Shown one piece after another: positions 1 to 64,000 of a stretch of 64,000 bases of DNA. Origin of the DNA: Phycisphaerae bacterium (lineage in GTDB: Bacteria; Planctomycetota; Phycisphaerae; UBA1845); contig JAJDDY010000023.1 of the NCBI GenBank assembly GCA_029260075.1, forward strand, positions 1-64,000, read 5' to 3'. How positions within the stretch are numbered: the first letter of the stretch is position 1; the number at the start of each line of letters is the position of its first letter. The notes beneath the pieces were generated by a model. It ran no database searches and had not been told where the DNA came from. It worked only from the letters and a program-made list of their open reading frames with translations. Both the position numbers and the translations under genes were made by a program.

Positions 1-1
1 T

Positions 2-1549
2 GATACCCTCAGGTTTGAGGCGAGAGATGTAGTGGACACCGGCGCGACCAAGAAACTCGACTGCGTACCGGGCGTGCAGATTCCCCCTGCCCTCATAACC
101 TATACGTGGACGATCGTCCCGCCGCCGCAACTTACCCCAACTAGCGGCGCTGGCCCGGTTGCCACGATCGTCGCCTCCGTCCCGGGGAACTACGCCTGTA
201 CATTCGGAGCCAGTGCAATTCGCGAATGCGAACCGCCGTCGATCGACGTCGGACCGGTGACGGCATCAACTTCAGGAATCGCCATTTCGGCTCGTGTGAT
301 CGACCAAGATGACCCAACCAACTCCGCGTGGAAGTCGGTCGGGGCAGGTGATCCCGTATACGGCGGGTCGGAGAATTCGACGGCGGATAATCTCACGCTT
401 TCGGTTGCACCTGAACTTGGTGCGGCTAATAACATAGCCTGGTCAGTTACCGGATCGGGATCAGCGGGATGGGCTTTGCCTCCGTCCGGTCCGTCCGCTA
501 CCATATGGGATTTGGGCGATCTCTTGGCGCCCCAGCCGGGCCCCGTGGAGTTCGACGTGGTCATCACGTATACGGATGGTGGTAAGCAGTGCGGAAAGTT
601 CGCCAGCGAAATCGGCGTTCGTACGGATGACGTGATCCTCGTGGGCTGGATTGATCCAAACAACGTTCCGCTCAATGCTACCGGAGTCAGTTCTGGACTG
701 CTTACGCTGCTTCCTCTCGGTGGACCGCCCGTCGTGATCACACCGCCGTGCAGTGCGTGCGAGGTCGTGTTGGCGCTAGCCAGCGGAGACACGAATCCGT
801 GCAACTTTCCCGTCACGTCACCGCTCAACGACCGGAATCGCGAGTATTTCTTGCATTGGATGTTCAAGTACGGTGGTAACATTGATCCGGCTCTCCTTAT
901 TCCCGGCGGCGACTTCCGAAACGCGGCGGATACGCACATCGACGAGACCGAGGTACAGAACTTCGTCCTACAAGGAACTACACTAAAACTGTACAATCGG
1001 CTTCAAGTAAAATACTTGGCAGACGCAGTTGGATTTCAGAGCAACCCGGTGCTCGTTCAATCTCAATTCGCGGTTGGAGGCACGGTCAACCCGTTTGCAG
1101 CATGCCCCTTAACACTGAATCCTGATCCTGGACAGATTGGGCCCAACAACGGAAAGCTGATGCAGACGGCCAAGTCGATCTGGCAAGTAAACGAAGGGAG
1201 TCCGGATAGCTCTGCAGTGCTCACTTTCAACACGTTAATGGGTAATGCCGTACCATCGGCTCCGCTGTTTTGGGAAAGCATCGGTTCACGAATCCGGTTT
1301 CGCTACGACGACCGTACAGAGCCATCAATCAGTGTGCAGGTCTATCCAACGTATGAAGAATATCACAATGGGAAGAAAGTCGCTCGGCATCCTCAGCAAC
1401 TCGACCCGCAGAACAACTTCTTCCAGTTCCCGTATCCATTCGGGCTGGTCCCATGCACAGGGATTCCGTTTCCTCATCAACAGGGACGTTGTGGCGACGC
1501 AGTTTCACCGGAAGATGTTACGGCGAGAGTTCCCACGTTTCTTCCATAG
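2..1549 (+). CDS. Large exported protein, 3' part (5' end outside window)
   Basis: The frame is open to the left edge with no stop upstream of the GTG at 32, so this is the C-terminal part (about 515 residues) of a longer protein. I do not recognise a family. The visible part is rich in Gly, Pro, Thr and Val, has alternating beta-strand-like stretches, scattered cysteines (for example a CSAC motif near position 750) and no transmembrane segment, which fits an exported or surface protein of the kind planctomycetes encode in large numbers. It ends 19 bases before the ATG of the next gene and is probably cotranscribed with it. No C-terminal sorting signal (IPTL, PEP, dockerin) is visible. Confidence is high that it codes, low for any role. 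Confidence 0.75.
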   Translation, partial: DTLRFEARDVVDTGATKKLDCVPGVQIPPALITYTWTIVPPPQLTPTSGAGPVATIVASVPGNYACTFGASAIRECEPPSIDVGPVTASTSGIAISARVIDQDDPTNSAWKSVGAGDPVYGGSENSTADNLTLSVAPELGAANNIAWSVTGSGSAGWALPPSGPSATIWDLGDLLAPQPGPVEFDVVITYTDGGKQCGKFASEIGVRTDDVILVGWIDPNNVPLNATGVSSGLLTLLPLGGPPVVITPPCSACEVVLALASGDTNPCNFPVTSPLNDRNREYFLHWMFKYGGNIDPALLIPGGDFRNAADTHIDETEVQNFVLQGTTLKLYNRLQVKYLADAVGFQSNPVLVQSQFAVGGTVNPFAACPLTLNPDPGQIGPNNGKLMQTAKSIWQVNEGSPDSSAVLTFNTLMGNAVPSAPLFWESIGSRIRFRYDDRTEPSISVQVYPTYEEYHNGKKVARHPQQLDPQNNFFQFPYPFGLVPCTGIPFPHQQGRCGDAVSPEDVTARVPTFLP

Positions 1550-1568
1550 GATACTTGAAGAGGTGCTC

Positions 1569-3281
1569 ATGATGATCTCATCACAGTACACACGCCGCGT
1601 GGGTCTTGCAGTGGCGGGGGGGCTCTGCGTGAGCGCCTTTACTTTCCTTCCATCGGTCGCTGAAGAGAAGGCCCCTACGGGAACTAGCGTAGATTGGGCG
1701 ATCTATGTTTTGGACCACGACCGATGGTATCAAAGCGCAGATTATTGGTCAGCGAAAGGTTGGCAGCAAGCGGGTTTGCCGGAGTTCGGTCCCCGCGCGA
1801 TTGCAGGCCGAGAGTTGAGTGCATTGTTGACGTTGCTGGCGACCGATCTCCAGGACAGCGAGAGAAACGAATATCTCGAAAAATACGTTACCCATCACAA
1901 TGCAATGGTCGGCAGGGCTGCGCTATCCAAATTACGCAGTGTTGGAGCTTGGACAACGGCGGAGGCAGCGGATTATGCAAGACGGCAGGGATGGGACGTA
2001 GCGGAGTACCAAGGCCGCGCGTCACAAGTCGTGTCGAAAAAAGCGGTGGTGCCTCCTTATGGGGTACGCCCCATCGCACTCACGCAGATGCCCGATCGGC
2101 AGTCCCGCGACAGACTTGCAGAAGCGATTCGCATTCTCGATCACCGCAATTGGTACGAGTCCGATTCCGGGATTGCGAGAGTGCGGGTCGCCATCGAAGG
2201 TGATCCAGCGAACACGCGGGCAACCTTGGATCGAAGTATTCGACATCGTGAGGCCGTTGCGATAGGGACCATTATCGATTCGGATATGCCCGTGGACAAA
2301 ATGAGGGAACTCCTTACCAAGTATTTGGAGCACTACAACGACGGAGTCGCGTTGCAGTCCCTTGTTGCATTGGTGAGTTCGGGGATGTTGGCCCCGAAAC
2401 TTGCCGTAGTATATGTGGATGAGCACGACCGTAGTGTAGGCGCATGGCATAGATTGCTGGCGAGCTTACCGAATGCTACTCCGTTATCCGTAAGGAATGA
2501 TGTTGCACGCCGCTTGCTAGGTGCGGCTCGCGACAGCGCGTCGGTCGATCCGCCGGGATCCCGGCCGGTCGCTGAGATCGACGCCGTTCGAGTCTTGTTG
2601 GCTTCGGACGACGAGCGAGACCGCACGCTGATTCGCTGGGCAGCGCAGCAATACCGAGATTGCCCGATGCTATGGGCGGCCGTAAGTCGTCTTCCGGGAG
2701 ACGAACGGACGAGTCGTCTGGCACGAAAAATCTATGGAGATACGGCCCGCCCGCTCGCGGTACGCTGTGCCGCAGCGCTTGTGTTCGGGAAGAGTGACGC
2801 CCAAATCATGGGCGACGTGGTCGACCACATTCTCAGCGGTGTCCGACAGTTCGGATGCAAAGAACATGTGGATTGGACCTATCAGGCGTGGTCACGCCCG
2901 GCGGATCCGACTCGGAAGAATCGACTTCTGCGCGCTAAGGCTATGGAGGGTCTACTTTCGGTTGTTTACGAGATACCCGACAGATTCCTCGCGCCCCACA
3001 TGGCTGTATTCGTGGAGTACCCATACATGACCCTGGGCGCGGGAGTATGCACAATCCTCGCTCGGCGACTCCCGCACGAATTCGTCCAGTCGGTATCGAA
3101 ACTACACTCGGTTCCGCGCGAACTTTACGGACCGCTGGTGATCGCCAGTCACTATCAGCCGGACGTAGCGAATCGAGTGAAGCGCATCCTCCCCGCCGCC
3201 GAGCAGCCGCGTGTTGACCAACCCATTGCTGAGCAGGGCCCGGAAGTTGTTGGGATGCGCGCGCTTACGCTGTGGGATTAG
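1569..3281 (+). CDS. Exported alpha-helical repeat protein with internal duplication
   Basis: A 570-residue protein. The ATG at 1569 is chosen because AAGAGG lies 6 bases upstream and because it places a signal peptide (hydrophobic residues about 10-30, then AEE) at the N-terminus; the longer open frame from 1245 overlaps the previous gene and has no such signal. The mature part is alpha-helical and HEAT-like in character. It contains an apparent internal duplication: a segment beginning AIYVLDHDRWYQS near residue 45 is echoed by AIRILDHRNWYES near residue 180, each followed by a helix carrying KYxxHxN. Function unknown. It sits directly behind the large exported protein and is followed by another exported helical protein, so the three probably form one surface-related cluster. 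Confidence 0.75.
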   Translation: MMISSQYTRRVGLAVAGGLCVSAFTFLPSVAEEKAPTGTSVDWAIYVLDHDRWYQSADYWSAKGWQQAGLPEFGPRAIAGRELSALLTLLATDLQDSERNEYLEKYVTHHNAMVGRAALSKLRSVGAWTTAEAADYARRQGWDVAEYQGRASQVVSKKAVVPPYGVRPIALTQMPDRQSRDRLAEAIRILDHRNWYESDSGIARVRVAIEGDPANTRATLDRSIRHREAVAIGTIIDSDMPVDKMRELLTKYLEHYNDGVALQSLVALVSSGMLAPKLAVVYVDEHDRSVGAWHRLLASLPNATPLSVRNDVARRLLGAARDSASVDPPGSRPVAEIDAVRVLLASDDERDRTLIRWAAQQYRDCPMLWAAVSRLPGDERTSRLARKIYGDTARPLAVRCAAALVFGKSDAQIMGDVVDHILSGVRQFGCKEHVDWTYQAWSRPADPTRKNRLLRAKAMEGLLSVVYEIPDRFLAPHMAVFVEYPYMTLGAGVCTILARRLPHEFVQSVSKLHSVPRELYGPLVIASHYQPDVANRVKRILPAAEQPRVDQPIAEQGPEVVGMRALTLWD

Positions 3282-3317
3282 CATGCTGCGGAGACGCGGA
3301 ATCTGCGGCCGGAGGAG

Positions 3318-3432
3318 AAAAGGTGTCAGGAAGAGTTTCTTGACACGTCGACGCGCGACATGGGCTGGTGCTGACCCTCCGGCCCCGCGGACGGCCTCGC
3401 AAGGAGCCACAGAATTCTTCCTGACACCTTTT
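3318..3432. repeat. REP-like palindrome in intergenic space
   Basis: AAAAGGTGTCAGGAAGA at 3318-3334 has a perfect 17-base inverted copy at 3416-3432. The left arm is itself a near palindrome, because GTGTCAGGAA is followed after GAGTT by TCTTGACAC. The right arm ends 26 bases before the next gene. The composition (GTGTCAGGAA core, nested inverted arms) resembles REP/BIME units mobilised by RAYT transposases. No RAYT gene is in the window. It could also act as an attenuating hairpin between the two genes. Confidence 0.6.
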
Positions 3433-3458
3433 TTCCTAGGCGGTAGGAGAAGACAGCG

Positions 3459-4700
3459 ATGCGTACAATCAATCATCGAATAGCGTGCTCTTGTATGTTT
3501 GTCTGGCTGACGTCCATCAGCCATGCGCCAACCGTTGCGGCGCCACAGATACGGATACAGGTGGGTGACGCGAAAGCGCCGGTAGTCGATGTCGCCGAAC
3601 CAGTCGACAATGTGACCGAGATCGTCGCAGCGATACTTGGCTCGTCGGCGTCGCCGTTGCGCCGCTATGAGGCACTTGAGACGTTGCTGCGTCGTCTTGA
3701 ATCAACGAAACGCGTTGGAGTGTTCTATCAGGTGCTGGAACAGCCTGACCGCGACTTCGCCGTCTTTGGCGCCAGGATGCTCTTGCGGGAATCGACACTC
3801 ACTCCCGAGTTGGTTTCTCGCATCAGCGAAGCGGCGCGCACATGGACCGGAACGGAGTGGCGGAGTTTGATAGAGGTTCTTTTTGAGGTCGAGGATTCGT
3901 CCAAGGTTCGCTTGATAGCCAACACCGTTCTGCTGAACGCGCTGAACCGCATCGATCGTGGAACAGCGCGAACCGATACCGAACTCCATGCCGCCGCCGG
4001 CGAGGCCTTTCAATTTGTATGTATGGACGCCACATCCTGTCCGCGACATCTTGTGGAGCGGATGCTTCGTACGCTCCCTGAGTCACATCGCGTATGGCTT
4101 GCCCTTGCGTGTCGCGGTGGCGTTCAAAAGAAAGATATCCCATTGGCCGCGTCTATCTATCAAGACGAAGACCTTCCGCTTCGAACCCGCCACGCTGCCG
4201 CCGCGGCGGTTGCGTCTTGGGATCCAGCAGCAAAACAATACCTCAGTCATTCGCTGGATATCTATTTTCAAGAGATGGGTTCGTATCCTTTACTAGAAGA
4301 CACACGACGCATGTATGAGTCGGATGATGCGGCGAGGCGTTTCAAGGTATTCCGGGAGCGCATCCCCGTCATCGACGTGTTGCTTTGCCTCAATGAACCA
4401 ATGGCACGCGAGATTGTCTTCTCACAGATCGGCGAGCAAAACGAAGCGGTACACGAGAAGCTGGTCAACGTTGCCGCGCGGCGATGGCCAGTGAAGACTC
4501 TGGAATTGGCTGAGTCCGGCGACGTCCCAGGCGTGGGCGATGCGGTGCTCGCGATGATTGCGGAAAACCGGCCTGAACTCGAAGCTCGGTGTAGGTCAGC
4601 TGGCGACGCGCAACGCGTAGAGGACTTTCAGGCGAAATTGGGGAAGAATGGCTTGATCGTTATCTTCGGCAGCACTGGGTACATTGTTCCGGAGCCGTAG
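3459..4700 (+). CDS. Exported alpha-helical protein of unknown function
   Basis: A 413-residue protein starting at an ATG preceded by AGGAGA at 9 bases. Residues 1-28 form a signal peptide (hydrophobic core, cleavage probably after the PTVAA stretch). The remainder is predicted all-alpha, with repeated Arg/Leu-rich helices such as LRRYEALETLLRRLE near residue 70, similar in style to the HEAT-like protein encoded upstream, so the two may be distant paralogues. No catalytic motif is seen. It follows the previous gene after 177 bases that hold a REP-like palindrome. The exported character and context suggest an envelope or extracellular role. Confidence 0.75.
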   Translation: MRTINHRIACSCMFVWLTSISHAPTVAAPQIRIQVGDAKAPVVDVAEPVDNVTEIVAAILGSSASPLRRYEALETLLRRLESTKRVGVFYQVLEQPDRDFAVFGARMLLRESTLTPELVSRISEAARTWTGTEWRSLIEVLFEVEDSSKVRLIANTVLLNALNRIDRGTARTDTELHAAAGEAFQFVCMDATSCPRHLVERMLRTLPESHRVWLALACRGGVQKKDIPLAASIYQDEDLPLRTRHAAAAAVASWDPAAKQYLSHSLDIYFQEMGSYPLLEDTRRMYESDDAARRFKVFRERIPVIDVLLCLNEPMAREIVFSQIGEQNEAVHEKLVNVAARRWPVKTLELAESGDVPGVGDAVLAMIAENRPELEARCRSAGDAQRVEDFQAKLGKNGLIVIFGSTGYIVPEP

Positions 4701-4812
4701 AATTCCGGTGCGGGTGCCCCGTCCTTTTCCTACTGGAGAAGGGTGGGGGACGGAGGCGGAGTGTGCGGTATCACGCGCCGGTAGACGACGTGGTCGTTTC
4801 GATGCGTGCATC

Positions 4813-4844
4813 CCCCACCCTTCGGGAGTACCCGAAGAATGGGG
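4813..4844. repeat. Palindrome between gene and ispG
   Basis: CTTCGGG and CCCGAAG at 4820-4837 pair around the loop AGTA, flanked by CCCC and GGGG that extend the stem imperfectly. There is no T-tract on either side. It lies in the 235-base gap before ispG and is probably an interspersed palindrome rather than a factor-independent terminator. Confidence 0.45.
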
Positions 4845-4935
4845 CACCCTCCGCAAGTGTCTTGCACCCCTGATTACGTGACGCGGACCGCGCATCTTGC
4901 TGCTGAGCAGGCCGTCGTCTACTATTGTGTTGATC

Positions 4936-6138
4936 ATGCATCCACGACGCAAAACGCGGAAGGTCTTCGTCGGCAGTGTGCCCATCGGCGGCGATGCGCC
5001 GATTTCGATTCAGTCGATGACCAGCACGTACACGCGCGATGTCGACGATACCGTTCGGCAGATTCGCGAACTCGCCACCGCCGGGTGCGACATTGTCCGC
5101 GTGGCTGTTCCCGATCAGCGCGATACGAAAGCCCTTCCGGCGATCATCGAACAATCCCCCGTGCCCATCGTGGCTGACGTACACTTCCATTTCGAGCGGG
5201 CACTCGAAGCCATCGAAGCCGGCGTCCACAAAATTCGTCTCAACCCCGGCAATATCGCCGACCGCAAGTCCGTCGACAGGGTCATCGCCGCCTGTCGCGA
5301 TCGCGGCGTCCCCATTCGCGTCGGCGTGAACGAAGGCAGCGTCGTCGAGCGGGGCGATAAAGACGTACGTGCGGCTCAGCAACAGGCCATGGGCGGCGAA
5401 GCCGACGGGCTCATTCAACTCATGGTCGACGTGCTCGAACAATACCTGCGCATTTTCGACGAAAACAATTTCCACGATGTCGTACTCAGCGCCAAGAGCA
5501 TCGACGCCACCTTGGTTATCGATGCGTACCGGGCTGTGGCTGATCGCTTCGATTTTCCACTACACCTCGGCGTCACGCACGCCGGTCCGCCGGAGACGGG
5601 GCGTATCCGTTCGATCGCCGCACTCGGTTCGCTCATGGCTATGGGAATCGGAGATACGATTCGTATTTCCTACGCCGCAGACCCGGTGGTCGAAGTCGAA
5701 GACGCCAAGGAGTTGTTGTGCTCACTCGGTTTGCGAAATCGTACCGAGCCCGAACTGATCGCCTGCCCGACCTGTGGCCGCATAGAGATCGATCTGATTC
5801 GGCTCGTCGCCGACGTGCGTCGAAAGCTGGAAGGAATCAAAACCCCGGTCAAGGTGGCGGTGATGGGGTGCGTCGTGAACGGTCCCGGTGAGGCCGAGGG
5901 TGCGGACGTGGCCGTGTTTGCGGGCAAGGGTCGCGGCGTGATCTACGTGCAAGGCGAGCAGCAGCGATCGGTGTCCGAAGACGACATGCTCGACGCACTC
6001 TACGAAGAAACCGTGGCCTTCGCCGCACGCGTCGAACGGGGTGAAGTTTCTTTGAGCAATCGCACGGTAACGATTGCACCGCCTGATCCGCTACCCCGAT
6101 CGGATGGCTCGATCCCGCTCACGGTGTACAAGACGTAA
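4936..6138 (+). CDS. ispG: 4-hydroxy-3-methylbut-2-en-1-yl diphosphate synthase
   Basis: IspG (GcpE) converts 2-C-methyl-D-erythritol 2,4-cyclodiphosphate to HMBPP in the MEP isoprenoid pathway, using a [4Fe-4S] cluster. Starting at ATG 4936 the protein has 400 residues and begins MHPRRKTRKVFVG, the usual IspG start; a longer frame opens at TTG 4897. The TIM-barrel half holds QSMTST near 26 and ADVHFHF near 80. The cluster cysteines are C277 and C280 (CPTCGR) and C312 (CVVNGPGEA), with the catalytic Glu at 319. About 30 residues at the C-terminus extend beyond the E. coli enzyme. It stands alone, as in many planctomycetes. A weak -10-like TACTAT at 4920 would place the transcript start almost on the ATG. 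Confidence 0.96.
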   Translation: MHPRRKTRKVFVGSVPIGGDAPISIQSMTSTYTRDVDDTVRQIRELATAGCDIVRVAVPDQRDTKALPAIIEQSPVPIVADVHFHFERALEAIEAGVHKIRLNPGNIADRKSVDRVIAACRDRGVPIRVGVNEGSVVERGDKDVRAAQQQAMGGEADGLIQLMVDVLEQYLRIFDENNFHDVVLSAKSIDATLVIDAYRAVADRFDFPLHLGVTHAGPPETGRIRSIAALGSLMAMGIGDTIRISYAADPVVEVEDAKELLCSLGLRNRTEPELIACPTCGRIEIDLIRLVADVRRKLEGIKTPVKVAVMGCVVNGPGEAEGADVAVFAGKGRGVIYVQGEQQRSVSEDDMLDALYEETVAFAARVERGEVSLSNRTVTIAPPDPLPRSDGSIPLTVYKT

Positions 6139-6229
6139 CACACAGCACCGTCGCGATGGCAATCGATGAGCATGCCTGCGTGTTCTTCCAGTTGTTGATT
6201 TCCCAACACTGCGTCAAGTCGTGTCCGCG

Positions 6230-7789
6230 TCAGCCATGAGACAGGCGTCGGCGGGTTACGACTGTGGCGGCGATGACAATCAGAAGTGCCAGAATGATAA
6301 GCCCCCATTGCGAAACAGCCGGGACTGGAAGCAGTTGGATGGCGTCACCGCAGCCGATTCGTTGCGCCACGTTCAGGCGTTGATTCGGATCGTCCAGCGT
6401 TATGTAGTAGACCCGGCAGTTGTCGAATGCAAGATTGGCGGTCGGGTCGATCCTCAGCGTTTCCACGTACACAGCCTCTGAGCAACTGTTGGCAGCCCAA
6501 GTGCCATCATTCGGAGTGGCGTTACGGACTCTGTCCGTGAACGTCACCGTCGCAGCGGGGCCGATGTTCAAGTCGCCGAAGGAGAAGTTTCGATTGAGTT
6601 CGCGTGAACGGCGTACCTGAAACCCCTCCAACGCCGCGCCGACATCAAGGCCACCGACTTCGAAGTTACCGTTGCCAGCCATGGTCAGTTGTCCGGAATT
6701 CCAATCGAACGGAACCGGGTCCAGATTTCTGTTGTCAAAATCTCCACTGACCACAATGTTCGGGCGTTTGCTCTGCCCGGGCGTATCGCAACCCACGCAG
6801 ACCGTGGCCCGATCGATCATGGTGAAACTGCCGCCGACGTCCAAGTCGTTCAAGACCGGTACAACCGGGCCACCCGCAGTCACAGCACCGACGAAGGACA
6901 AGGGCTCCGCGCTGACTTTGAAAATCGGCGGCGTCTTGCCGCCCCGAGCCAAGCTTGACTGCGGATCCGCCGCCGGGCAAGCAGTTGTGCCCGTACCGTC
7001 GAGCACCACTTTTTCAAACACGCTGGCGCTCATATTGCCGCTCAGATTCATCTGCGACGTGGCGCCACACCGGATGCCCGTCAATACGATAGACGCCGCC
7101 GACAGCGACGTGGCTTCCGTTACATCGGTCGGATTCGCCGATCGGTACGCGCTGCCCTCGGCCATCAGTATGACGCCGCACGATCTAATCCTTCGGCTCT
7201 GTGTCGTTAAGATGGCACTTTCGTTGGCCGGATCGAAGCTTTGGAGAAAAATCCCGCCTGCTGTCACGGCAAGGTCAAATCCTACGCCGGCCGGATCGTT
7301 CGCAGATACCGTTAAGGTGGCGCCGTTGATTAGGCGCAACGCCCGAACTTGGACGTTCACGTCGAGGATGACATCGACCGCATCCAATGTTACGGCCAAG
7401 CTATCCGCGTTGCCCACAACCGCCGACCACGGACCGCCGCCCCCCACATTGCCAAATGTTTGGCACTCCGGCGCAGCACCACCTTCGCATATGTCAAGAA
7501 TCAAGTTCGCGTCGCAGTCGGTGCACGTGAGGTCACCCGGTGTACACTCTGCGATTTGTCGATAATCCGGAACGCTGTTGTTGTCGCAATCACCGCACCC
7601 GGCTTTGTCCGGGATTTGGGCGAATACGCACGTTCCCGTGGTGGGGCAGCAGATGTTCGTCGTGCAAACGTCAAGGTCGTCGCATTGCGCGTCTGCGGTG
7701 CAGGGTATCTGGGCGTGCCCCGGCTGCGCCGCTATGAGAACGAAACCCGCGACGACGAGAACGAACGCGTTGATTTGCTTATGAGGCAT
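6230..7789 (-). CDS. IPTL-CTERM exported protein
   Basis: A 519-residue secreted protein. It starts with a clear signal peptide (hydrophobic 8-22, cleavage near HAQ at 26) and has AAAGGA 8 bases before the ATG. Residues 28-110 are cysteine-rich, including DCDNNSVPD-type calcium-binding-like motifs common in planctomycete surface proteins. The long middle region looks like a repetitive beta-sheet domain. The C-terminus has VPAVSQWG, a hydrophobic helix and TRRR, which matches the IPTL-CTERM sorting signal handled by an exosortase-like system in Gram-negative bacteria. It is divergent from the pseudopilin pair at 8123. The substrate and function are unknown. Confidence 0.85.
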   Translation of the reverse strand: MPHKQINAFVLVVAGFVLIAAQPGHAQIPCTADAQCDDLDVCTTNICCPTTGTCVFAQIPDKAGCGDCDNNSVPDYRQIAECTPGDLTCTDCDANLILDICEGGAAPECQTFGNVGGGGPWSAVVGNADSLAVTLDAVDVILDVNVQVRALRLINGATLTVSANDPAGVGFDLAVTAGGIFLQSFDPANESAILTTQSRRIRSCGVILMAEGSAYRSANPTDVTEATSLSAASIVLTGIRCGATSQMNLSGNMSASVFEKVVLDGTGTTACPAADPQSSLARGGKTPPIFKVSAEPLSFVGAVTAGGPVVPVLNDLDVGGSFTMIDRATVCVGCDTPGQSKRPNIVVSGDFDNRNLDPVPFDWNSGQLTMAGNGNFEVGGLDVGAALEGFQVRRSRELNRNFSFGDLNIGPAATVTFTDRVRNATPNDGTWAANSCSEAVYVETLRIDPTANLAFDNCRVYYITLDDPNQRLNVAQRIGCGDAIQLLPVPAVSQWGLIILALLIVIAATVVTRRRLSHG

Positions 7790-7860
7790 GTATTTTCCTT
7801 TCCCTGGATATCCCCCAAACCCGCTGCCACCCGGTTATCGGAGTAACTTCGTTGCACGCC

Positions 7861-7890
7861 AGTATACCAAATTGACCAGGGTCGATTCAA
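7861..7890 (-). promoter_or_regulatory. Candidate sigma-70 promoter of the IPTL-CTERM gene
   Basis: On the minus strand TTGAAT (7885-7890) and TATACT (7861-7866) are separated by 18 bases, matching the consensus at 4 and 5 of 6 positions. The expected transcript start would be about 65 bases upstream of the ATG at 7789. I see nothing else definite in the 333-base divergent spacer (7790-8122). Confidence 0.4.
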
Positions 7891-8122
7891 TCGTTTTTCC
7901 CGAATCCTTCAGTGTGGAGCGGACGCGCCGCGCAAAATTCGTCAGTCGCTCCGTCGCTCGCTCGGAACGTCCCGACCGCAGCAGCAAGGGACCGGATTAT
8001 CGCTCGTTGCAAGACAGCCGTAGGACCATCAAACTGGACCGACACCTGATTTTCGCCATAATTCACGCGGTGGATATGCGGTGATCCGATTCAGGTAACG
8101 CCCTTATTGGCTTGGTACTGCA

Positions 8123-9544
8123 ATGATTAGCGTGGCAACGGAAAAAATGCAGGGGTCGCTCTCTAACCGCAAGGCTCGGCGGAGCGCGTTTTCCCTGACG
8201 GAGTTGGTGGTCTCGATCGGGATCCTGGTTCTGACCTTTTCGATGGTCGGGCAAGTGTTCAACCTGACGATCCAATCGACGGGTCAGGCGACGGCGCTGA
8301 CCGAGGTGAACCAGTTGCTCCGCGCGTTCGAAAAGACCCTGCGTGACGACCTCGCGCACGTCCGCCCCGAGCGGTCCTTTTTGATTATCCAAGGCAACCC
8401 CGTCAATACGCATTGGACCAAGGAGCAGCGCGAGTCCGATAGCGACGCTGACGCCTCGAACGGATATCCCCACACGGCCGATCCCAAACGCGAGCTGAGC
8501 AATGGCGACATGATCGCGCCGCGCGCCGATGTGTTGATGTTTCTGACGGCGCGCAAGGGCACGAGCTTCGTCGATCCGCGAATCAGTTCCAATCTGCAAG
8601 AGGTCGTGTATGGGCACGCGGAACTGGGCGAGTTCAAATACAAGAAGGCCATAAGCGATTACGAATTTGAAACCAATCGTCCCATCGACGATCCGACGTT
8701 CCCGATCGACGATGGGCTCAAATACGCATCACCGACAATCGCCGGGCCGGTTCCCGCCGAGCAGTGGCACTTGGCCCGACGCAGCGTGTTGCTCGTCCCG
8801 ACTCTTACGCCTTCGGGTAAGACGCTCGTTTCGAGTATCGCAAGTGGAATGGGTGATGTGCGTTTCCTCAGGGGTGAGTTCGACGTTCTGGGCGACGTAC
8901 GCATTGAGCGTGATTTCCTGCAACCGTCGGATGCAGGTCCGTGGTTCTTGCCGGCCGGTCTCAACTTTACGAGCGCGCTGGCCCGTAGTCAGCTAGACCC
9001 AACACCTCCGCCGGCCAGAGCGCGACAACTCGGCCACTACATGCTGCCCGGTTGTGCGTCGTTCAAGGTCGAGTGGGCGTTGAACCCACGGAGCGAATTT
9101 GTCGCCGGGCGGCTTGAAGGAACACGCGAGATGTTCTGGTTCGACCCGGGCGATCCGATCGATCCGTTGGCGTCGATCAAGCGCGCCGAGGATGCGCTAA
9201 GTCGCTCCAAGAAGCCCGCGGAACGAATTATGAGGGAACAACTTCGCAGTCTGTGGCAAGATGATGCCCTTCATCCCGACGGACTAGAATATTCGCTGGA
9301 CGTTCGGTTTGGCACGAGGCGAGATATGAACATCGATTTCAGGGCTCCCGGCGGTCGTGCGAACATTGCCAGTTTCGGTGCGGGTCGTCGCGGACAGGCA
9401 GACCTCAACGGCGATGGCAGGCTCGACATGGTGGCGGAGGATATTTTTCCGATCGCGCTAAGGGTTACTGTTGACCTGTACGACAGCCGGCGAAATTTGG
9501 ACCGTCCGAAGCGACATGTCATGGTCATACCGGTGGGGAGCTAG
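8123..9544 (+). CDS. Prepilin-like protein with type IV N-terminal motif
   Basis: A 473-residue protein with a type IV prepilin signal: a basic leader (RKARR), then A-FSLTELVVSIGILVLTF, with Phe at the expected cleavage point and Glu at mature position 5, then a hydrophobic helix. Prepilin peptidase (PilD/GspO) would process it. It is much longer than major pilins (about 150 residues), so it is more likely a minor pseudopilin or a planctomycete-specific surface pilin-like protein. The rest of the sequence is globular and includes NGDGRLD, a calcium-binding-like loop near residue 433. It ends 6-12 bases before the GspK/PilX-like gene and is probably translationally coupled to it. Confidence 0.8.
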   Translation: MISVATEKMQGSLSNRKARRSAFSLTELVVSIGILVLTFSMVGQVFNLTIQSTGQATALTEVNQLLRAFEKTLRDDLAHVRPERSFLIIQGNPVNTHWTKEQRESDSDADASNGYPHTADPKRELSNGDMIAPRADVLMFLTARKGTSFVDPRISSNLQEVVYGHAELGEFKYKKAISDYEFETNRPIDDPTFPIDDGLKYASPTIAGPVPAEQWHLARRSVLLVPTLTPSGKTLVSSIASGMGDVRFLRGEFDVLGDVRIERDFLQPSDAGPWFLPAGLNFTSALARSQLDPTPPPARARQLGHYMLPGCASFKVEWALNPRSEFVAGRLEGTREMFWFDPGDPIDPLASIKRAEDALSRSKKPAERIMREQLRSLWQDDALHPDGLEYSLDVRFGTRRDMNIDFRAPGGRANIASFGAGRRGQADLNGDGRLDMVAEDIFPIALRVTVDLYDSRRNLDRPKRHVMVIPVGS

Positions 9545-9549
9545 AAACG

Positions 9550-12500
9550 TTGCGGATGGAACCACAACCAATGCCAATCAAACATCGCAGCGCACCGGCG
9601 CTGTTCCACCACCGCCGTCGCGGCTCCGTGCTCGTGCTGGTGATGACGGTGTTGGGGATTCTCTTTGTCCTCGGCGTCGCCTTCATGGCCACCACCAACT
9701 TCGAATCGGAGTTGGTCAGCATCGAGAGGCAACGCACCCGTCGTGCTGTAGGGTTGGAATCCGTTGTGGATCAGGTCAACGCGGTGATGAGGAACGGTGT
9801 TTTCTCCACGTCACAGTCACCGTTCGGTGGCGCGTTGGGTGCCCCGTTCGTAACGGAGCCCGCCAAACGCGTGTTGGGGGCCTCTCCGATTGCGATCGGC
9901 GAATTGTCGGGCGTACACAATTTCTTCGCTCCCGTGGAACCGCGCCGTGTCGTTAATCCGGCGGATCCGTCGGACGTCCGCTTCGTGTTCGATTCGAGCA
10001 CCGACCTCCTGTCGCTGACCGAATCTCCGGAGACCGGCTCGCAGTTTCGATCACTTCCCATCGACGGGCTCGATGCGTCCTGGATTAGCGGTGTCGAGCT
10101 TGTTCTCGATCCCGACACCACGCCACCCATCTTGATTACCCCCGTAGATTCCGACGGCGACGGCGTTACGGATACTCTTCAGTTTCCTGTCGATCGGCTG
10201 GGCATCTCGGCCAGTCAGATCGATGCCATGGCTCCACTGCTCAATTCGGAATCCAATCCGAACGGCCGCGTGTATCTGGGCATGCGCGTGATGCCTCACG
10301 GCGGACTCGTCAACCTGAACGAGTCGCACCAGAACATGATCGCGTGGGTCATGGGTTTGCAAAACAGGGACGGAGTCTTCGACCCGAAGACCCTTCTGAG
10401 TTTTGATTCCGCTACGCCGAACCGGCAACCTGGACTCTTCGAACACGGTCCGCTTGCTGAGCGGCGTTTCTATTCGCCGGCCATGGAAGAGTCGCTCCTT
10501 AGGCGGCGCGTCCTTCTTCCGCCTCGTGACATTCCACCGTCACTGCTGCATGGAAACCTGTTGGCGGCGAGGAACAGTCGCTTTCCGGCGGGCGCGGCGC
10601 ATCTTCCGGCGATATTGTTTCCTCCCGACAGCAACGGATCATTCAATTTCAAGTTTCAGACGGTGTTCGACGGCAGACATCGTTACGCGCCATTTTCGCT
10701 CGATCGGACTAGCTCAAGATATCAATTCGTACAGCCATCCGCCGACGTCAAAATCCCTCTGTGGGCCGTGCGCATGGAGCCGCTTAGCGCACGTGCGTTT
10801 GTGTCGACCCGGCGCGACCCGTGGATGCTCGAATACGACCGTCGACACCTGCTCACCACGATCAGCTATAGCGACAACCTCGCCCGTGGCGGACGCGCGG
10901 TGGACAAGATGCAGTTCAATGGGTCGCTTGGTAAGCAGGAACCTGCGTCCGACGCGGATTTGCGCTCGCTGATGATCGCCGCCAACAAGGCCGAGCGCAA
11001 AGTGTTCGGCGCCGATCGTTGTCCGAAGGTGCTTCCGTTCGAGTATGCGAACTATCCGCACACGATCGACAACGACTGCCCGCTCGACTGCCCGGGCGAC
11101 GAGGGGTGTGTGTTTGACGTACGAAAAGGGCGATTGAAGCTGAGCCTCGCGTGGTTGGATGAAGCGTTTGACTGCAAGACTGTGAACAATCTTGTCGAAC
11201 GTGATCTGTGCGAACGCAAGCGCATGCGCCTGATCCACGATGTGTTCATCATGCTCGTGCGCAACGCCCACGGCGCCTATTGGGATATCGATGTGGCGTG
11301 CGACACGCAAGCGTGTAGCGATCCGAACGTGGGCTGCCCCCTCTGCCCGGAGTTTGGAACTTGTGGCGAAGACGGGCTGTGTCACGATCCCGTCACCGAT
11401 CAGCGACGTCGAGACGCTTTGATCTCACGCACCGCGGCGTCGCTTACTGCGAACATGATCGACTTCATGGACTCCGACGACAAGCCGACGCGCGTCGCCA
11501 TTCGATCGTTGGATTTCTTAACGAAAAATCGCGACGGCGATCCGACCAAGGCCGGTCGGCCGCTTGTCTTGGATCAAGCACCAAACGACATCCAATACGT
11601 CTACGGTCTCGAGCGCCAGCCGTTCATTACCGAAGTGGCCACCTCTGCGACTACTACCGCTCAGACCGGTGGCGTCGAGGGGTTCGCGGTCGAGTTGTTC
11701 AATCCATACGGTGATGATCTTGGTGGCGCGGGTGGCGACGGTGATGGCGACGGCCTCATAGACTATTGGTTGGTCCCAGTGGCTGACGGCAAGGCGCTAC
11801 CGGTGAACGCGCAGAACCCGGCGCTGATCGACACGGCTAAGGCCATTCCCATAACCGACGTGCTTCGTCGAGGCGATTTTTCGGTGTTCGTCCGTGGGGT
11901 GGAGTTCTTTCCAAGGCTCGTGGACAAGCCGAATGACTTGGTGTTCCCCGTAACAGACACGGTGTTCGAGTTTCTTGAGGGCGCGACGGTCTATCTGATT
12001 CGCCGGGTCAACTACGACGGCGAGCGGACAGACATCGTCGTGGACCAGTTCAACGTCAACGGTCCCAACATCGGCCGGTCCGGTGGCAGGATCGTCGACC
12101 TCCCGCAGTCCACTCCTCCGCCCATGCCGCCCTTCGTTGTGTCCATGCACCGATCGGCCGATGCCGATACAGCTCCGTGGGACGCGCCGGTCCCGGTGCT
12201 CGTACCCAGCGATCAGGAGTTGGTGCTCGATCACTCACTCGGGCAATCAAACCCGGATCTTGTTTCTATCCTCCCCGTCGAGGTGAACTTCGCCAACACG
12301 GGCAGCTTTACTCAGAAGGATCCTCGTGATCAGCGTGCGCTGACTCCGCAGTTCGGTCGCGCGTTCCCTACGACCGGGTCCATGCTCCTGCTGATGCGTG
12401 TCGGCAATCGATCGGTCGACGATTTTGAGCAGGTGCGGGCGGATGGTTCGCCATGGCGAACGGAAGACCTTGCGTTTACCACTTGGCTTGACGATGCAAC

Positions 12501-13578
12501 CAGCGTCACGGTAGACGTCGAGTCGTCACCGCCTCAAGACCCACCCCTGTGCCGTGCGGCCATTCGATCCGTCGACGAAGCCTCGTTGATCGGCAACGGT
12601 CGAATGCCCGTGTTCGACGACGGCGTTGAGGTTCCGGTCGGAGCGGACAAGGTGCGGTTTTATGCCCACCACGTTCATACCACTACAGACCCGACCATGC
12701 CCAAGGTGCCCGATGCGTCGGATCGCACCCTCAGCACCTGTCAGCTTACTGAGAACCGTCCGGGGCGACTCATGCACCTGCCGTGGGGGCAGCTTGTGTT
12801 CGATTACTTCACCGCGTTGCCGCTGAGCAGCTTAGGGCCGTACGGCGATACGAGTCCCGACGCGGTGGGGCGGCTCAAACAAGACGCCCAACCCCGTGTC
12901 GATCAAGACGGGCTTCGCGTGCATGGCCGAATCAACATCAACGCCGCGCCGTGGTTCTCGATGGCCGGGCTGCCGATGATGACGATGGAAAACATGCCGC
13001 TCCGGTTCCGTGACAAGATCAGGCAGGGTGCCGGATTGCGGGTTGTTAATGACGACGAGTCGGCCATGCTCGGTGAAGGCATGGCGCAGGCGATCGTTGC
13101 GTACCGAGACCTGCGCGAAATCAGCGGTACGAACGCGAGTGGGATTCCGTTTAGCACTGGTGACTTCGGAAAGAACGGCACGGGGCGAGGTTGGAATGTG
13201 AAGTCACCGGCGATGCGTCGCGGAACGGGGTTCCTAAGCGTGGGTGAATTGGCCAACGTCCGTCACGCCGAAGCTACGAGCGGAACCTTCCGCATCGATG
13301 GCGGCGAGACCGCAGACTATGTTCTGGCCGTCGCGAAGCTCGTGGCCCTGGGGGATTGGGTCACGCCTCGCTCTCACGTCTTCACGCTCTATGGCACGCT
13401 GCGCGGCGAAGGGGATGAAGAGATTACCGACCTCCGGTTGCGTGCGTCCGACGTGGACGATCGCGCGATCCGTTTTCAGGAGACGGTGGATCGTCTGCCG
13501 ATGTTCCTTGGCGAACCTTCGCCACAGCGCATCGGCGAGCGCACCGTGGCCCGGTATGCCGACGTGATCAACGACTAG
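9550..13578 (+). CDS. Giant PilX/GspK-like pseudopilin-family protein
   Basis: A 1342-residue protein. The N-terminus has a basic stretch, RRGSVLVLVMTVLG and a single hydrophobic helix, as in PilX_N or GspK minor pseudopilins. Near residue 1120 it has GRININAAPW, the INxNxA segment that opens the GspK helix-hairpin-helix. GspK proteins are about 330 residues, so this one carries some 1000 extra residues, including a cysteine-rich insert near residues 500-620 and Asp-rich calcium-loop sequences such as DSDGDGVTD and DGDGDGLID. A GGGGAG ribosome site lies 9 bases before TTG 9550; ATG 9556 and ATG 9571 are alternatives. It likely caps a type II/IV-like pseudopilus with the preceding protein. The stop codon lies in the end of a palindromic element. 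Confidence 0.8.
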   Translation: MRMEPQPMPIKHRSAPALFHHRRRGSVLVLVMTVLGILFVLGVAFMATTNFESELVSIERQRTRRAVGLESVVDQVNAVMRNGVFSTSQSPFGGALGAPFVTEPAKRVLGASPIAIGELSGVHNFFAPVEPRRVVNPADPSDVRFVFDSSTDLLSLTESPETGSQFRSLPIDGLDASWISGVELVLDPDTTPPILITPVDSDGDGVTDTLQFPVDRLGISASQIDAMAPLLNSESNPNGRVYLGMRVMPHGGLVNLNESHQNMIAWVMGLQNRDGVFDPKTLLSFDSATPNRQPGLFEHGPLAERRFYSPAMEESLLRRRVLLPPRDIPPSLLHGNLLAARNSRFPAGAAHLPAILFPPDSNGSFNFKFQTVFDGRHRYAPFSLDRTSSRYQFVQPSADVKIPLWAVRMEPLSARAFVSTRRDPWMLEYDRRHLLTTISYSDNLARGGRAVDKMQFNGSLGKQEPASDADLRSLMIAANKAERKVFGADRCPKVLPFEYANYPHTIDNDCPLDCPGDEGCVFDVRKGRLKLSLAWLDEAFDCKTVNNLVERDLCERKRMRLIHDVFIMLVRNAHGAYWDIDVACDTQACSDPNVGCPLCPEFGTCGEDGLCHDPVTDQRRRDALISRTAASLTANMIDFMDSDDKPTRVAIRSLDFLTKNRDGDPTKAGRPLVLDQAPNDIQYVYGLERQPFITEVATSATTTAQTGGVEGFAVELFNPYGDDLGGAGGDGDGDGLIDYWLVPVADGKALPVNAQNPALIDTAKAIPITDVLRRGDFSVFVRGVEFFPRLVDKPNDLVFPVTDTVFEFLEGATVYLIRRVNYDGERTDIVVDQFNVNGPNIGRSGGRIVDLPQSTPPPMPPFVVSMHRSADADTAPWDAPVPVLVPSDQELVLDHSLGQSNPDLVSILPVEVNFANTGSFTQKDPRDQRALTPQFGRAFPTTGSMLLLMRVGNRSVDDFEQVRADGSPWRTEDLAFTTWLDDATSVTVDVESSPPQDPPLCRAAIRSVDEASLIGNGRMPVFDDGVEVPVGADKVRFYAHHVHTTTDPTMPKVPDASDRTLSTCQLTENRPGRLMHLPWGQLVFDYFTALPLSSLGPYGDTSPDAVGRLKQDAQPRVDQDGLRVHGRININAAPWFSMAGLPMMTMENMPLRFRDKIRQGAGLRVVNDDESAMLGEGMAQAIVAYRDLREISGTNASGIPFSTGDFGKNGTGRGWNVKSPAMRRGTGFLSVGELANVRHAEATSGTFRIDGGETADYVLAVAKLVALGDWVTPRSHVFTLYGTLRGEGDEEITDLRLRASDVDDRAIRFQETVDRLPMFLGEPSPQRIGERTVARYADVIND

Positions 13579-13715
13579 CGCTTGGTCACAGCTCAAGTGA
13601 CGGGTTGGTCAGAACCGAACCGAACCGAACCGAACCGAGCCGCGACCGTAAGGGAGCGTTGCCAGGCAGTCACAACCGGATTTGAGGCGTCCGCTTCCTT
13701 ACGGACGCGGCTCGC
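13575..13715 (+). repeat. Palindromic MITE-like element, copy 1 (one terminus)
   Basis: It begins CTAGCGCTTGGTCACAGC, the terminus shared with other copies, runs through a GAACC-type tandem run (about 13614-13636) and then holds the core: CCGAGCCGCGACCGTAAGGG at 13635 paired imperfectly with its inverted partner ending CGGACGCGGCTCG at about 13714. The right terminus is missing. The first four bases contain the TAG stop codon of the preceding gene. Confidence 0.75.
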
Positions 13716-13753
13716 CTGGGTGAGGAAGTCGAATCCGGCGTCGATTCGACTCC

Positions 13754-13773
13754 CCCACGGCTAAAGCCGTGGG
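13754..13773. repeat. Short perfect palindrome
   Basis: CCCACGGCT and AGCCGTGGG pair perfectly around two A residues. It lies in a 636-base spacer (13579-14214) that otherwise holds copy 1 of the palindromic element and, further right, nothing I can assign. A TATAAT at 13948-13953 has no convincing -35 box. Confidence 0.5.
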
Positions 13774-14214
13774 CCACCCAACCGCTGCGGTCCGAGAACC
13801 TTCCGCATCGTTCCATCCTACCGGCACGCAGACGCCTTGGTCGCAATGGCGAGGGCGCTGTCGTCGTCCGGTAATTCCGGTCAGGGGAATCGGCACCGTC
13901 CTGATAACCCTGGGGGTAGGTAACTGGTATACTGGGTTGCAGCGGTGTATAATGGCTATAAGTTTGCGTACGGGGGGCGGGTCATTGCCGCACACAAGCA
14001 CCACCACCGCGTAGTCGCCTGAACAGGCAAATGGACCGGCCGGGTCGGTTGTGACCTTACCGGGTATGGTGCGTTGTAAGTGGGTACGGCCTGCTTTTCG
14101 CCGCCCTGCGGTCGCCCTTGCACGAGTGGTCCGAAATGAGGACGTCGGTACCACGTCGCGAAGTTCTTGAAGCGTCGCACAGACCCGCGTAATGCGGAAT
14201 GGAGTCGAAAGAAG

Positions 14215-17200
14215 ATGCGTTTACCTTTTCTCCGCGTCAGTATTCTTGCACTTGGCATGATCGTCGCATTGCCGCAGGCCAAGCTCTGGTCACAACAGAA
14301 GACGACGCATAATTTGCGGTCCATTGCGGATCATCCTGACGGCTTGCCCATTCGGCAGTTCGAACCTACCGGGAACGTGGCGCAGCAGGGCGTCGGTTCG
14401 GGTTGCGACAAGCTCGGTGACTTCGTCCGCGTGTTTGAAGAGACGAATCTCTTTCGTGGCGACATGATTCGCGTCGAGAAGTCGGCAAGGCTGCTCGAAA
14501 TCCAGATGGAGCTTGCGTTTACCGGCGTCGAGACGTTGTACTTTTCCATCCACAGCGCACCAACATCCGTTGACGCTCAACCGTTCGTTCGAGTGACCGA
14601 CGATGTCACTGTGGTCGCGACCGGCGCGGGTGCCCAAACACCAACGTTCTACTCGAGTGGTTTGCTTGTGGACCCGATCAGCGGACTGGACGGCATTTTG
14701 CTGGAGGCTGGGATGGACTACGCCATCGGCGCGAGCTGGGGCGCAACGTCGATCGCCTATGGCCGTAACCAGCTGGTTCACCCCGTACCGTTTTCGCAGG
14801 GTCAGGTGCTCGGACAGGTGGCGGTCAACTTTGTGACGCCCCCGGTCGACGATACGATCCCCTTGCTTCAAGTGTTTGACAACGGTGCGTACTCGATGCA
14901 ACTATGTTTTTCCGGAGCGTGCTGTTTGGGTGTCGATTTGTGTGCCGACGTCGGCGAGCGCGCGTGCTTGGACGCCGGTGGTTCGTTTACAGCGCCTGGT
15001 GTTACCTGTGCCGATATTGCAGCCGACCCGACCTTGGGCGGCTGCCCGATACCTGCATACGCATGTTGCGTACCGGGTACACCCTGTCTCGATCTGAACC
15101 AATTCATCTGCACCGCGGGCGGCGGTACTTCGCTCGACGGTATCCTTTGTGACGATCCCTTTGCCGAAGCATGTGAGCCGCGGGGTGGATGTTGCCTGGG
15201 TAGCGCCTCCTGTGCGGACGACAAGACGGTCAACCAGTGCAACCTACTTGGCGGTACGTATCGTGGTGACAACGTGGCGTGCAGTGCGTTCCCGCCGTGT
15301 GGTGCGGGTGCATGTTGTAACGGAATCGCGTGCTCGTTCGTATTGACCGAAACTGATTGCGTCGACGTCGCCGGTGGTGTGTTCGCCGGGCCCGGAATAT
15401 CCTGCCAACCTAACCCGTGCGCGCCAACCGGCGCTTGTTGCCGAGGTGACACGTGTGGTGACGGCGAAGTGGAAGTGGACTGCGTCGCATCCGGCGGTGC
15501 GTATCGCGGTGATGATACTACATGCGCCACACTCGACGTGGGTTGCGATCTTGGGGCGTGCTGTCACACCAACGGATGCATCGACAGCGTCTCATTGCTC
15601 ACGTGCGATGCGATCGGTGGCACCTTCAATGGCGACGGATCGAGCTGCGCGACGCTCGCTACCCGATGTCCGGGCGTGTGCTGCTGGGGCGCTAACTTCT
15701 GCACGCTGGACATTACGCCCGACGTGTGTACGGACCAACTTACCGGCGTGTTCGCCGGCCACGGTATTACGTGTCCCGTAGACGCCGGCGATGTCGATCC
15801 CTGTGCTGGGCTGACAAGCGTGGCTTGTTGTTTGTCCGACGAAACGTGCGTCGACACAACGGCGGCCGTTTGCACCGACACGCTTCAGGGTATTATCAAT
15901 TCCGGCGTCGCCTGTAGCGACAACGCTGCATTGTGCGTGATCCCGCCAGCCACCGGAGCGTGCTGCGAATCAACGGGGTGTACCAACAACCAAACGCAAG
16001 CAGCTTGTACTTCCGCGAGCGGGCAGTGGTTCGAGGGCGTTGGTTGTAGCGTCGGATTGTGCGACCCGCGTGGGGCTTGCTGCATTCGAGGAACGAACCA
16101 GTGCATCGACAATGCGACGGAGGCTCTTTGTCTCGCGCAACCCGACCAACCCGAATGGACGGGCGGCACGACGTGCGATCAGTTGAGCCCGCCGTGTGCT
16201 CCGCTCGGTGCCTGCTGCAATTCGAGCACGTTTGTGTGTTTCGACAATGTCGTTGAGGCCGGCTGCATGGGGCTTAACGAAACATGGACGCTGGGCACTT
16301 GCGCCTCGCTCAACCCGCCGTGCGCCGAGCCGACCGGGGCGTGCTGTCGAAGTGGCGATCAGGTGGTCGACTGTGCTCAGGAAACAATAGCCGCCTGTGA
16401 GGGAACCGGCGGAACGTATCACGGTGACGGTGTCACCTGTGCGGCTGCGGCGTGCGGGGCGTGCTGCGATCTTGACGGCACTTGCGTAGACAACGGCGTG
16501 ATCGCCGATTGCTTGACCGGTACTGCGGACTTCCATCCCGGTCTGCTCTGTAGCAACGTGTGTGTACCGCGTGGTGCCTGCTGCGTGGGCTCGACCTGTA
16601 CGGATGGGCTTGCCTTGGGCGAATGTGAAGCCGCGTTCGGAACCTACGACGGAGACGACACTGCATGTACGCCCGGCCTGTGCGAAATCGGCGCGTGCTG
16701 CTCGACATCGGGTGGCGGCGTTTGCGTCGAAGGTTCCACGCGTCAGCAATGTGCGCTTGATGGTGGCACGGCGCTCGCGGACGTCAACTGCGATACCGCC
16801 CAGTGTGTTCGCGGGGCGTGTTGCCCGTCGGATGGACAGCTCTGCCGCGATGCGCAGGTCATCACGGACTGCAGTGTCCCCGAGGACTTCCTTGCAGGTG
16901 AGGCATGCACCGCGTGTGTACCGCGCGGCGCTTGTTGCCTTCCCGACGCATCGTGCAACGATCTGCTCAGTCGTGCGGAGTGTCTCAATCTTGGAGGCAA
17001 CTACGTGGGTGATACGACGATGTGTACTCCGGCTGATCTTTGTTTGATCGGCGCATGTTGCGATGGTTCCGGAACTTGCGACGCTACTTTGAGCCGCCAC
17101 GCGTGCGAGGCCGGTTCGGGAACATATGCGGGCGCCGGTGTATCTTGTGGCGACGGTTGTGGCGTCCGATCGCCGATTGACTCAGACCCGCCTAACTGTG

Positions 17201-17700
17201 CGATTGATGCACGACAGCCGACCAAGCCGGACGGATCGCGCGGTGGAACCGACACGCTCACCATGACGTTCGATCTCGACGCCGAAGGGTTGGCGTCGGC
17301 TGACTTCGCCGTATCGCTGGTTCCAAGCGGCAACATTTCGCCGTCGGTCTTCAGCGTAGTGCCGACCGCGGACCCCAAGACCGTGCTGTTGGTGTTCGAC
17401 TTCCCGTTTCCGGAATTGTTCTGGACGTGCGTGAGGCACGTTCCGAGCGGCGTGTCGACTTGTATTGGTGCGTTGCCCGCCGACACTGGCGGTGACGGTT
17501 TGTCGGACGCGGCTGACGTCGTCGCTCTGCTGGACTGCGTAAGCGGTACGTCCACCTGCCAACTTTGGCAATGCGACCTGAACCGGAGCGGAATGTGTAC
17601 GCCGGCGGACATGCTCCGGCTGATCGATTTGCTCAACGGCGCTGGGGCGTTCACCGCGTCGGATGGAGCGACGCTGCCGGTATGCCCGAGCGCGCGATAG
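14215..17700 (+). CDS. Exported protein with 18 cysteine-rich repeats and dockerin-like end
   Basis: From ATG 14215 (GGAG 10 bases upstream) the protein has 1161 residues; the frame opens earlier at TTG 14167, but only the later start gives a proper signal peptide ending near WSQ. Residues 30-230 form a beta-rich domain. From about 235 to 985 there are 18 tandem units of 38-48 residues, each opening with (G/A)-x-CC, usually GACC, and containing about four further cysteines and a GG-x-Y-x-GD-like turn. Then follow a short beta domain and, at about 1090-1145, two Asp-rich helical segments (one reads DLNRSGMCTPADMLRLIDLL) resembling a type I dockerin or EF-hand pair. The cysteine pairing implies a disulfide-stabilised extracellular rod. 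Function unknown. Confidence 0.85.
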   Translation: MRLPFLRVSILALGMIVALPQAKLWSQQKTTHNLRSIADHPDGLPIRQFEPTGNVAQQGVGSGCDKLGDFVRVFEETNLFRGDMIRVEKSARLLEIQMELAFTGVETLYFSIHSAPTSVDAQPFVRVTDDVTVVATGAGAQTPTFYSSGLLVDPISGLDGILLEAGMDYAIGASWGATSIAYGRNQLVHPVPFSQGQVLGQVAVNFVTPPVDDTIPLLQVFDNGAYSMQLCFSGACCLGVDLCADVGERACLDAGGSFTAPGVTCADIAADPTLGGCPIPAYACCVPGTPCLDLNQFICTAGGGTSLDGILCDDPFAEACEPRGGCCLGSASCADDKTVNQCNLLGGTYRGDNVACSAFPPCGAGACCNGIACSFVLTETDCVDVAGGVFAGPGISCQPNPCAPTGACCRGDTCGDGEVEVDCVASGGAYRGDDTTCATLDVGCDLGACCHTNGCIDSVSLLTCDAIGGTFNGDGSSCATLATRCPGVCCWGANFCTLDITPDVCTDQLTGVFAGHGITCPVDAGDVDPCAGLTSVACCLSDETCVDTTAAVCTDTLQGIINSGVACSDNAALCVIPPATGACCESTGCTNNQTQAACTSASGQWFEGVGCSVGLCDPRGACCIRGTNQCIDNATEALCLAQPDQPEWTGGTTCDQLSPPCAPLGACCNSSTFVCFDNVVEAGCMGLNETWTLGTCASLNPPCAEPTGACCRSGDQVVDCAQETIAACEGTGGTYHGDGVTCAAAACGACCDLDGTCVDNGVIADCLTGTADFHPGLLCSNVCVPRGACCVGSTCTDGLALGECEAAFGTYDGDDTACTPGLCEIGACCSTSGGGVCVEGSTRQQCALDGGTALADVNCDTAQCVRGACCPSDGQLCRDAQVITDCSVPEDFLAGEACTACVPRGACCLPDASCNDLLSRAECLNLGGNYVGDTTMCTPADLCLIGACCDGSGTCDATLSRHACEAGSGTYAGAGVSCGDGCGVRSPIDSDPPNCAIDARQPTKPDGSRGGTDTLTMTFDLDAEGLASADFAVSLVPSGNISPSVFSVVPTADPKTVLLVFDFPFPELFWTCVRHVPSGVSTCIGALPADTGGDGLSDAADVVALLDCVSGTSTCQLWQCDLNRSGMCTPADMLRLIDLLNGAGAFTASDGATLPVCPSAR

Positions 17701-17710
17701 AGATATGCTG

Positions 17711-17834
17711 TTGTGCCGAGAAAGGATTCACGGCACAGCGGAAATGTGTTGTGCCGAGAAGGGATTCACGGCACAGCCACGTAAGTACCGGCACAGCCAC
17801 ATAAGTAGCTGGAGCGTGAATCCTTTCTCGCTCC
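17711..17834. repeat. Cluster of three short hairpins with conserved loop
   Basis: Three units share a 12-nt loop, AGAARGGATTCA. The units at 17713-17736 and 17751-17774 (plus strand) have GTGCCG/CGGCAC stems. The unit at 17811-17834 (minus strand) has a GGAGCG/CGCTCC stem. Between them a 20-base unit (CGGCACAGCCAC then TAAGTA) is tandemly duplicated at 17769 and 17789. The cluster fills most of the 223-base convergent gap between the cysteine-repeat gene and the dehydrogenase gene. Other members are near 32.2 and 51.2 kb. Confidence 0.75.
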
Positions 17835-17923
17835 ATTCTCCGGGCTACCGGCGATCGCGGCATGATCGCTCCCTCTTTTCGTCGAGACGGATCACGGCGT
17901 GCCAGCGCGCGGCACTGCACGTT

Positions 17924-18823
17924 CTAAGTCGATCCGCCAAGCCGCTCAAGCGTCTTGACCATCGCTTGCGTACCCTCTCGTCCCTCACCGTGTGCTTGAT
18001 TGGCGGCTAGTAGCTGGTTGACCAGCGCCGTTCCGGGCACCGGTACACCGCCGTCGCGCGCCGCAGCCAGCGCGATACGCAGGTCTTTTTGCTGAAGATC
18101 GATCATGAACATGGGCTCGAAGTCGCGGGCGATCATCCGTGACCCGAGATGATCCATCGCCCACGAACCAGCCGCCCCGGTCGAGACCGCACGCTGCATG
18201 ACCGACTGATCGAGACCCACGCCGCGTGCAAAAACCATAGCCTCAGAAACAGCGAGCAGGTTCAATCCGCATAGGATTTGATTGCACAGCTTGGCCAACT
18301 GTCCGTGACCGATCGGCCCGCAATGTACGGTTGATTTACCAAGCACGTCGAATATCGGTTCCGCTCGTAGAACGTCGATTTCGTCGCCCCCGACCATAAT
18401 GGAAAGCTCCCCGGCCACCGCCCCATTCTTGCCGCCCGAAACCGGTGCATCAAGGAACGCACACCCTCGTTCGCGCAAACGCTCAGCCACCGCTCGCGAT
18501 ACGTCGGGGGCGATGGTCGACATGTCGATGCACAACCCTTTGGGTTGGACACCCATGCAAACACCTTGGGAACCGCCATACACCTCCTCAACGTCCGGCG
18601 AATCACTCACGATCGTAATGACGACGTCAGTTGATTCCGCCACCGCCTTCGGCGATGCGCACAACGTCGCACCCTCCCGAATCAGCGGTTCGGCCCGCTC
18701 GCGCGTGCGATTGAACACGGACACGGCGTAGCCCGCGCGAATAAGGTTGGACGCCATGGGCATACCCATGATGCCCGTTCCGATGAGACCTATGCGTTTG
18801 TCTTTCATCAATACCCTTGCCAT
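17924..18823 (-). CDS. NAD(P)-dependent beta-hydroxyacid dehydrogenase
   Basis: A 299-residue member of the 3-hydroxyisobutyrate dehydrogenase / tartronate semialdehyde reductase family, which oxidises or reduces beta-hydroxyacids such as 3-hydroxyisobutyrate, tartronate semialdehyde or succinic semialdehyde in the cytosol. The Rossmann motif GLIGTGIMGMPMA is at 12-24, the substrate-binding loop DAPVSGG at 125-131 and the catalytic Lys at 178 (GQLAKLCNQ). Length is typical. The start may be ATG 18823 or ATG 18808 (MKDKRIGLIG), which is closer to family norms. It stands alone between repeat-rich spacers, so the substrate cannot be inferred from context. Confidence 0.9.
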   Translation of the reverse strand: MARVLMKDKRIGLIGTGIMGMPMASNLIRAGYAVSVFNRTRERAEPLIREGATLCASPKAVAESTDVVITIVSDSPDVEEVYGGSQGVCMGVQPKGLCIDMSTIAPDVSRAVAERLRERGCAFLDAPVSGGKNGAVAGELSIMVGGDEIDVLRAEPIFDVLGKSTVHCGPIGHGQLAKLCNQILCGLNLLAVSEAMVFARGVGLDQSVMQRAVSTGAAGSWAMDHLGSRMIARDFEPMFMIDLQQKDLRIALAAARDGGVPVPGTALVNQLLAANQAHGEGREGTQAMVKTLERLGGST

Positions 18824-18875
18824 GAAATCGTGCTACCGTTCTCGCTGAGAGCATGCATAAGAAAGACGTTGCGTA

Positions 18876-18946
18876 CCGAGCCGAGATCGTAAGGAAGCGA
18901 TCCGGGCTCGTGGGTGAAAACCGCTTCCTCACGGGCGCGGCTCGGT
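18876..18946 (+). repeat. Palindromic element, copy 2 (core)
   Basis: CCGAGCC at 18876 with GTAAGGAAGCG pairs with CCGCTTCCTCACGGGCGCGG and CTCGG at 18941-18945. The flank to about 18995 resembles the inverted flank of copies 5 and 7 (CACACGTTCTTAGAA). The CTAGTGC terminus is not present. Confidence 0.7.
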
Positions 18947-19004
18947 TCATCGTAAACCGTCTAGTACATCTTCTCGCACACGTTCTTAGAAACGCGTCGG
19001 GAAT

Positions 19005-19126
19005 GTGTGGCACCGGCTTCCAGCCGGTGATCCTATTGCGACTTTCCGTCTTGCGGGGACGCAGCCGGTTGTCACAGGCGAGTTCACGGCGTCGCGTTTG
19101 AACGCCAACTTTGTTCAACAGACTTC
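19005..19126 (+). repeat. Second repeat family, copy A
   Basis: It starts GTGTGGCACCGGCTTCCAGC and continues to TTGTTCAACAGACTTC near 19126, aligning along its length with the copies at 20829-20961 and 37656-37798. The CACCGGCTTCCAGCCGGTG segment is a local palindrome. Confidence 0.7.
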
Positions 19127-19132
19127 TTGTGC

Positions 19133-19176
19133 ATCGTCCCACGAGCGCCCCAGGGCGCAACGTCGTGCGGGATGAT
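19133..19176. repeat. Hairpin downstream of copy A
   Basis: GCGCCC (19145-19150) and GGGCGC (19153-19158) form an inner stem, flanked by ATCGTCCCACGA and TCGTGCGGGATGAT as an outer imperfect stem. It lies in the 464-base spacer 18824-19287, which is otherwise copy 2 and copy A; nothing coding is supported there. Confidence 0.45.
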
Positions 19177-19287
19177 AACTTCTTGGGCTGTACAGAGAAA
19201 GGAGTCCCGACGCAGCGCACCGGGCACGGACCGCAGAGGCGTTAACGACACAAGTGCTTCACGTCGTCAACTCTTGAGCGGGCGGCG

Positions 19288-20418
19288 TCAGCGCTTGTCA
19301 ATCGGCGTGTAGGGTCGATCGTGCTTCCCGACGTACACCTGCGTCGGTCGAAAAATTCTGTTGTTGGCGATTTGCTCCAGCCAATGGGCGAGCCAACCTG
19401 AGACGCGGGCCATGGCGAAGATGGGCGTGAAGCAGTCGCGAGGTATGCCGAGCTCGCTGTACACAATACCCGAGAAGAAATCCACGTTGGGCCAAATGCC
19501 TTTTTCGGCGTAGTGCTCCTGAACGACTTTCTCCACTTCAACGGCGATCGCGAAATGAGGCTTGTTCGTGCTGGCGGAGAGGTTTTCGGCGTACTTCTTG
19601 AGGATACGGGCACGCGGGTCCAACGCTTTATAGACGCGATGGCCGAAACCTGGGATTTTTTCCTTGCGGGCGATCATCTCCTCGATGAACCCACGGGCGC
19701 GCTCGGGGGAACCGATGCGGTCGAGCAACGCCATGACGTCTTCGTTGGCGCCACCGTGCAGTGGTCCTGATAGGGCGCCAAGTGCCGAGCTTGTGACACT
19801 GAACGGGTCGGCCATCGTCGAACCCACCACGCGACCGGAAAACGTCGACGCGTTCATTGTGTGGTCGGCGTGTAGGATCAGCGATACGTCGAGGATTTTC
19901 ACCTGCTGCGGGTCGGGATCCTTACCCGTCATCATCTGAAGGAAGTTGCCAGCCAGCGACAAATCGTCGCGCGGTGCGATGTGTTCGTCGCCTTTGCGCA
20001 GGCGCTCGAACGCAGCCACCAAACTCGGCGTCTTGGAAATCAAGCGGACGCACGCCAGACGACTCGCGGCGGCGTCCATGTTGTGTCGCTCCGGATAGAA
20101 CATGCCCACCGCGGCCAAACCGGCTTGCAGGGCGTCCATCGGGTGACCGTTCTCTGGAAGACATTTGATCAGATCGACGATGCGGTATTTCAACCGACGG
20201 TGCGTCGACAGGGATTTGGAGAAACACTGGAACTCGCTGGCGGTCGGAAGATCGCCGAACAGGAGGAGGTACGAGGTTTCTTCGAACGTGCTGTGTTCCG
20301 CGAGGTGCTCGACGTCAATGCCGCGGTACTCCAATCGACCGGCCTGTCCGTCCACGAAGCTGATGGCGGACTCGGCGATTGGTACGCCTTCCAATCCGTG
20401 AATAAGTTCCATTGCCAT
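19288..20418 (-). CDS. gltA: Citrate synthase
   Basis: Condenses acetyl-CoA and oxaloacetate to citrate, entering the TCA cycle. The 376-residue length matches the compact citrate synthases (CitZ type), not the larger E. coli-type enzyme. Diagnostic motifs are SGPLHGGANE, IPGFGHRVYKALDPRA and PNVDFFSG, which hold the active-site His residues of the LHGGAN and FGHRVY loops and the catalytic Asp of VDFFSG. A 2-methylcitrate synthase of the same family cannot be excluded, but no prp genes are nearby. The first ATG is 20418, with a second at 20412. The gene is single and flanked by repeat-rich spacers. Confidence 0.95.
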   Translation of the reverse strand: MAMELIHGLEGVPIAESAISFVDGQAGRLEYRGIDVEHLAEHSTFEETSYLLLFGDLPTASEFQCFSKSLSTHRRLKYRIVDLIKCLPENGHPMDALQAGLAAVGMFYPERHNMDAAASRLACVRLISKTPSLVAAFERLRKGDEHIAPRDDLSLAGNFLQMMTGKDPDPQQVKILDVSLILHADHTMNASTFSGRVVGSTMADPFSVTSSALGALSGPLHGGANEDVMALLDRIGSPERARGFIEEMIARKEKIPGFGHRVYKALDPRARILKKYAENLSASTNKPHFAIAVEVEKVVQEHYAEKGIWPNVDFFSGIVYSELGIPRDCFTPIFAMARVSGWLAHWLEQIANNRIFRPTQVYVGKHDRPYTPIDKR

Positions 20419-20666
20419 GGCTGTTCGTCCTAATTGTCAGAAACTCGACCGGTTGATTCGACGGACCCTCGTTCTCCGTCGTCGATGCCTGCGCGGGGAA
20501 GGGCTCCACAGCGCCACCATACTCGAGGATACTTGCATATTCGATGCCAGTCCAGTCGCGTCATTCGTCTGGACGTGTCGAGAGAGGATTCGAGAAAACC
20601 ATGCCTGCGGCGCCGGCGTCACACCGACGGGATTCTGAGGTGATCGTCTGATGCAACACAACCAGA

Positions 20667-20819
20667 CTACGTCTTGTTACGACTCAGTGCCGGGTTCGTG
20701 CGATCCGAGCCACGACCGTAAGGGAGTGTTTTCAAGCTATCGCCACCGGTTTTCGAAGGTCCGCTTCCTCACAGATGCGGCTCGGTAAGCCCGTCATTGT
20801 AGCTGTGACAAAGCACTAG
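20667..20819 (+). repeat. Palindromic MITE-like element, copy 3 (two termini)
   Basis: The left end reads CTACGTCTTGTTACGACTC and the right end, read inverted, CTAGTGCTTTGTCACAGC. Between them lies the core CCGAGCCACGACCGTAAGGG with its inverted partner ending GCGGCTCGG near 20785. This is one of two copies with both inverted termini. It directly abuts copy B of the second repeat family. Confidence 0.75.
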
Positions 20820-20828
20820 ACCCAGCAG

Positions 20829-20961
20829 GGTGTTGAACAATGCAGGCATTCAAGCGCGTCACCGCAAACCCGCAGGTGAAGACGGGACTTGCCCCTGTCA
20901 AAAGGCGAAAATCGCTAATGGATCACCAGCTGGAAGCCGGTGCCACACTTTTTCAACAAGC
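20829..20961 (-). repeat. Second repeat family, copy B
   Basis: Read on the minus strand it runs from GTGTGGCACCGGCTTCCAGC through CCATTAGCGATTTTCGCC to TGTTCAACACCCTGC and aligns over about 130 bases with the copy at 37656-37798. With copy 3 it fills most of the 559-base spacer 20419-20977. I see nothing else there. Confidence 0.75.
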
Positions 20962-20977
20962 CTCTAGCGCCATGTCC

Positions 20978-23900
20978 CTAGCTGGACGTGGATCTACGGA
21001 CGGCTTGAGCTACCACGACGGTCGAATCCGGCGCGTCCGCCGGCGCCGGTGAGAGGCCAGCCAGCCACTGTTTCACGTCCAGAAGCAGCGTGAACATGGC
21101 CGGAACCACAACCAGTGTAAACACGGTAGACACCAGCAGGCCGCCAAGGACCACGCTTCCGAGACCGCGATAGAGTTCGCTACCGGCGCCGGGCATGACG
21201 ACCAGCGGAAACATACCGAAGATGGAAGTCATGGCGCTCATGAAGATGGGCCGCGTTCGGGTTTCTACTGATCGTCGGACGGCCTCTTTCGGTTCTAGAC
21301 CGTCGACCCGCATGAAGTTGAGTGCTTGGTGAACGATCAAGATGGCGTTGTTGACCACGATGCCGATCAGAATCACGAACCCGAGCATGGTCAGCACATC
21401 GAGTTGTTGGATGGGCGACGTGATGTCGTAGAGGCTCACTTGGTGGACGATAGCGAGCGCTACGAAACCACCCACGGCCGCAAGCGGGACGGAAAGCATG
21501 ATGACGAACGGGTAGGTGAATGACTCGAACAGCGCAGCCATCAACAGATACGTGATGAGCAGGGCGAGCGCCGCCCGCGATTGGGCCATCATCAGCGTGA
21601 ATTCCGGGTTGCCCGCCAATAAACCGACCACGCACACGACCACCGCCGCCACGGCTGTCGACCACGCCGCACGAGCACCGACCGTCATCCGAACTCCGAC
21701 AACGAGTGACGACCCGACGAGTGCGATTAGCACGAAGGACAAGGTTAGCGACAGTCCGAACAGGCGCGGGTGGTTGACCGTGTCGCGAAAATCACCGAGC
21801 AGCGCGCGCTGCGTTTGCGTAAGTTTGTCCGCTGTACCGGCCAAACCGGTAATGACTTTTTCATCAATGGCGTCGCTTGCACGAAGCGGGGCGATCACTT
21901 CGTCTTGAAGCTGGCGCATCGTCTCTTGCAGCGGTACGCCGGTCTTGGGTGTAACCGACAGAGTGACGGACGTCATTTCTTCGATGTGCGTAATCTGCTG
22001 CGCGGCGGTTGTTCTGCGGAAGTCCATGGCCGAAGCGATGGGGACCGTCTTTTTCGACGGCGTGTAGATCGGTATCTGTCCGATCTCTTTCATGTTCGCG
22101 TCGCCCGTTCCGGCGATCGTCAGCACGAGGTCGACCTTATCGCCGCTATCGTTGTACTCGCCGACGAACGCGCCATCGATGCACGCGTTGACGATGAAGC
22201 CGAGGTCGCGAACGTCCAATCCCAGGTCGGCTGCTTTGGCGCGATCGGGAACGAGCTGGACCTCGGGGCGACCGAGGCTGAAATTGGCTGGCGTGGCCGA
22301 AGGGTATCGATATCCCAACTCTTGAATCTTACGCCGAATCAACTTCGTAGCGTCGACGACTCGGCTGAGATCTTCTCCTCGAATCTCCACGTCGATCGTG
22401 TTGCCGCCGCGCAATCCGCCGGTGTCGAACAGCGACGACTGATTGAACATGGCGAACACGCCGGGGATGCGACTCACCGCACGCGTCATGACCTCCGCGA
22501 GCGGGCGCACGTTGGTCGCGATTTTCGAGGTACACCCCATGAACGCGCCACCATCGAACGAAACGTAAAAGAAATTTTCGATGGGCGCCGGCGTGACCGT
22601 TCGGGTGATCGATCCGTCCTTGCCGAGCTTGACATCGATGGGGGGGAGGTTGGCAGCTTCAACAGAGCCCGTCTCCGCAAGCCACATCGGTCTGACGCCG
22701 TCGGTCGGATCGTCGGGATCGCCGTCCTCGACGATGTGGGCCATACGCTCAAATTCATCGATCGAATACCCCGGCGGTGAGGCCAAGAACCCGAAGATCA
22801 GATTCTTGTTGCCCGTAGGCAGGTACTCCGTCGCGGGCATGAGCGCCGCACTGCCAAGGATCGCGACGAGAGAGACGCCGACCACAACGACCACCCGTCG
22901 ACCGACGCTCTGATTGATTCTCGCGACGATTGACGCGACCCACGTCGCGAAAGCCCACGGTTTGTCGCCGGTGACGCGCGCCCTGGACGCGCCAAAGTAT
23001 CGAGCCGCTAGCGGCGGAATCACAAGAACCGAAACGAGAAGTGACAGTCCCACAGCGGCGGTAATGGCGATAGCGATGTCTTTGAACAGTTGCCCCGCCT
23101 CTTGCTGAATGGTGATCACCGGAATAAAAACGGCCATGGTCGTAAGCGTGCTCGCCAAAATCGCGCCCCACACCTCGCGGGTACCATCTAGCGCCGCAGC
23201 GCCCTTGCTCTTGCCCATGGCGCGATGGCGGTAGATGTTTTCGAGAACGACGATGGCGTTGTCGACCACCATTCCCACGGCGAACGCCATGCCCGCGAGG
23301 AGCACCACGTTCAGGCTTCGATCGAGCAGGTTGATCACAAAGAGCGTACCGATCGCGGAGATGGGGATGGCGGCGGCGATGATCGCGACGGCGCTGCCAC
23401 TACGTAGGAAGATCGCAAGCGCGATCACGGCCAACAGTCCGCCGATGAATAGATTCTTCACGACAAGAATGATGGCGCTCCAGATGTACGTAGTCTCGTC
23501 GTAGACCTGTGTGAGTTCCAATCCGAGTCCGCGCGGTTCGAGTATCTCCCGGTTGACCATTTCCAGTTGCGTCTTGAGGTTGGCCATGGCCGTGATGACG
23601 TTGGCGCCGGTCGCTCTTCGAGCGGGAAGCGCCAGAACTTTGCGCCCCTTGCTACGCACCATGCTGACGCGTTTCTTGTAACCGTCCATAACCGTCGCGA
23701 TATCGCTCACATGCACCGGTCCACCAGGCTGGTAGGCGATGACCGTCTCCTCGACTTGCTCGTGCGTTCGGAACTCGCCTATCGTTCGATAGCCGGTATC
23801 GTGTTTGCCACTGGCGATTGTTCCGGCGGAAATGTTGATGTTCTGCTGACGCAGGGCGCGTTCCACATCGCGCAGGGTGAGTCCTCGTGCGGCCAAGCGG

Positions 23901-24475
23901 TACGGGTCGATTTCAACTTCAACCTCGCGCTCACGTCCGCCATAGACGGATATCTCGCTGATGCCCTCAGCACGTTCGAGAATGGGTTTGACTTTCTCCT
24001 CGACAAACGTCTTGAGGTGAGCGACGTCAGACCCGTCCTTCGAGAAGAACATCATCCATGCGACGGTCTTGGCCATCGTGGCATCCGTCGCGCTCATGAC
24101 CGGTTGGTCCACTTCGTCGGGGTATCCGGTCACTTGGCGAAGCTTGTCCGATACGTCGCGGAACGCGGTGTCCTTATCGATACTCACCGGGAATTCGAGC
24201 TTGATTTCAGCAGAATTCCAATTGCTGGTCGACGTCATCTTCTTGAGACCGTCGACGTTCTTAAGCTTATCCTCCTGCCGATCGACGATTTCGCTTTCGA
24301 TTTCCTGCGGGCTGGCCCCGGACCAATTCGTCTTCACGACAATGACGGGACGGTCGACATCCGGAGTTAGTTGGACGCGCAGCTCCAAGATGCTCAGCGC
24401 GCCGAACAGCAAGAGCAGAATGACACCGACCGCCACTTTGACGGGGTGGTTGATGGCTGCGCCGATGATGCCCAT
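20978..24475 (-). CDS. RND efflux permease (HAE1/AcrB-like)
   Basis: A 1165-residue inner-membrane proton-driven exporter, somewhat longer than AcrB (1049). The N-terminus has the family opening (hydrophobic helix, then LRVQLTPDVDRPVIVV), followed by the porter domain and DRQEDKLKNVDGL. The TM4 proton relay reads GMAFAVGMVVDNAIVVLENI, with Asp followed by Asn where AcrB has two adjacent Asp residues; this variant is known in Gram-positive-like and environmental HAE1 branches. A second membrane block lies near 960-1130 (VILIGIVVNNAILIV). The start codon shares its first base with the last base of the adaptor's stop (TAATG), so the two genes are translationally coupled. No outer-membrane TolC gene is adjacent. 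Confidence 0.93.
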   Translation of the reverse strand: MGIIGAAINHPVKVAVGVILLLLFGALSILELRVQLTPDVDRPVIVVKTNWSGASPQEIESEIVDRQEDKLKNVDGLKKMTSTSNWNSAEIKLEFPVSIDKDTAFRDVSDKLRQVTGYPDEVDQPVMSATDATMAKTVAWMMFFSKDGSDVAHLKTFVEEKVKPILERAEGISEISVYGGREREVEVEIDPYRLAARGLTLRDVERALRQQNINISAGTIASGKHDTGYRTIGEFRTHEQVEETVIAYQPGGPVHVSDIATVMDGYKKRVSMVRSKGRKVLALPARRATGANVITAMANLKTQLEMVNREILEPRGLGLELTQVYDETTYIWSAIILVVKNLFIGGLLAVIALAIFLRSGSAVAIIAAAIPISAIGTLFVINLLDRSLNVVLLAGMAFAVGMVVDNAIVVLENIYRHRAMGKSKGAAALDGTREVWGAILASTLTTMAVFIPVITIQQEAGQLFKDIAIAITAAVGLSLLVSVLVIPPLAARYFGASRARVTGDKPWAFATWVASIVARINQSVGRRVVVVVGVSLVAILGSAALMPATEYLPTGNKNLIFGFLASPPGYSIDEFERMAHIVEDGDPDDPTDGVRPMWLAETGSVEAANLPPIDVKLGKDGSITRTVTPAPIENFFYVSFDGGAFMGCTSKIATNVRPLAEVMTRAVSRIPGVFAMFNQSSLFDTGGLRGGNTIDVEIRGEDLSRVVDATKLIRRKIQELGYRYPSATPANFSLGRPEVQLVPDRAKAADLGLDVRDLGFIVNACIDGAFVGEYNDSGDKVDLVLTIAGTGDANMKEIGQIPIYTPSKKTVPIASAMDFRRTTAAQQITHIEEMTSVTLSVTPKTGVPLQETMRQLQDEVIAPLRASDAIDEKVITGLAGTADKLTQTQRALLGDFRDTVNHPRLFGLSLTLSFVLIALVGSSLVVGVRMTVGARAAWSTAVAAVVVCVVGLLAGNPEFTLMMAQSRAALALLITYLLMAALFESFTYPFVIMLSVPLAAVGGFVALAIVHQVSLYDITSPIQQLDVLTMLGFVILIGIVVNNAILIVHQALNFMRVDGLEPKEAVRRSVETRTRPIFMSAMTSIFGMFPLVVMPGAGSELYRGLGSVVLGGLLVSTVFTLVVVPAMFTLLLDVKQWLAGLSPAPADAPDSTVVVAQAVRRSTSS

Positions 24476-25770
24476 TACGCGCCTTCCTCACCGTGCGGGC
24501 GCTCGGCGGGTGTGGGCATGGCTACGGGCGTGCCGTGTTCGTTGACGATGTTGACCGGGCTGGGGAAGGGCATGATTCGTTCGGTGCCACGCGTGACCAC
24601 GTGGGAACCCTCGCGTACGTTGCCTGAGGTGATGGCGATGAGATCGCCAACATCGGCGCCCAATGTAACCGGTGTGAGCATGGCCATAGGCTTGCCGTCG
24701 TGACCGGGCATGATAGTGCCCACGTAACTGATTCCGTCGCGCTCGACGATGGCGTCGTGGGGAACGGCGAGGGTAGACGTAGCTGGTCCCGCGGGTACCG
24801 TAGCTCGGGCAAACATGCCGCCTGCGAGAACGCCGCCCTCGTTGTCGACCTCGATTTGCACAGGAAACGTTCGGGCTGTGGCGTCGGCCTGTTTCATGGC
24901 GTGCTTGATTCGTCCTTCGAACGATCGCTTCAGCGCGTCGACAAGAACGTGAACCGTGTCACCGACGGCCAAGTAAGCGAACGCCGACTCAGGTACGTCA
25001 ACACGGACGAGCACGGAATCAAGATTCACGATTTCGACAATCGGCTGACCGAGCGGAACCCACTCTCCGACTTCCACCATGCGTTCGACCACCCAGCCGG
25101 AAAACGGGGCGCGGATTACCATCTTGGCCAACTCGGCGGCGGTGCGGTTTACAATTGCTTGTTGTTCGGCCACACGATGCAGGGCGCGGTCGACCGCTTC
25201 GGCGCGCGGCCCCTCCACACCCAGGTTGTGCGCCGCATCTGCTGCGGTATGTAGTCGCTGGGCGGCGACGTAGGCGGCTCGGGTGTCGGTATATTCCTTG
25301 GCGCTGGAATCGCCGCGACCGCGAAGCTGTTCAATCCGCTGCATCTCAAACGCCCAGCGATCGACGTCGGCCTTTGCGGCGTCGAGCAGAGCCTTCAGGC
25401 GACGCAGCTCCTCCGCACGCGTGCCCGCCACGAGTTCAGCATGTTGGGCCTTGAGGGCGTTGAGCTTGGCTTTGTCCGACGCCAAACTGAGCGATCGCGT
25501 ATCGTCGTCGAGCCGCGCGATGACGCCGCCTTTTTCAACAAGGTCGCCCTCGCGGACGGGTAGCACGCGAACAAGTCCGGCAATTTCCGTGCTGACGCGA
25601 CTACGCAAATAGGGCGTGACGGTGGCCACGAGCGTAATGGTGGACCGAGCTTGGACGACCTGAGCTTCCACGACGACGACGCTCGGTACGGGCATTTGCG
25701 CCAGCGCGGCGGTCGCGAGCAGCAGCGGCGCGATAAGGGACAAGGTACGTATTCTTGGTTTGGGGAGCAT
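24475..25770 (-). CDS. RND periplasmic adaptor (membrane fusion protein)
   Basis: A 431-residue HlyD/AcrA-like adaptor that links the RND permease to an outer-membrane channel. A signal peptide occupies residues 1-24 (ending LAQ). Next come a first biotinyl-lipoyl half (EIAGLVRVLPVREGDLVEKG, about 62-82), a long alpha-helical hairpin (about 95-205), the second lipoyl half (IRAPFSGWVVERMVEVGEWV) and beta-barrel and membrane-proximal domains. It has no lipobox, so it is probably not lipidated. It is first in the two-gene operon and is divergent from comF across 126 bases that contain an ATTATAAT sequence. Confidence 0.93.
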   Translation of the reverse strand: MLPKPRIRTLSLIAPLLLATAALAQMPVPSVVVVEAQVVQARSTITLVATVTPYLRSRVSTEIAGLVRVLPVREGDLVEKGGVIARLDDDTRSLSLASDKAKLNALKAQHAELVAGTRAEELRRLKALLDAAKADVDRWAFEMQRIEQLRGRGDSSAKEYTDTRAAYVAAQRLHTAADAAHNLGVEGPRAEAVDRALHRVAEQQAIVNRTAAELAKMVIRAPFSGWVVERMVEVGEWVPLGQPIVEIVNLDSVLVRVDVPESAFAYLAVGDTVHVLVDALKRSFEGRIKHAMKQADATARTFPVQIEVDNEGGVLAGGMFARATVPAGPATSTLAVPHDAIVERDGISYVGTIMPGHDGKPMAMLTPVTLGADVGDLIAITSGNVREGSHVVTRGTERIMPFPSPVNIVNEHGTPVAMPTPAERPHGEEGA

Positions 25771-25896
25771 ATTTTGTGTCGCCGTGGGGATTCTCCCCTT
25801 CCGATCTGGCGACGAACGGCCTGCCAGGGCGGAACCATTTCGAATTATGCATTATAATCATTGTTGAACTATTGTGAAATCGGAGGCATTGTTCGC

Positions 25897-26685
25897 GTGG
25901 CGGAATTTTTGTCGAAAATCCTGTATTCGCTCAAAAGGGCTGGGTTGCCGTTGGCCGGGGTGGTGTTTCCGCCGAGATGCAGGCGATGCGGCGAGTCGAT
26001 CGAGCGCTACGCCGACGCGCTTTGCGGGTCGTGTTGTGCGGCCGTGGAAGTCATACGGCAACGGCCTTCCTGTCCGACATGTGCCCGAACGGTGGCCCCT
26101 TTCGAGGTTCGTGACGGTCGGTGTCGACATTGCCGTCGTCGTAGGCTTCAGGTTTTGGCGGCTGTGCGTGTCGGGGAGTACACCGGCGAACTAGCGGAAC
26201 TCATCGGATCGTACAAGTACCACGGTGACGTGAGCTTGGAGCCGCTGCTGAGTTCGTGGCTCGTTGAGGCGATTCTCGCTGCGCCATGGCATGATCGGAT
26301 CGAAGCCGTCGTATCCGTGCCGACTTGTCGTCGACATCGTATGGATCGCCCGTTCCACGCAGCCGAGGCGATCGCATCGGCCGCCGCCAATGCTACTCGA
26401 CTTCCGCATGCGCGAATTCTTCGAAGGGTTGGGACCGGGCCGCATCAGGTCGGGTTGGACGCTGAGGCTCGGGCGGAGAACGTCAAAGGTGCGTTTTCGC
26501 TCCGGCGCGATGTGACGCTACGAGGGCCGCGCCTACTACTAATCGACGACGTCAAGACGACCGGAGCCACGGTACGCGAATGCGCCAAAGTCCTACACCG
26601 CGCCGGCGCGGCTGAAGTCTACGTGGCGGTTCTTGTCACGGTTCGCTTCAATCCGGAAAAGGGAACCCGTCTCCGGTCAATCTGA
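25897..26685 (+). CDS. comF: ComF-family phosphoribosyltransferase
   Basis: ComF proteins combine an N-terminal zinc ribbon with a PRTase-like fold and are linked to DNA uptake in naturally competent bacteria; the exact reaction is unsettled. The GTG at 25897 is chosen because GGAGG at 25882-25886 is 10 bases upstream; the frame opens earlier at TTG 25861. That gives 262 residues. The zinc-ribbon cysteines are CRRCG, CGSCC, CPTC and CRHC within the first 85 residues. The PRPP-binding motif is LLLIDDVKTTGAT near 215. The product is somewhat longer than E. coli GntX (227). polX follows after 180 bases on the same strand. Confidence 0.9.
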   Translation: MAEFLSKILYSLKRAGLPLAGVVFPPRCRRCGESIERYADALCGSCCAAVEVIRQRPSCPTCARTVAPFEVRDGRCRHCRRRRLQVLAAVRVGEYTGELAELIGSYKYHGDVSLEPLLSSWLVEAILAAPWHDRIEAVVSVPTCRRHRMDRPFHAAEAIASAAANATRLPHARILRRVGTGPHQVGLDAEARAENVKGAFSLRRDVTLRGPRLLLIDDVKTTGATVRECAKVLHRAGAAEVYVAVLVTVRFNPEKGTRLRSI

Positions 26686-26865
26686 GTTCAAGGACGTGGC
26701 CGGGTCGGGCCGGCGCGGGCGTTGTACACACCGGCCCATGGCGTCGCCGACAATGTCGGATTGCGTTCGTGAGTGCGGCCATCGCCAATCGGCGGCGGGG
26801 CCGGTAGCATCCCGAATGGCGAGGCACGGCCTCCTTAGTGAATCCCTTTCGAGATCGGACGACCA

Positions 26866-28683
26866 TTGTATAACGGCGAAATATCACGTGCCCTGGCCCG
26901 AATCGCGGACCTCCTCGAAATCGACGGCGACACCGCCAGCGGCTCTAGGGTGGCCTTTCGTGTCAACTCCTATCGCCGAGCGGCTCGAACAATTAAAGAC
27001 CATGCACAAGATGTCGCCGCCCTAGCAGCCACCGGAAAGTTAATGACGATTCCGGGTATCGGTAAGGGGACCGCCGAGCGTATTCAACAGTTTCTCGAAA
27101 CGGGGCACATTGACGAACTCGACGCGCTGCAGGCGAAGCTCCCCGAGGAACTGCCGGCGCTTCTTGGAATATCCGGCATGGGACCGAAGAAGGTCGCGCT
27201 GGTCTATAGGGAGCTGTCGGTCGAAGGATTCGATGACCTGAAGCGCGTCATCGCGTCGGGCGAACTTGCGAAGCTCCCCGGCCTCGGCGTCGCAAGTGTC
27301 AAGAGGATTTCCGAGGGAATTGCGTTTCTCGAAAGCAGTGGCGGTCGCACACCGCTCGGCGTTGCGCTACCCATCGCCGAAGCGTTGGCCGAACAGGTAT
27401 GCAAACTGCCTGGCGTTCACCGCGTCGAGATCGCCGGCTCGTTGCGTCGCGGACAGGAGACCATCGGCGACATCGATCTGCTGTGCGAAGCCGACGACGG
27501 TGAGCAAGTCGTCAAATCCTTCGTTGAACTCGGCGACGATAACTGGCCATCCATTAAGCGTGTACTGGCGGCCGGCAAGACGAAGGCGTCGGTCACGATC
27601 GAGCGTGGGGCCGCCGCCGGTGGCAAGGCGGGCCGCGAGGTTCAGGTCGACCTGCGCGTCGTACCGGCCGAGTCGTTCGGCGCGGCGTGGCAGTACTTTA
27701 CCGGATCGAAGGAACACAACGTCCGTCTTCGCGAACGAGCTGTGCGGTCGAATTTGCGACTCAACGAGTACGGACTCTTCAGCGCCGACGGCGAGCCGTC
27801 GATCGCCGGCCGCGACGAAGAGGGGATTTACAAGAAGCTCGACTTGCCGTGGATTCCCCCGGAACTACGCGAAGATTCCGGCGAGTTCGAACAAAGTCCC
27901 TCAGTTTCTCAGTCCCTCCGTCCGTCCGTCCCTTCCCTCCTAGTCACAGTCGATGACATCCGCGGCGACCTGCACATGCACACCACCGCAAGCGACGGGA
28001 AGAACAGCATTGAGGAAATGGCCTCGGTCGCGAAGGTCATGGGCTATCGCTTTATCGCAATCTGCGATCATTCACAGAGTTCGACAATCGCCAACGGTCT
28101 GAGTATCAAACGTATGGAGGCGCAGATCGTTGCCGTTCGTGAAGCCAACGAGCGTGTTGCGGGCATCGAAATTCTCGTCGGGACGGAGTGCGACATTCTA
28201 CCGAACGGAAGTCTTGACTATCCCGACGATCTGCTCGCCCAAACCGACTGGGTCGTAGCCAGCGTTCACTCTGCCATGGGTTCCGGCGGACGTGCGAAGC
28301 TCGACCCGACGGAGAGAACACTCGCAGCCATCGAGAACCGCTGGGTGTCAGTGATCGGCCACCCCACCGGTCGATTGATCAATCGACGTGCGGCTATGGA
28401 GATCGACATGGCGGCTGTCGTCAAGGCGGCGTCGGCGTCAAAGACCATGCTCGAGATCAACGCAAGCTGGCGGCGTCTCGATTTGAAAGACATGCACGCC
28501 CGTCAAGCGATCGAAGCCGGCGTAACCCTCTCGATCAATACTGACGCCCACCACGTCGAACAACTAAGTCAAATGCGCTACGGCGTGATGACCGCAAGAA
28601 GGGCGCGGGCGCGACCGCAAGATGTGGTTAATACAATGACAGTTGCCGCATTGAAGAAGCGAATTGCAGCGAAGCGAGGATGA
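26866..28683 (+). CDS. polX: DNA polymerase X with PHP 3'-5' exonuclease domain
   Basis: A 605-residue bacterial family-X polymerase for gap filling in DNA repair. The order is an 8-kDa-like HhH region (PGIGKGTAERI near 63), a second HhH (SGMGPKKVALVY near 103), the nucleotidyltransferase core (GSLRRGQETIGDIDLL, catalytic Asp 202 and 204, third Asp 262), and the PHP exonuclease (GDLHMHTTASDG at 367-378, later SVHS, GHPTGR and NTDAHH). The start is TTG 26866, which gives the usual MxNxEI opening; no better start is upstream. The linker at about 343-358 is an unusual Ser/Pro/Val/Gln low-complexity stretch encoded by a TCCGTCCGTCC-type repeat. It is followed by a repeat-rich convergent gap before the flagellin gene. 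Confidence 0.95.
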   Translation: MYNGEISRALARIADLLEIDGDTASGSRVAFRVNSYRRAARTIKDHAQDVAALAATGKLMTIPGIGKGTAERIQQFLETGHIDELDALQAKLPEELPALLGISGMGPKKVALVYRELSVEGFDDLKRVIASGELAKLPGLGVASVKRISEGIAFLESSGGRTPLGVALPIAEALAEQVCKLPGVHRVEIAGSLRRGQETIGDIDLLCEADDGEQVVKSFVELGDDNWPSIKRVLAAGKTKASVTIERGAAAGGKAGREVQVDLRVVPAESFGAAWQYFTGSKEHNVRLRERAVRSNLRLNEYGLFSADGEPSIAGRDEEGIYKKLDLPWIPPELREDSGEFEQSPSVSQSLRPSVPSLLVTVDDIRGDLHMHTTASDGKNSIEEMASVAKVMGYRFIAICDHSQSSTIANGLSIKRMEAQIVAVREANERVAGIEILVGTECDILPNGSLDYPDDLLAQTDWVVASVHSAMGSGGRAKLDPTERTLAAIENRWVSVIGHPTGRLINRRAAMEIDMAAVVKAASASKTMLEINASWRRLDLKDMHARQAIEAGVTLSINTDAHHVEQLSQMRYGVMTARRARARPQDVVNTMTVAALKKRIAAKRG

Positions 28684-28752
28684 GTTTCGGGCTTCCAATG
28701 GTTGAGCGGCGCCAGTATCGTAAGAACGCGAACAAGGCACGGCCGTTGCGGA

Positions 28753-28834
28753 CCGAGCCGCGACCGCGAGGCGTGCGTTTTCAATCTGTCACACTCGAAT
28801 CCTGAGCGTCCGCTTCCTCACGGGCGCGGATCGG
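28753..28834 (+). repeat. Palindromic element, copy 4 (core)
   Basis: CCGAGCCGCGACCGCGAGGC pairs with CGCTTCCTCACGGGCGCGG and TCGG. The right flank (AAAGAGACTTCTCGCACG) matches the inverted left flank of copies 5 and 7. It lies 70 bases after polX. Confidence 0.65.
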
Positions 28835-28929
28835 AAAGAGACTTCTCGCACGCGATCTAAGAAAATCCTTCTGGAAGCGGCGGCAGGTGTGCGTGGCTGC
28901 GGGACGTGGGTGCGAGGTGGTAAAACCGA

Positions 28930-28966
28930 AGCGGCGGACCGAGGAGTTGATCCTCGACCCGCCGCT
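28930..28966. terminator. Strong hairpin in the polX-flagellin convergent gap
   Basis: AGCGGCGG pairs with CCGCCGCT, and inside it CGAGGA pairs with TCCTCG around a GTTGA loop: 14 paired bases with one small AC/AC internal loop. A second hairpin, GCGACTC/GAGTCGC, follows at 28982-29001. Neither has a T-tract, so bidirectional termination is a guess. These and copy 4 are all I see in the 442-base gap 28684-29125. Confidence 0.4.
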
Positions 28967-29125
28967 GGCCCCCCAACAAGAGCGACTCCCCCCCGAGTCG
29001 CCCCCGTAGTACTTCCGTCTCCGACCGGAACTGTTCGCAACGCGAAGGCTAGGCCTTCCGTTCCTGAGTGAGTGAGTCGGTCAGCCTGCGAAAGGCCGGC
29101 GGACCGCGTCACTCGTTCAACTCGC

Positions 29126-30595
29126 CTAGAGCAGTTGCAGAATCTGACCGGCTTGTTGATTCGCGATGCCGAGAAGATTGATGGAAGACTGGATCAGCAC
29201 TTGTTCTCGGTTGAGTTTGGACGTCGTACTAGCGAAGTCGGTGTCGCCGATTACGCTGGCCGCTTCCGTAAGACCGATTTGTGCAGATTGCAGTGAGCGG
29301 ATGGCACTACCGACCTGGAACTTCTGGAACCCACCGATACGTCCACGGGTCGACGCCACCTCGCTGATCGCTTCACGCACGGCGGATAGCGCCTTACCGG
29401 GATCGGTCTTAAGCGCACCTGCCGCTCCTGATTTCAACTCTGATAGTTGGAGGGTCCCGTTACCGCCGCCAAGTGAGTACGTCGCCAGAGTATCCAAGCC
29501 GATCGTTTGTCGTGTTGAGGTTGTGGTACCCAATTGGAATGTTGCCCCGCCGGATGCCTTAACCGTGAATGATGTGGACGTGGATGCGGTATTCCCGCTT
29601 CCATAGTTGCTGTCGAGCGTAAAGCCAAGGCTGAGGCCGTTGGCGCTGTAGACAACGTCCAGCCCATCTGCACCAGCCGCCTGGCCGTTGATGGTAATCA
29701 CCGCGTCAGTACCGGCTGTCTTGCTTGTGTTCGCTACGTCGTTTGCCGTACTGGCGTCGGTGGTGGCGGTGCCGTAGCTCGAGTTGACGATCCCTCCGGA
29801 AAGCACGTTGACGCTCACGAACGCATCCGTACCGTAGCCCGTCGAATTGAGCGAAACACTTCCCGAGTTTTGAATGGCCGAGACGCCCGTCTGAGCTTTG
29901 GCGTTGTTGATTGCGGTCACGACCTGCGCCTGCGTTTGTGCGCTCTGAATGGTCAAGACGGCGGTACCCAACTCACCTTGGATCACGACTTGCGTGGCTC
30001 CGGATGTTCTGACGGTAGACGCGCCCCCCATCGTGGAGAAGGTGGCGGTCGCCAGCTGCGCGGACGTCGTACGCTCTACCGACAACGAGAGGTCGGTCGT
30101 ACCCTGACCACGCGAGAACACACGCAGGTTGTCAATTCTGTTGTTGGCCACACCAGAAGTTTCAATCGCAAAGGCACCGTCCAACAGCTTCTTACCGTTG
30201 AAGTTCGTCGTGTCGACGATTCGGTCGATCGCGGCCAAAGCATCGTCAACCTGCGACTGATTCGCGGCAATTTCACTGGCGGTAAGGCCGGCGCTGCTTG
30301 TGGAACCGACAACAAGCGTTTCGATTTCGCCAAGGAGCGAACTGATTTCGCTGATCGCAGAGTCCGCTACCGTCAGCATGGAGTCCGTTCGTTGGTTGTT
30401 GTTCAGTGAAGACGTCACGGCCGTCAACTCGGCGTTGAGCGACGACAACGCGATCAGCCCGGCCGGATCATCCTTGCCCGTGTTGATCCTTCGTCCCGTC
30501 GTCAGTTGACGCAGCGAGTTGGCTTGGTTGGCCTGATTCTGATTGAGAATGTTCAGCAGCGTTATCGTGCTCGTATTGGTGATCGTAAGTGCCAT
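29126..30595 (-). CDS. fliC: Flagellin
   Basis: Structural subunit of the flagellar filament. From ATG 30595 the protein has 489 residues; the open frame begins further upstream (30658), but MALTITNTSTITLLNILNQ is the proper flagellin start. The conserved N-terminal D0/D1 helices span 1-140 (SLRQLTTGRRINTGKDDPAG near 28-47) and the C-terminal D1/D0 helices span about 400-489 (NREQVLIQSSINLLGIANQQ near the end, then AGQILQLL). The central, surface-exposed D2/D3 region is Ser/Thr/Ala/Gly-rich and a plausible target of O-glycosylation. No other flagellar gene is adjacent. I could not find a convincing sigma-28 promoter upstream. Confidence 0.96.
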   Translation of the reverse strand: MALTITNTSTITLLNILNQNQANQANSLRQLTTGRRINTGKDDPAGLIALSSLNAELTAVTSSLNNNQRTDSMLTVADSAISEISSLLGEIETLVVGSTSSAGLTASEIAANQSQVDDALAAIDRIVDTTNFNGKKLLDGAFAIETSGVANNRIDNLRVFSRGQGTTDLSLSVERTTSAQLATATFSTMGGASTVRTSGATQVVIQGELGTAVLTIQSAQTQAQVVTAINNAKAQTGVSAIQNSGSVSLNSTGYGTDAFVSVNVLSGGIVNSSYGTATTDASTANDVANTSKTAGTDAVITINGQAAGADGLDVVYSANGLSLGFTLDSNYGSGNTASTSTSFTVKASGGATFQLGTTTSTRQTIGLDTLATYSLGGGNGTLQLSELKSGAAGALKTDPGKALSAVREAISEVASTRGRIGGFQKFQVGSAIRSLQSAQIGLTEAASVIGDTDFASTTSKLNREQVLIQSSINLLGIANQQAGQILQLL

Positions 30596-30961
30596 AGCTG
30601 TTACCCCGAGTTTTAGACGTTTCGGATCGCCACTGAACCGAATCTTGACTCGACTCAAACGTAAAATATAAACATTGCGAATGCGAACGTCGGAAGAACT
30701 TTTGGCGACGAGCGGCGGTGGGGGGGTGTAGACGTCGGTATCTAGTCAACTTATTTTTGCTGACGCGGACGTCCGTTTTCCATGACGAGGTCCGTATTGG
30801 TTGCTAGCGAAGATCGTTGTGCGACGTTTGAGAGGCTACGGGTTTTCTCTGATGGCCTCCAAGGTATGGGAGGGCGATCGCCGGATAGGCGTTTCGTCGA
30901 AGTGGTGCGAGCGGTGATCAACAGCATGTCGCCATGCACGCTTGAGGTGGTCAGTCCGCGG

Positions 30962-31080
30962 CAGAACGTGCTTAAGAAGTCCCTTTCAGAGCCGCGCCTG
31001 TGAGGAAGCGGTCGGGTTCCGAGTGCGAAAACCGCTTCCTGACGGTCGCGGCTCGGTTCGATGCATCCCTTCCTAGACAC
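30962..31080 (+). repeat. Palindromic element, copy 5
   Basis: It starts CAGAACGTGCTTAAGAAGTC, holds GAGCCGCGCCTGTGAGGAAG paired with CTTCCTGACGGTCGCGGCTC, and ends CATCCCTTCCTAGACAC. It aligns with copy 7 (38981-39100) over the full length. It sits 27 bases from the 3' end of pyrF. The rest of the 512-base spacer 30596-31107 holds only the flagellin upstream region. Confidence 0.7.
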
Positions 31081-31107
31081 CCTCTCAGAAGGATGGAGGT
31101 CCGATCA

Positions 31108-32070
31108 CTACGCGATGACCCCGTTCAGCGCATCGACAAGATCGCGGCAACCTTGCTGAACGCAGCGGCGCCAGTCGTCGCCGAACGTGGTGCGATAATC
31201 CGGGTTGTTGAAGGCATAGATCACGCCGCGTGACGATGTGACGATGGCGCCGCTACCGTCCGACTTGAAACACCGCGCCACCTCATCTGTCGTTCGTCCC
31301 TGAGCGCCGAATCCGGGGACTAGGAAAATGCACTTCGGCATAAGCGTCCGAATAAGCTCGGTCGAGGGAAGATCTCGCGGTGACACAACGGCACCGACGC
31401 AGCTATAACCACCGTCGCCGATCAGTCCATCTGCGGTTGACCATTCGTCGACAAGTTGAGCAACTTTTTGGCAGAGGGTTAGGTTGTCCGAGACGTTGAG
31501 GCCCTGTACCTGCTCAGCCGACGCGTTACTGGTCTGCACCAATATGAACACTCCGCGACCCTGTTCGCGGGCGACGTCGAGGAACGGCTTTACGCCGTCG
31601 AGCCCGAAGTAGGGATTGATCGTGACGGCGTCCGGTGCTGCGAAATTGCCCTCGTGACCACCGCCGAGCTGAGCCACTGCGTATTGCGTCGAAGAATGAC
31701 CGATGTCGGCGCGTTTGATGTCGCCGATGGTGATCAAGCCTGCGTTCGACGCCGCTCGGATCAGTTCGTCGTACACACGAATGCCGTGCTCGTGATACGC
31801 CTCGAAAAACGCGATATTGATCTTGATGATCGCAACGTGCGGCGCGATGAGGTTGATGATCTCTCGTCCGAACAGGCCTAGGGCGTTGGCGATCGCCGCC
31901 GGATCGGTATTCGGACTGACGGTCCCGTTATTGGTGAGGGAAACGCCGGCCTTGCGCAACATCTCCTGAGGAAGTCGCTCAACGAGCGGGTCCAAGCCAA
32001 CGCAGGCGGGCGTTCCTTTGTCTGCGATGGCGGCGCGCACGCGGTCCGAAAAGTTTCGCATCGTCTTCAT
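31108..32070 (-). CDS. pyrF: Orotidine 5'-phosphate decarboxylase
   Basis: Catalyses the last step of de novo UMP synthesis. From ATG 32070 the enzyme has 320 residues; ATG 32061 is an alternative with AGGA 8 bases upstream. The frame continues to 32163, but that extension reads into the hairpin repeat array and is not part of the gene. The length and the opening FSDRVRAAI followed by CVGLDP identify the longer type-2 PyrF found in actinobacteria, myxobacteria and planctomycetes. The catalytic Lys/Asp motif is GDIKRADIGHSS near 115. TINPYFG and FILVQTSN are further family signatures. The gene is single. Confidence 0.95.
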   Translation of the reverse strand: MKTMRNFSDRVRAAIADKGTPACVGLDPLVERLPQEMLRKAGVSLTNNGTVSPNTDPAAIANALGLFGREIINLIAPHVAIIKINIAFFEAYHEHGIRVYDELIRAASNAGLITIGDIKRADIGHSSTQYAVAQLGGGHEGNFAAPDAVTINPYFGLDGVKPFLDVAREQGRGVFILVQTSNASAEQVQGLNVSDNLTLCQKVAQLVDEWSTADGLIGDGGYSCVGAVVSPRDLPSTELIRTLMPKCIFLVPGFGAQGRTTDEVARCFKSDGSGAIVTSSRGVIYAFNNPDYRTTFGDDWRRCVQQGCRDLVDALNGVIA

Positions 32071-32144
32071 CCTGGTATTCCAGTCTTCCTTGCCCAGTGG
32101 CGTTGATTTTGGCCTTCGATAGTCCGGGGTTTCAGCATGTCCGA

Positions 32145-32246
32145 GGTGCGAGAAAGGATTCACGCACCAGCCTTTTCTTCACTATTGCGAGAAGGGATTC
32201 ACGCACCAGCCTTTTCTTCACTATTGCGAGAAGGGATTCACGCACC
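32145..32246 (+). repeat. Tandem array of three conserved-loop hairpins, 39-bp period
   Basis: Three units share the loop AGAARGGATTCA followed by CGCACC. The first (32145-32168) has a perfect GGTGCG/CGCACC stem. In the next two (right stems at 32202 and 32241) the left stem has decayed to ATTGCG, leaving four pairs. The repeats are separated by AGCCTTTTCTTCACT-type spacer and the period is exactly 39 bases. The array occupies the divergent region between pyrF and rsgA. Confidence 0.8.
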
Positions 32247-32408
32247 AGTCTTCCCGCACGCGCCAGCACAGGTGCATGCCTCATGCTCCGAACGCGCATG
32301 GGGCTTCGCAAACGCGTCCGAGCGAGCAAACACCGGCGTCAGTATAGGATCGTACACATTGAAATCAACGTCGCCTGCACGATAGCCGTCGATCGGTCGG
32401 AGTTTTGC

Positions 32409-32438
32409 TTGACATACCCCGTGGCTGGTTCCGACAAT
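32409..32438 (+). promoter_or_regulatory. Candidate rsgA promoter, near-leaderless
   Basis: A perfect TTGACA (32409-32414) is followed after 18 bases by GACAAT (4 of 6). The expected start of transcription, about 32444-32446, would fall within two or three bases of the rsgA ATG at 32447, and no Shine-Dalgarno is present. Confidence 0.5.
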
Positions 32439-32446
32439 GATTAGCG

Positions 32447-33613
32447 ATGGCCAAAGCTCCCAAACCGGATGGCAACAAAGGGAACAAGAAGAAAGTGCGC
32501 GTGCAGTTTCGGCGCAATCGATCGACGCGGGCGCGCTCGACCGATTGGACGCGCCGGGCATTGGAAGCGGAAGGGAACGAAGTCGACGCCGACAGTTCCG
32601 AAGCCGTTTCCGGCAAGGGTAGGCTTTCGCGTCGTCGAACGGTTACCGTGTCAGACGGCACATCCGACGGGCGTTCGTTGACCGCTGGCATCGTGGTGGC
32701 CATGCGTGGCCTGTTCGCCGACGTCGATGACGGTAAGTGCGTTCGGCCATGCACCGTTCGGCGCGTGCTTCGAAGTCGATTGATTTCTGAACGACATCCG
32801 GTAACCGTCGGTGATCGAGTCCAATTCGCCGTCGGCGCCGATAGGGTGGGTGTCGTCGATGAAGGCGTCATCGAATCGGTCGAGCCGCGCACCGGAACGC
32901 TTCGGCGTCGCGCGGGTCGCAGGATTCAAACGATCGTCGCCAACGTCGACCAAGCCATCATCGTAAGTTCCGCTGATTCGCCACCGCCGAAACCACACCT
33001 GATCGATCGGTACATTGTGGCTGCACACGCTGGGGGCATCACTCCAGTGGTCTGCGTGAACAAGATTGACTTGGATCAGAATGGCGTAGGTAGGGATCTC
33101 GTACTTCGATATGAAGCGTTGGGGTACGAGGCGTTCACGACGAGTGCCCTTGATTGTGAGGGGATCGACCATTTCCGCAAGTTGCTTTGCGACCGGGCGA
33201 CAGTGATCGCCGGTCAGAGCGGCGTCGGCAAGAGTTCCATGATCAACAGGATCGACCCTGCGCTCCGCCTCGCGGTCGGCGATGTGGTCTCGCATACGAA
33301 CAAGGGTCGACACACCACGACCACCGCCCGGTTGATTCGTCTCGACGGTGGTGGCTACGTCGTGGATACGCCGGGCGTCAAGTCGTTCGATCAAACCATG
33401 GTCGATCGAGAAGACTTGGAAGCCTACTTCGTCGAGTTCATCGACCGCGTGCCGCACTGCAAGTTCGCCGACTGCACCCACATCCACGAATCGAACTGCG
33501 CCGTGAAGAAGGCCGTCGAGCAGGGCGGTATTCATTTGGAACGGTACGAGAGCTACGTCCGCCTACTTGAAGAACCAACCGACCCCGCATGGCAACAGCG
33601 GAACGTCGACTAA
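32447..33613 (+). CDS. rsgA: Ribosome small-subunit-dependent GTPase A
   Basis: RsgA (YjeQ/EngC) is a circularly permuted GTPase that checks late 30S subunit assembly. The 388-residue protein has a basic N-terminal tail (1-60, rich in Lys/Arg), an OB-fold (about 78-150), and GTPase motifs in the permuted order: NKID at 205-208 (G4), TSALD near 233 (G5), GQSGVGKSS at 256-264 (G1), the Thr-rich switch RHTTTT near 288 (G2), DTPG at 307-310 (G3). The C-terminal zinc site has C338, C343, H345 and C351. All key residues are present. The basic N-terminal tail is longer than in most homologues and fits rRNA binding. Confidence 0.96.
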   Translation: MAKAPKPDGNKGNKKKVRVQFRRNRSTRARSTDWTRRALEAEGNEVDADSSEAVSGKGRLSRRRTVTVSDGTSDGRSLTAGIVVAMRGLFADVDDGKCVRPCTVRRVLRSRLISERHPVTVGDRVQFAVGADRVGVVDEGVIESVEPRTGTLRRRAGRRIQTIVANVDQAIIVSSADSPPPKPHLIDRYIVAAHAGGITPVVCVNKIDLDQNGVGRDLVLRYEALGYEAFTTSALDCEGIDHFRKLLCDRATVIAGQSGVGKSSMINRIDPALRLAVGDVVSHTNKGRHTTTTARLIRLDGGGYVVDTPGVKSFDQTMVDREDLEAYFVEFIDRVPHCKFADCTHIHESNCAVKKAVEQGGIHLERYESYVRLLEEPTDPAWQQRNVD

Positions 33614-33703
33614 CGACCAGTCTCAATCCCCGTTCCTCCGGATTGGAACCGGCGACCGTCTGGTGACCAAAATGCGGCACCGGTTTCCGAGCGATTATCC
33701 AAT

Positions 33704-33733
33704 GTGTGGCACTGGCTTCTAGCTGGTGATCCG
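33704..33733 (+). repeat. Second repeat family, copy C (truncated)
   Basis: GTGTGGCACTGGCTTCTAGC followed by TGGTGATCCG matches only the first 30 bases of the family; the palindrome keeps pairing (ACTGGCTTC-type changes on one arm mirrored by CTGGT on the other). Confidence 0.6.
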
Positions 33734-33747
33734 TCGGCTCGTTGGTT

Positions 33748-33779
33748 GGGTGGGCCATCTCTGAAGAGATGGCCCACCC
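33748..33779. repeat. 14-bp perfect palindrome
   Basis: GGGTGGGCCATCTC and GAGATGGCCCACCC pair perfectly around TGAA. It lies in the 312-base convergent gap 33614-33925 between rsgA and the oxidoreductase gene, so it could terminate both transcripts, but it has no T-tract. The rest of the gap is copy C and copy 6. Confidence 0.5.
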
Positions 33780-33796
33780 GGCGAGTGAACTGCATA

Positions 33797-33929
33797 CCGA
33801 GCCGCGCGTGAGGAACCGGACGTTTGAGAACCGGTCGTGACCGCTTGAAAACGCTCCCTCGCGGTCGCGCTCAGTTCAGGTCGGCTGGGATCGGACGAAC
33901 CCGTCACTTGAGTCATGACAAAGCATCAG
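33797..33929 (-). repeat. Palindromic MITE-like element, copy 6 (one terminus)
   Basis: Read on the minus strand it begins CTGATGCTTTGTCATGACTC, followed by AAGTGACGGGTT, then the core and its partner ending GCGGCTCGG at 33797. The terminus contains the TGA stop (33926-33928) of the Gfo/Idh gene. Confidence 0.75.
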
Positions 33930-34927
33930 TCGAGAATTCGCTGCGGCGATTCCGGCACTCCGGTGCGCGCCGACAGGTATGCTGCCTCAATAACGGCCAA
34001 CGTCGGGATGTGTTCGGCGAGCACGGAGCGGGGTCGGCGTCGACCGGCACGAATCGCGGCGCCGAATGCGCTGATCGCCGGACCTGATCCGGTCGGCGAC
34101 CGGACGGGAATACTTTGCGTCGACTGGCCGTCGCCCGCTACAATCTTCAGCCGATCGGGCGTCAGAGTTAACGAAGCCTCGGGTCCGCTGAAGGATATCT
34201 CGGACACATGCGCAGGCTCGGCGCGTAGCGCGGATAGCGTTGCGATCGCCGTGCCCTCGAAGATCAGCGTCACGACGGCCACATCTTCCGTGTCATATTT
34301 CAGTGTCGCGCCGCCGGCCGATCGGGCTGCGCATCTCGCGAAGACCTCGTCGGGAAGGCCAAGCGTTTGGACGAGAATGTCGACGGCGTCGTAGGCGTCG
34401 TTGAGCAGGACGCCACCACCGGAACGGACCGCGTCTCCGCGCCAACCGTCCGCGTTCCACGTGGATCGAACATCCGCAACGGCCAGATGGACCCCGCCTA
34501 CACGCTCACCCACCCGGCGGAGGTGTGTGAACGCGGGCTCGAAGCGCCACGGTCTCGAAACCACAATCGGGATATCGTTCGCATCAAACAGCGCACTCAG
34601 CCGGCGAGCGCCGTCCACGGTACGGACGCAGGGTGCACGATGGAAGACGGGTTGACGACGTTCCGCAGCGAGTGGTAGAAACTCTTGCGATTGGAACGCC
34701 GGTGTTGCAACGAACAGCACGTCGAACGGACAACCGCCGCCGGCGACGACCAGCGAGCGGTAGTCGGCAAACGTCTGCACTTCCTTCCGCAGTGGCGTGT
34801 CGCGGAGCAGTCGCCCGTCGGTGTCGGCCACCGCCACTAGGTTAAACTGTTCGTCGGCTTCGATCGCACTGAGGAATTCTCTACCGACGTTGTTCAGGCC
34901 GATGAGCGCCGCGTTCAGTTGCTTCAT
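33926..34927 (-). CDS. Gfo/Idh/MocA-family oxidoreductase
   Basis: A 333-residue NAD(P)-dependent oxidoreductase. The Rossmann segment at 5-40 (AALIGLNNVGREFL, then VAVADTD) and the conserved pattern after the nucleotide fold (FVATPAFQSQEFLPLAAE) fit the family, which usually acts on sugars or sugar derivatives. The usual catalytic EKP motif is changed: the position reads HRAPCV near 95, so the canonical Lys is absent and the activity is uncertain. The ATG at 34927 shares one base with the TGA of the preceding two-TM gene, which shows tight coupling. The stop codon lies inside the end of a palindromic element. Confidence 0.75.
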   Translation of the reverse strand: MKQLNAALIGLNNVGREFLSAIEADEQFNLVAVADTDGRLLRDTPLRKEVQTFADYRSLVVAGGGCPFDVLFVATPAFQSQEFLPLAAERRQPVFHRAPCVRTVDGARRLSALFDANDIPIVVSRPWRFEPAFTHLRRVGERVGGVHLAVADVRSTWNADGWRGDAVRSGGGVLLNDAYDAVDILVQTLGLPDEVFARCAARSAGGATLKYDTEDVAVVTLIFEGTAIATLSALRAEPAHVSEISFSGPEASLTLTPDRLKIVAGDGQSTQSIPVRSPTGSGPAISAFGAAIRAGRRRPRSVLAEHIPTLAVIEAAYLSARTGVPESPQRILD

Positions 34928-35550
34928 CACCGACTCACCGCGTCGGTGTCGCCACCCACTTGTGCTCGCCAAATGTCCAGCACAGGTCTAAGCTGGCGCG
35001 CCAGTTCTTTTTCAGGCCGACTCGCGAAGCGGAGGAGCGTTCGGTTGATCGCCTCGGACGCCCCGTGGTTGGTGATGAGTGGTAGCAACGTGTCACGCTG
35101 CTCCTCTTCCGGCAGGAAGGATTCGAATCCGCCTTCCGCGCCGTCGTCGGCCAGTTCAAAGGGATAGTGCATCGCCAATCGGCGAGCCGCGTATCGCCGC
35201 GTGCCAAACGGTCCAAGTCGCATGACAAGCGAATCCTCGTCCGCAGTGATGGACGTTTCCCCTGGCCACGCAACCAGTAGCGTCCACTGGATACACTTCC
35301 ACAGACAGACCAGGCCGATGATTCCTATGGGTAGCGCCGCGACGAGCAAACCATAGTCCACGATCCGATTCGATAGGGCATTGGGACGCAAATTGACGCT
35401 GTTATGAATGGGCGTGAGCACGCCAGCCGCCATGACCGCCGCAACGGCCCAGAGAATCGAGCGCGTAAGTGCGGCCCACCGGTTGACCGGGATCATCGCG
35501 GCGGGGGGCGTCGAACGATTCGCGGTGGATAGTTGCTGCTTCTCTGCCAT
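34927..35550 (-). CDS. Two-TM membrane protein of unknown function
   Basis: A 207-residue protein with two predicted membrane segments (about 25-45 and 65-90) and a cytoplasmic C-terminal half that contains TADEDSLVMRLGPFGTRRYAARRLA, suggestive of a PH-like membrane-associated fold. No family is recognised with confidence. It is located 64 bases after the BatA/VWA gene and overlaps the oxidoreductase start by one base, so all four genes from 38747 to 33926 may be cotranscribed. Confidence 0.75.
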   Translation of the reverse strand: MAEKQQLSTANRSTPPAAMIPVNRWAALTRSILWAVAAVMAAGVLTPIHNSVNLRPNALSNRIVDYGLLVAALPIGIIGLVCLWKCIQWTLLVAWPGETSITADEDSLVMRLGPFGTRRYAARRLAMHYPFELADDGAEGGFESFLPEEEQRDTLLPLITNHGASEAINRTLLRFASRPEKELARQLRPVLDIWRAQVGGDTDAVSR

Positions 35551-35614
35551 GAGCTGATGCGTTCGGTCGGGTCGTGTGTACCGTCGCCGCGCGTCACGCG
35601 CCGTACCTGTACGG

Positions 35615-37639
35615 TCAGACGAACACCCGCCTATTGTACACGACCCATTCCAAGAGCATCAAGGCGAGCGTGGCCAGCAGAAAGTATGGCCAGGCTGGTT
35701 GATTGGCTTCGACGCTTCCCGCGTTGGCGTTCACGGTTTCTGCGCCGAGTGTCAGCGTGTCCGCCGGCGCGACGTTGCTCTCGGTCGCGTTGAAAAGGTT
35801 GACCGTGAAGACATCTCGACCGGGCACGCCCGGTTCCAGACGATAAGGGCCGACGAATCGTGTTCGCGGATAGTGAATCGACTGTCCGCCCACGGGGTGG
35901 ACCGGGTCCGATTCGCCGTTCGGTCGATGGATACGCATCGCGCCGTGTTTTTTCGGCACGGGCAATGTGACCGGTTGCCCAGGACGTACGCTCTTGGTGC
36001 CCGTGGTTGTCACGTTGCTCGAAAGATACTGGACCATGTTCTGAATGAACACGACGAAGTCGACGGATGTGACCCAGTAGGAATTCATCATGGATTCGCC
36101 GGATGCGTTTTGGATAATCAACGGGAACGCACAGATGAGAAACTGACTGGCGTCGCGGGTTAGGTAGGCAAGCACCGCCGAGCTTTCGCCGTCGATCAAA
36201 CGCTTGGCTTCGGGTGGTACCGTCAACCGTAGCCACTCATACACATAGAGCGTTTCGATGCCCACGTGACGAAGGACGGGATGCGTTTCGTCCCAATTGA
36301 AGATTATCTCATTGTCGATGGTTCGACCTGACGAGACGCCATCGATGTTCGGGACCGACCCCCAGAACATATAATTGCCCTGCGGAAGCCGGTCGGTATC
36401 GTGACGGTCGAAGATCACAACGTCGAATATGCTTCGCGCGCCGTCGGTAAGTTCGTCGTCCTCCGCGTTTTCATACTCCTCGCCGGACATCGTGACGACG
36501 TCCAGATCCAAAGTAGCGATCGCGGATTCGAGAAACAGGTTGCCCTCGCCCACCAGGAGGATGCGCACGTGACGGGGTGCTGCGATCACCGTCCAGGCGC
36601 GGTCGTCGACGTTCAGCGCGTCATCCACGCGAAGCGAGACCTCAACCACGCCGGAGCCTGCGAATTCGATTTCGTCGAAGGCGATCACCCGCGTGCTGCC
36701 CTCCGGCGCCAAGGCGGAAGCCGACCCGGCGACGTTCGCATCGCGAACACCGGACGCCAGCTCGATCGATTGCACGTCGACGTTTTGACCGTCGATGTAA
36801 AGCGTCGCGTCGAAGGTGAGGGGCTGAGTGCCGAAGTTGCGCACCGTGGCAGCCACTTCAAGCATCTCTGGTCGCTCATAGCTTCGTCGTGCGTCCATCG
36901 CGATGATCCCGACGTTGTCGCCGCGCTCACCGATCAGGGTCATGCGAATGCGCTCCGTCTCGAATTTCTGCAGCGCGACCGTATCCGCACGCTCGATGCG
37001 TCCGTCGGTGAACAGGAAGACGGTCGCTTTGGGGGCGGTGGATTCCGGCGCGTTGTCCGAGCCGGCTTCTGCCGAACCGATGATAATGTTCTGCGTATAC
37101 GCTTCGGCCAGGCTCATCGCCTCTTCGAGTGACGACGCGCTCTGCGTTCGCTTGATCGTATCGATCTTGCGTTTGAGGGCATGTTTGTCCGTGTCGAAAG
37201 AGGATACTACGGAGGCGCGATCGCTGAACTCGATGACCATGGCCCGGGCGTCGTCGTCGAGATTGTCGACGCAGAGTTTGGCTTGCTCCAGGGCGATCGA
37301 CAGACGTGTTCGACCGTCCGCCTCGACGACGTTCATCGACGCCGAGTTGTCGATCAAGAGAATGACGGTGCCCGAATGTTTCGTCACGGCTTTGATCATC
37401 GGTTTGCCCAGGGCGACAGCCGCCGCGAGCAGGATCAACAACTGAAGCAAGAGCAGCAAGCTACTGCGCAGACGCTGAAAAGGCGAGTTGACCTGAAGAT
37501 CTTCCACCGAACGTTTCCATAGAAACGTCGACGGAACGACCCGGACCGAACGCTTGAGCTTGAGAAAGTACATCGCGATCAGCGGCGGTATCGTAAGTCC
37601 GGCTGCAATGGCGATGGAACCGGCGCTTAGAAACGACAT
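35615..37639 (-). CDS. BatA/VWA-domain membrane protein
   Basis: A 674-residue membrane protein. The N-terminal 85 residues form the aerotolerance-regulator (BatA) module with two membrane helices (AAGLTIPPLIAMYFLKLK and LLLLLQLLILLAAAVALG). A von Willebrand A domain follows with the MIDAS motif DNSAS near 96 and the second strand MVIEFSD. Beta-rich domains occupy about 240-630, and a C-terminal helix near 650 (YFLLATLALMLLEWVVY) returns to the membrane. Such proteins work with DUF58 and MoxR ATPases, thought to be chaperone-like complexes. The DUF58 gene is directly upstream. No MoxR gene is present here. Confidence 0.88.
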   Translation of the reverse strand: MSFLSAGSIAIAAGLTIPPLIAMYFLKLKRSVRVVPSTFLWKRSVEDLQVNSPFQRLRSSLLLLLQLLILLAAAVALGKPMIKAVTKHSGTVILLIDNSASMNVVEADGRTRLSIALEQAKLCVDNLDDDARAMVIEFSDRASVVSSFDTDKHALKRKIDTIKRTQSASSLEEAMSLAEAYTQNIIIGSAEAGSDNAPESTAPKATVFLFTDGRIERADTVALQKFETERIRMTLIGERGDNVGIIAMDARRSYERPEMLEVAATVRNFGTQPLTFDATLYIDGQNVDVQSIELASGVRDANVAGSASALAPEGSTRVIAFDEIEFAGSGVVEVSLRVDDALNVDDRAWTVIAAPRHVRILLVGEGNLFLESAIATLDLDVVTMSGEEYENAEDDELTDGARSIFDVVIFDRHDTDRLPQGNYMFWGSVPNIDGVSSGRTIDNEIIFNWDETHPVLRHVGIETLYVYEWLRLTVPPEAKRLIDGESSAVLAYLTRDASQFLICAFPLIIQNASGESMMNSYWVTSVDFVVFIQNMVQYLSSNVTTTGTKSVRPGQPVTLPVPKKHGAMRIHRPNGESDPVHPVGGQSIHYPRTRFVGPYRLEPGVPGRDVFTVNLFNATESNVAPADTLTLGAETVNANAGSVEANQPAWPYFLLATLALMLLEWVVYNRRVFV

Positions 37640-37655
37640 GTGAACGCTCCTTCCT

Positions 37656-37798
37656 TAGCAGCCAGTTGAACAAGTGTGGCACCGGCTTCCAGCCGGTGAT
37701 CCATTAGCGATTTCCGCCTCTTGACGGGGACAAGTCCCGTCGTCCCGGGCGGGTTCGCAGCGACGTGATTGAATACCAGCATGTTCAACAGACTGCTA
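37656..37798 (+). repeat. Second repeat family, copy D (with terminal inverted repeats)
   Basis: The left end TAGCAGCCAGTTGAACAAG is mirrored by the right end, which read inverted is TAGCAGTCTGTTGAACATG. Between them are the GTGTGGCACCGGC palindrome and CCATTAGCGATTTCCGCC, matching copy B. The element almost exactly fills the 205-base gap between the DUF58 and BatA genes. Confidence 0.8.
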
Positions 37799-37844
37799 GA
37801 CCCTGCCCGACCAATCGCGTGACGAGTAGAACGCCCATCGTTGA

Positions 37845-38747
37845 TCATCGGATGAGCCCCCGCTGTCGAAAATAGTTGAGCACAATCTGGTCGAATGGAA
37901 CTTCCGTGTTCGTGAACAAGTAACTGATTCCGCGTCGCGTACAATACGCTTTAAGCTCCTGACCATACGCCTGCAAGTTCTTCTTGTACCGGTTGATGAG
38001 CGCCCGGCCCACGGTAATTTCCGCCACGTCGTCGTCTTCCACGTCGGTCAATCGAAGGTCGCCCATCAGCGTCGGTTCGATCTCCTCCGGGCTGAGTACG
38101 TGCAGCGCGTGGATGTCGTAGTTGCGCCCGAGCAAGAAATGGAGCCCGTCCTCGTATCCGCCTTTTTCAAAGAAATCGCTCAGGACCAGCACGATGCCCG
38201 GCTGCGGGTGACGCATGGCGAACTGCTTACCAGCCAGTGCGAAGTTGCTGACACCGTTGCTGGGCATGGCGCCGAGCGCATCCATCACTTTGGCGGTCCA
38301 TCGCCGTCCGCGAACGCCGGTAAGCTCGCTCTGAATGCCGTCGGCATAGCTGTAGATGCTGACTCGATCAAAGTTGATGATGCCGATGTACGCGATGGCG
38401 GCGGCGATGCGCCGCGAGTAAAGCCACTTGTTCGGCTCACCCCAGTTCATGCTCTTGGAGCAATCGAGCAAAATGCTGACGTGCAGGTCTTCTTCTTGAA
38501 GGAAGAGCTTGAGGAACAGTTGGTCGAGCCGAGCGTAGATGTTCCAATCGAGGAAACGAAGATCGTCGCCGACGACGTAGGACCGATAGTCGGCGAACTC
38601 AGCCGACTCGCCCCGGCGCTTGGTCAGCCGCTCGCCGCGCATTTTTCCCGCAAATATTTTTCGGCTGACGACCGCGAGCTGATCCAGCTTGCGCATGAAC
38701 GCAGGCGTAATCAACTCGTTGGTCTTGGTTTGCGGTTGCGTAGCCAT
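37845..38747 (-). CDS. DUF58-domain protein
   Basis: A 300-residue cytoplasmic protein. It has the full DUF58 signature: KRRGESAEFADYRSYVVGDD near 43-62, then LRFLDWNIYAR and LFLKLFLQEEDL, followed by a VWA-like fold with DCSKS at the MIDAS position. DUF58 proteins are usually encoded between a MoxR AAA+ ATPase and VWA/BatA membrane proteins. Here the BatA gene follows, separated by repeat copy D, and no MoxR gene lies upstream within the window. The usual role proposed is metal or cofactor insertion or stress-related assembly. Confidence 0.9.
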   Translation of the reverse strand: MATQPQTKTNELITPAFMRKLDQLAVVSRKIFAGKMRGERLTKRRGESAEFADYRSYVVGDDLRFLDWNIYARLDQLFLKLFLQEEDLHVSILLDCSKSMNWGEPNKWLYSRRIAAAIAYIGIINFDRVSIYSYADGIQSELTGVRGRRWTAKVMDALGAMPSNGVSNFALAGKQFAMRHPQPGIVLVLSDFFEKGGYEDGLHFLLGRNYDIHALHVLSPEEIEPTLMGDLRLTDVEDDDVAEITVGRALINRYKKNLQAYGQELKAYCTRRGISYLFTNTEVPFDQIVLNYFRQRGLIR

Positions 38748-38796
38748 TGCGACCTAGTCAAGTAAGTGCGACATCGAAACGTGTGCGACGAACCAA

Positions 38797-38910
38797 GTGT
38801 GGCACCGGCTTCCAGCCGGTGATCCATTACGATTTCTTCCTTATCCCCGCGACGTTGCCCGTTGGTTGTGGTTGGCAATCGGCGATATACGACAACGCCA
38901 GCCTTGCCCA
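38797..38910 (+). repeat. Second repeat family, copy E
   Basis: GTGTGGCACCGGCTTCCAGC then CGGTGATCCATTACG matches the family; after about 45 bases it diverges but ends with a GCCCAACAGG stretch similar to the family end. Confidence 0.6.
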
Positions 38911-38980
38911 ACAGGCGGATCGCGCTCAGATCCGGTCAATGATCTTATACCACGACGTTCGCCGATCTCAACAAAAGTTT

Positions 38981-39100
38981 CAGAACGTGTTCAGGAAGTC
39001 TCGCTCAGAGCCGCGGCCGTAAGGAAGTGGTCCGCTTTCGCAAGCGATAACCGTTCCCTTACGGTCGCGGCTCGGTTGGACGCAACCCTTCCCAAACACG
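38981..39100 (+). repeat. Palindromic element, copy 7
   Basis: It starts CAGAACGTGTTCAGGAAGTC, contains GAGCCGCGGCCGTAAGGAAG pairing with CGTTCCCTTACGGTCGCGGC, and ends GCAACCCTTCCCAAACACG. It aligns with copy 5 over 119 bases. It and copy E account for much of the 716-base divergent spacer 38748-39463; I see nothing else definite in 39101-39463. Confidence 0.7.
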
Positions 39101-39463
39101 CCCCAAGAAGCTCTGTCTCTGCACACTGAAGACGGTTGGCATACCATTGTGTTAACAAGACCTCGCTTGCGAACGAACAAGCTGGGCATTGCCTTGCAAC
39201 AGCTGGTCCCTTGTTCGCCTCTACGGTTTCTTGCGGACGAAGTCGACTGCGGCGCGCAAAGGGCAGCGGATTCGCGTGCGACATGCCAACAATCGCCGAC
39301 GTTTCCACGTCATGGGTCTTGCGAGCAAGCCGTTCAGTCACAATGATATGAACCGGGACAAACGAACGGCCTTCGATCGGTTCAAGTCAGCGGCCTGTGT
39401 ACCGTTTGCGCCGCTCGGACCTTGTTCTCAACAAGAATACACGGTTTGAAGGGAGACCAACCA

Positions 39464-40921
39464 ATGGATACGACGCGGCGCGAGTGGCTAACCGGCGGAA
39501 GCATGGCCCTACTGGGCGGGGGATTTCTTTCACGAGTGGACCGGGTGGCGGGAATGCAGCCCGCGACTTCGGGGTCGATGATCGGATCGATGAAGGGTCA
39601 AGCCGGTGGCGCCAGTGCATCGCTCATGCTCACGCCCGACGCAAGAGCAGAGGGGCCACCCGCGCCAGCGGACTTCGATCGCCTACCGCTTGAGTGGAAC
39701 AAGCGGACCGTCAAGGAATTCAAGAAGCGATTGGCCGATCGCGGCATCAAGGCGTTTCTCATGCGCGAGCCGCTCAACATCATTTACCTGACAGGCTATT
39801 GGCACACCACGACCGAGCGACCGCAGGCCGTCTTCATGAACGCCGACGACGTCGATCCGTGGTTTCTCTACCCCGCCCTCGATCGCGACATCGTACGCAC
39901 GTGGTGGTTCGGCGGTGGGCGTATGTACTTCGACTTCCATCATGCTGAGGGGGCGTTTCCGCATGAGGGTAAGGTGCAGCAGGGCAAGAAGGTCGATCTG
40001 TTCAAGTTCCTCCTCGAAGGCATCAAGGAGCACGGGATCGACGGGACGAAGATCGGTCTGGACGGTGAACTCTATCCGTCGCAGTTGGCTACCGCTAAGA
40101 AAATCTTGCCCGGTGTCGAGTTCGTCGACGTCTCCGAAGTCGTGATGGAGATGCGCATGGTCAAGACGCCGCAGGAACTCGCCCTGTGGCGGCGGGCTTA
40201 CGTCTACTTCGATCGCGCCCACGCCTTCGCCCGAGACTACATCCTCACCCACGGCACGGACGTCACCGACTATGAAGTGAAGATGGCCACCGAGCTATGG
40301 ATCAACGATCAACTCTATTCCGACCTCGATCTAGCGAACGGAGCAGCGCACCACGGCGTGCGTAGTCATGTCGGCGTTTGGGTGCGTGTCGGACCGGTGA
40401 CCGCCTATCCCCATCCCAATCAACCGTACTACAACAAGATCGGCAAGAACATGCCGCTTCAGATTTCGGGAATCGCCAGGATAGGGGGGTATGGCCACGA
40501 GAACTACCGCGCGTTCATCATCGCCGACGGCGCGGGCAAGTTCGACACGCACATGCAAAAACTATGGCAGGTGAGTCGTGACTGTTGCGACATGCAACTG
40601 GAAGGATCGATGGAAGGTGTGACCTGCTCGTCACTGGCGTACCGCATTCATAAATACCAAGTCAAGAACGATGTCCACAAATACGTATACCACCGCCCGG
40701 CCCACGGCGCCGGCGTCGAAGGTCACCAACCGCCATACATCGCCCTGGGCGACTACACCATGCTACGAAAGAACATGTGCTTCTCCGAAGAACCCGGCCT
40801 ATACGACCCGGAATACCGCTGCGGTTTCAACTGGAGCAACACGATCGTCGTCGGAGAAAAATCAGGCTACCGAATGAGCTTCGTGCCGTATTCCAAGGAA
40901 TGGTGTTGGTTGAAGCTGTAG
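39464..40921 (+). CDS. Exported M24-fold (creatinase/aminopeptidase-like) protein
   Basis: A 485-residue protein. ATG 39464 has AAGGGAG 9 bases upstream. The start TTRREWLTGGSMALLGGG is a Tat-type signal, so it is exported folded. Residues 80-235 match the creatinase N-terminal domain and 240-470 the pita-bread M24 domain. The five metal ligands of methionine aminopeptidase and prolidase (Asp, Asp, His, Glu, Glu) are not all conserved: the first Asp-x-Gly position reads ISG (334-336), the second Asp position Glu 346, and the final Arg-x-Glu position GFNWSN, while His 421 and EEPGLY (442-447) remain. It may therefore be a non-metal M24 enzyme like creatinase. No neighbouring creatine or amidohydrolase genes were seen. 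Confidence 0.85.
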   Translation: MDTTRREWLTGGSMALLGGGFLSRVDRVAGMQPATSGSMIGSMKGQAGGASASLMLTPDARAEGPPAPADFDRLPLEWNKRTVKEFKKRLADRGIKAFLMREPLNIIYLTGYWHTTTERPQAVFMNADDVDPWFLYPALDRDIVRTWWFGGGRMYFDFHHAEGAFPHEGKVQQGKKVDLFKFLLEGIKEHGIDGTKIGLDGELYPSQLATAKKILPGVEFVDVSEVVMEMRMVKTPQELALWRRAYVYFDRAHAFARDYILTHGTDVTDYEVKMATELWINDQLYSDLDLANGAAHHGVRSHVGVWVRVGPVTAYPHPNQPYYNKIGKNMPLQISGIARIGGYGHENYRAFIIADGAGKFDTHMQKLWQVSRDCCDMQLEGSMEGVTCSSLAYRIHKYQVKNDVHKYVYHRPAHGAGVEGHQPPYIALGDYTMLRKNMCFSEEPGLYDPEYRCGFNWSNTIVVGEKSGYRMSFVPYSKEWCWLKL

Positions 40922-41046
40922 GGCCGTTGTACCGAAACATCGCCTAAGCGGTGCGCACGATTGCCCCCGTTGGAAGTCGGAATCACGCGATGGCGTCCGG
41001 TTCTTTCGGGCGTCCGATCGCGTCGACACGGTCTTGCTCGTGCGCC

Positions 41047-41391
41047 TTAGGCCTTGTTGAGTTCATCCACCAGAGCGACGGCGCGGCGTAGGTGGGGGAT
41101 GACGATCGATCCGCCGACGACGAGGCCTACGTTGAACAGCTCGAAGAGTTGGGCGTCGGTCGCGCCGAGTTCCTTGCAGCGAATCACGTGGTAGGCGATG
41201 CAATCGTCGCAGCGCAGCACGAGTGAGGCTGCAAGCCCTGCGAATTCTTTGGTCGATGCGTTGAGGGCGCCGGTCTCATAGGCCTTCGTGTCGAGCGTGA
41301 AGAACCGGTTGATGCCGGTGTTCTTCGCGTCGAGAATACGCTGGTTCATCCGCTCACGAAATTCGCGAAACTCAGTTAGCCGTTCACTCAT
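41047..41391 (-). CDS. Carboxymuconolactone decarboxylase/AhpD-family protein
   Basis: A 114-residue protein from ATG 41391, with AAGAGAG 8 bases upstream; the frame also opens at 41412. It has the AhpD-type motif CDDCIAYH near residue 59, where the CxxC pair and His act as a peroxidase or disulfide reductase site, and the all-helical pattern of the family (small, usually hexameric or trimeric). It starts 13 bases after the stop of larE, suggesting one transcript. The substrate is unknown. Confidence 0.85.
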   Translation of the reverse strand: MSERLTEFREFRERMNQRILDAKNTGINRFFTLDTKAYETGALNASTKEFAGLAASLVLRCDDCIAYHVIRCKELGATDAQLFELFNVGLVVGGSIVIPHLRRAVALVDELNKA

Positions 41392-41404
41392 GGTTAGTGC
41401 TCTC

Positions 41405-42295
41405 TTATTCAACCGGCGCTGCGACTACATTCTCCTTCAGCGCGACGTCGTGCCTCATGGCTTGGCGCCGACCAAAGGCAATCACTTCGTTCATGCTGCC
41501 GCTGCGGAATCCGCGAAGGTCTAGCGAGACATACTGAAAACCCAGCGTGCGAAAGTGCTCGTCCAAGAGGGCGGCGTTCTTGGATTCCGCGAGCGTCGCA
41601 ATGAACTCCGGCGAGACTTCGATTCGGGCGAGGACGTTGTGGTGTCGAACGCGACACTGGCGGATGCCGAATTCGTCGCGGACAAACGCTTCGCCGGCTT
41701 CGATCATTTGAAGTTTTTCCGGAGTCACAGCCTCTCCGTACGGAACCCGACTCGACAGGCAAGGGCTGGCTGGCTTGTCGGAATTGGGAAGGCCGAATCG
41801 TTCGGATAGGAGTCGGACTTCCGCCTTGGTAAGACCAGCCTCCGCCGCCGGCGATCGGACCTTGAATTCCTCAGCGGCTTTAAGACCGGGGCGATAATCG
41901 CCGAGGTCGTCGGCGTTCGTGCCATTGACGATCGCCTTGATATTTCGATCGGCGATGAACCGGGCGACATGCTCATAGAGCGTGGTCTTGCAAAAGTAGC
42001 AGCGGTTCTCTGGGTTAGTGGTGTAGTTGGCGTTGTCGAATTCGTTGGTGTCGAGAATCACGTGCTCGGCGCCGAGTGCATCGGCGAGCTTGCAGGCGAG
42101 CTCGAATTCGGCGCGGGCCAGGCTGTCACTGCGACCCGTGACAGCCAGTACGTTTTCGGCGCCAAGCGTATCGATGGCAACCTTCAGTACCAACGTCGAG
42201 TCGACCCCGGCGCTGAATGCAACAGCTACGCTCTTAAGACCTCGCAGGAAGTCGCGCATGTGCTGGAGTTTGTCGTCGAGGATTCCGTCCGTCAT
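41405..42295 (-). CDS. larE: ATP-dependent sacrificial sulfur transferase LarE
   Basis: LarE is a PP-loop enzyme that activates pyridinium dicarboxylate mononucleotide with ATP and donates sulfur from its own cysteine during biosynthesis of the nickel-pincer cofactor of lactate racemase. The 296-residue protein has the PP-loop AFSAGVDST at 26-34 (second Gly replaced by Ala), NRCYFCKTTLY near 98 and NGTNADDLGDYRPG. The sacrificial cysteine is C179 (SPCLSSRVPYG). The typical partners LarB and LarC are not in the window. The 402-base region upstream holds long hairpins. It probably cotranscribes with the AhpD-like gene. Confidence 0.93.
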   Translation of the reverse strand: MTDGILDDKLQHMRDFLRGLKSVAVAFSAGVDSTLVLKVAIDTLGAENVLAVTGRSDSLARAEFELACKLADALGAEHVILDTNEFDNANYTTNPENRCYFCKTTLYEHVARFIADRNIKAIVNGTNADDLGDYRPGLKAAEEFKVRSPAAEAGLTKAEVRLLSERFGLPNSDKPASPCLSSRVPYGEAVTPEKLQMIEAGEAFVRDEFGIRQCRVRHHNVLARIEVSPEFIATLAESKNAALLDEHFRTLGFQYVSLDLRGFRSGSMNEVIAFGRRQAMRHDVALKENVVAAPVE

Positions 42296-42581
42296 GGAGT
42301 TGCACCTGCGTCCGTGGGAATGCAAGCGGGCTGCCACGATCGCGTGCACCAAGCCCTTTGCCCGAAACCCGTCCCGATGACCCTCGTCGCGTTACGCATT
42401 GATCCGCAAATCGATGTCCGCCGAACGCTCCGGAAGACTTTGCACGTCGCAGCAATCCTAACACGGAATCGTCAAGCTGAGAATCCCCATGTCGACGTGG
42501 CGCATTGCCGTCCGCGCATACGACAGGGGTGAGCCCGGATAGGTAACTGCGAAGGGCAGCTGCGCACGGCGGGTTGGGCGT

Positions 42582-42602
42582 CCGATGCCATGGCGGCATC
42601 GG
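42582..42602. repeat. Short hairpin beside the long hairpin
   Basis: CCGATGCC and GGCATCGG pair perfectly around ATGGC. It lies directly left of the 74-base hairpin. Confidence 0.5.
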
Positions 42603-42610
42603 ATAGCCCC

Positions 42611-42684
42611 TGTACCCCCGTGGCATAGCGCGGCGGCGCTGGTCGGCTCTTACGCCGGGCGCCGCCGGCTATGCCATGGGTACA
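42611..42684. repeat. 74-base near-perfect hairpin
   Basis: TGTACCC (42611-42617) pairs with GGGTACA, GTGGCATAGC (42620-42629) with GCTATGCCAT, and GGCGGCGC (42632-42639) with GCGCCGCC (42659-42666), interrupted by small bulges. No T-tract follows on either strand. It is 14 bases from the 3' end of the cysteine-repeat gene, so it may protect or end that transcript, or be an inserted palindromic repeat. With its neighbour it is the only structure I see in the 402-base gap 42296-42697. Confidence 0.55.
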
Positions 42685-42697
42685 TGGCTTGTTCAAC

Positions 42698-45600
42698 CTA
42701 CGGACATTGGTTCACGCAGGCTGTGGAAACGTCGAAAGCGATCCCTGTGAATGCATCGAGCACGGTCAGGGCGTCGGAAACGAGTCCGATGTCTTGATCC
42801 GGAACGCAAGTGAATCCTTGAGCACCGACGCCGATCAAGTCGGTTTGGTACACCGGTGCCGAGGGCAGCCCCCGGAAGTCGTCCACGATTGGAATGAGGT
42901 CACTGATCGTGACGGTCCCTTCACATATCGTCCATGCCCCGGCTACGAATGCTCCGACTGTATCGCCAAAAATGCACGTTGTGGCTGACGTTATGTCGGA
43001 AAATCCGGGGTTGCCTGGGGAACCGCAGTCGCCCTTAATGGTGTATGCCTGAGCGGGGATAATCTCGTCACCGTAGGCATAGAGCTCGCCCCATTGCTCC
43101 GGGGTTTGGAACGCACAATTCCCAATCGACGTGGTTACGGCAATGTTTTCATCCGCCACGCCGTCTTTGTCGACGTCGAACGGGGTGGGTGCCTTGAGGC
43201 AGACCGACGTGGGCGTGCCATTGGCGCAGGTAGCTGTGATGACGACCGCCTGCGGGCCAGATCCGGGCGGTTGCATAGTGACTTGGATGTATCGACTACC
43301 GACGCCGTTCGCAATGGGGGCGTCGCACAGGCAAATGTCGAGGATTTCGTCACAAGGTCCGCCGCACGGCGATCCAGCGCTCACGCAGATGCCCGTGTTG
43401 CACGCATCGTCGCCGTTACAGAACAACGTGTCGTCGCAGGACGTGCCATTCGCCTCGTGGCGGTCGAGACAGTTGCCGCTTCCGTCGCACGAATCCGGGT
43501 TCGTACAGATCGTATCGGCGGGATCGCCGCACGACGTCGCAGCCGGCTCGTGATTGTTCAGGCACACGCCCAGACCATCGCACGTGTCCGGGTTGGTACA
43601 TTGCGTGTCGCTCATGTCACCACAGGCAGTGCCCGTGGCTTCGAACGGGTGACTGCACGACGCCGCTTGGCATACGTCCCTTGTGCAATCGTTTCCGTCG
43701 TCGATACAAACGGTGCCATCCAATTCATCGTTGTCCAAGCAGACGCCCGCTCCGTCGCAACTATCGGGATTCGTGCAGTCGGTATCACCTATTGATCCGC
43801 ACGCGGTTCCGACCACACTGTTGTCGTGCGTACAGAAACCGCCTTGACATACGTCGTCCGTGCAATCGTTGGCGTCGGGAATGCAGCCCGTGCCGTTCGA
43901 TTCGTTGTTGGACTGACAAACGCCGCCTGCATTGCACGTATCCGGATTGTCGCAATCCGTATTGCCCGTGCTGCCGCACGCCGTTCCCTGTGTCTTGTTG
44001 GGATGTGTGCAATTCCCACTGTTGCATCGGTCATTCGTGCAGTCATTGCCGTCGTCGGTACACACGAGTCCTGTGGCCTCGTTGTTGATGTCGCACGTAC
44101 CGTTTCCGTCGCATGTGTCGGGATTGTCGCACTCGGTATCGCCGGCGCTCCCGCAACTCGTCGCGGCGGCCGCGTGGTTGGCGTTGCACACGCTCGCCCC
44201 ATCACACGTGTCGGGATTCGTGCATTCCGTATTGCTCGAATCGCCGCACGATGTGCCCGCTGACTTAGGCGACCAGTTGACGGTCGAGATGGCCGTGTTG
44301 CATTCTTCACACTCAATCGCGGGATTTGTCGTGCCTTCGGATCGACAAGTGTTGCTGATCAGACAAGACCCGGCGTCAAGAGTATTCTCGCATTGGAGTA
44401 ACGCTTCGTTGCACGTATCCGTCGTGCAGGGGAAGGCGTCGGCGCAGTTCCGCGCTTGTCCGCCTCCGCAAACTCCGGCGGTACAGAATTCTGCAACGTT
44501 GCAAAACAGCCCGTCGTCGCAAGCGGAATTGTCGGCCACCAGATTGGCTCGACAAACGCCGGTGCTGTTACACGTATCGGGGTTGTTGCAGTCGGTGTTG
44601 GTCGGGTCGCCGCATGGCGAGTTCGGGAGCTCGTGATTCGGTTGGCACGCGCCGGCCCCGTCGCACGTATCCGGATTCGTACAATCGGTATTGAGCGGAT
44701 CGCCGCAGGGGAAGCCGAATGCTTCGAGATTGCTCTGGCAGGAACCGGCGCCGTCGCACGTATCCGGGTTATCGCAGCCGGTGTCGTTCGAGCTTCCACA
44801 CGTCGTGCCCGTCGGAAACGGGTCGTGCGAAACGGTACCGTCGGCCGGGTTGCACACGTCGTCGGTACACTGGTTGTTGTCATTGATCGTGGTCAGCGCG
44901 GCCGTGGTGGGGTCACAACAGGAAATCGCTGAATTGAAGTTGTCAGTGTTCGTGCAGGAACCGGCAGTGCACGCGTCGGTAGTACACAGGTCGTTGTCAT
45001 CACAGTCCGCCGCTGTCTGGCAGGTGATCGTGATCAGTGCGGGGCTCAGATTCAGCGGCGTGATCAACTGATTGTTGGCATCCTGGAGGAGGCTCGCCGG
45101 CAACGCCTTGAATCCGACGGTGAATGTTCCGCTTGAACCAGCGGGTACATCAAGGACCAGTGTGCCCGCATATTTCACCGAGCCGTCATCGACCAAGGTT
45201 CCGCCCTGTGTCGCGCTCGCATACCGGAACGCATCTGTGGACAGGTCGACCGCCGGGAGATCGGGTATGGTTTGAAACACATAGTCAGACCGGCCGGTGA
45301 AGATGAAACCAGGATTGCAGAAACCGCCGATCCCAATCGGGAACGCGCACTTCGACCCTCCGCATGTTTCAATACCCGGGAAATCGCAGTCGGCCGACGT
45401 AATACACGCTTTCCCCAAAATCGAACAGAAGCCGCCGTATGCCGTGATGCAATCAACGTCCGTGGTACATGCGAGCCGGGCGGGTGCCAATTGCCCTGAA
45501 GCGCCGCTAGAAAAACCGGTGTCGTCGATGCCGGCTTCGTATGAGCGAAGCTGCGGCGCGCCGCTCAAAGTCGGATCCCAGTTGGAGATAAAAATCTCCA

Positions 45601-45763
45601 GGAAGACCGTCTGTCCCCCGCCCGTAAGCGTGATTTCGTTCCCAGCGACCACGTGCGCTCCGCTGGCGCTGATCGGGAGTAGAACAATGTCTGCGCCGCG
45701 GGCAGCAGACATCCAAGACGCCGAAGCGCCGATTCCGATAGCAACTATCTTCCATCCCTTCAT
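42698..45763 (-). CDS. Exported protein with nine NPDTCDG cysteine repeats
   Basis: A 1021-residue protein. The ATG at 45763 has AGGA 9 bases upstream and is followed by a signal peptide (cleavage near ARG-AD at 23). Residues 25-240 are a beta-rich domain with two disulfide-like pairs. From about 245 to 845 there are nine modules of (T/D/N)-NPD(T/S)C with CGD-like openings and DGxGxC-like closings, alternating with four CTxDxC-xxGxC units. The C-terminal 170 residues contain VTISDLIPIVDDFRG and VSDALTVLDAFTG, a helical pair also seen at the ends of other planctomycete exported proteins. It is likely a calcium- and disulfide-stabilised surface rod. Neighbours give no function. Confidence 0.85.
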   Translation of the reverse strand: MKGWKIVAIGIGASASWMSAARGADIVLLPISASGAHVVAGNEITLTGGGQTVFLEIFISNWDPTLSGAPQLRSYEAGIDDTGFSSGASGQLAPARLACTTDVDCITAYGGFCSILGKACITSADCDFPGIETCGGSKCAFPIGIGGFCNPGFIFTGRSDYVFQTIPDLPAVDLSTDAFRYASATQGGTLVDDGSVKYAGTLVLDVPAGSSGTFTVGFKALPASLLQDANNQLITPLNLSPALITITCQTAADCDDNDLCTTDACTAGSCTNTDNFNSAISCCDPTTAALTTINDNNQCTDDVCNPADGTVSHDPFPTGTTCGSSNDTGCDNPDTCDGAGSCQSNLEAFGFPCGDPLNTDCTNPDTCDGAGACQPNHELPNSPCGDPTNTDCNNPDTCNSTGVCRANLVADNSACDDGLFCNVAEFCTAGVCGGGQARNCADAFPCTTDTCNEALLQCENTLDAGSCLISNTCRSEGTTNPAIECEECNTAISTVNWSPKSAGTSCGDSSNTECTNPDTCDGASVCNANHAAAATSCGSAGDTECDNPDTCDGNGTCDINNEATGLVCTDDGNDCTNDRCNSGNCTHPNKTQGTACGSTGNTDCDNPDTCNAGGVCQSNNESNGTGCIPDANDCTDDVCQGGFCTHDNSVVGTACGSIGDTDCTNPDSCDGAGVCLDNDELDGTVCIDDGNDCTRDVCQAASCSHPFEATGTACGDMSDTQCTNPDTCDGLGVCLNNHEPAATSCGDPADTICTNPDSCDGSGNCLDRHEANGTSCDDTLFCNGDDACNTGICVSAGSPCGGPCDEILDICLCDAPIANGVGSRYIQVTMQPPGSGPQAVVITATCANGTPTSVCLKAPTPFDVDKDGVADENIAVTTSIGNCAFQTPEQWGELYAYGDEIIPAQAYTIKGDCGSPGNPGFSDITSATTCIFGDTVGAFVAGAWTICEGTVTISDLIPIVDDFRGLPSAPVYQTDLIGVGAQGFTCVPDQDIGLVSDALTVLDAFTGIAFDVSTACVNQCP

Positions 45764-46869
45764 TAGCTCATCCTTCCAAGAACGGGGACCATGGACGCCT
45801 CACATGGCGTAACTCGATACTGCGGACCGCCCGTCAACGACGTTCCGCATGGAAATGCTGACTTTCGCTACTAGATGGTGACGTTTCCGACAGGGAACGC
45901 CGTGGCACGAACGGAGATCAAACGGCTTAGACGTTTCGCAGGATGACCTGTTGTGTCGAGTCGGTGAACAGAAGCGCACCGTGTCGGAGGATCTCTTCGT
46001 AATGGGTTGAGGCGTTGTAATGCTGCATCTGTCGCGAATCGCGGTTCGGTTCCGACTGTGCCGGCGTCGCATGCGTTGGCCCAAAGGCGTCGCCGCAGAC
46101 GTGGAATGCGTATGCACCATGTTGTGTCGCCCGACCTCGTGTCCGCGTCCGCGGATATGACGAATTCGTCCGAACGTCTGCGCACGAGATACAGTTCTTG
46201 GGGGGGTACGCCAGCCTCCGGAGCCGTCGAACGGCTTGCCGCCGCACAAAGAAAGGCTGACTAGTCACGTCCTACCAAACTGCGGAGTCGCAAGCGATAG
46301 GAGTAGGGACGCACAAGACCCAGCTATACCACCACCCAGCCCCCAATATACCGAATCGGCGGCGCGATGTCTACGACAATCTTCGCCGCGCCGGCTGATC
46401 CGCAAAGTTGCTGCCGAGGATGAGTATTTCGGCATCCAGTTCGAGAGTTTTGTCACTGTAAAATATCTCCGGTAACTTATTCTTGCCGAGAGTGATTGGT
46501 TGCGGGCGATGCCCGTAGAATGGGGGCGACTTGATTGATCGTCTTGCCGTGAAGGCCAACCAGCAGAATTGCTGGAGTAGCGTACGTGGCTATTCATACA
46601 GCACGTCCGTGCGCCGCGGACGCTCGGAAAACGGTCGGGACGCTCACCGGTTAGCAGATTGGTGCGGGAAGACGTCCACGCCGCCCGTTCGAATCTCCGA
46701 GATCGTTTGGGGGCTAGGGTTGGATTGGGCAAGTAGTGGTTGACATGCTGGGTGCTTGCCGCGTACCATCCGTGCGACCATTCGGGTACTGTGCTTTGCA
46801 TAAGCGCGTGCTAATCCAGATCCAGGCGTCGGGTTTGTCGGGTGTGCTAGGTTTCGATTTGCGCTAGTT
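45764..46869. other. Spacer without a convincing gene
   Basis: About 1.1 kb. Open frames here (for example 46265-46801 minus) have low-complexity, Arg/Ser-rich translations and no start signals. A short minus-strand frame, 46371-46559, has a protein-like composition (an EIFYSDKTLELDAEILIL-type stretch) and may be a remnant of a lost gene, but I cannot name it. The region directly precedes the structured RNA candidate and could contain more of that transcript. Confidence 0.35.
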
Positions 46870-47016
46870 CATTGTTTTGTCCACATCTCCTCGGATGTGG
46901 TGGGGCGCGGTGACTCGCGCTATCTCCTGGCTTGAACCCAGCTAGGTCAAGTAAGGAGGGGGAGAGACAACCGGCGACGTGGCCCGGAAACGGGATTGCG
47001 GCGCCGGTTGTTTATT
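46870..47016 (+). ncRNA. Structured RNA candidate with four hairpins and U-tract
   Basis: Four consecutive hairpins: CCACATC/GATGTGG (46881-46900); GCGCG/CGCGC (46905-46920); a composite stem CTCCT/AGGAG (46924-46958) enclosing CTTGA/TCAAG; and ACAACCGGCG/CGCCGGTTGT (46967-47011), which encloses CCCG-GAAA-CGGG, a GNRA tetraloop. The last stem is followed by TTATT, as at an intrinsic terminator on the plus strand. There is no plus-strand gene downstream, so this looks like a free-standing RNA or the 3' end of a longer one, not a riboswitch. It does not match SRP RNA, tmRNA, RNase P RNA or the common c-di-GMP riboswitches by eye. Confidence 0.45.
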
Positions 47017-47150
47017 GGTACCGACGCGATTTGCATGTGTCCGTTCGCGACCACTTCCTTAAGCCCTGTGATATGTCTCGCGCTAGGATTCGTTGGGAGA
47101 TTGGGTAAGCGCGTGGATTCGCTGGATCGTGGCGTCTTGCGGTCGACCGG

Positions 47151-48029
47151 TTAGCCGCCGAGCGTGGCTTCTGCGTCCGCGAGTTGTTCGGGGAGCCCTT
47201 CGCGGACTTCGTCGCACTGCTCTTGCGTGATGGCCAGTGACTCCAGCATCGCCGGCGTAATTTCGCCGCCCTGCGCGGAGAGGTAGAACCCGACCTTCTC
47301 CTGGCAGCTCATGATGTCCGCCACCTGAATCAACGTGGCCATGTTGCGAAGCTCCACGCTTAATGATTCGGGGTTGTGGTGAAAACCGACTGCGGCCCGC
47401 AGGTGTCGCGGGAACTTCCACTTGGTCGTCAGCCCCACTCCGAATGCCTGGTGGTCGGCCCCGATCAATTCCCGTTCGCACTCCAGGAAGTTGATGTCAG
47501 ACCCGTGACACTTGTTGATCACGTCCGCGAACTCGTCGGGATAGGTCTGCCGTTCGACCAGCGTTCCGATATCGTGGATCAGTCCGGCGACGAAGATTTC
47601 GTCAGTCATTCCCGGATGCGGTGAACACTTGGCCAGTGAACGTGCAGCCACAGCCACAGCGACACTATGTCGCCAAAGGTCGGACGCGCTAAACTCTTCG
47701 GAGATGCGCTTGCCCTTGAACAACCGAGCGATCGATGCGGCGATGGCAATGTTCTTGATGGCGGACAGGCCGAGAAGAATAATGGCGCGATCGACGCTGG
47801 CTACCTGACCGGGTAGTCCGTAGAACGCCGAGTTGACGACCTTGAGAACTTTGACGGATAGAGCGGGATCGTTCTTGATCACATCGTGCAAGTCGCGTGC
47901 GGTGCTCTTGGCGTCCTCAACGATCTCGATGATCTTGATCGTCACTTCCGGCAGCGTCGCGAGATCGCCGATCTTGGCAAGAGCGGTGTCGACAACTTGT
48001 TTGGCGTTATTGGCTGTATCTACAGTCAT
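47151..48029 (-). CDS. HDOD-domain signalling protein
   Basis: A 292-residue cytoplasmic protein with a single HDOD domain over about residues 20-225: LPEVTIKIIEIVED, the IKNDPALSVKVLKVVNSAFYG segment, AIILLGLSAIKNIAI and a degenerate HD region (GLIHDIGTLV near 150, IGADHQAFGV near 190). HDOD proteins occur in chemotaxis, c-di-GMP and other signal-output roles, usually without catalytic activity. GAGG lies 6 bases before the ATG. It is 147 bases downstream of neuC on the same strand. No associated response-regulator or GGDEF domain is present. Confidence 0.92.
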   Translation of the reverse strand: MTVDTANNAKQVVDTALAKIGDLATLPEVTIKIIEIVEDAKSTARDLHDVIKNDPALSVKVLKVVNSAFYGLPGQVASVDRAIILLGLSAIKNIAIAASIARLFKGKRISEEFSASDLWRHSVAVAVAARSLAKCSPHPGMTDEIFVAGLIHDIGTLVERQTYPDEFADVINKCHGSDINFLECERELIGADHQAFGVGLTTKWKFPRHLRAAVGFHHNPESLSVELRNMATLIQVADIMSCQEKVGFYLSAQGGEITPAMLESLAITQEQCDEVREGLPEQLADAEATLGG

Positions 48030-48176
48030 CGTCTACCTCACTCCAAGACCACCGGTTTGATCACCCATCGACAGACCAATATCGATATAGCAAACCGCAC
48101 GCGCAACTCTGCATCGTTGGAGGTTTATCGTCAGGAAGCTGGTGTTGATTGAGTCCTCGGCTGGTGGAGATCAAGA

Positions 48177-49313
48177 TCAATACCGGTTCAGTTTGTGCAG
48201 GTTGGCGTCTGTCAGAGGCATTACGGCTATGTGTTCGGCGATTCTGCGTCCGGCTCGTCCGTCACCGTATTCACCGTTGCAGCCGATTATCGGTCGCTTC
48301 TTGAGCGCCGTGCGCAGTCCCTCTCGTATGCCATCGGCCGTCTCGTTGGTGTCCACTACGGACCGGCCGTTTCGCTGACGCCCGGCCTGTCGCGAGCCAA
48401 CGTTCACTACGGGAGTCCCGGCGGCTGCGGCTTCGATCACACCGCATGACGAGTTGCCCAACAGCACACGCGAGTTGATCAGCAGCTTCAAGAAGCTTGT
48501 ACGGTCGAGCGATCGGACCACGGTGGCTGAACCGTTACTCCGGTCGCGGTGGGCCTCGATGGCTTCGACGATTCCGAGATGACCTCGATCGCTGTTCGGG
48601 TAGACGATGGTCGTGGCCAATCCCGTCGCATGCACCGAGTCGAGAATCGCCCGCATCACTCGACGTTCGCGACTTGCAGGCCGCCCGCACGGATGCTGCA
48701 CGATGAGGGCGTGGTTATCTTTCTTGGCTAGACCGTGCGCTTGGCGGAGTTGTATGAGCTGGTCGAGCCCGGGCGCCCCAACGCATTGGACTCGCTCCGG
48801 GTCTTCGCCCATTCGAATAATGCGCTTGGCCGCGCTTTGAGTGGCCGGTAGATGTAGATGGGCAAGCTTGGTGATGGCGTGGCGTAGGCTGTCGTCCGCG
48901 TCGCCGGGCGCGAGGTCGCCGCCGTGAATGTGCGCTAGAAACCGACCGGTCGTGATGGCCGCGAGTGCACCAGCCATCGCCTCAATTCGATCGCCCAACA
49001 CGAGGACGATATCCGTATCGGCGCGGTCGAGATACTTGGCGATACCCGCAACGCCGCGCGCCAGCCCGTCAGCTTGGTCCGTCGGTCCGTCGCTACCGGT
49101 TTGCATACGCACGCGCGCGTCAATGCGCCAACCGTCGCTCGTCACATCCTCTACTGTGCGCCCGAACTTGGGCAGTAGATGCATGCCTGTCACGACGAGT
49201 TGAAGGTGCAGCTTGCGATGTTTTCGGATCGCCTGCATGGGCGAACACAGCAACCCATAATCCGCCCGCGTGCCTGTGATCACGGCCACACGACGACGTT
49301 GACGTGTGCTCAT
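48177..49313 (-). CDS. neuC: Hydrolysing UDP-N-acetylglucosamine 2-epimerase (NeuC/LegG type)
   Basis: Converts UDP-GlcNAc (or a related UDP-sugar) to ManNAc-type sugar plus UDP, the first committed step of nonulosonic acid synthesis. The 378-residue protein opens with RVAVITGTRADYGLL, diagnostic of this branch of the epimerases, and has VLGDRIEAMAGA, HIHGGDL, GNSSCGVIEAAAAGTPVVN and NGEYGDGRAG. ATG 49313 is used because it overlaps the neuB stop (ATGA). The overlaps through neuA-neuB-neuC show one operon read on the minus strand. Whether the product is sialic, legionaminic or another acid cannot be told from the sequence. Confidence 0.93.
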   Translation of the reverse strand: MSTRQRRRVAVITGTRADYGLLCSPMQAIRKHRKLHLQLVVTGMHLLPKFGRTVEDVTSDGWRIDARVRMQTGSDGPTDQADGLARGVAGIAKYLDRADTDIVLVLGDRIEAMAGALAAITTGRFLAHIHGGDLAPGDADDSLRHAITKLAHLHLPATQSAAKRIIRMGEDPERVQCVGAPGLDQLIQLRQAHGLAKKDNHALIVQHPCGRPASRERRVMRAILDSVHATGLATTIVYPNSDRGHLGIVEAIEAHRDRSNGSATVVRSLDRTSFLKLLINSRVLLGNSSCGVIEAAAAGTPVVNVGSRQAGRQRNGRSVVDTNETADGIREGLRTALKKRPIIGCNGEYGDGRAGRRIAEHIAVMPLTDANLHKLNRY

Positions 49314-50389
49314 GTCAACATATCCCACGTCAGCATGGTGTTGGCGTTGATCTCAACCGAGGTCTTCCGCCGTACGATGTCCTGCAAGCTGTCCGGCGCC
49401 AGGCCGACACCGGGCCGCTTGAGGGTCAACATCTCCGACGTCAAACTTGTACCGCTTGGAATGTCTACGGTGGTGAATACGCTCTTACTCGCCACCTGGC
49501 GCACTTCCTTGGCGCATTCGGCAAGTCCGATCGTACCGTCGCCAAGAGCTCGCTCCACCGCACGCACACCAGTGACGTACGCGCTCAACTCGTCGGGCGC
49601 AAGGGACATCGCATGGTCCGGACCGGTCGCCTCACGATCGAACGTGAAATGTTTTTCCAGGAGGCACGCCCCGGCTGCGACGGCCCACGCACCGGTGTCG
49701 GTTGACGTCGTGTGGTCACTCAGTCCGCACAGCAAACCCGTGTCGCGCGTTAGTGACGCGATCGCCCGAAGGTTGATCGAATCCAACGGCGTCGGATAAC
49801 AGCTCACGCAGTGCATCAAAATCAGCCGCCCGCCAGCACCTACACGTTCCAGGCTGCTGACGGTTGTGCCAATTTCCGTGGCTGTTGACGCCCCGGTCGA
49901 CAGGATGAGAGGCAAACCCGTTGCTATCGCTCGATCGAGCAGCAGCGTATCGGTCAGGTCGGTCGACGCGATCTTGATCGCTTCCACGCCCAAGTTCACC
50001 AAGTCGTCAACCTGCTTCGGACCGAATGGTGTCGCCAGAAACATGATGCCGCGTCGATCGCAATGCTCGCGGATTCGACCCATCGCATCGGCACCGAGTT
50101 CGAGCGAGGCCAGCATGGCCAGTTGCGATGTGTGGCGGCACGACTTTCGCTGGTAGTCGGCGAGCGGCGCAGATGACTCGACAAGATCCGCGGCGTTGAA
50201 CAGTTGGAACTTGACGGCGTCGGCGCCCGCGTCGGCTGCGATGTCGACCAAGCGAAATGCCCGTTCGACTTGCCCGTCATGATTGACGCCGGCTTCGGCG
50301 ATGACGAACACGCGCTCGCCCGTTCCGACTTGGTGCGTGCCGATCGATACGGTCGAGTCGGCGGATCGAGTTCGTTCAGGCGTTGACAT
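49310..50389 (-). CDS. neuB: N-acetylneuraminate synthase family protein (NeuB)
   Basis: Condenses ManNAc (or a deoxy analogue) with phosphoenolpyruvate to form a nonulosonic acid. The 359-residue protein has the NeuB TIM barrel (FVIAEAGVNHDGQVERAF near 28, AVKFQLF near 58, LATPFG near 119, ILSTGAS near 163, GLSDHT, LEKHFTFDR near 243) and a C-terminal SAF/antifreeze-like domain (VFTTVDIPSGTSLTSEML, about 299-317). It overlaps neuA by 14 bases and neuC by 4, so translation is coupled. Confidence 0.95.
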   Translation of the reverse strand: MSTPERTRSADSTVSIGTHQVGTGERVFVIAEAGVNHDGQVERAFRLVDIAADAGADAVKFQLFNAADLVESSAPLADYQRKSCRHTSQLAMLASLELGADAMGRIREHCDRRGIMFLATPFGPKQVDDLVNLGVEAIKIASTDLTDTLLLDRAIATGLPLILSTGASTATEIGTTVSSLERVGAGGRLILMHCVSCYPTPLDSINLRAIASLTRDTGLLCGLSDHTTSTDTGAWAVAAGACLLEKHFTFDREATGPDHAMSLAPDELSAYVTGVRAVERALGDGTIGLAECAKEVRQVASKSVFTTVDIPSGTSLTSEMLTLKRPGVGLAPDSLQDIVRRKTSVEINANTMLTWDMLT

Positions 50390-51107
50390 GGTTCGGACAC
50401 TTCTCCCGAAAGCGCAGTATGGCTTCAGCCATCAGCAGGTCGATCGGCTCGTCGACATCAACAGCCTCGTCAGCCCCCTGCACTAAGGCACGTCGATCGC
50501 GACCGAGAAACGCCTGATGATCGTCGGGCGTGAGTAGGGCGTCGAACAGCGCGTTGCGGGTCACGGCCACCACCGCACCGTCGTGGTAATACAACGGCGA
50601 AAGGTCTTGCCGTCGGTAGATGTTGTTGGATCGAAACGACGCCATGCGATCGCCGTCGAGTCGGTGAATCCAATCGGGGTGCTGCTTCGTCACACGGGCC
50701 ACGCTGCGTACGGAGTCTGCACCCGTTGCAGCAAGCTGGGCAATGGCCCGGTTGATCAGCCCATCAGCCCGAACCGGGATGTTGCCGTATAGCAGCACTA
50801 CGACGTCCACGCGATGGCCGCTCGATTGCTCAAAGTGCTCGACAGCGTGGCGAGCGGCTGCATCAACCGTGGCCGCGTCCGTGGCCAGTTCCTGCGGTCG
50901 ATCGACGACCGTGACGCCGGCTTTTCTTGCGACGATCTTGGCCGGCTCTGAATCGGTGGTCAACACGACGGCTGAGAGCGACTTGCTGCTCGCGGCGTGG
51001 TCGATTGTGTATGCGATGAGGGGGCGGCCGAGCAGATCGTGGACGCACTTGTTGCGTAGTCCTTTGCTACCGGCACGGGCAAGAATCACACCGAGGTGGC
51101 AAGTCAT
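50376..51107 (-). CDS. neuA: CMP-nonulosonic acid cytidylyltransferase (NeuA)
   Basis: Activates the nonulosonic acid as its CMP derivative for transfer. The 243-residue protein begins CHLGVILARAGSKGLRNKCV, the CTP-binding loop of CMP-sialate synthetases, and has VVLTTDSE, RPQELATD, VVLLYGNIPVRA and DVDEPIDLLMAE. ATG 51107 is preferred to the TTG one codon earlier. Length matches single-domain PtmB/LegF-like enzymes. It is the first gene of the neuABC operon. A GGCTTGACG/CGTCAAGCC palindrome lies 31 bases upstream. Confidence 0.93.
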   Translation of the reverse strand: MTCHLGVILARAGSKGLRNKCVHDLLGRPLIAYTIDHAASSKSLSAVVLTTDSEPAKIVARKAGVTVVDRPQELATDAATVDAAARHAVEHFEQSSGHRVDVVVLLYGNIPVRADGLINRAIAQLAATGADSVRSVARVTKQHPDWIHRLDGDRMASFRSNNIYRRQDLSPLYYHDGAVVAVTRNALFDALLTPDDHQAFLGRDRRALVQGADEAVDVDEPIDLLMAEAILRFREKCPNHVNA

Positions 51108-51137
51108 CAATGGAAGTATCGGACGATCTGCGGCATG

Positions 51138-51162
51138 GGCTTGACGCCGGCGACGTCAAGCC
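51138..51162. promoter_or_regulatory. Palindrome upstream of neuA
   Basis: GGCTTGACG and CGTCAAGCC are perfect 9-base inverted arms separated by 7 bases, 31 bases upstream of the neuA start. It could be an operator or a hairpin; the arms contain TTGAC, which resembles a -35 box. Nothing shows which protein would bind. Confidence 0.35.
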
Positions 51163-51178
51163 TCCGCCAAGTCTCGCT

Positions 51179-51263
51179 ACTGCGCGAATTCCTTCTCGCA
51201 CCTGTCCCGTCCGCCCGCTGGTGCGTGTATACTTCTGCTGGTGCGTGAATCCCTTCTCGCACC
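51179..51263 (-). repeat. Conserved-loop hairpin pair
   Basis: On the minus strand 51240-51263 has a perfect GGTGCG/CGCACC stem around AGAAGGGATTCA. A degenerate partner lies at 51179-51202 (loop AGAAGGAATTCG, four stem pairs). It is within the 318-base spacer 51108-51425 between the sigma-factor gene end and neuA; apart from the palindrome listed separately, I see no gene there. Confidence 0.7.
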
Positions 51264-51425
51264 GAATTCGATGGAAACCCCTCCCACCGATTCCCCGGCG
51301 TCATGGAATGCACAACATAGAGGTCGTTATCCCATGAACAGCTGTCTCCCACCGGAGCGCATGCGGCCCGACGCACGGACCCGAACGTTGGAAATCTCGC
51401 CTATGAAGGAACTGCAAATGTGGAA

Positions 51426-53105
51426 CTAGCTGGCGAAGGCGTCGCCGAGTGATGGGGGAAGCAACTCGCGAAGGCGCAATAGGGCACGGCGTTCGATCTG
51501 ACGGATGCGCTCTTTGGTGACGCCGAACCGCCGACCGAGCTGTTCGAGAGTTACGGAACAGTGCGAACTGCCTAGACCGAAGTGGTGGCTGACGATTTCT
51601 CGCTCGCGTTCGGATAGCTCACGCAGCCCGTCGGAGATAAGCTCGCGAATCTTTCGGCGATCGCTGCCCAAAGATGGTGCCTCGCGATAGTCGGCTGCAC
51701 TGCCGAGCAATTCGTCTTGACCAGTGACGTAGCGGGATCCGTGATACAGTGATTCGGGAATTGACCGGGCGTAGTTTTTCATCACCGCCCACGTCGCGTA
51801 CGTGCTGAACTTAATACCGCGTGTATAGTCAAATCGCTCGACGGCACGCATCAGCGAAACGTTGCCGTCGCTGATGGTCTCGAAGAAGCTCGGCGCCCGG
51901 CCTACGTGTTTCTTGGCGATGCTGACGACGAGTCGCAGGTTGGCGGCAACGATCCGTTGACGGAAGGTCTCAGCCTGCTCCACAAGCACACCGATCGCGG
52001 CGTGCTGATCGCAAGTCAAATCGTCGAGCTCGACCGCAGCCAGCGCTTTGCAGAGTTTGAACTTGACGTAGTTGTACCGGCGGAACAAGTCCTGCTCTTG
52101 CTCGCGGTTGAGCAGTGGCGTGTGGTACAACGAACGCAAGTAGGGCGGTAGATCGCGCGGAACCTTTGGCACGGGCACCTCGGGAACCGGTGGTTCGTCC
52201 GCCTCAAGGATGATGGCGTCGGCGCCCGGTGCGTCGAACAGTTCGGCGTGAACGCAGTCCCACTTGGCTTGTCGCCATTCGTGGACTTCGACGAAACGCA
52301 GCGCATGCTCGACATCTTCAACCGCACAGTCGAAGGCCGAAGCGATTGACGACACGACCTCGCCGGCCTTGTGGCAACGCCACATCGCCCGGAAACGCTC
52401 GCCACATGCGTCGAGCGCAGCGTCGGTGAACAACCCGCCGGATGGGTCGGATTGATCGAAACGGCGAAGCGTGTATCGAACGGTTTCTACGGCGCGGCCG
52501 GTCTCTTCGGCGATCAGGCGAGCTGCAGCGTGCAGTTTCAACGGCCGATTGGCTATGAGCTCGCGTGCGCGGCCGACAATGTGGGCACGCTCGTCATCGG
52601 AGAGTTGGCGAAACGACGCCCCACGGGCCACAAGGTCTCCGTGTTGGCGCATGAAGCGGTCGACGGTTCGCGAGAGGAACGCAAGGCGATTGACGCCGTC
52701 TTCGTATACGACGCGGATGCCCATCAGACCACGATCACGCCAGCGACGGATGGTCTTCGTGCTGACGCCGAGCACCTCAGCCACTTGCGCATGTGTCTTA
52801 AAGGGTTCGCCCAAGTCGGCTGCGGCGATGTTGCCGCGGCGACTGACGAACTCAGCAAGCGTCACAAGGTCGCGAACCAGTGCGGCTCCGGGAATGGAGG
52901 CACCGGGCTCGGCGTTGCGCTTGCGGTATTCCGTGATGTGGTAACACACGAAATCGAACGGATAACTCTGGTTTGGATCAACGAGATCAAGAAGGTTCTC
53001 GACGCCGCGGATTTGCTTGACGCGAAGTCGGCGCGGGGAGTGCGTCAGTTGGTTGGCCAGATCCTCCATATCGCTGTTGAAAAACTTCGGCATCGATCGC
53101 CCCAT
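51426..53105 (-). CDS. Sigma-70-family factor with N-terminal HTH module
   Basis: A 559-residue sigma factor. Conserved parts are region 1.2 at about 316-345 (DLPPYLRSLYHTPLLNREQE), region 2 at 385-450 (NLRLVVSIAKKH, then DGNVSLMRAVERFDY and KFSTYATWAVMKN) and region 4 at 495-548 (TLEQLGRRFGVTKERIRQIE). Ahead of them lie about 315 residues not found in RpoD: a MerR-like helix-turn-helix at 103-130 (FKTHAQVAEVLGVSTKTIRR) and two further HTH-like segments near 185-215 and 248-272. A TTGACC/GATAAT promoter lies upstream. The context gives no target genes. It could recognise special promoters or link sigma activity to a second DNA site. Confidence 0.88.
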   Translation of the reverse strand: MGRSMPKFFNSDMEDLANQLTHSPRRLRVKQIRGVENLLDLVDPNQSYPFDFVCYHITEYRKRNAEPGASIPGAALVRDLVTLAEFVSRRGNIAAADLGEPFKTHAQVAEVLGVSTKTIRRWRDRGLMGIRVVYEDGVNRLAFLSRTVDRFMRQHGDLVARGASFRQLSDDERAHIVGRARELIANRPLKLHAAARLIAEETGRAVETVRYTLRRFDQSDPSGGLFTDAALDACGERFRAMWRCHKAGEVVSSIASAFDCAVEDVEHALRFVEVHEWRQAKWDCVHAELFDAPGADAIILEADEPPVPEVPVPKVPRDLPPYLRSLYHTPLLNREQEQDLFRRYNYVKFKLCKALAAVELDDLTCDQHAAIGVLVEQAETFRQRIVAANLRLVVSIAKKHVGRAPSFFETISDGNVSLMRAVERFDYTRGIKFSTYATWAVMKNYARSIPESLYHGSRYVTGQDELLGSAADYREAPSLGSDRRKIRELISDGLRELSEREREIVSHHFGLGSSHCSVTLEQLGRRFGVTKERIRQIERRALLRLRELLPPSLGDAFAS

Positions 53106-53282
53106 TGCGGGTTGTGCATGATCACCCCATTGGTTGGCGGGGTTGTCTCGTGTGGCCAGCGGTCGGCACCGGCCCGTGGATGCTTGCGCCTTGATCTTGG
53201 CTGGGGTTGTCCCTGTTCACCAAACTCACGGGCCGGAGGTCTGGCTCAGATAGCTTCTCCGGGGCCAGCCAACCGCATACAT

Positions 53283-53311
53283 ATTATCGCCCTGACATAG
53301 CCAAAGGTCAA
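53283..53311 (-). promoter_or_regulatory. Sigma-70-type promoter of the sigma-factor gene
   Basis: On the minus strand TTGACC (53306-53311) and GATAAT (53283-53288) are separated by exactly 17 bases, each matching the consensus at 5 of 6 positions. It implies a leader of about 170 bases before the ATG at 53105. The other part of the 307-base gap 53106-53412 shows no gene. Confidence 0.5.
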
Positions 53312-53412
53312 CTCAGCGTCCCTGAAATCCCCAAATTGGATCGGGTCAAACGGAACCTATCGACGCCATTTCGCAATTGTGCCCCGCTGCGGCAGGTGAG
53401 GCGTAGCAAGAC

Positions 53413-55266
53413 TTATCGGTCCTCAAGTTGGGCCAGCCGTTTCGAGAAAACCTTGGCGTACGGCTCGGTCTCGCGACCTTGCAGCGCCTTCCGGTAGCCC
53501 TCGATGGTTTCGGAGAGATAGCCGTCGTATCCAAGGAGCGACATCAGGTATGTAGCGCCGGCGGCCTGTGCGGTGATCGTCCAATTACCCTCGGACGCTT
53601 TGCCGTGGGCGCGCTTTAGGGTGGACATGGCTGTCTCAATTTCTTCGGCCGCGGCGTCGCGCGAATCTTGGGATTTCGCATGCTCAGCTTCGACATCGGC
53701 TTCGGTAAGACGGAGGCGATCGGTCACTGTACCCAGCGTCGTGGCGAGATCTTCGTAGGCACGGTGGCGGTCGGCGTATATCCAGGCGCGGGCCAACCGG
53801 GCGTCGGCCTCTTGTGCGGCAATTTGCCCGCTCATCCAGCCGTCGCCGGTTCGGGCGGCGAACGCTGATTGATCACGAGCTTCTTGTGATAGGCCTTGGA
53901 TTGCTTGTTGCGCTTCGCTGATCCAGGCGTCGGTGTTGCGCGCGGCTTGTGAGAAGTTCTTCGCGGCTTGGTCGAACAGGAGCAGGGCGTCATCTTCTGC
54001 TGCGAAGGCCTCGGAATCGAGCTTCCGTAGTTGATCGTAGGTTTCACCTCCCACGGTGATCGCGTGGCGCATTTGCTTGTCGGTCGCCCGACGTGTCGCT
54101 TGCTGTGATGACCGGACCCCTGCGATCTGCTCGATCGCCGTCTTAAGACTGTCGTGCCTACTCTGGTGGGCTTTCATCGTTGCGGCAAGCACAGATTGGT
54201 ATTGGCGAAAGTGAACCAGTCCGAATTCGCGACTCAGCTCCGCGTTCGCGCCGTCCTCTACGAACCGCGCGGTGAGGTACTCGCCTGGGAAGTCCAATGT
54301 TGCGGACGAATACGCGCCGAACTCCAACTTATGCGCCTCTCGCGTGGCTTCTCGGTATATCTGATCTTGTCCGGCCATGTCCCTTTGGAACCGTTCGACC
54401 CCGTCGGATTCACTGAGATCGGCTCCATCAAGGCGAAGCGCTTCCATCGTCTGTCGGGCTTCGTCGCGGCGCTTTCGCGTGCTGGCAAGGCGTGTTGACA
54501 AATCGGCGACACGTCCGTCCGCCTCGCTGAGATGCGTTTGATCGTCGGCGAGGAGCCGATCGACCTCGGTCAGGCTGGCGGAGAGCGCGGACTCCGTTTC
54601 GTCCAAAGCTTCGTTTTGGGCCGGTGATTTACCTGCTTCGAGCTGCGCAACGGTGCGTGCGAAACCGACCAGCTTGGCCCGTAGGCGATCGGCTTCGACC
54701 CGCAGAAGCTGAGCCGCGGAGCGGTCCTGCTGACCCTGATGGTATTGAATCACGCCTTTGAGGCGTCCCGCCTCGGCGTAGGATCGTGATGTTTCGGAAC
54801 CCACAGAAAACGCCAGAGCCTGCTGCACCGCGGCCATCGCATCATCCAATAGGCGGTCGTTGTCTTCGATGAATCGGTCCTGCGCACGCACGCCTCGGTC
54901 GATGTCGCCGGCGATGTTGCCATACGTGGCGGTGGCTTGTCGCACCGAGTCTCCGCGAAAATCGTTGGGGCGATACGCCTCCCAAATCGACTCATGGATC
55001 TGTTGGTAGGCGTCGGCTAGGTCGTCGGAGATATCGCTGGTGTCGACGACGATTCCCTCGTCATCGAGGGCGTTCAGTATCATCACGTTGAAGGGTAGAT
55101 CGGCGGCGTATTCGTGAAGCAAGCGGCGGGCACGTTCGACTTCACGAGCCGCATCACTTCGAACGGCGGACTTGGCGTCTTGCAAGGCCGATGGCGCCAA
55201 CCATACCGACGCACCGACAATCAATCCGCCGGCGGTTACCGCTGCCGTCAGGGTACTTTGATTCAC
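53413..55266 (-). CDS. Long coiled-coil protein with N-terminal membrane segment
   Basis: A 617-residue protein from GTG 55266, chosen because AGGAG lies exactly 6 bases upstream; the frame remains open to 55503, but that part is not gene-like. Residues 5-27 are a hydrophobic segment (TLTAAVTAGGLIVGASVWLA), which could be a signal anchor. The rest is almost entirely predicted alpha-helix with heptad patterns and high Ala/Gln/Glu/Arg, interrupted by short loops, consistent with an extended coiled-coil envelope or scaffold protein. No catalytic motif is seen. It lies between the sigma-factor gene and the transglutaminase-like gene. Confidence 0.75.
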   Translation of the reverse strand: MNQSTLTAAVTAGGLIVGASVWLAPSALQDAKSAVRSDAAREVERARRLLHEYAADLPFNVMILNALDDEGIVVDTSDISDDLADAYQQIHESIWEAYRPNDFRGDSVRQATATYGNIAGDIDRGVRAQDRFIEDNDRLLDDAMAAVQQALAFSVGSETSRSYAEAGRLKGVIQYHQGQQDRSAAQLLRVEADRLRAKLVGFARTVAQLEAGKSPAQNEALDETESALSASLTEVDRLLADDQTHLSEADGRVADLSTRLASTRKRRDEARQTMEALRLDGADLSESDGVERFQRDMAGQDQIYREATREAHKLEFGAYSSATLDFPGEYLTARFVEDGANAELSREFGLVHFRQYQSVLAATMKAHQSRHDSLKTAIEQIAGVRSSQQATRRATDKQMRHAITVGGETYDQLRKLDSEAFAAEDDALLLFDQAAKNFSQAARNTDAWISEAQQAIQGLSQEARDQSAFAARTGDGWMSGQIAAQEADARLARAWIYADRHRAYEDLATTLGTVTDRLRLTEADVEAEHAKSQDSRDAAAEEIETAMSTLKRAHGKASEGNWTITAQAAGATYLMSLLGYDGYLSETIEGYRKALQGRETEPYAKVFSKRLAQLEDR

Positions 55267-55521
55267 CGTTAGCTCCTGTGGCCACGCACGAAAAACAAGG
55301 CGGGTCGGCCGATCGCAGGCGACCGATGCCTGTGAGCAGGTAATCTCGGTCGACCGCCCAACGCACCGAGCGACCAACTTCAATTCGCGCAGCCCCACTA
55401 CAGCATAAAGCCGCACGCACGATAGAACCGGGGATTCTACACGGCGAAGCACGTCGAGGGAAGGGGGAGATGCCCACGATCGCCGGCTTGGAAGCCTGTT
55501 CAACCCCTTTTCCGCATTCCG

Positions 55522-57081
55522 CTAGTCTTTCGGATGAACGATTTCCTCGACGCGTACGATGTCGATATCGATCGCGCCGATTTTGTCCAGCAGGGGCAAA
55601 CTCAGGTCGGCGAGTCCGGTGCTCTTGAGCGAAGAGGTTGCGAAGATGATTCTCGTCGGGCTGCAGTCCGACTCGCGAAGGGCGGAATCGAAATCGACCC
55701 AGCGACCGTCGATGTGAAACTGCGTCCAGAGGTGGTAGCCGAAAATGTCCGATCGGCCGCCGAACGAGGGCACGTAGGCGAGCCCCGCCGCGACCCGCGA
55801 CGGCAGGCCGTTGATCCGCCCGAGGGCGGCGAGCAGGACGCCGAACTCCGAGCAGTCGCCTTTTCGTGTGCGACAGACCTCGCTTGCGGTGGCGAAGCCG
55901 ACGTCGAGGCTAGCGTTGGATACGTGTTGGGTGACGAAGCGACGGAGCCGATCGCCGAGGCGGTAGGGATCGGTTTCGCCGCGGGCGGCCTTCTTCGCCA
56001 GCTTGACCAGTTCCGGATCGTTCGTGTTCATCATCAGGTTGGCCCCGAGAAACTCAGCCATGGGTCCGTCAGCCGATTCCGTGCAGCGGTGTGTGCCACC
56101 CGGGCCCGAGTGAATGCCGCAGCGGTGTACCTGTCGGGCGACCGAAAGAGTTACGGTGCCGTCGGGCTCGACGGTGGTTCTTTGAGCGCCTGTTGTCGGG
56201 AACGATCCAAGGTCGGCCGATGCGTCCTTCGGGCGAATGTGGTAGGTGATGCTCTTGGTGGCGCTGCGATCAATGTGTCGACCGGCTGCGATCGTCGTCG
56301 TCATGAACATTTCGGGCGAAACGAAGTCGGCGAGCGCGTCACGCTGGCTCGTTGCAAGCAGCACCATATCGCCCAAGCCGGGGGCGGGCATGGTTGACTT
56401 GATCGCAAACCAGTTATCATCGACCCACGAGACTGATTCGATCGAGCCAGCCGGTGTATCCATGACGGCGGTGATCTTCCATCCCTCGCGTTTCGTATCG
56501 CCGGCTTGGACCATCTCGCGCTCACCGATGGTGGTCGTGCTGACCACCGCGTCGTCGAGTCGCATGTCCGGGGTGTAAATCTTGCTCTTGTACGTGAGGC
56601 CCGGTTTCAGACCGCGCAACATCCCATCGCGAAAAATGCCCCAGGTCATGATCGCGCCCGTCGGGAAGTCAAACTGCTGCTCTTGCTTCATGCCGAACTG
56701 TGACGTGACGATCGTGACCTTCCCGTCGGTGATCGTCCCCTCCATGTTCGTCTTGAACTGCGACGCGTCCATGCTGGAAGAGAATGCCAGCGGTTTGCCG
56801 GAGAGGGTTTCGGTTGTTGTTTGAACCACGGCGATTTCGACAGTTTGGTCTGCCCGGCCGATCCGCATTCGAAAGGTCGTACCCGTGCGGATTTTGTTCC
56901 CTTCACGAGTCATCGTGCTGTGGGCATAGCCCACCTTGCCGCCAGCGAGGTAGACGTTGAGCCACTCGTCGGCGAACAAGCCTTGGGCTGGGCTGTTCGG
57001 GTCGATGCGATTGCCAGCCAACCCAACGCACGGGGTCAATAGCAGAAGACTCATTGAGATTCTGAGATCGCGTCGTGTCAT
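55522..57081 (-). CDS. Exported transglutaminase-like domain protein
   Basis: A 519-residue protein from ATG 57081 (GGAG about 10 bases upstream), with a signal peptide ending near GLAG at 23. The N-terminal 370 residues are beta-rich and of unknown role. Residues 385-470 form a transglutaminase-like core with C410 in RKGDCSEF, H450 in GYHLWTQF and Asp 463 or 465 in WVDFDSA; all three catalytic residues are present. Such proteins can be cysteine proteases or acyltransferases rather than true cross-linkers. A repeat element lies directly upstream. It is followed on the same strand by the coiled-coil gene after 255 bases. Confidence 0.88.
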   Translation of the reverse strand: MTRRDLRISMSLLLLTPCVGLAGNRIDPNSPAQGLFADEWLNVYLAGGKVGYAHSTMTREGNKIRTGTTFRMRIGRADQTVEIAVVQTTTETLSGKPLAFSSSMDASQFKTNMEGTITDGKVTIVTSQFGMKQEQQFDFPTGAIMTWGIFRDGMLRGLKPGLTYKSKIYTPDMRLDDAVVSTTTIGEREMVQAGDTKREGWKITAVMDTPAGSIESVSWVDDNWFAIKSTMPAPGLGDMVLLATSQRDALADFVSPEMFMTTTIAAGRHIDRSATKSITYHIRPKDASADLGSFPTTGAQRTTVEPDGTVTLSVARQVHRCGIHSGPGGTHRCTESADGPMAEFLGANLMMNTNDPELVKLAKKAARGETDPYRLGDRLRRFVTQHVSNASLDVGFATASEVCRTRKGDCSEFGVLLAALGRINGLPSRVAAGLAYVPSFGGRSDIFGYHLWTQFHIDGRWVDFDSALRESDCSPTRIIFATSSLKSTGLADLSLPLLDKIGAIDIDIVRVEEIVHPKD

Positions 57082-57142
57082 ACGGTTTGTCTCCGGTTCA
57101 GTAGGCAGCGCAGTCACCGCGTTGCGCACGGCGCGCCTTCCG

Positions 57143-57296
57143 TGTGCTTCGTCACTCCTTGAGCGACGGGTTCATTCGATCCGATCCGCGACCGCAAGGG
57201 AACGCTTTCAAGCTGACGCGAGTGGCGCTCAAACGTCCGCTTCCTTACCGGCGCGGCCCGGTAATCCCGTCATTCGAGGCGTGACACAACACAAGT
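57143..57296 (+). repeat. Palindromic MITE-like element, copy 8 (two termini)
   Basis: The left end GTGCTTCGTCACTCCTTGAG and ACGGGTT are mirrored on the right by an inverted TTGTGTTGTGTCACGCC and CGAATGACGGG. The core CGATCCGCGACCGCAAGGGA pairs with CGCTTCCTTACCGGCGCGG. It lies in the 364-base spacer 57082-57445 between the transglutaminase and sdhB genes. Confidence 0.75.
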
Positions 57297-57445
57297 GTTC
57301 GTCACGATCAGATTGACCGAGCGCGCAGAAGCCGAATGCAGACGACTGCGCTCGGTTAGCGCGGAAACGATGGCTCAGCGGGCGTCGCTCAAGAGTAGTG
57401 GAAGACGGACACGCGAGCTGGCTCGATGCGGTAATCCTATGGTGG

Positions 57446-58204
57446 TTATCGCCCGAACCATTGTCGCAATTTGTAGAAAGTCGTGTCTCGCCCGGCTTGA
57501 GCGATCGAATCGGTCAGGGGGATTTCCTTCGGGCATACTTTGACGCAGTTCTGGCTGTTGCCGCAGTCGGCGATTCCTCCCACGCTGGTGAGCACAGCCA
57601 ATCGATCGTCGCGATCGTTGCTTCCGGTGGGGTGGGCGTTGAACAGCATAGCCTGTGAAATGGCGGCAGGACCGATAAAGGATGTCTTGTCGCTGAACTG
57701 CGGGCAGGCTTCGACGCAACAGCCGCACGTCATGCATCGCGAAAGAGGATAGGCGGTGTCTTGCTGCTTGGGCGAGACGCGCGGGCCTGGTCCGACGTCG
57801 TGGTAGCCGTCGACATGTACCCACGCCTTGACCTTCTTGAGCGTGTCGAACATCGCGCGACGGTTGACTGTCAGGTCACGCACGACGGGAAACTTCGTCA
57901 TGGGGCGAAGCTCTATGACGCCCGCGGATTCGTCGAGTAGTTTGTCGACCAGCGCAGAGCAAGCCTGTCGCACGCGGCCGTTGATGACCATGGTACACGC
58001 ACCGCAGACCTCTTCGAGGCAGCAAGCGTCGAACGCGACGGGCGTCGTAGTTTGGTGGTCGGTTGTGACGGGCGCGGCGGCGATGCGCTGCAGCACCGTC
58101 GTCATGTTCATGCCGTTTTCATAGGTGATGTCAAAGGTTTCCCAGTGCTTGTTGCTGCTGGGTTTTTCCTGCCGCATGACTTTGACTTGAAACGATTTCG
58201 ACAT
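57446..58204 (-). CDS. sdhB: Succinate dehydrogenase iron-sulfur subunit
   Basis: Carries electrons from the flavin of SdhA to quinone through three Fe-S clusters. The 252-residue protein has the plant-type [2Fe-2S] site near 62-80 (CCLEEVCGACTMVINGR), the second cluster motif CMTCGCCVEACPQ near 157 and the third, CGNSQNCVKVCPKEIPL near 214. It is the last gene of the sdhCAB operon read on the minus strand; the operon order is the Bacillus-type one with a single cytochrome b subunit. The signal CCxxxxCxxC set is complete. Confidence 0.96.
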   Translation of the reverse strand: MSKSFQVKVMRQEKPSSNKHWETFDITYENGMNMTTVLQRIAAAPVTTDHQTTTPVAFDACCLEEVCGACTMVINGRVRQACSALVDKLLDESAGVIELRPMTKFPVVRDLTVNRRAMFDTLKKVKAWVHVDGYHDVGPGPRVSPKQQDTAYPLSRCMTCGCCVEACPQFSDKTSFIGPAAISQAMLFNAHPTGSNDRDDRLAVLTSVGGIADCGNSQNCVKVCPKEIPLTDSIAQAGRDTTFYKLRQWFGR

Positions 58205-58285
58205 CGACGGTCCTCGTATGTTGAACGGCTGCCGACAATCGCCCGCGTTGTTTCAAGCGGACGTCGGCGATGATGTTGGCCAACC

Positions 58286-60271
58286 CTACGTCTTGCTCTC
58301 ACTCTCGGCGACCGCTGCGCCGGCTGCATTACCTTTGTCCATCTCCCGCCAGACTTCGTCGATCATCTCCGCACCCTTTAGACCATAGGTTCTGGGTCTG
58401 GGGTTGATCAATCCGGTGTCCACCGGTTCATAGCTGATGTCCGGTCCGTCGGCGGTATGGCGTGAGATCGTGCTCTTGAGCCACTCTTCGTTCTTCTCTC
58501 TGAACGCCTCGCACCAACGCCGCGCCTCGGCCCGAAGCGTTTCCGGGTCGTCCGCCTGCGGGGCGGGGATGGCGAACTCTGGCTTGAAGTGCACGCCTCG
58601 ACACTCGTCGCGAAGCAACGCTCCCTTGGCGATCACCCGGGCGAGTACAATCATATCGCCAAGGGCGCGGGTGAAGCTGAAGTTCTGGTTGGTCCAATTG
58701 GAACGGTCGGACAAGTGTACGTGTTGGTAGCGCTGCTCGATTTTTTCGATTGTTTCCACCGCGAGGCGCAGGTCTTTGTTGTTGCGTACGACGGTCACCT
58801 GGCGGGTCATGCAGTCGCCAAGCTCGGTGTGAAGCTTGTAGGGGTTCTCATCACCCTGGTTGTTGATGAGTTGGTCCATGCGCTGCTTGTGCGAATCGAT
58901 GGCCCCGTCGAACAGCGTGGCGGATTGATCCTCGGCGCTGCCGCGTGGTAGCGACTTGAGCCAGTTTTCAAGAGTCGGCGCGACGATCAAACCGGAGAAC
59001 ACGCAAGACAGAAGCGAGTTGGCGCCCAAGCGATTGCCGCCGTGGTATTGGTAGTCCGCTTCGCCGATGACGAACAGACCTGGAACATTGCTGTGTTGAT
59101 TACGCGGTGAACCCAAATTGAGACCGCCCGAGTTACCGTCGCGCTCATAGTCGACCCACAGCCCGCCCATCGAATAATGGACGGCAGGGAAGATTTTCAT
59201 GGGCGTATGACGCGGGTCGACCCCCTGGAACTTTTCGTAGATTTCGAGAATGCCGTCGAGCTTCTTTTGCGTGGCGCCGGGCAGCTCGGTCACGTCGAGG
59301 TAGACACACATTCGGCCGGGCTCGACGCTGAGGTCTTGCGTGACGCAGACGTCGAAGATTTCTCGCGTGGCGATATCGCGCGGTACCAGGTTGCCGTACG
59401 CGGGATAACGCTCTTCTAAGAAGTAGTATCGCTCAGCTGCCGGGATGGACATTGGGTCGCGGTTGTCTTGCGGTTTGCGCGGTACCCACACGCGCCCGCC
59501 TTCGCCGCGAGCGCTTTCGCTCATCAACCTCAGCTTGTCCGTACCGGGTATGGCCGTCGGATGGACCTGAATGAATTCGCCGTTGGCATACTTGGCGCCC
59601 GCTCTGTACACACGACCAGCCGCACCGCCGGTGCATATGAGCGAATTCGTGCTACGCCCGAAGACGAGCCCGCACCCGCCAGTGGCGAGCACCACGGCGT
59701 CAGCGCGAAGGGCACGCATCTCCATACTGAACATGTCTTGAGCGACCACGCCGCGACAATGGCCGTTGCCGTCGAGCACCGGACCGAGGAATTCCCAGTA
59801 TTCCAACTTCTCGACCATGCCCTCCGCTTCCCAACGGCGGACCTGCTCGTCCAGGGCATAAAGCATTTGCTGACCCGTGGTGGCGCCGGCGAAGGCTGTG
59901 CGTTTGTAGAGCGTTCCTCCGAATCGCCGCTGGTCGCGAAGCCCCTCGGGCGTTCGGTTGAACGGTACGCCTATACGGTCGAGCAAATTGATGATGCGGG
60001 GGGCCCACTCGCACATTTCCTTCACGGGGGGCTGGTGTTGGAGGAAGTCGCCGCCGTACACCGTGTCGTCGAGGTGTTTCCACTCCGTGTCGCCTTGCTG
60101 TCGCGTCAACGTGTTGACGCTGTTGATTCCGCCCTGAGCGCACACGCTGTGTGATCGCTTGACCGGGACCATGCTGATCAACGTGACGTGTACGCCGGAC
60201 TCGGCGAGCTGCATGGTCGCTGCCAGACCCGCCAATCCGCCACCGATTACAACTACCTGCTGTTTGGCCAT
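58286..60271 (-). CDS. sdhA: Succinate dehydrogenase flavoprotein subunit
   Basis: Oxidises succinate to fumarate with covalently bound FAD at the inner membrane. From ATG 60271 the protein has 661 residues and begins AKQQVVVIGGGLAGLAATM, the FAD dinucleotide fold; the longer open frame to 60445 is not supported. The covalent FAD His is H41 in RSHSVCAQGGINS. MKIFPAVHYSMGGLWVDY and NRLGANSLLSCVFSG are further signatures. The long DDTVYGGDFL insertion and the sequence style fit the Bacillus/epsilon-type SdhA. The preceding sdhC ends 79 bases upstream. Confidence 0.96.
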   Translation of the reverse strand: MAKQQVVVIGGGLAGLAATMQLAESGVHVTLISMVPVKRSHSVCAQGGINSVNTLTRQQGDTEWKHLDDTVYGGDFLQHQPPVKEMCEWAPRIINLLDRIGVPFNRTPEGLRDQRRFGGTLYKRTAFAGATTGQQMLYALDEQVRRWEAEGMVEKLEYWEFLGPVLDGNGHCRGVVAQDMFSMEMRALRADAVVLATGGCGLVFGRSTNSLICTGGAAGRVYRAGAKYANGEFIQVHPTAIPGTDKLRLMSESARGEGGRVWVPRKPQDNRDPMSIPAAERYYFLEERYPAYGNLVPRDIATREIFDVCVTQDLSVEPGRMCVYLDVTELPGATQKKLDGILEIYEKFQGVDPRHTPMKIFPAVHYSMGGLWVDYERDGNSGGLNLGSPRNQHSNVPGLFVIGEADYQYHGGNRLGANSLLSCVFSGLIVAPTLENWLKSLPRGSAEDQSATLFDGAIDSHKQRMDQLINNQGDENPYKLHTELGDCMTRQVTVVRNNKDLRLAVETIEKIEQRYQHVHLSDRSNWTNQNFSFTRALGDMIVLARVIAKGALLRDECRGVHFKPEFAIPAPQADDPETLRAEARRWCEAFREKNEEWLKSTISRHTADGPDISYEPVDTGLINPRPRTYGLKGAEMIDEVWREMDKGNAAGAAVAESESKT

Positions 60272-60350
60272 TGCTGATTCCGGTTCATCTTTGTTCAGCC
60301 ACGCCGCGCGATGTCCTTCGGCGGCGATCGGTCTATCGTCTGATGTTCCC

Positions 60351-61109
60351 TTACGGTGCGTGCACCGCCGTGACTTCGCCCGCCTGTCTTGCATCGTGCG
60401 CGGCGGGCGCCTCGGCGTCGAATGTCTTGAACCCGCGCAGGGCACCGAGACCTACGAGGGCGAGCAGGACACCGAAGACGGCACATGCATATCCCGACGC
60501 ACGCTGCGTTTTTGGTCGGATCGTAACGCCCCAAGTGATCAGCGAGGTCCAAATGCCGTTGGCCAGATGAAACACGGTGGCGATGACGCCAACAGCGTAG
60601 ATCGGAGCGACCCATACGGCGCTGTTGATCGCAGCCGCCGTGGATTGGGCACCCATCGGTGCGCCGGTAACTTCGTCGTGGAGTTTGAACGCTCCGCCGC
60701 CTAGATTCTCGCCGAACCAGTGCATCTGCCACACGTGGTACAGGATGAACACCATGGCCATCATGCCCGTGATGCGTTGCAGGGTGTACCTGACGTTGCC
60801 GCCGTGTCGGTAGTGCTGAACATTTGGGCTGCTGCTCAGCCAGATTTTCACGCCGAGCAGGACGTGGAAGAGCAAGGGGAGGAAGATGCCGATGATTTCG
60901 ACCGGAACGAGTAGTGGTCCCAGCGCGTGAATGCGTTCGACGGCTTTCTGGAATTCGGCGCCATCTGGGCTGGCGAGTATTGATGCATTGGTGAGCAAGT
61001 GAACGCACAAGAAGACGCCGACCGGGACGAGTCCGAGGAGCGAGTGGATTCTACGTACGAGGAAATAAGTTTGATCGTTGGTGTCGGGCGATTCGGTTTG
61101 CGTACCCAC
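60351..61109 (-). CDS. sdhC: Succinate dehydrogenase cytochrome b558 subunit
   Basis: Membrane anchor of succinate dehydrogenase carrying haem and the quinone site. GTG 61109 is chosen because GGGAG is 9 bases upstream and the frame beyond it is Arg-rich and not gene-like, giving 252 residues. Five hydrophobic segments are visible, beginning near residues 21, 65, 110, 160 and 205. Conserved His candidates for haem ligation lie in CVHLLTN, LLFHVLLG, ILYHVWQMHW and VFHLANGIW. A single large cytochrome b subunit (no SdhD) is typical of the Bacillus-like complex. It is the first gene of sdhCAB; the 363-base divergent spacer 61110-61472 shows no clear promoter. Confidence 0.92.
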   Translation of the reverse strand: MGTQTESPDTNDQTYFLVRRIHSLLGLVPVGVFLCVHLLTNASILASPDGAEFQKAVERIHALGPLLVPVEIIGIFLPLLFHVLLGVKIWLSSSPNVQHYRHGGNVRYTLQRITGMMAMVFILYHVWQMHWFGENLGGGAFKLHDEVTGAPMGAQSTAAAINSAVWVAPIYAVGVIATVFHLANGIWTSLITWGVTIRPKTQRASGYACAVFGVLLALVGLGALRGFKTFDAEAPAAHDARQAGEVTAVHAP

Positions 61110-61472
61110 CTGTTGATGCTCCCATTCGCGCTGCACGGTCCGTCGTACTGAGTGCGTTGGACGCCGACCCTTGTCACGAGGTCGATCGCCAACGCGCGTC
61201 GGTCTGGCGCGACGTGGCGGATTATAGTGATCACGACGCGTATGGCAATGCGCGTGCCGCACCGCGATGGCGTTTGTCTTACGTTCGGCTCGGAGGGGTC
61301 ATTCGCTTGACGCCGAATGATCGCGTATTTATCGTGGGCAATCCTTAAGGCCTGCGGGCTGGCGTGCTACCGTTGTTGAGCGGAGCGTGTCCTGGTCGAA
61401 ACCCGCACTGGTCAAGAACAGTGGCCCGCATTCAGGTTGCTCCGTGCGAACGGCGGCCCTGGTTTTACCAAC

Positions 61473-61982
61473 ATGCCCGTAGATCCCAAACCCGGCGCCA
61501 CGCTCCATCCACTCGGACCGATCGTCTATCGTGTTGCGGCCAGTCGCGTCGGCCGTGCCCGGTTGATCGCCGGCGGCGTATTCGTCGCCTGCGTGGCGCT
61601 GCTTGCTGTTGCTGGGTTTGTCACGCCCGATCGCGCAGGGATGGGGACACATCGGCAACTCGGTCTTCCACCCTGTGCATTGTTGATGGTTACCGGGTAT
61701 CCCTGCCCGACGTGCGGGATGACGACGGCGTTCTCGAACACGGTGCGCGGTCGGCTGGGTGCGGCGTTTCGCGCGAGTCCATCCGGCTTGCTGATCGCGC
61801 TGTCGACCGTCGTGTGTGCGGGGGTATCGTTGGGTGTGGTTTTGACCGGGCGGGTGTGGGTGATCAACTGGTACCGTCTGCCTCCGACGTGGCTAATCAT
61901 CGGCGTCGTGGTTCTCATTCTTGCCGGATGGGCGTATAAGCTGGTGACGGGTGTGCTTTCCGGCGCGTTGCCACTGCGATAG
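61473..61982 (+). CDS. DUF2752-domain membrane protein
   Basis: A 169-residue protein from ATG 61473 (the frame opens at TTG 61437). It has three hydrophobic segments (about 32-52, 95-115, 130-150) and the DUF2752 signature TGYPCPTCGMTTAF, with a CxxC pair, followed by the Asn/Ser-Pro-x-Gly region (AFRASPSGLLIAL). The function of DUF2752 is unknown; genes are often near envelope or TM2-domain proteins. It is the first gene of a plus-strand group with the two lipoproteins, 130 bases apart. Confidence 0.85.
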   Translation: MPVDPKPGATLHPLGPIVYRVAASRVGRARLIAGGVFVACVALLAVAGFVTPDRAGMGTHRQLGLPPCALLMVTGYPCPTCGMTTAFSNTVRGRLGAAFRASPSGLLIALSTVVCAGVSLGVVLTGRVWVINWYRLPPTWLIIGVVVLILAGWAYKLVTGVLSGALPLR

Positions 61983-62112
61983 TTGCTAGCGCCCGTGTCG
62001 CCCGACCGGCCTAGAATTGCCGGATCTTGGCGTGGACGCGGTAGAACCGGATGATCCGTTTGGGCTGGCGGCGTATCGCCCCGGCTGACAGCGTAATAGT
62101 GTAGAGGATGAC

Positions 62113-62754
62113 ATGATGCGGTTGCGCTTAGTCGCGTGTTTATTTATGGCCACGGTGACACTGGTGTCGGCGTGTAACTTGATGACGCCGTTGGTGTTTG
62201 TCGGTCAACACAACCGTACTATCTCGGCGGAGTTCGACAAACTCGCCAACCGGCGTGTGGCCGTGCTTGTCTGGACCGATCGATCGACGCTCTTCGATTA
62301 TCCCCACGCTCGTTTCGAGCTGGCGGCGTACATCGGCGACAAGCTCTATACGGAGATGTCGCAGCGGAACCTGGGTACGGATGTGGTCGACCCCCGGGAC
62401 GTGGAGACCTACCTGCAGCGGAATCTTGACGCCCAGATCGACCCGCGTGCGGTTGGACGGGAGTTCAAAGCCGATTACGTGATCTTCGTGGAGATCGTGC
62501 ATTTTCAAATTCGCGACCCACGCAGCCCGCAGATGTTGCTGGGACGAATCGATGCCTCGGTGTCGACGCACGATATGGCGGGGGAGGATGATCAGCTACG
62601 TCGATTCGAGTTGACGCAGGTCAAGTGTACCTACCCCGACGGTGGTCCGGTGCCGCTCCGCGCGACGAATTCGCGTACCCTTCGCGAAGGCACGTACGTG
62701 AGATTCGCCGAGATGGTGGCCCGAAAGTTCTATGAATACACGATCGAAATGTGA
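62113..62754 (+). CDS. Lipoprotein of unknown function (first of a pair)
   Basis: A 213-residue protein with a lipoprotein signal: MMRLRLVACLFMATVTLVSAC, with the lipobox LVSAC and Cys 21. The mature part has VAVLVWTDRSTLFDYPHAR and VIFVEIVHFQIRD, which resemble a conserved planctomycete family of periplasmic lipoproteins, but no function is known to me. It overlaps the following lipoprotein gene by 23 bases in another frame, so the two are probably translated in series. Confidence 0.8.
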   Translation: MMRLRLVACLFMATVTLVSACNLMTPLVFVGQHNRTISAEFDKLANRRVAVLVWTDRSTLFDYPHARFELAAYIGDKLYTEMSQRNLGTDVVDPRDVETYLQRNLDAQIDPRAVGREFKADYVIFVEIVHFQIRDPRSPQMLLGRIDASVSTHDMAGEDDQLRRFELTQVKCTYPDGGPVPLRATNSRTLREGTYVRFAEMVARKFYEYTIEM

Positions 62755-63499
62755 GGTGCCCATCTTGTCCGACAGCGCCCGGCGCCCCGTACATTTCCAA
62801 GCGTTGCCCATTGCCCGCGTATTGCCGGTAGTTTTTTGGCGTGGTTGGCGCGTGATGCTTCTCTTTATGCCTGTGCTGGTTTCTGCCACTTTGCTCACGG
62901 GGTGCGGTCAATCGCAGGGCGAATTGTTGTTTATGATGGGCCTGGGGCGTGGCCCCAAGGTTGAGGCCAAGGTTCGTCTCACGGATGGCCCGCTGCTGAT
63001 TCTTGTGGATGACCCGAACGAGCGCGTCCGATCGCCCAAGACGATGAGGGGTTTCTTCGACGATCTTGCCCAAGCTCTGCTGAAGAACAAAGCCGCCAAA
63101 AAGATTATCCCACGCGAGACCCTGGACCACTTGCGTCAGTCGACGCCGGGGTTCGAGCGGCGCGGGTGTGATGCCGTGGGTAGATTGGCGGGCGCCGAGC
63201 AGGTACTTTGGATCGAGGTGGAGGATTTTGTTGCCCGTGAACAGGTCGAAGATGCGACGCAGGCCGCCTACTTGTCCGTCACTGTCAAGCTGATCAACCC
63301 GAACGAGAAGGAACGGCGTTCGCGGGTTCGACTCTGGCCTGTAAGCCCGAACGGTCACCCGGTGACGGTTAGCCTCACTGCCTCTGAGGCACAGATGGAG
63401 AAGACCGCCGAAGGGATTGCCAAGAAACTCGTGAGCGATATGGCTGAGGCTGTGGCGAGATTGTTCTACGATCATCGTCTTAATGAGTTTGGGCGGTAG
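62732..63499 (+). CDS. Lipoprotein of unknown function (second of a pair)
   Basis: If started at ATG 62732 the protein has 255 residues; ATG 62855 would give a short, clean lipoprotein signal (LLFMPVLVSATLLTGC, lipobox LLTGC) and is the alternative. The longer start leaves about 40 basic residues before the signal, which is unusual, so the later start may be correct. The mature part is similar in style to the preceding lipoprotein (GAEQVLWIEVEDFV near 156 against VIFVEIVHF there), suggesting an old duplication. No catalytic motif seen. Confidence 0.8.
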   Translation: MNTRSKCEVPILSDSARRPVHFQALPIARVLPVVFWRGWRVMLLFMPVLVSATLLTGCGQSQGELLFMMGLGRGPKVEAKVRLTDGPLLILVDDPNERVRSPKTMRGFFDDLAQALLKNKAAKKIIPRETLDHLRQSTPGFERRGCDAVGRLAGAEQVLWIEVEDFVAREQVEDATQAAYLSVTVKLINPNEKERRSRVRLWPVSPNGHPVTVSLTASEAQMEKTAEGIAKKLVSDMAEAVARLFYDHRLNEFGR

Positions 63500-63561
63500 G
63501 ACCGTGTCGGATCGGTTCTACAAGATTGTTCCGTTCGTCAGTTGGTAGCCCGGGTCAAACG

Positions 63562-64000
63562 ATGCAACGAGCGGGAGTCATGTCCACCATCGGCCACCTG
63601 CTTGATGCGTCTTGCTCGTGGGAACAGCGACTCGGTGTCAGCCAATTGCTCGACCGGTTGCCCCGCGATCGATTCCGAAACCACGTCGCCTCCGTCCAAC
63701 GCAGTGAGCCGACCATGCGTCGCGCGTTTTCCCGTGTAGATTCACTTCCACATTTCGGACCGCTGGGGGTCTTGGCCAGCCCTGGCGTTGGTCGCTTTGT
63801 CAGCCGCCGGGGTATCGACGTGTTGCATGCCTGGGGTGTTGCGGCTGCCCAGACGGCGCGGGCGACCTCCAGCGTGCCGCTGGTGGTTCATCTGTTCGAT
63901 CCCTGTGTTGCGTCGCAGCATGTGAAACTGTTGCGTACGCTGTGGACCGCCGGACCGATGGCGGTCGTTTGCTCGTGCGAGATCGTCCGTCGCCGGTTGA
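63562..64000 (+). CDS. Glycosyltransferase-like protein, 5' part (3' end outside window)
   Basis: The frame is open from ATG 63562 to the right edge (146 codons); ATG 63580 is an alternative with GGGAG too close. The product is similar in layout to the N-terminal half of GT4 glycosyltransferases: a short beta strand (TIGHLLDA) near 9, LHAWG near residue 99 as the typical HxHG-like acceptor-side turn, VPLVVHLFDP near 115 and AVVCSCEIV near 137, the usual VIxxS strand. The upstream gap holds no promoter I trust. Confidence for coding is good, for the family moderate because only part is visible. Confidence 0.65.
   Translation, partial: MQRAGVMSTIGHLLDASCSWEQRLGVSQLLDRLPRDRFRNHVASVQRSEPTMRRAFSRVDSLPHFGPLGVLASPGVGRFVSRRGIDVLHAWGVAAAQTARATSSVPLVVHLFDPCVASQHVKLLRTLWTAGPMAVVCSCEIVRRRL

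Follow-up and report, generated by a model that had tools for sequence, protein, structure and literature searches.

Intergenic trans-acting small RNAs, the CsrA-sequestering RNAs CsrB, RsmY and RsmZ, and 6S RNA (RF00013) are the described bacterial RNAs with which the locus reported here is best compared. Many of the small RNA (sRNA) seeds described in Firmicutes and Alphaproteobacteria are C-rich. Searches of an open-access collection retrieved nothing on Phycisphaerae small RNAs, and a description elsewhere is possible.

In the window, the whole 64,000-nucleotide stretch of Phycisphaerae DNA that was analysed, an intergenic locus is best explained as the gene of a standalone non-coding RNA, about 240 nt long, with a putative promoter and terminator of its own, found in one Phycisphaerae family and acting in trans (probability roughly 0.8; Table 1). 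That a real standalone non-coding RNA is encoded here is, judged from sequence, very probable.

Table 1. Predicted features of the RNA locus in the window
Feature	Position	Strand	Basis or remark
Sigma-70-type promoter	TTGACA 46740-46745, 18-nt spacer, TACCAT 46764-46769	+	
Inferred transcript, ~240 nt	46776..47016	+	Both ends inferred, from promoter position and terminator
Variable 5′ domain, folded, holding the first three hairpins	46776..46954	+	Sequence not conserved
Tentative counterpart of second purine box, CGGGTGTGCTAGG	46839..46851	+	By eye, against g10 members
Hairpin 1	46881-46900	+	Fold
Hairpin 2	46904-46921	+	Fold
Hairpin 3, composite	46923-46959	+	Fold
Conserved purine box GGAGGGGGAGAGA, directly before terminator hairpin	46955..46967	+	Near-invariant in alignments
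Terminator hairpin	46965-47013	+	Fold; covariation
Terminator outer helix	46965-46976 with 47002-47013	+	Fold
Terminator inner helices	46978-46982 with 46996-47000; 46983-46986 with 46991-46994	+	Fold
GAAA loop of terminator hairpin	46987-46990	+	Fold
Short U tract TTTATT, 3′ end	47011-47016	+	Sequence; longer T runs in many relatives

A folded locus with a convergent gene downstream

The first-pass annotation had described four hairpins in a region without a plausible gene, and both points held. Within 45764-47150 we saw no gene whose product could be recognised. Region 46860-47025 of the plus strand folds with a minimum free energy of -78.5 kcal/mol, where its shuffles average -59.8 (z -4.64; none of 200 shuffles as good); the last hairpin has a GAAA loop, and TTTATT comes after it. 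When this region is folded on its own, hairpins 1 and 2 fuse into one composite hairpin. All four hairpins are present in the window, but only the last, together with the purine box before it, is kept across genera. The GNRA tetraloop noted at first, GAAA in the window, is not conserved among members.

The flanking HDOD gene (47151-48029) lies on the opposite strand, convergent to the RNA. The gene at 42698-45763 (minus strand) encodes a 1021-amino-acid cysteine-rich protein with repeated CTTDxC and NPDTCDG motifs, which matched nothing in Pfam or NCBIfam at E 1e-5.

Relatives in one Phycisphaerae family

Searched as DNA against 60 related genomes, a 281-nt query matched a single sequence besides itself at E < 0.001, a 27-nt segment in genome G009, where the purine box, hairpin and T run occur in the same order between two minus-strand genes. 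A degenerate pattern returned six clear members, including the window, and no hits in a reversed control. Further pattern matches in G062, G065, G028 (two), G035 and G006 were discounted as likely coding sequence or chance matches, as the terminator hairpin is absent by eye; G006, G065 and G028 carry model matches at other places.

A first covariance model, built on the 64-nt core (the last 64 nt of the RNA), detected the RNA in 21 genomes of one Phycisphaerae family, one copy each. After searches with a second model and at a looser threshold, the orthologues in related planctomycetes that the first-pass annotation had proposed looking for number 24 among 51 family genomes, in 16 genera and always as one copy per genome. 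Reading the reductase flanks (see below) in 13 genomes without a model match recovered by synteny a twenty-fifth, diverged member (L115 in G018). The six members that carry a taxonomic label, all from metagenome-assembled genomes, belong to Planctomycetota, two of them being labelled Phycisphaerae or Phycisphaerales. No copy was detected in 26 of the 51 family genomes, which may reflect a dispensable or lost RNA, divergence beyond the reach of the model or incomplete assembly.

Class-wide (397 genomes, about 45 of them in the family) and phylum-wide (392 genomes) searches together gave only two weak matches outside the family, at about chance level. These matches, in G180 and G403 (E 0.003-0.007), were rejected, as about as many are expected by chance and neither has the promoter. 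The 21-nt core had no match in viral contigs.

The next downstream gene in 19 of the 24 members is convergent and encodes a relative of 2-hydroxy-3-oxopropionate reductase; the window reductase scores below the curated cut-off of that family. The window differs in that the RNA has the HDOD gene as its neighbour, with the reductase orthologue 28 kb distant (17927-18808, minus strand), which suggests that the pair was separated by rearrangement. By eye, short repeated stretches of the form TGTTGTGCCGAGAA(A/G)GGATTCACGGCACAGC occur past the reductase 3′ end, within about 400 bases below 17927. A link between the RNA and the HDOD gene was considered and dropped: in G009 the RNA and the HDOD orthologue sit on different contigs.

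A riboswitch or attenuator leader precedes a gene on its own strand, and here the downstream gene is convergent, both in the window and in those 19 members. The RNA is thus neither riboswitch nor leader, as the first-pass annotation had argued for the riboswitch, and because no same-strand gene follows, a role in trans is the simplest reading. The RNA is probably a gene regulator.

Predicted promoter, terminator and conserved structure

The predicted 3′ end near 47016 stands as originally annotated, whereas the promoter moves the 5′ end about 95 nt further upstream, and we infer transcription across the interval given in Table 1. Of the 24 members, 22 have a TTGAC[A/G/T]-N16..18-TAnnnT promoter pattern no more than 300 nt upstream, and in 17 of those 22 the stricter TTGACA-N16..18-TAnn[AT]T is present. 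The pattern was absent from the reverse strand and from downstream flanks (0 in each), with 0.19 occurrences expected from shuffles. Estimated transcript lengths in relatives range from 115 to 286 nt, the shortest being in genus g30, and the longest open reading frames within transcripts average 31 amino acids, against 37 in shuffles. Just upstream of the -35 element, an A-tract plus a TGAGAATGTGGATAAGTTTT-like stretch recurs (L062, L063, L060, L061, L076 and others); in some members it includes TGTGGATAA, which we take to resemble a DnaA box.

The terminator hairpin shows the covariation that had also been proposed as a check. Across a 21-sequence alignment from 13 genera, changes on both sides were found at 11 of 16 pairs, and standard pairs fill 89.8% of hairpin cells, compared with 35-53% in slid versions; none of 500 shuffles reaches any of the five covariation measures. 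This alignment was fitted to the covariance model, which favours the structure; a six-sequence MAFFT alignment that predates any model points in the same direction with fewer data. In many members the aligned stem contains a tandem G.A-type internal loop (5′-CGAC / GGAG-3′). At least six T residues stand at the terminator end in many relatives; in the window copy the U tract is weak, and a simple terminator scan misses it. The locus thereby has two marks of an intergenic bacterial sRNA gene, a promoter of its own as predicted from sequence and an intrinsic terminator consisting of the covarying hairpin and, in many members, a T run.

Upstream of the terminator hairpin, no consensus structure emerged from alignments over the full predicted length. 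One candidate, a small hairpin akin to window hairpin 3 that lies between the box and a C-rich stretch, was rejected as unsupported across members (combined p 0.07). The 5′ domain has a fold z of -2.8 in the window and a member mean of -1.54, against -0.24 for control stretches.

These data also bear on whether the locus holds no RNA gene at all and is simply a bidirectional terminator conserved where two genes converge. The convergent reductase-like gene just downstream in 19 of 24 members fits such an element, as does weak recognition of the hairpin on the opposite strand, but we consider it very improbable: the plus-strand promoter is present in 22 of 24 members, the box is conserved though outside the hairpin, T runs occur on the plus-strand side only, and the RNA persists even with no adjacent reductase, as in the window, L066, L067 and L069.

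The purine box as a candidate contact site

The 3′ module of the RNA consists of the terminator hairpin and a box with the consensus GGAGGGG(R)ARRAA. The diverged L115 has a promoter, two GGAGGGGAARGAA boxes and an altered terminator sequence; the retention of the box despite this change points to the box as the putative functional core. Some members (L080, L063, L082, L079 and L115) have a clear second box, placed 100-118 nt upstream of the 3′ box; in others it is degenerate or missing. Taken over all members, 5′ sites exceed shuffles (combined p 1e-6, uncorrected for relatedness). For the window, the highest-scoring site does not reach significance (p 0.32). Potential partners for the box are scarce in the 5′ domains (CCUCC, 0 against 1.6 expected; CCCC, 4 against 7.8 expected), which fits weakly with a box that is spared internal pairing; single-sequence folds often have the box largely paired, with mean unpaired probabilities of 0.09-0.56.

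We propose that RNA polymerase would start at the sigma-70 promoter and make the variable folded 5′ domain and then the box, before stopping at the conserved hairpin. The RNA would regulate in trans, with the box before the terminator as its contact site and, in some species, a second copy 100-118 nt upstream. The most likely partners of the box would be pyrimidine-rich segments (CUUUCCCCUCC-like) in other RNAs, paired independently of Hfq; we favour base pairing as the mode tentatively, at somewhat under even odds. The wider possibility of a global, family-specific regulatory RNA, in planctomycetes without recognisable Hfq, whose G-rich box (doubled in some species) acts in a mode undescribed for bacterial sRNAs, by pairing with pyrimidine-rich sequences or by binding a protein, is rather doubtful.

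Hfq (PF17209) exceeded the cut-off in none of 15 genomes, with control genomes positive, and CsrA (PF02599) is present in all 28 genomes examined. Alternatively, CsrA might be sequestered by the GGA motifs of the RNA, those of the purine box among them, as in RsmY/RsmZ or CsrB. Two or more closely spaced GGA motifs lie in the box of most members, and the second box of L115 falls in a predicted hairpin loop. This reading is nevertheless unlikely, as GGA is not enriched in 5′ domains (80 occurrences against 76.4 expected; z 0.56), ANGGA is slightly low there (11 against 14.7; z -1.05), and CsrA also occurs in genomes where no copy of the RNA was detected.

The GGAGG in the box of nearly all members, extended to AGGAGG in several, raises another alternative, a ribosome-binding mimic that would modulate translation by pairing to 16S rRNA at its anti-Shine-Dalgarno end. 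The 16S tail is UCACCUCC. A full match to it needs U after GGAGG, which would be expected at least sometimes in a selected mimic, yet every member with GGAGG in its 3′ box has G at that position, and we regard a mimic as improbable. Pairing with pyrimidine-rich stretches of other RNAs stays the mode we prefer.

Comparison with known RNAs

The original impression that the locus is none of the standard bacterial RNAs, and the Rfam search suggested alongside it, can now be answered together: Rfam 15 has no match in the whole window at gathering scores, none in 45700-48200 up to E 10 and none at 11 homologous loci up to E 1. ARAGORN found no tRNA or tmRNA in the window. The RNA appears to be previously uncatalogued, as judged by Rfam 15 and the open-access searches.

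A diverged 6S RNA, or another known housekeeping RNA, would share the single copy, similar size and strong promoter. We give this reading almost no weight, as RF00013 has no match at the RNA locus, six genomes carrying the new RNA have 6S candidates elsewhere (below the Rfam cut-off), and the fold has no long closing stem between the RNA ends. The 6S-like RNAs of G002, G010, G019, G016, G031, G060 and G004 score below the Rfam cut-off, and 6S annotation is probably incomplete in this family.

The new RNA resembles 6S RNA in being single-copy and of similar length, and differs from it in the separate 6S candidates elsewhere, the lack of a model match and the lack of a long end-to-end stem. With CsrB, RsmY and RsmZ it shares an Hfq-independent setting, the presence of CsrA and GGA in a conserved box; unlike them, it is not enriched in GGA or ANGGA along its length. 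It resembles intergenic trans-acting sRNAs in its predicted sigma-70-type promoter, an estimated length of 115-286 nt, a motif beside an intrinsic terminator and no same-strand gene downstream, and it departs from them in having no Rfam family, in occurring where Hfq was not found (15 genomes) and in its G-rich motif. An RNA gene with a predicted promoter and terminator, a conserved box and 25 members offers a handle on RNA-based regulation in Phycisphaerae. If the box acts by pairing, it would add a G-rich type to the C-rich seeds, which are better known.
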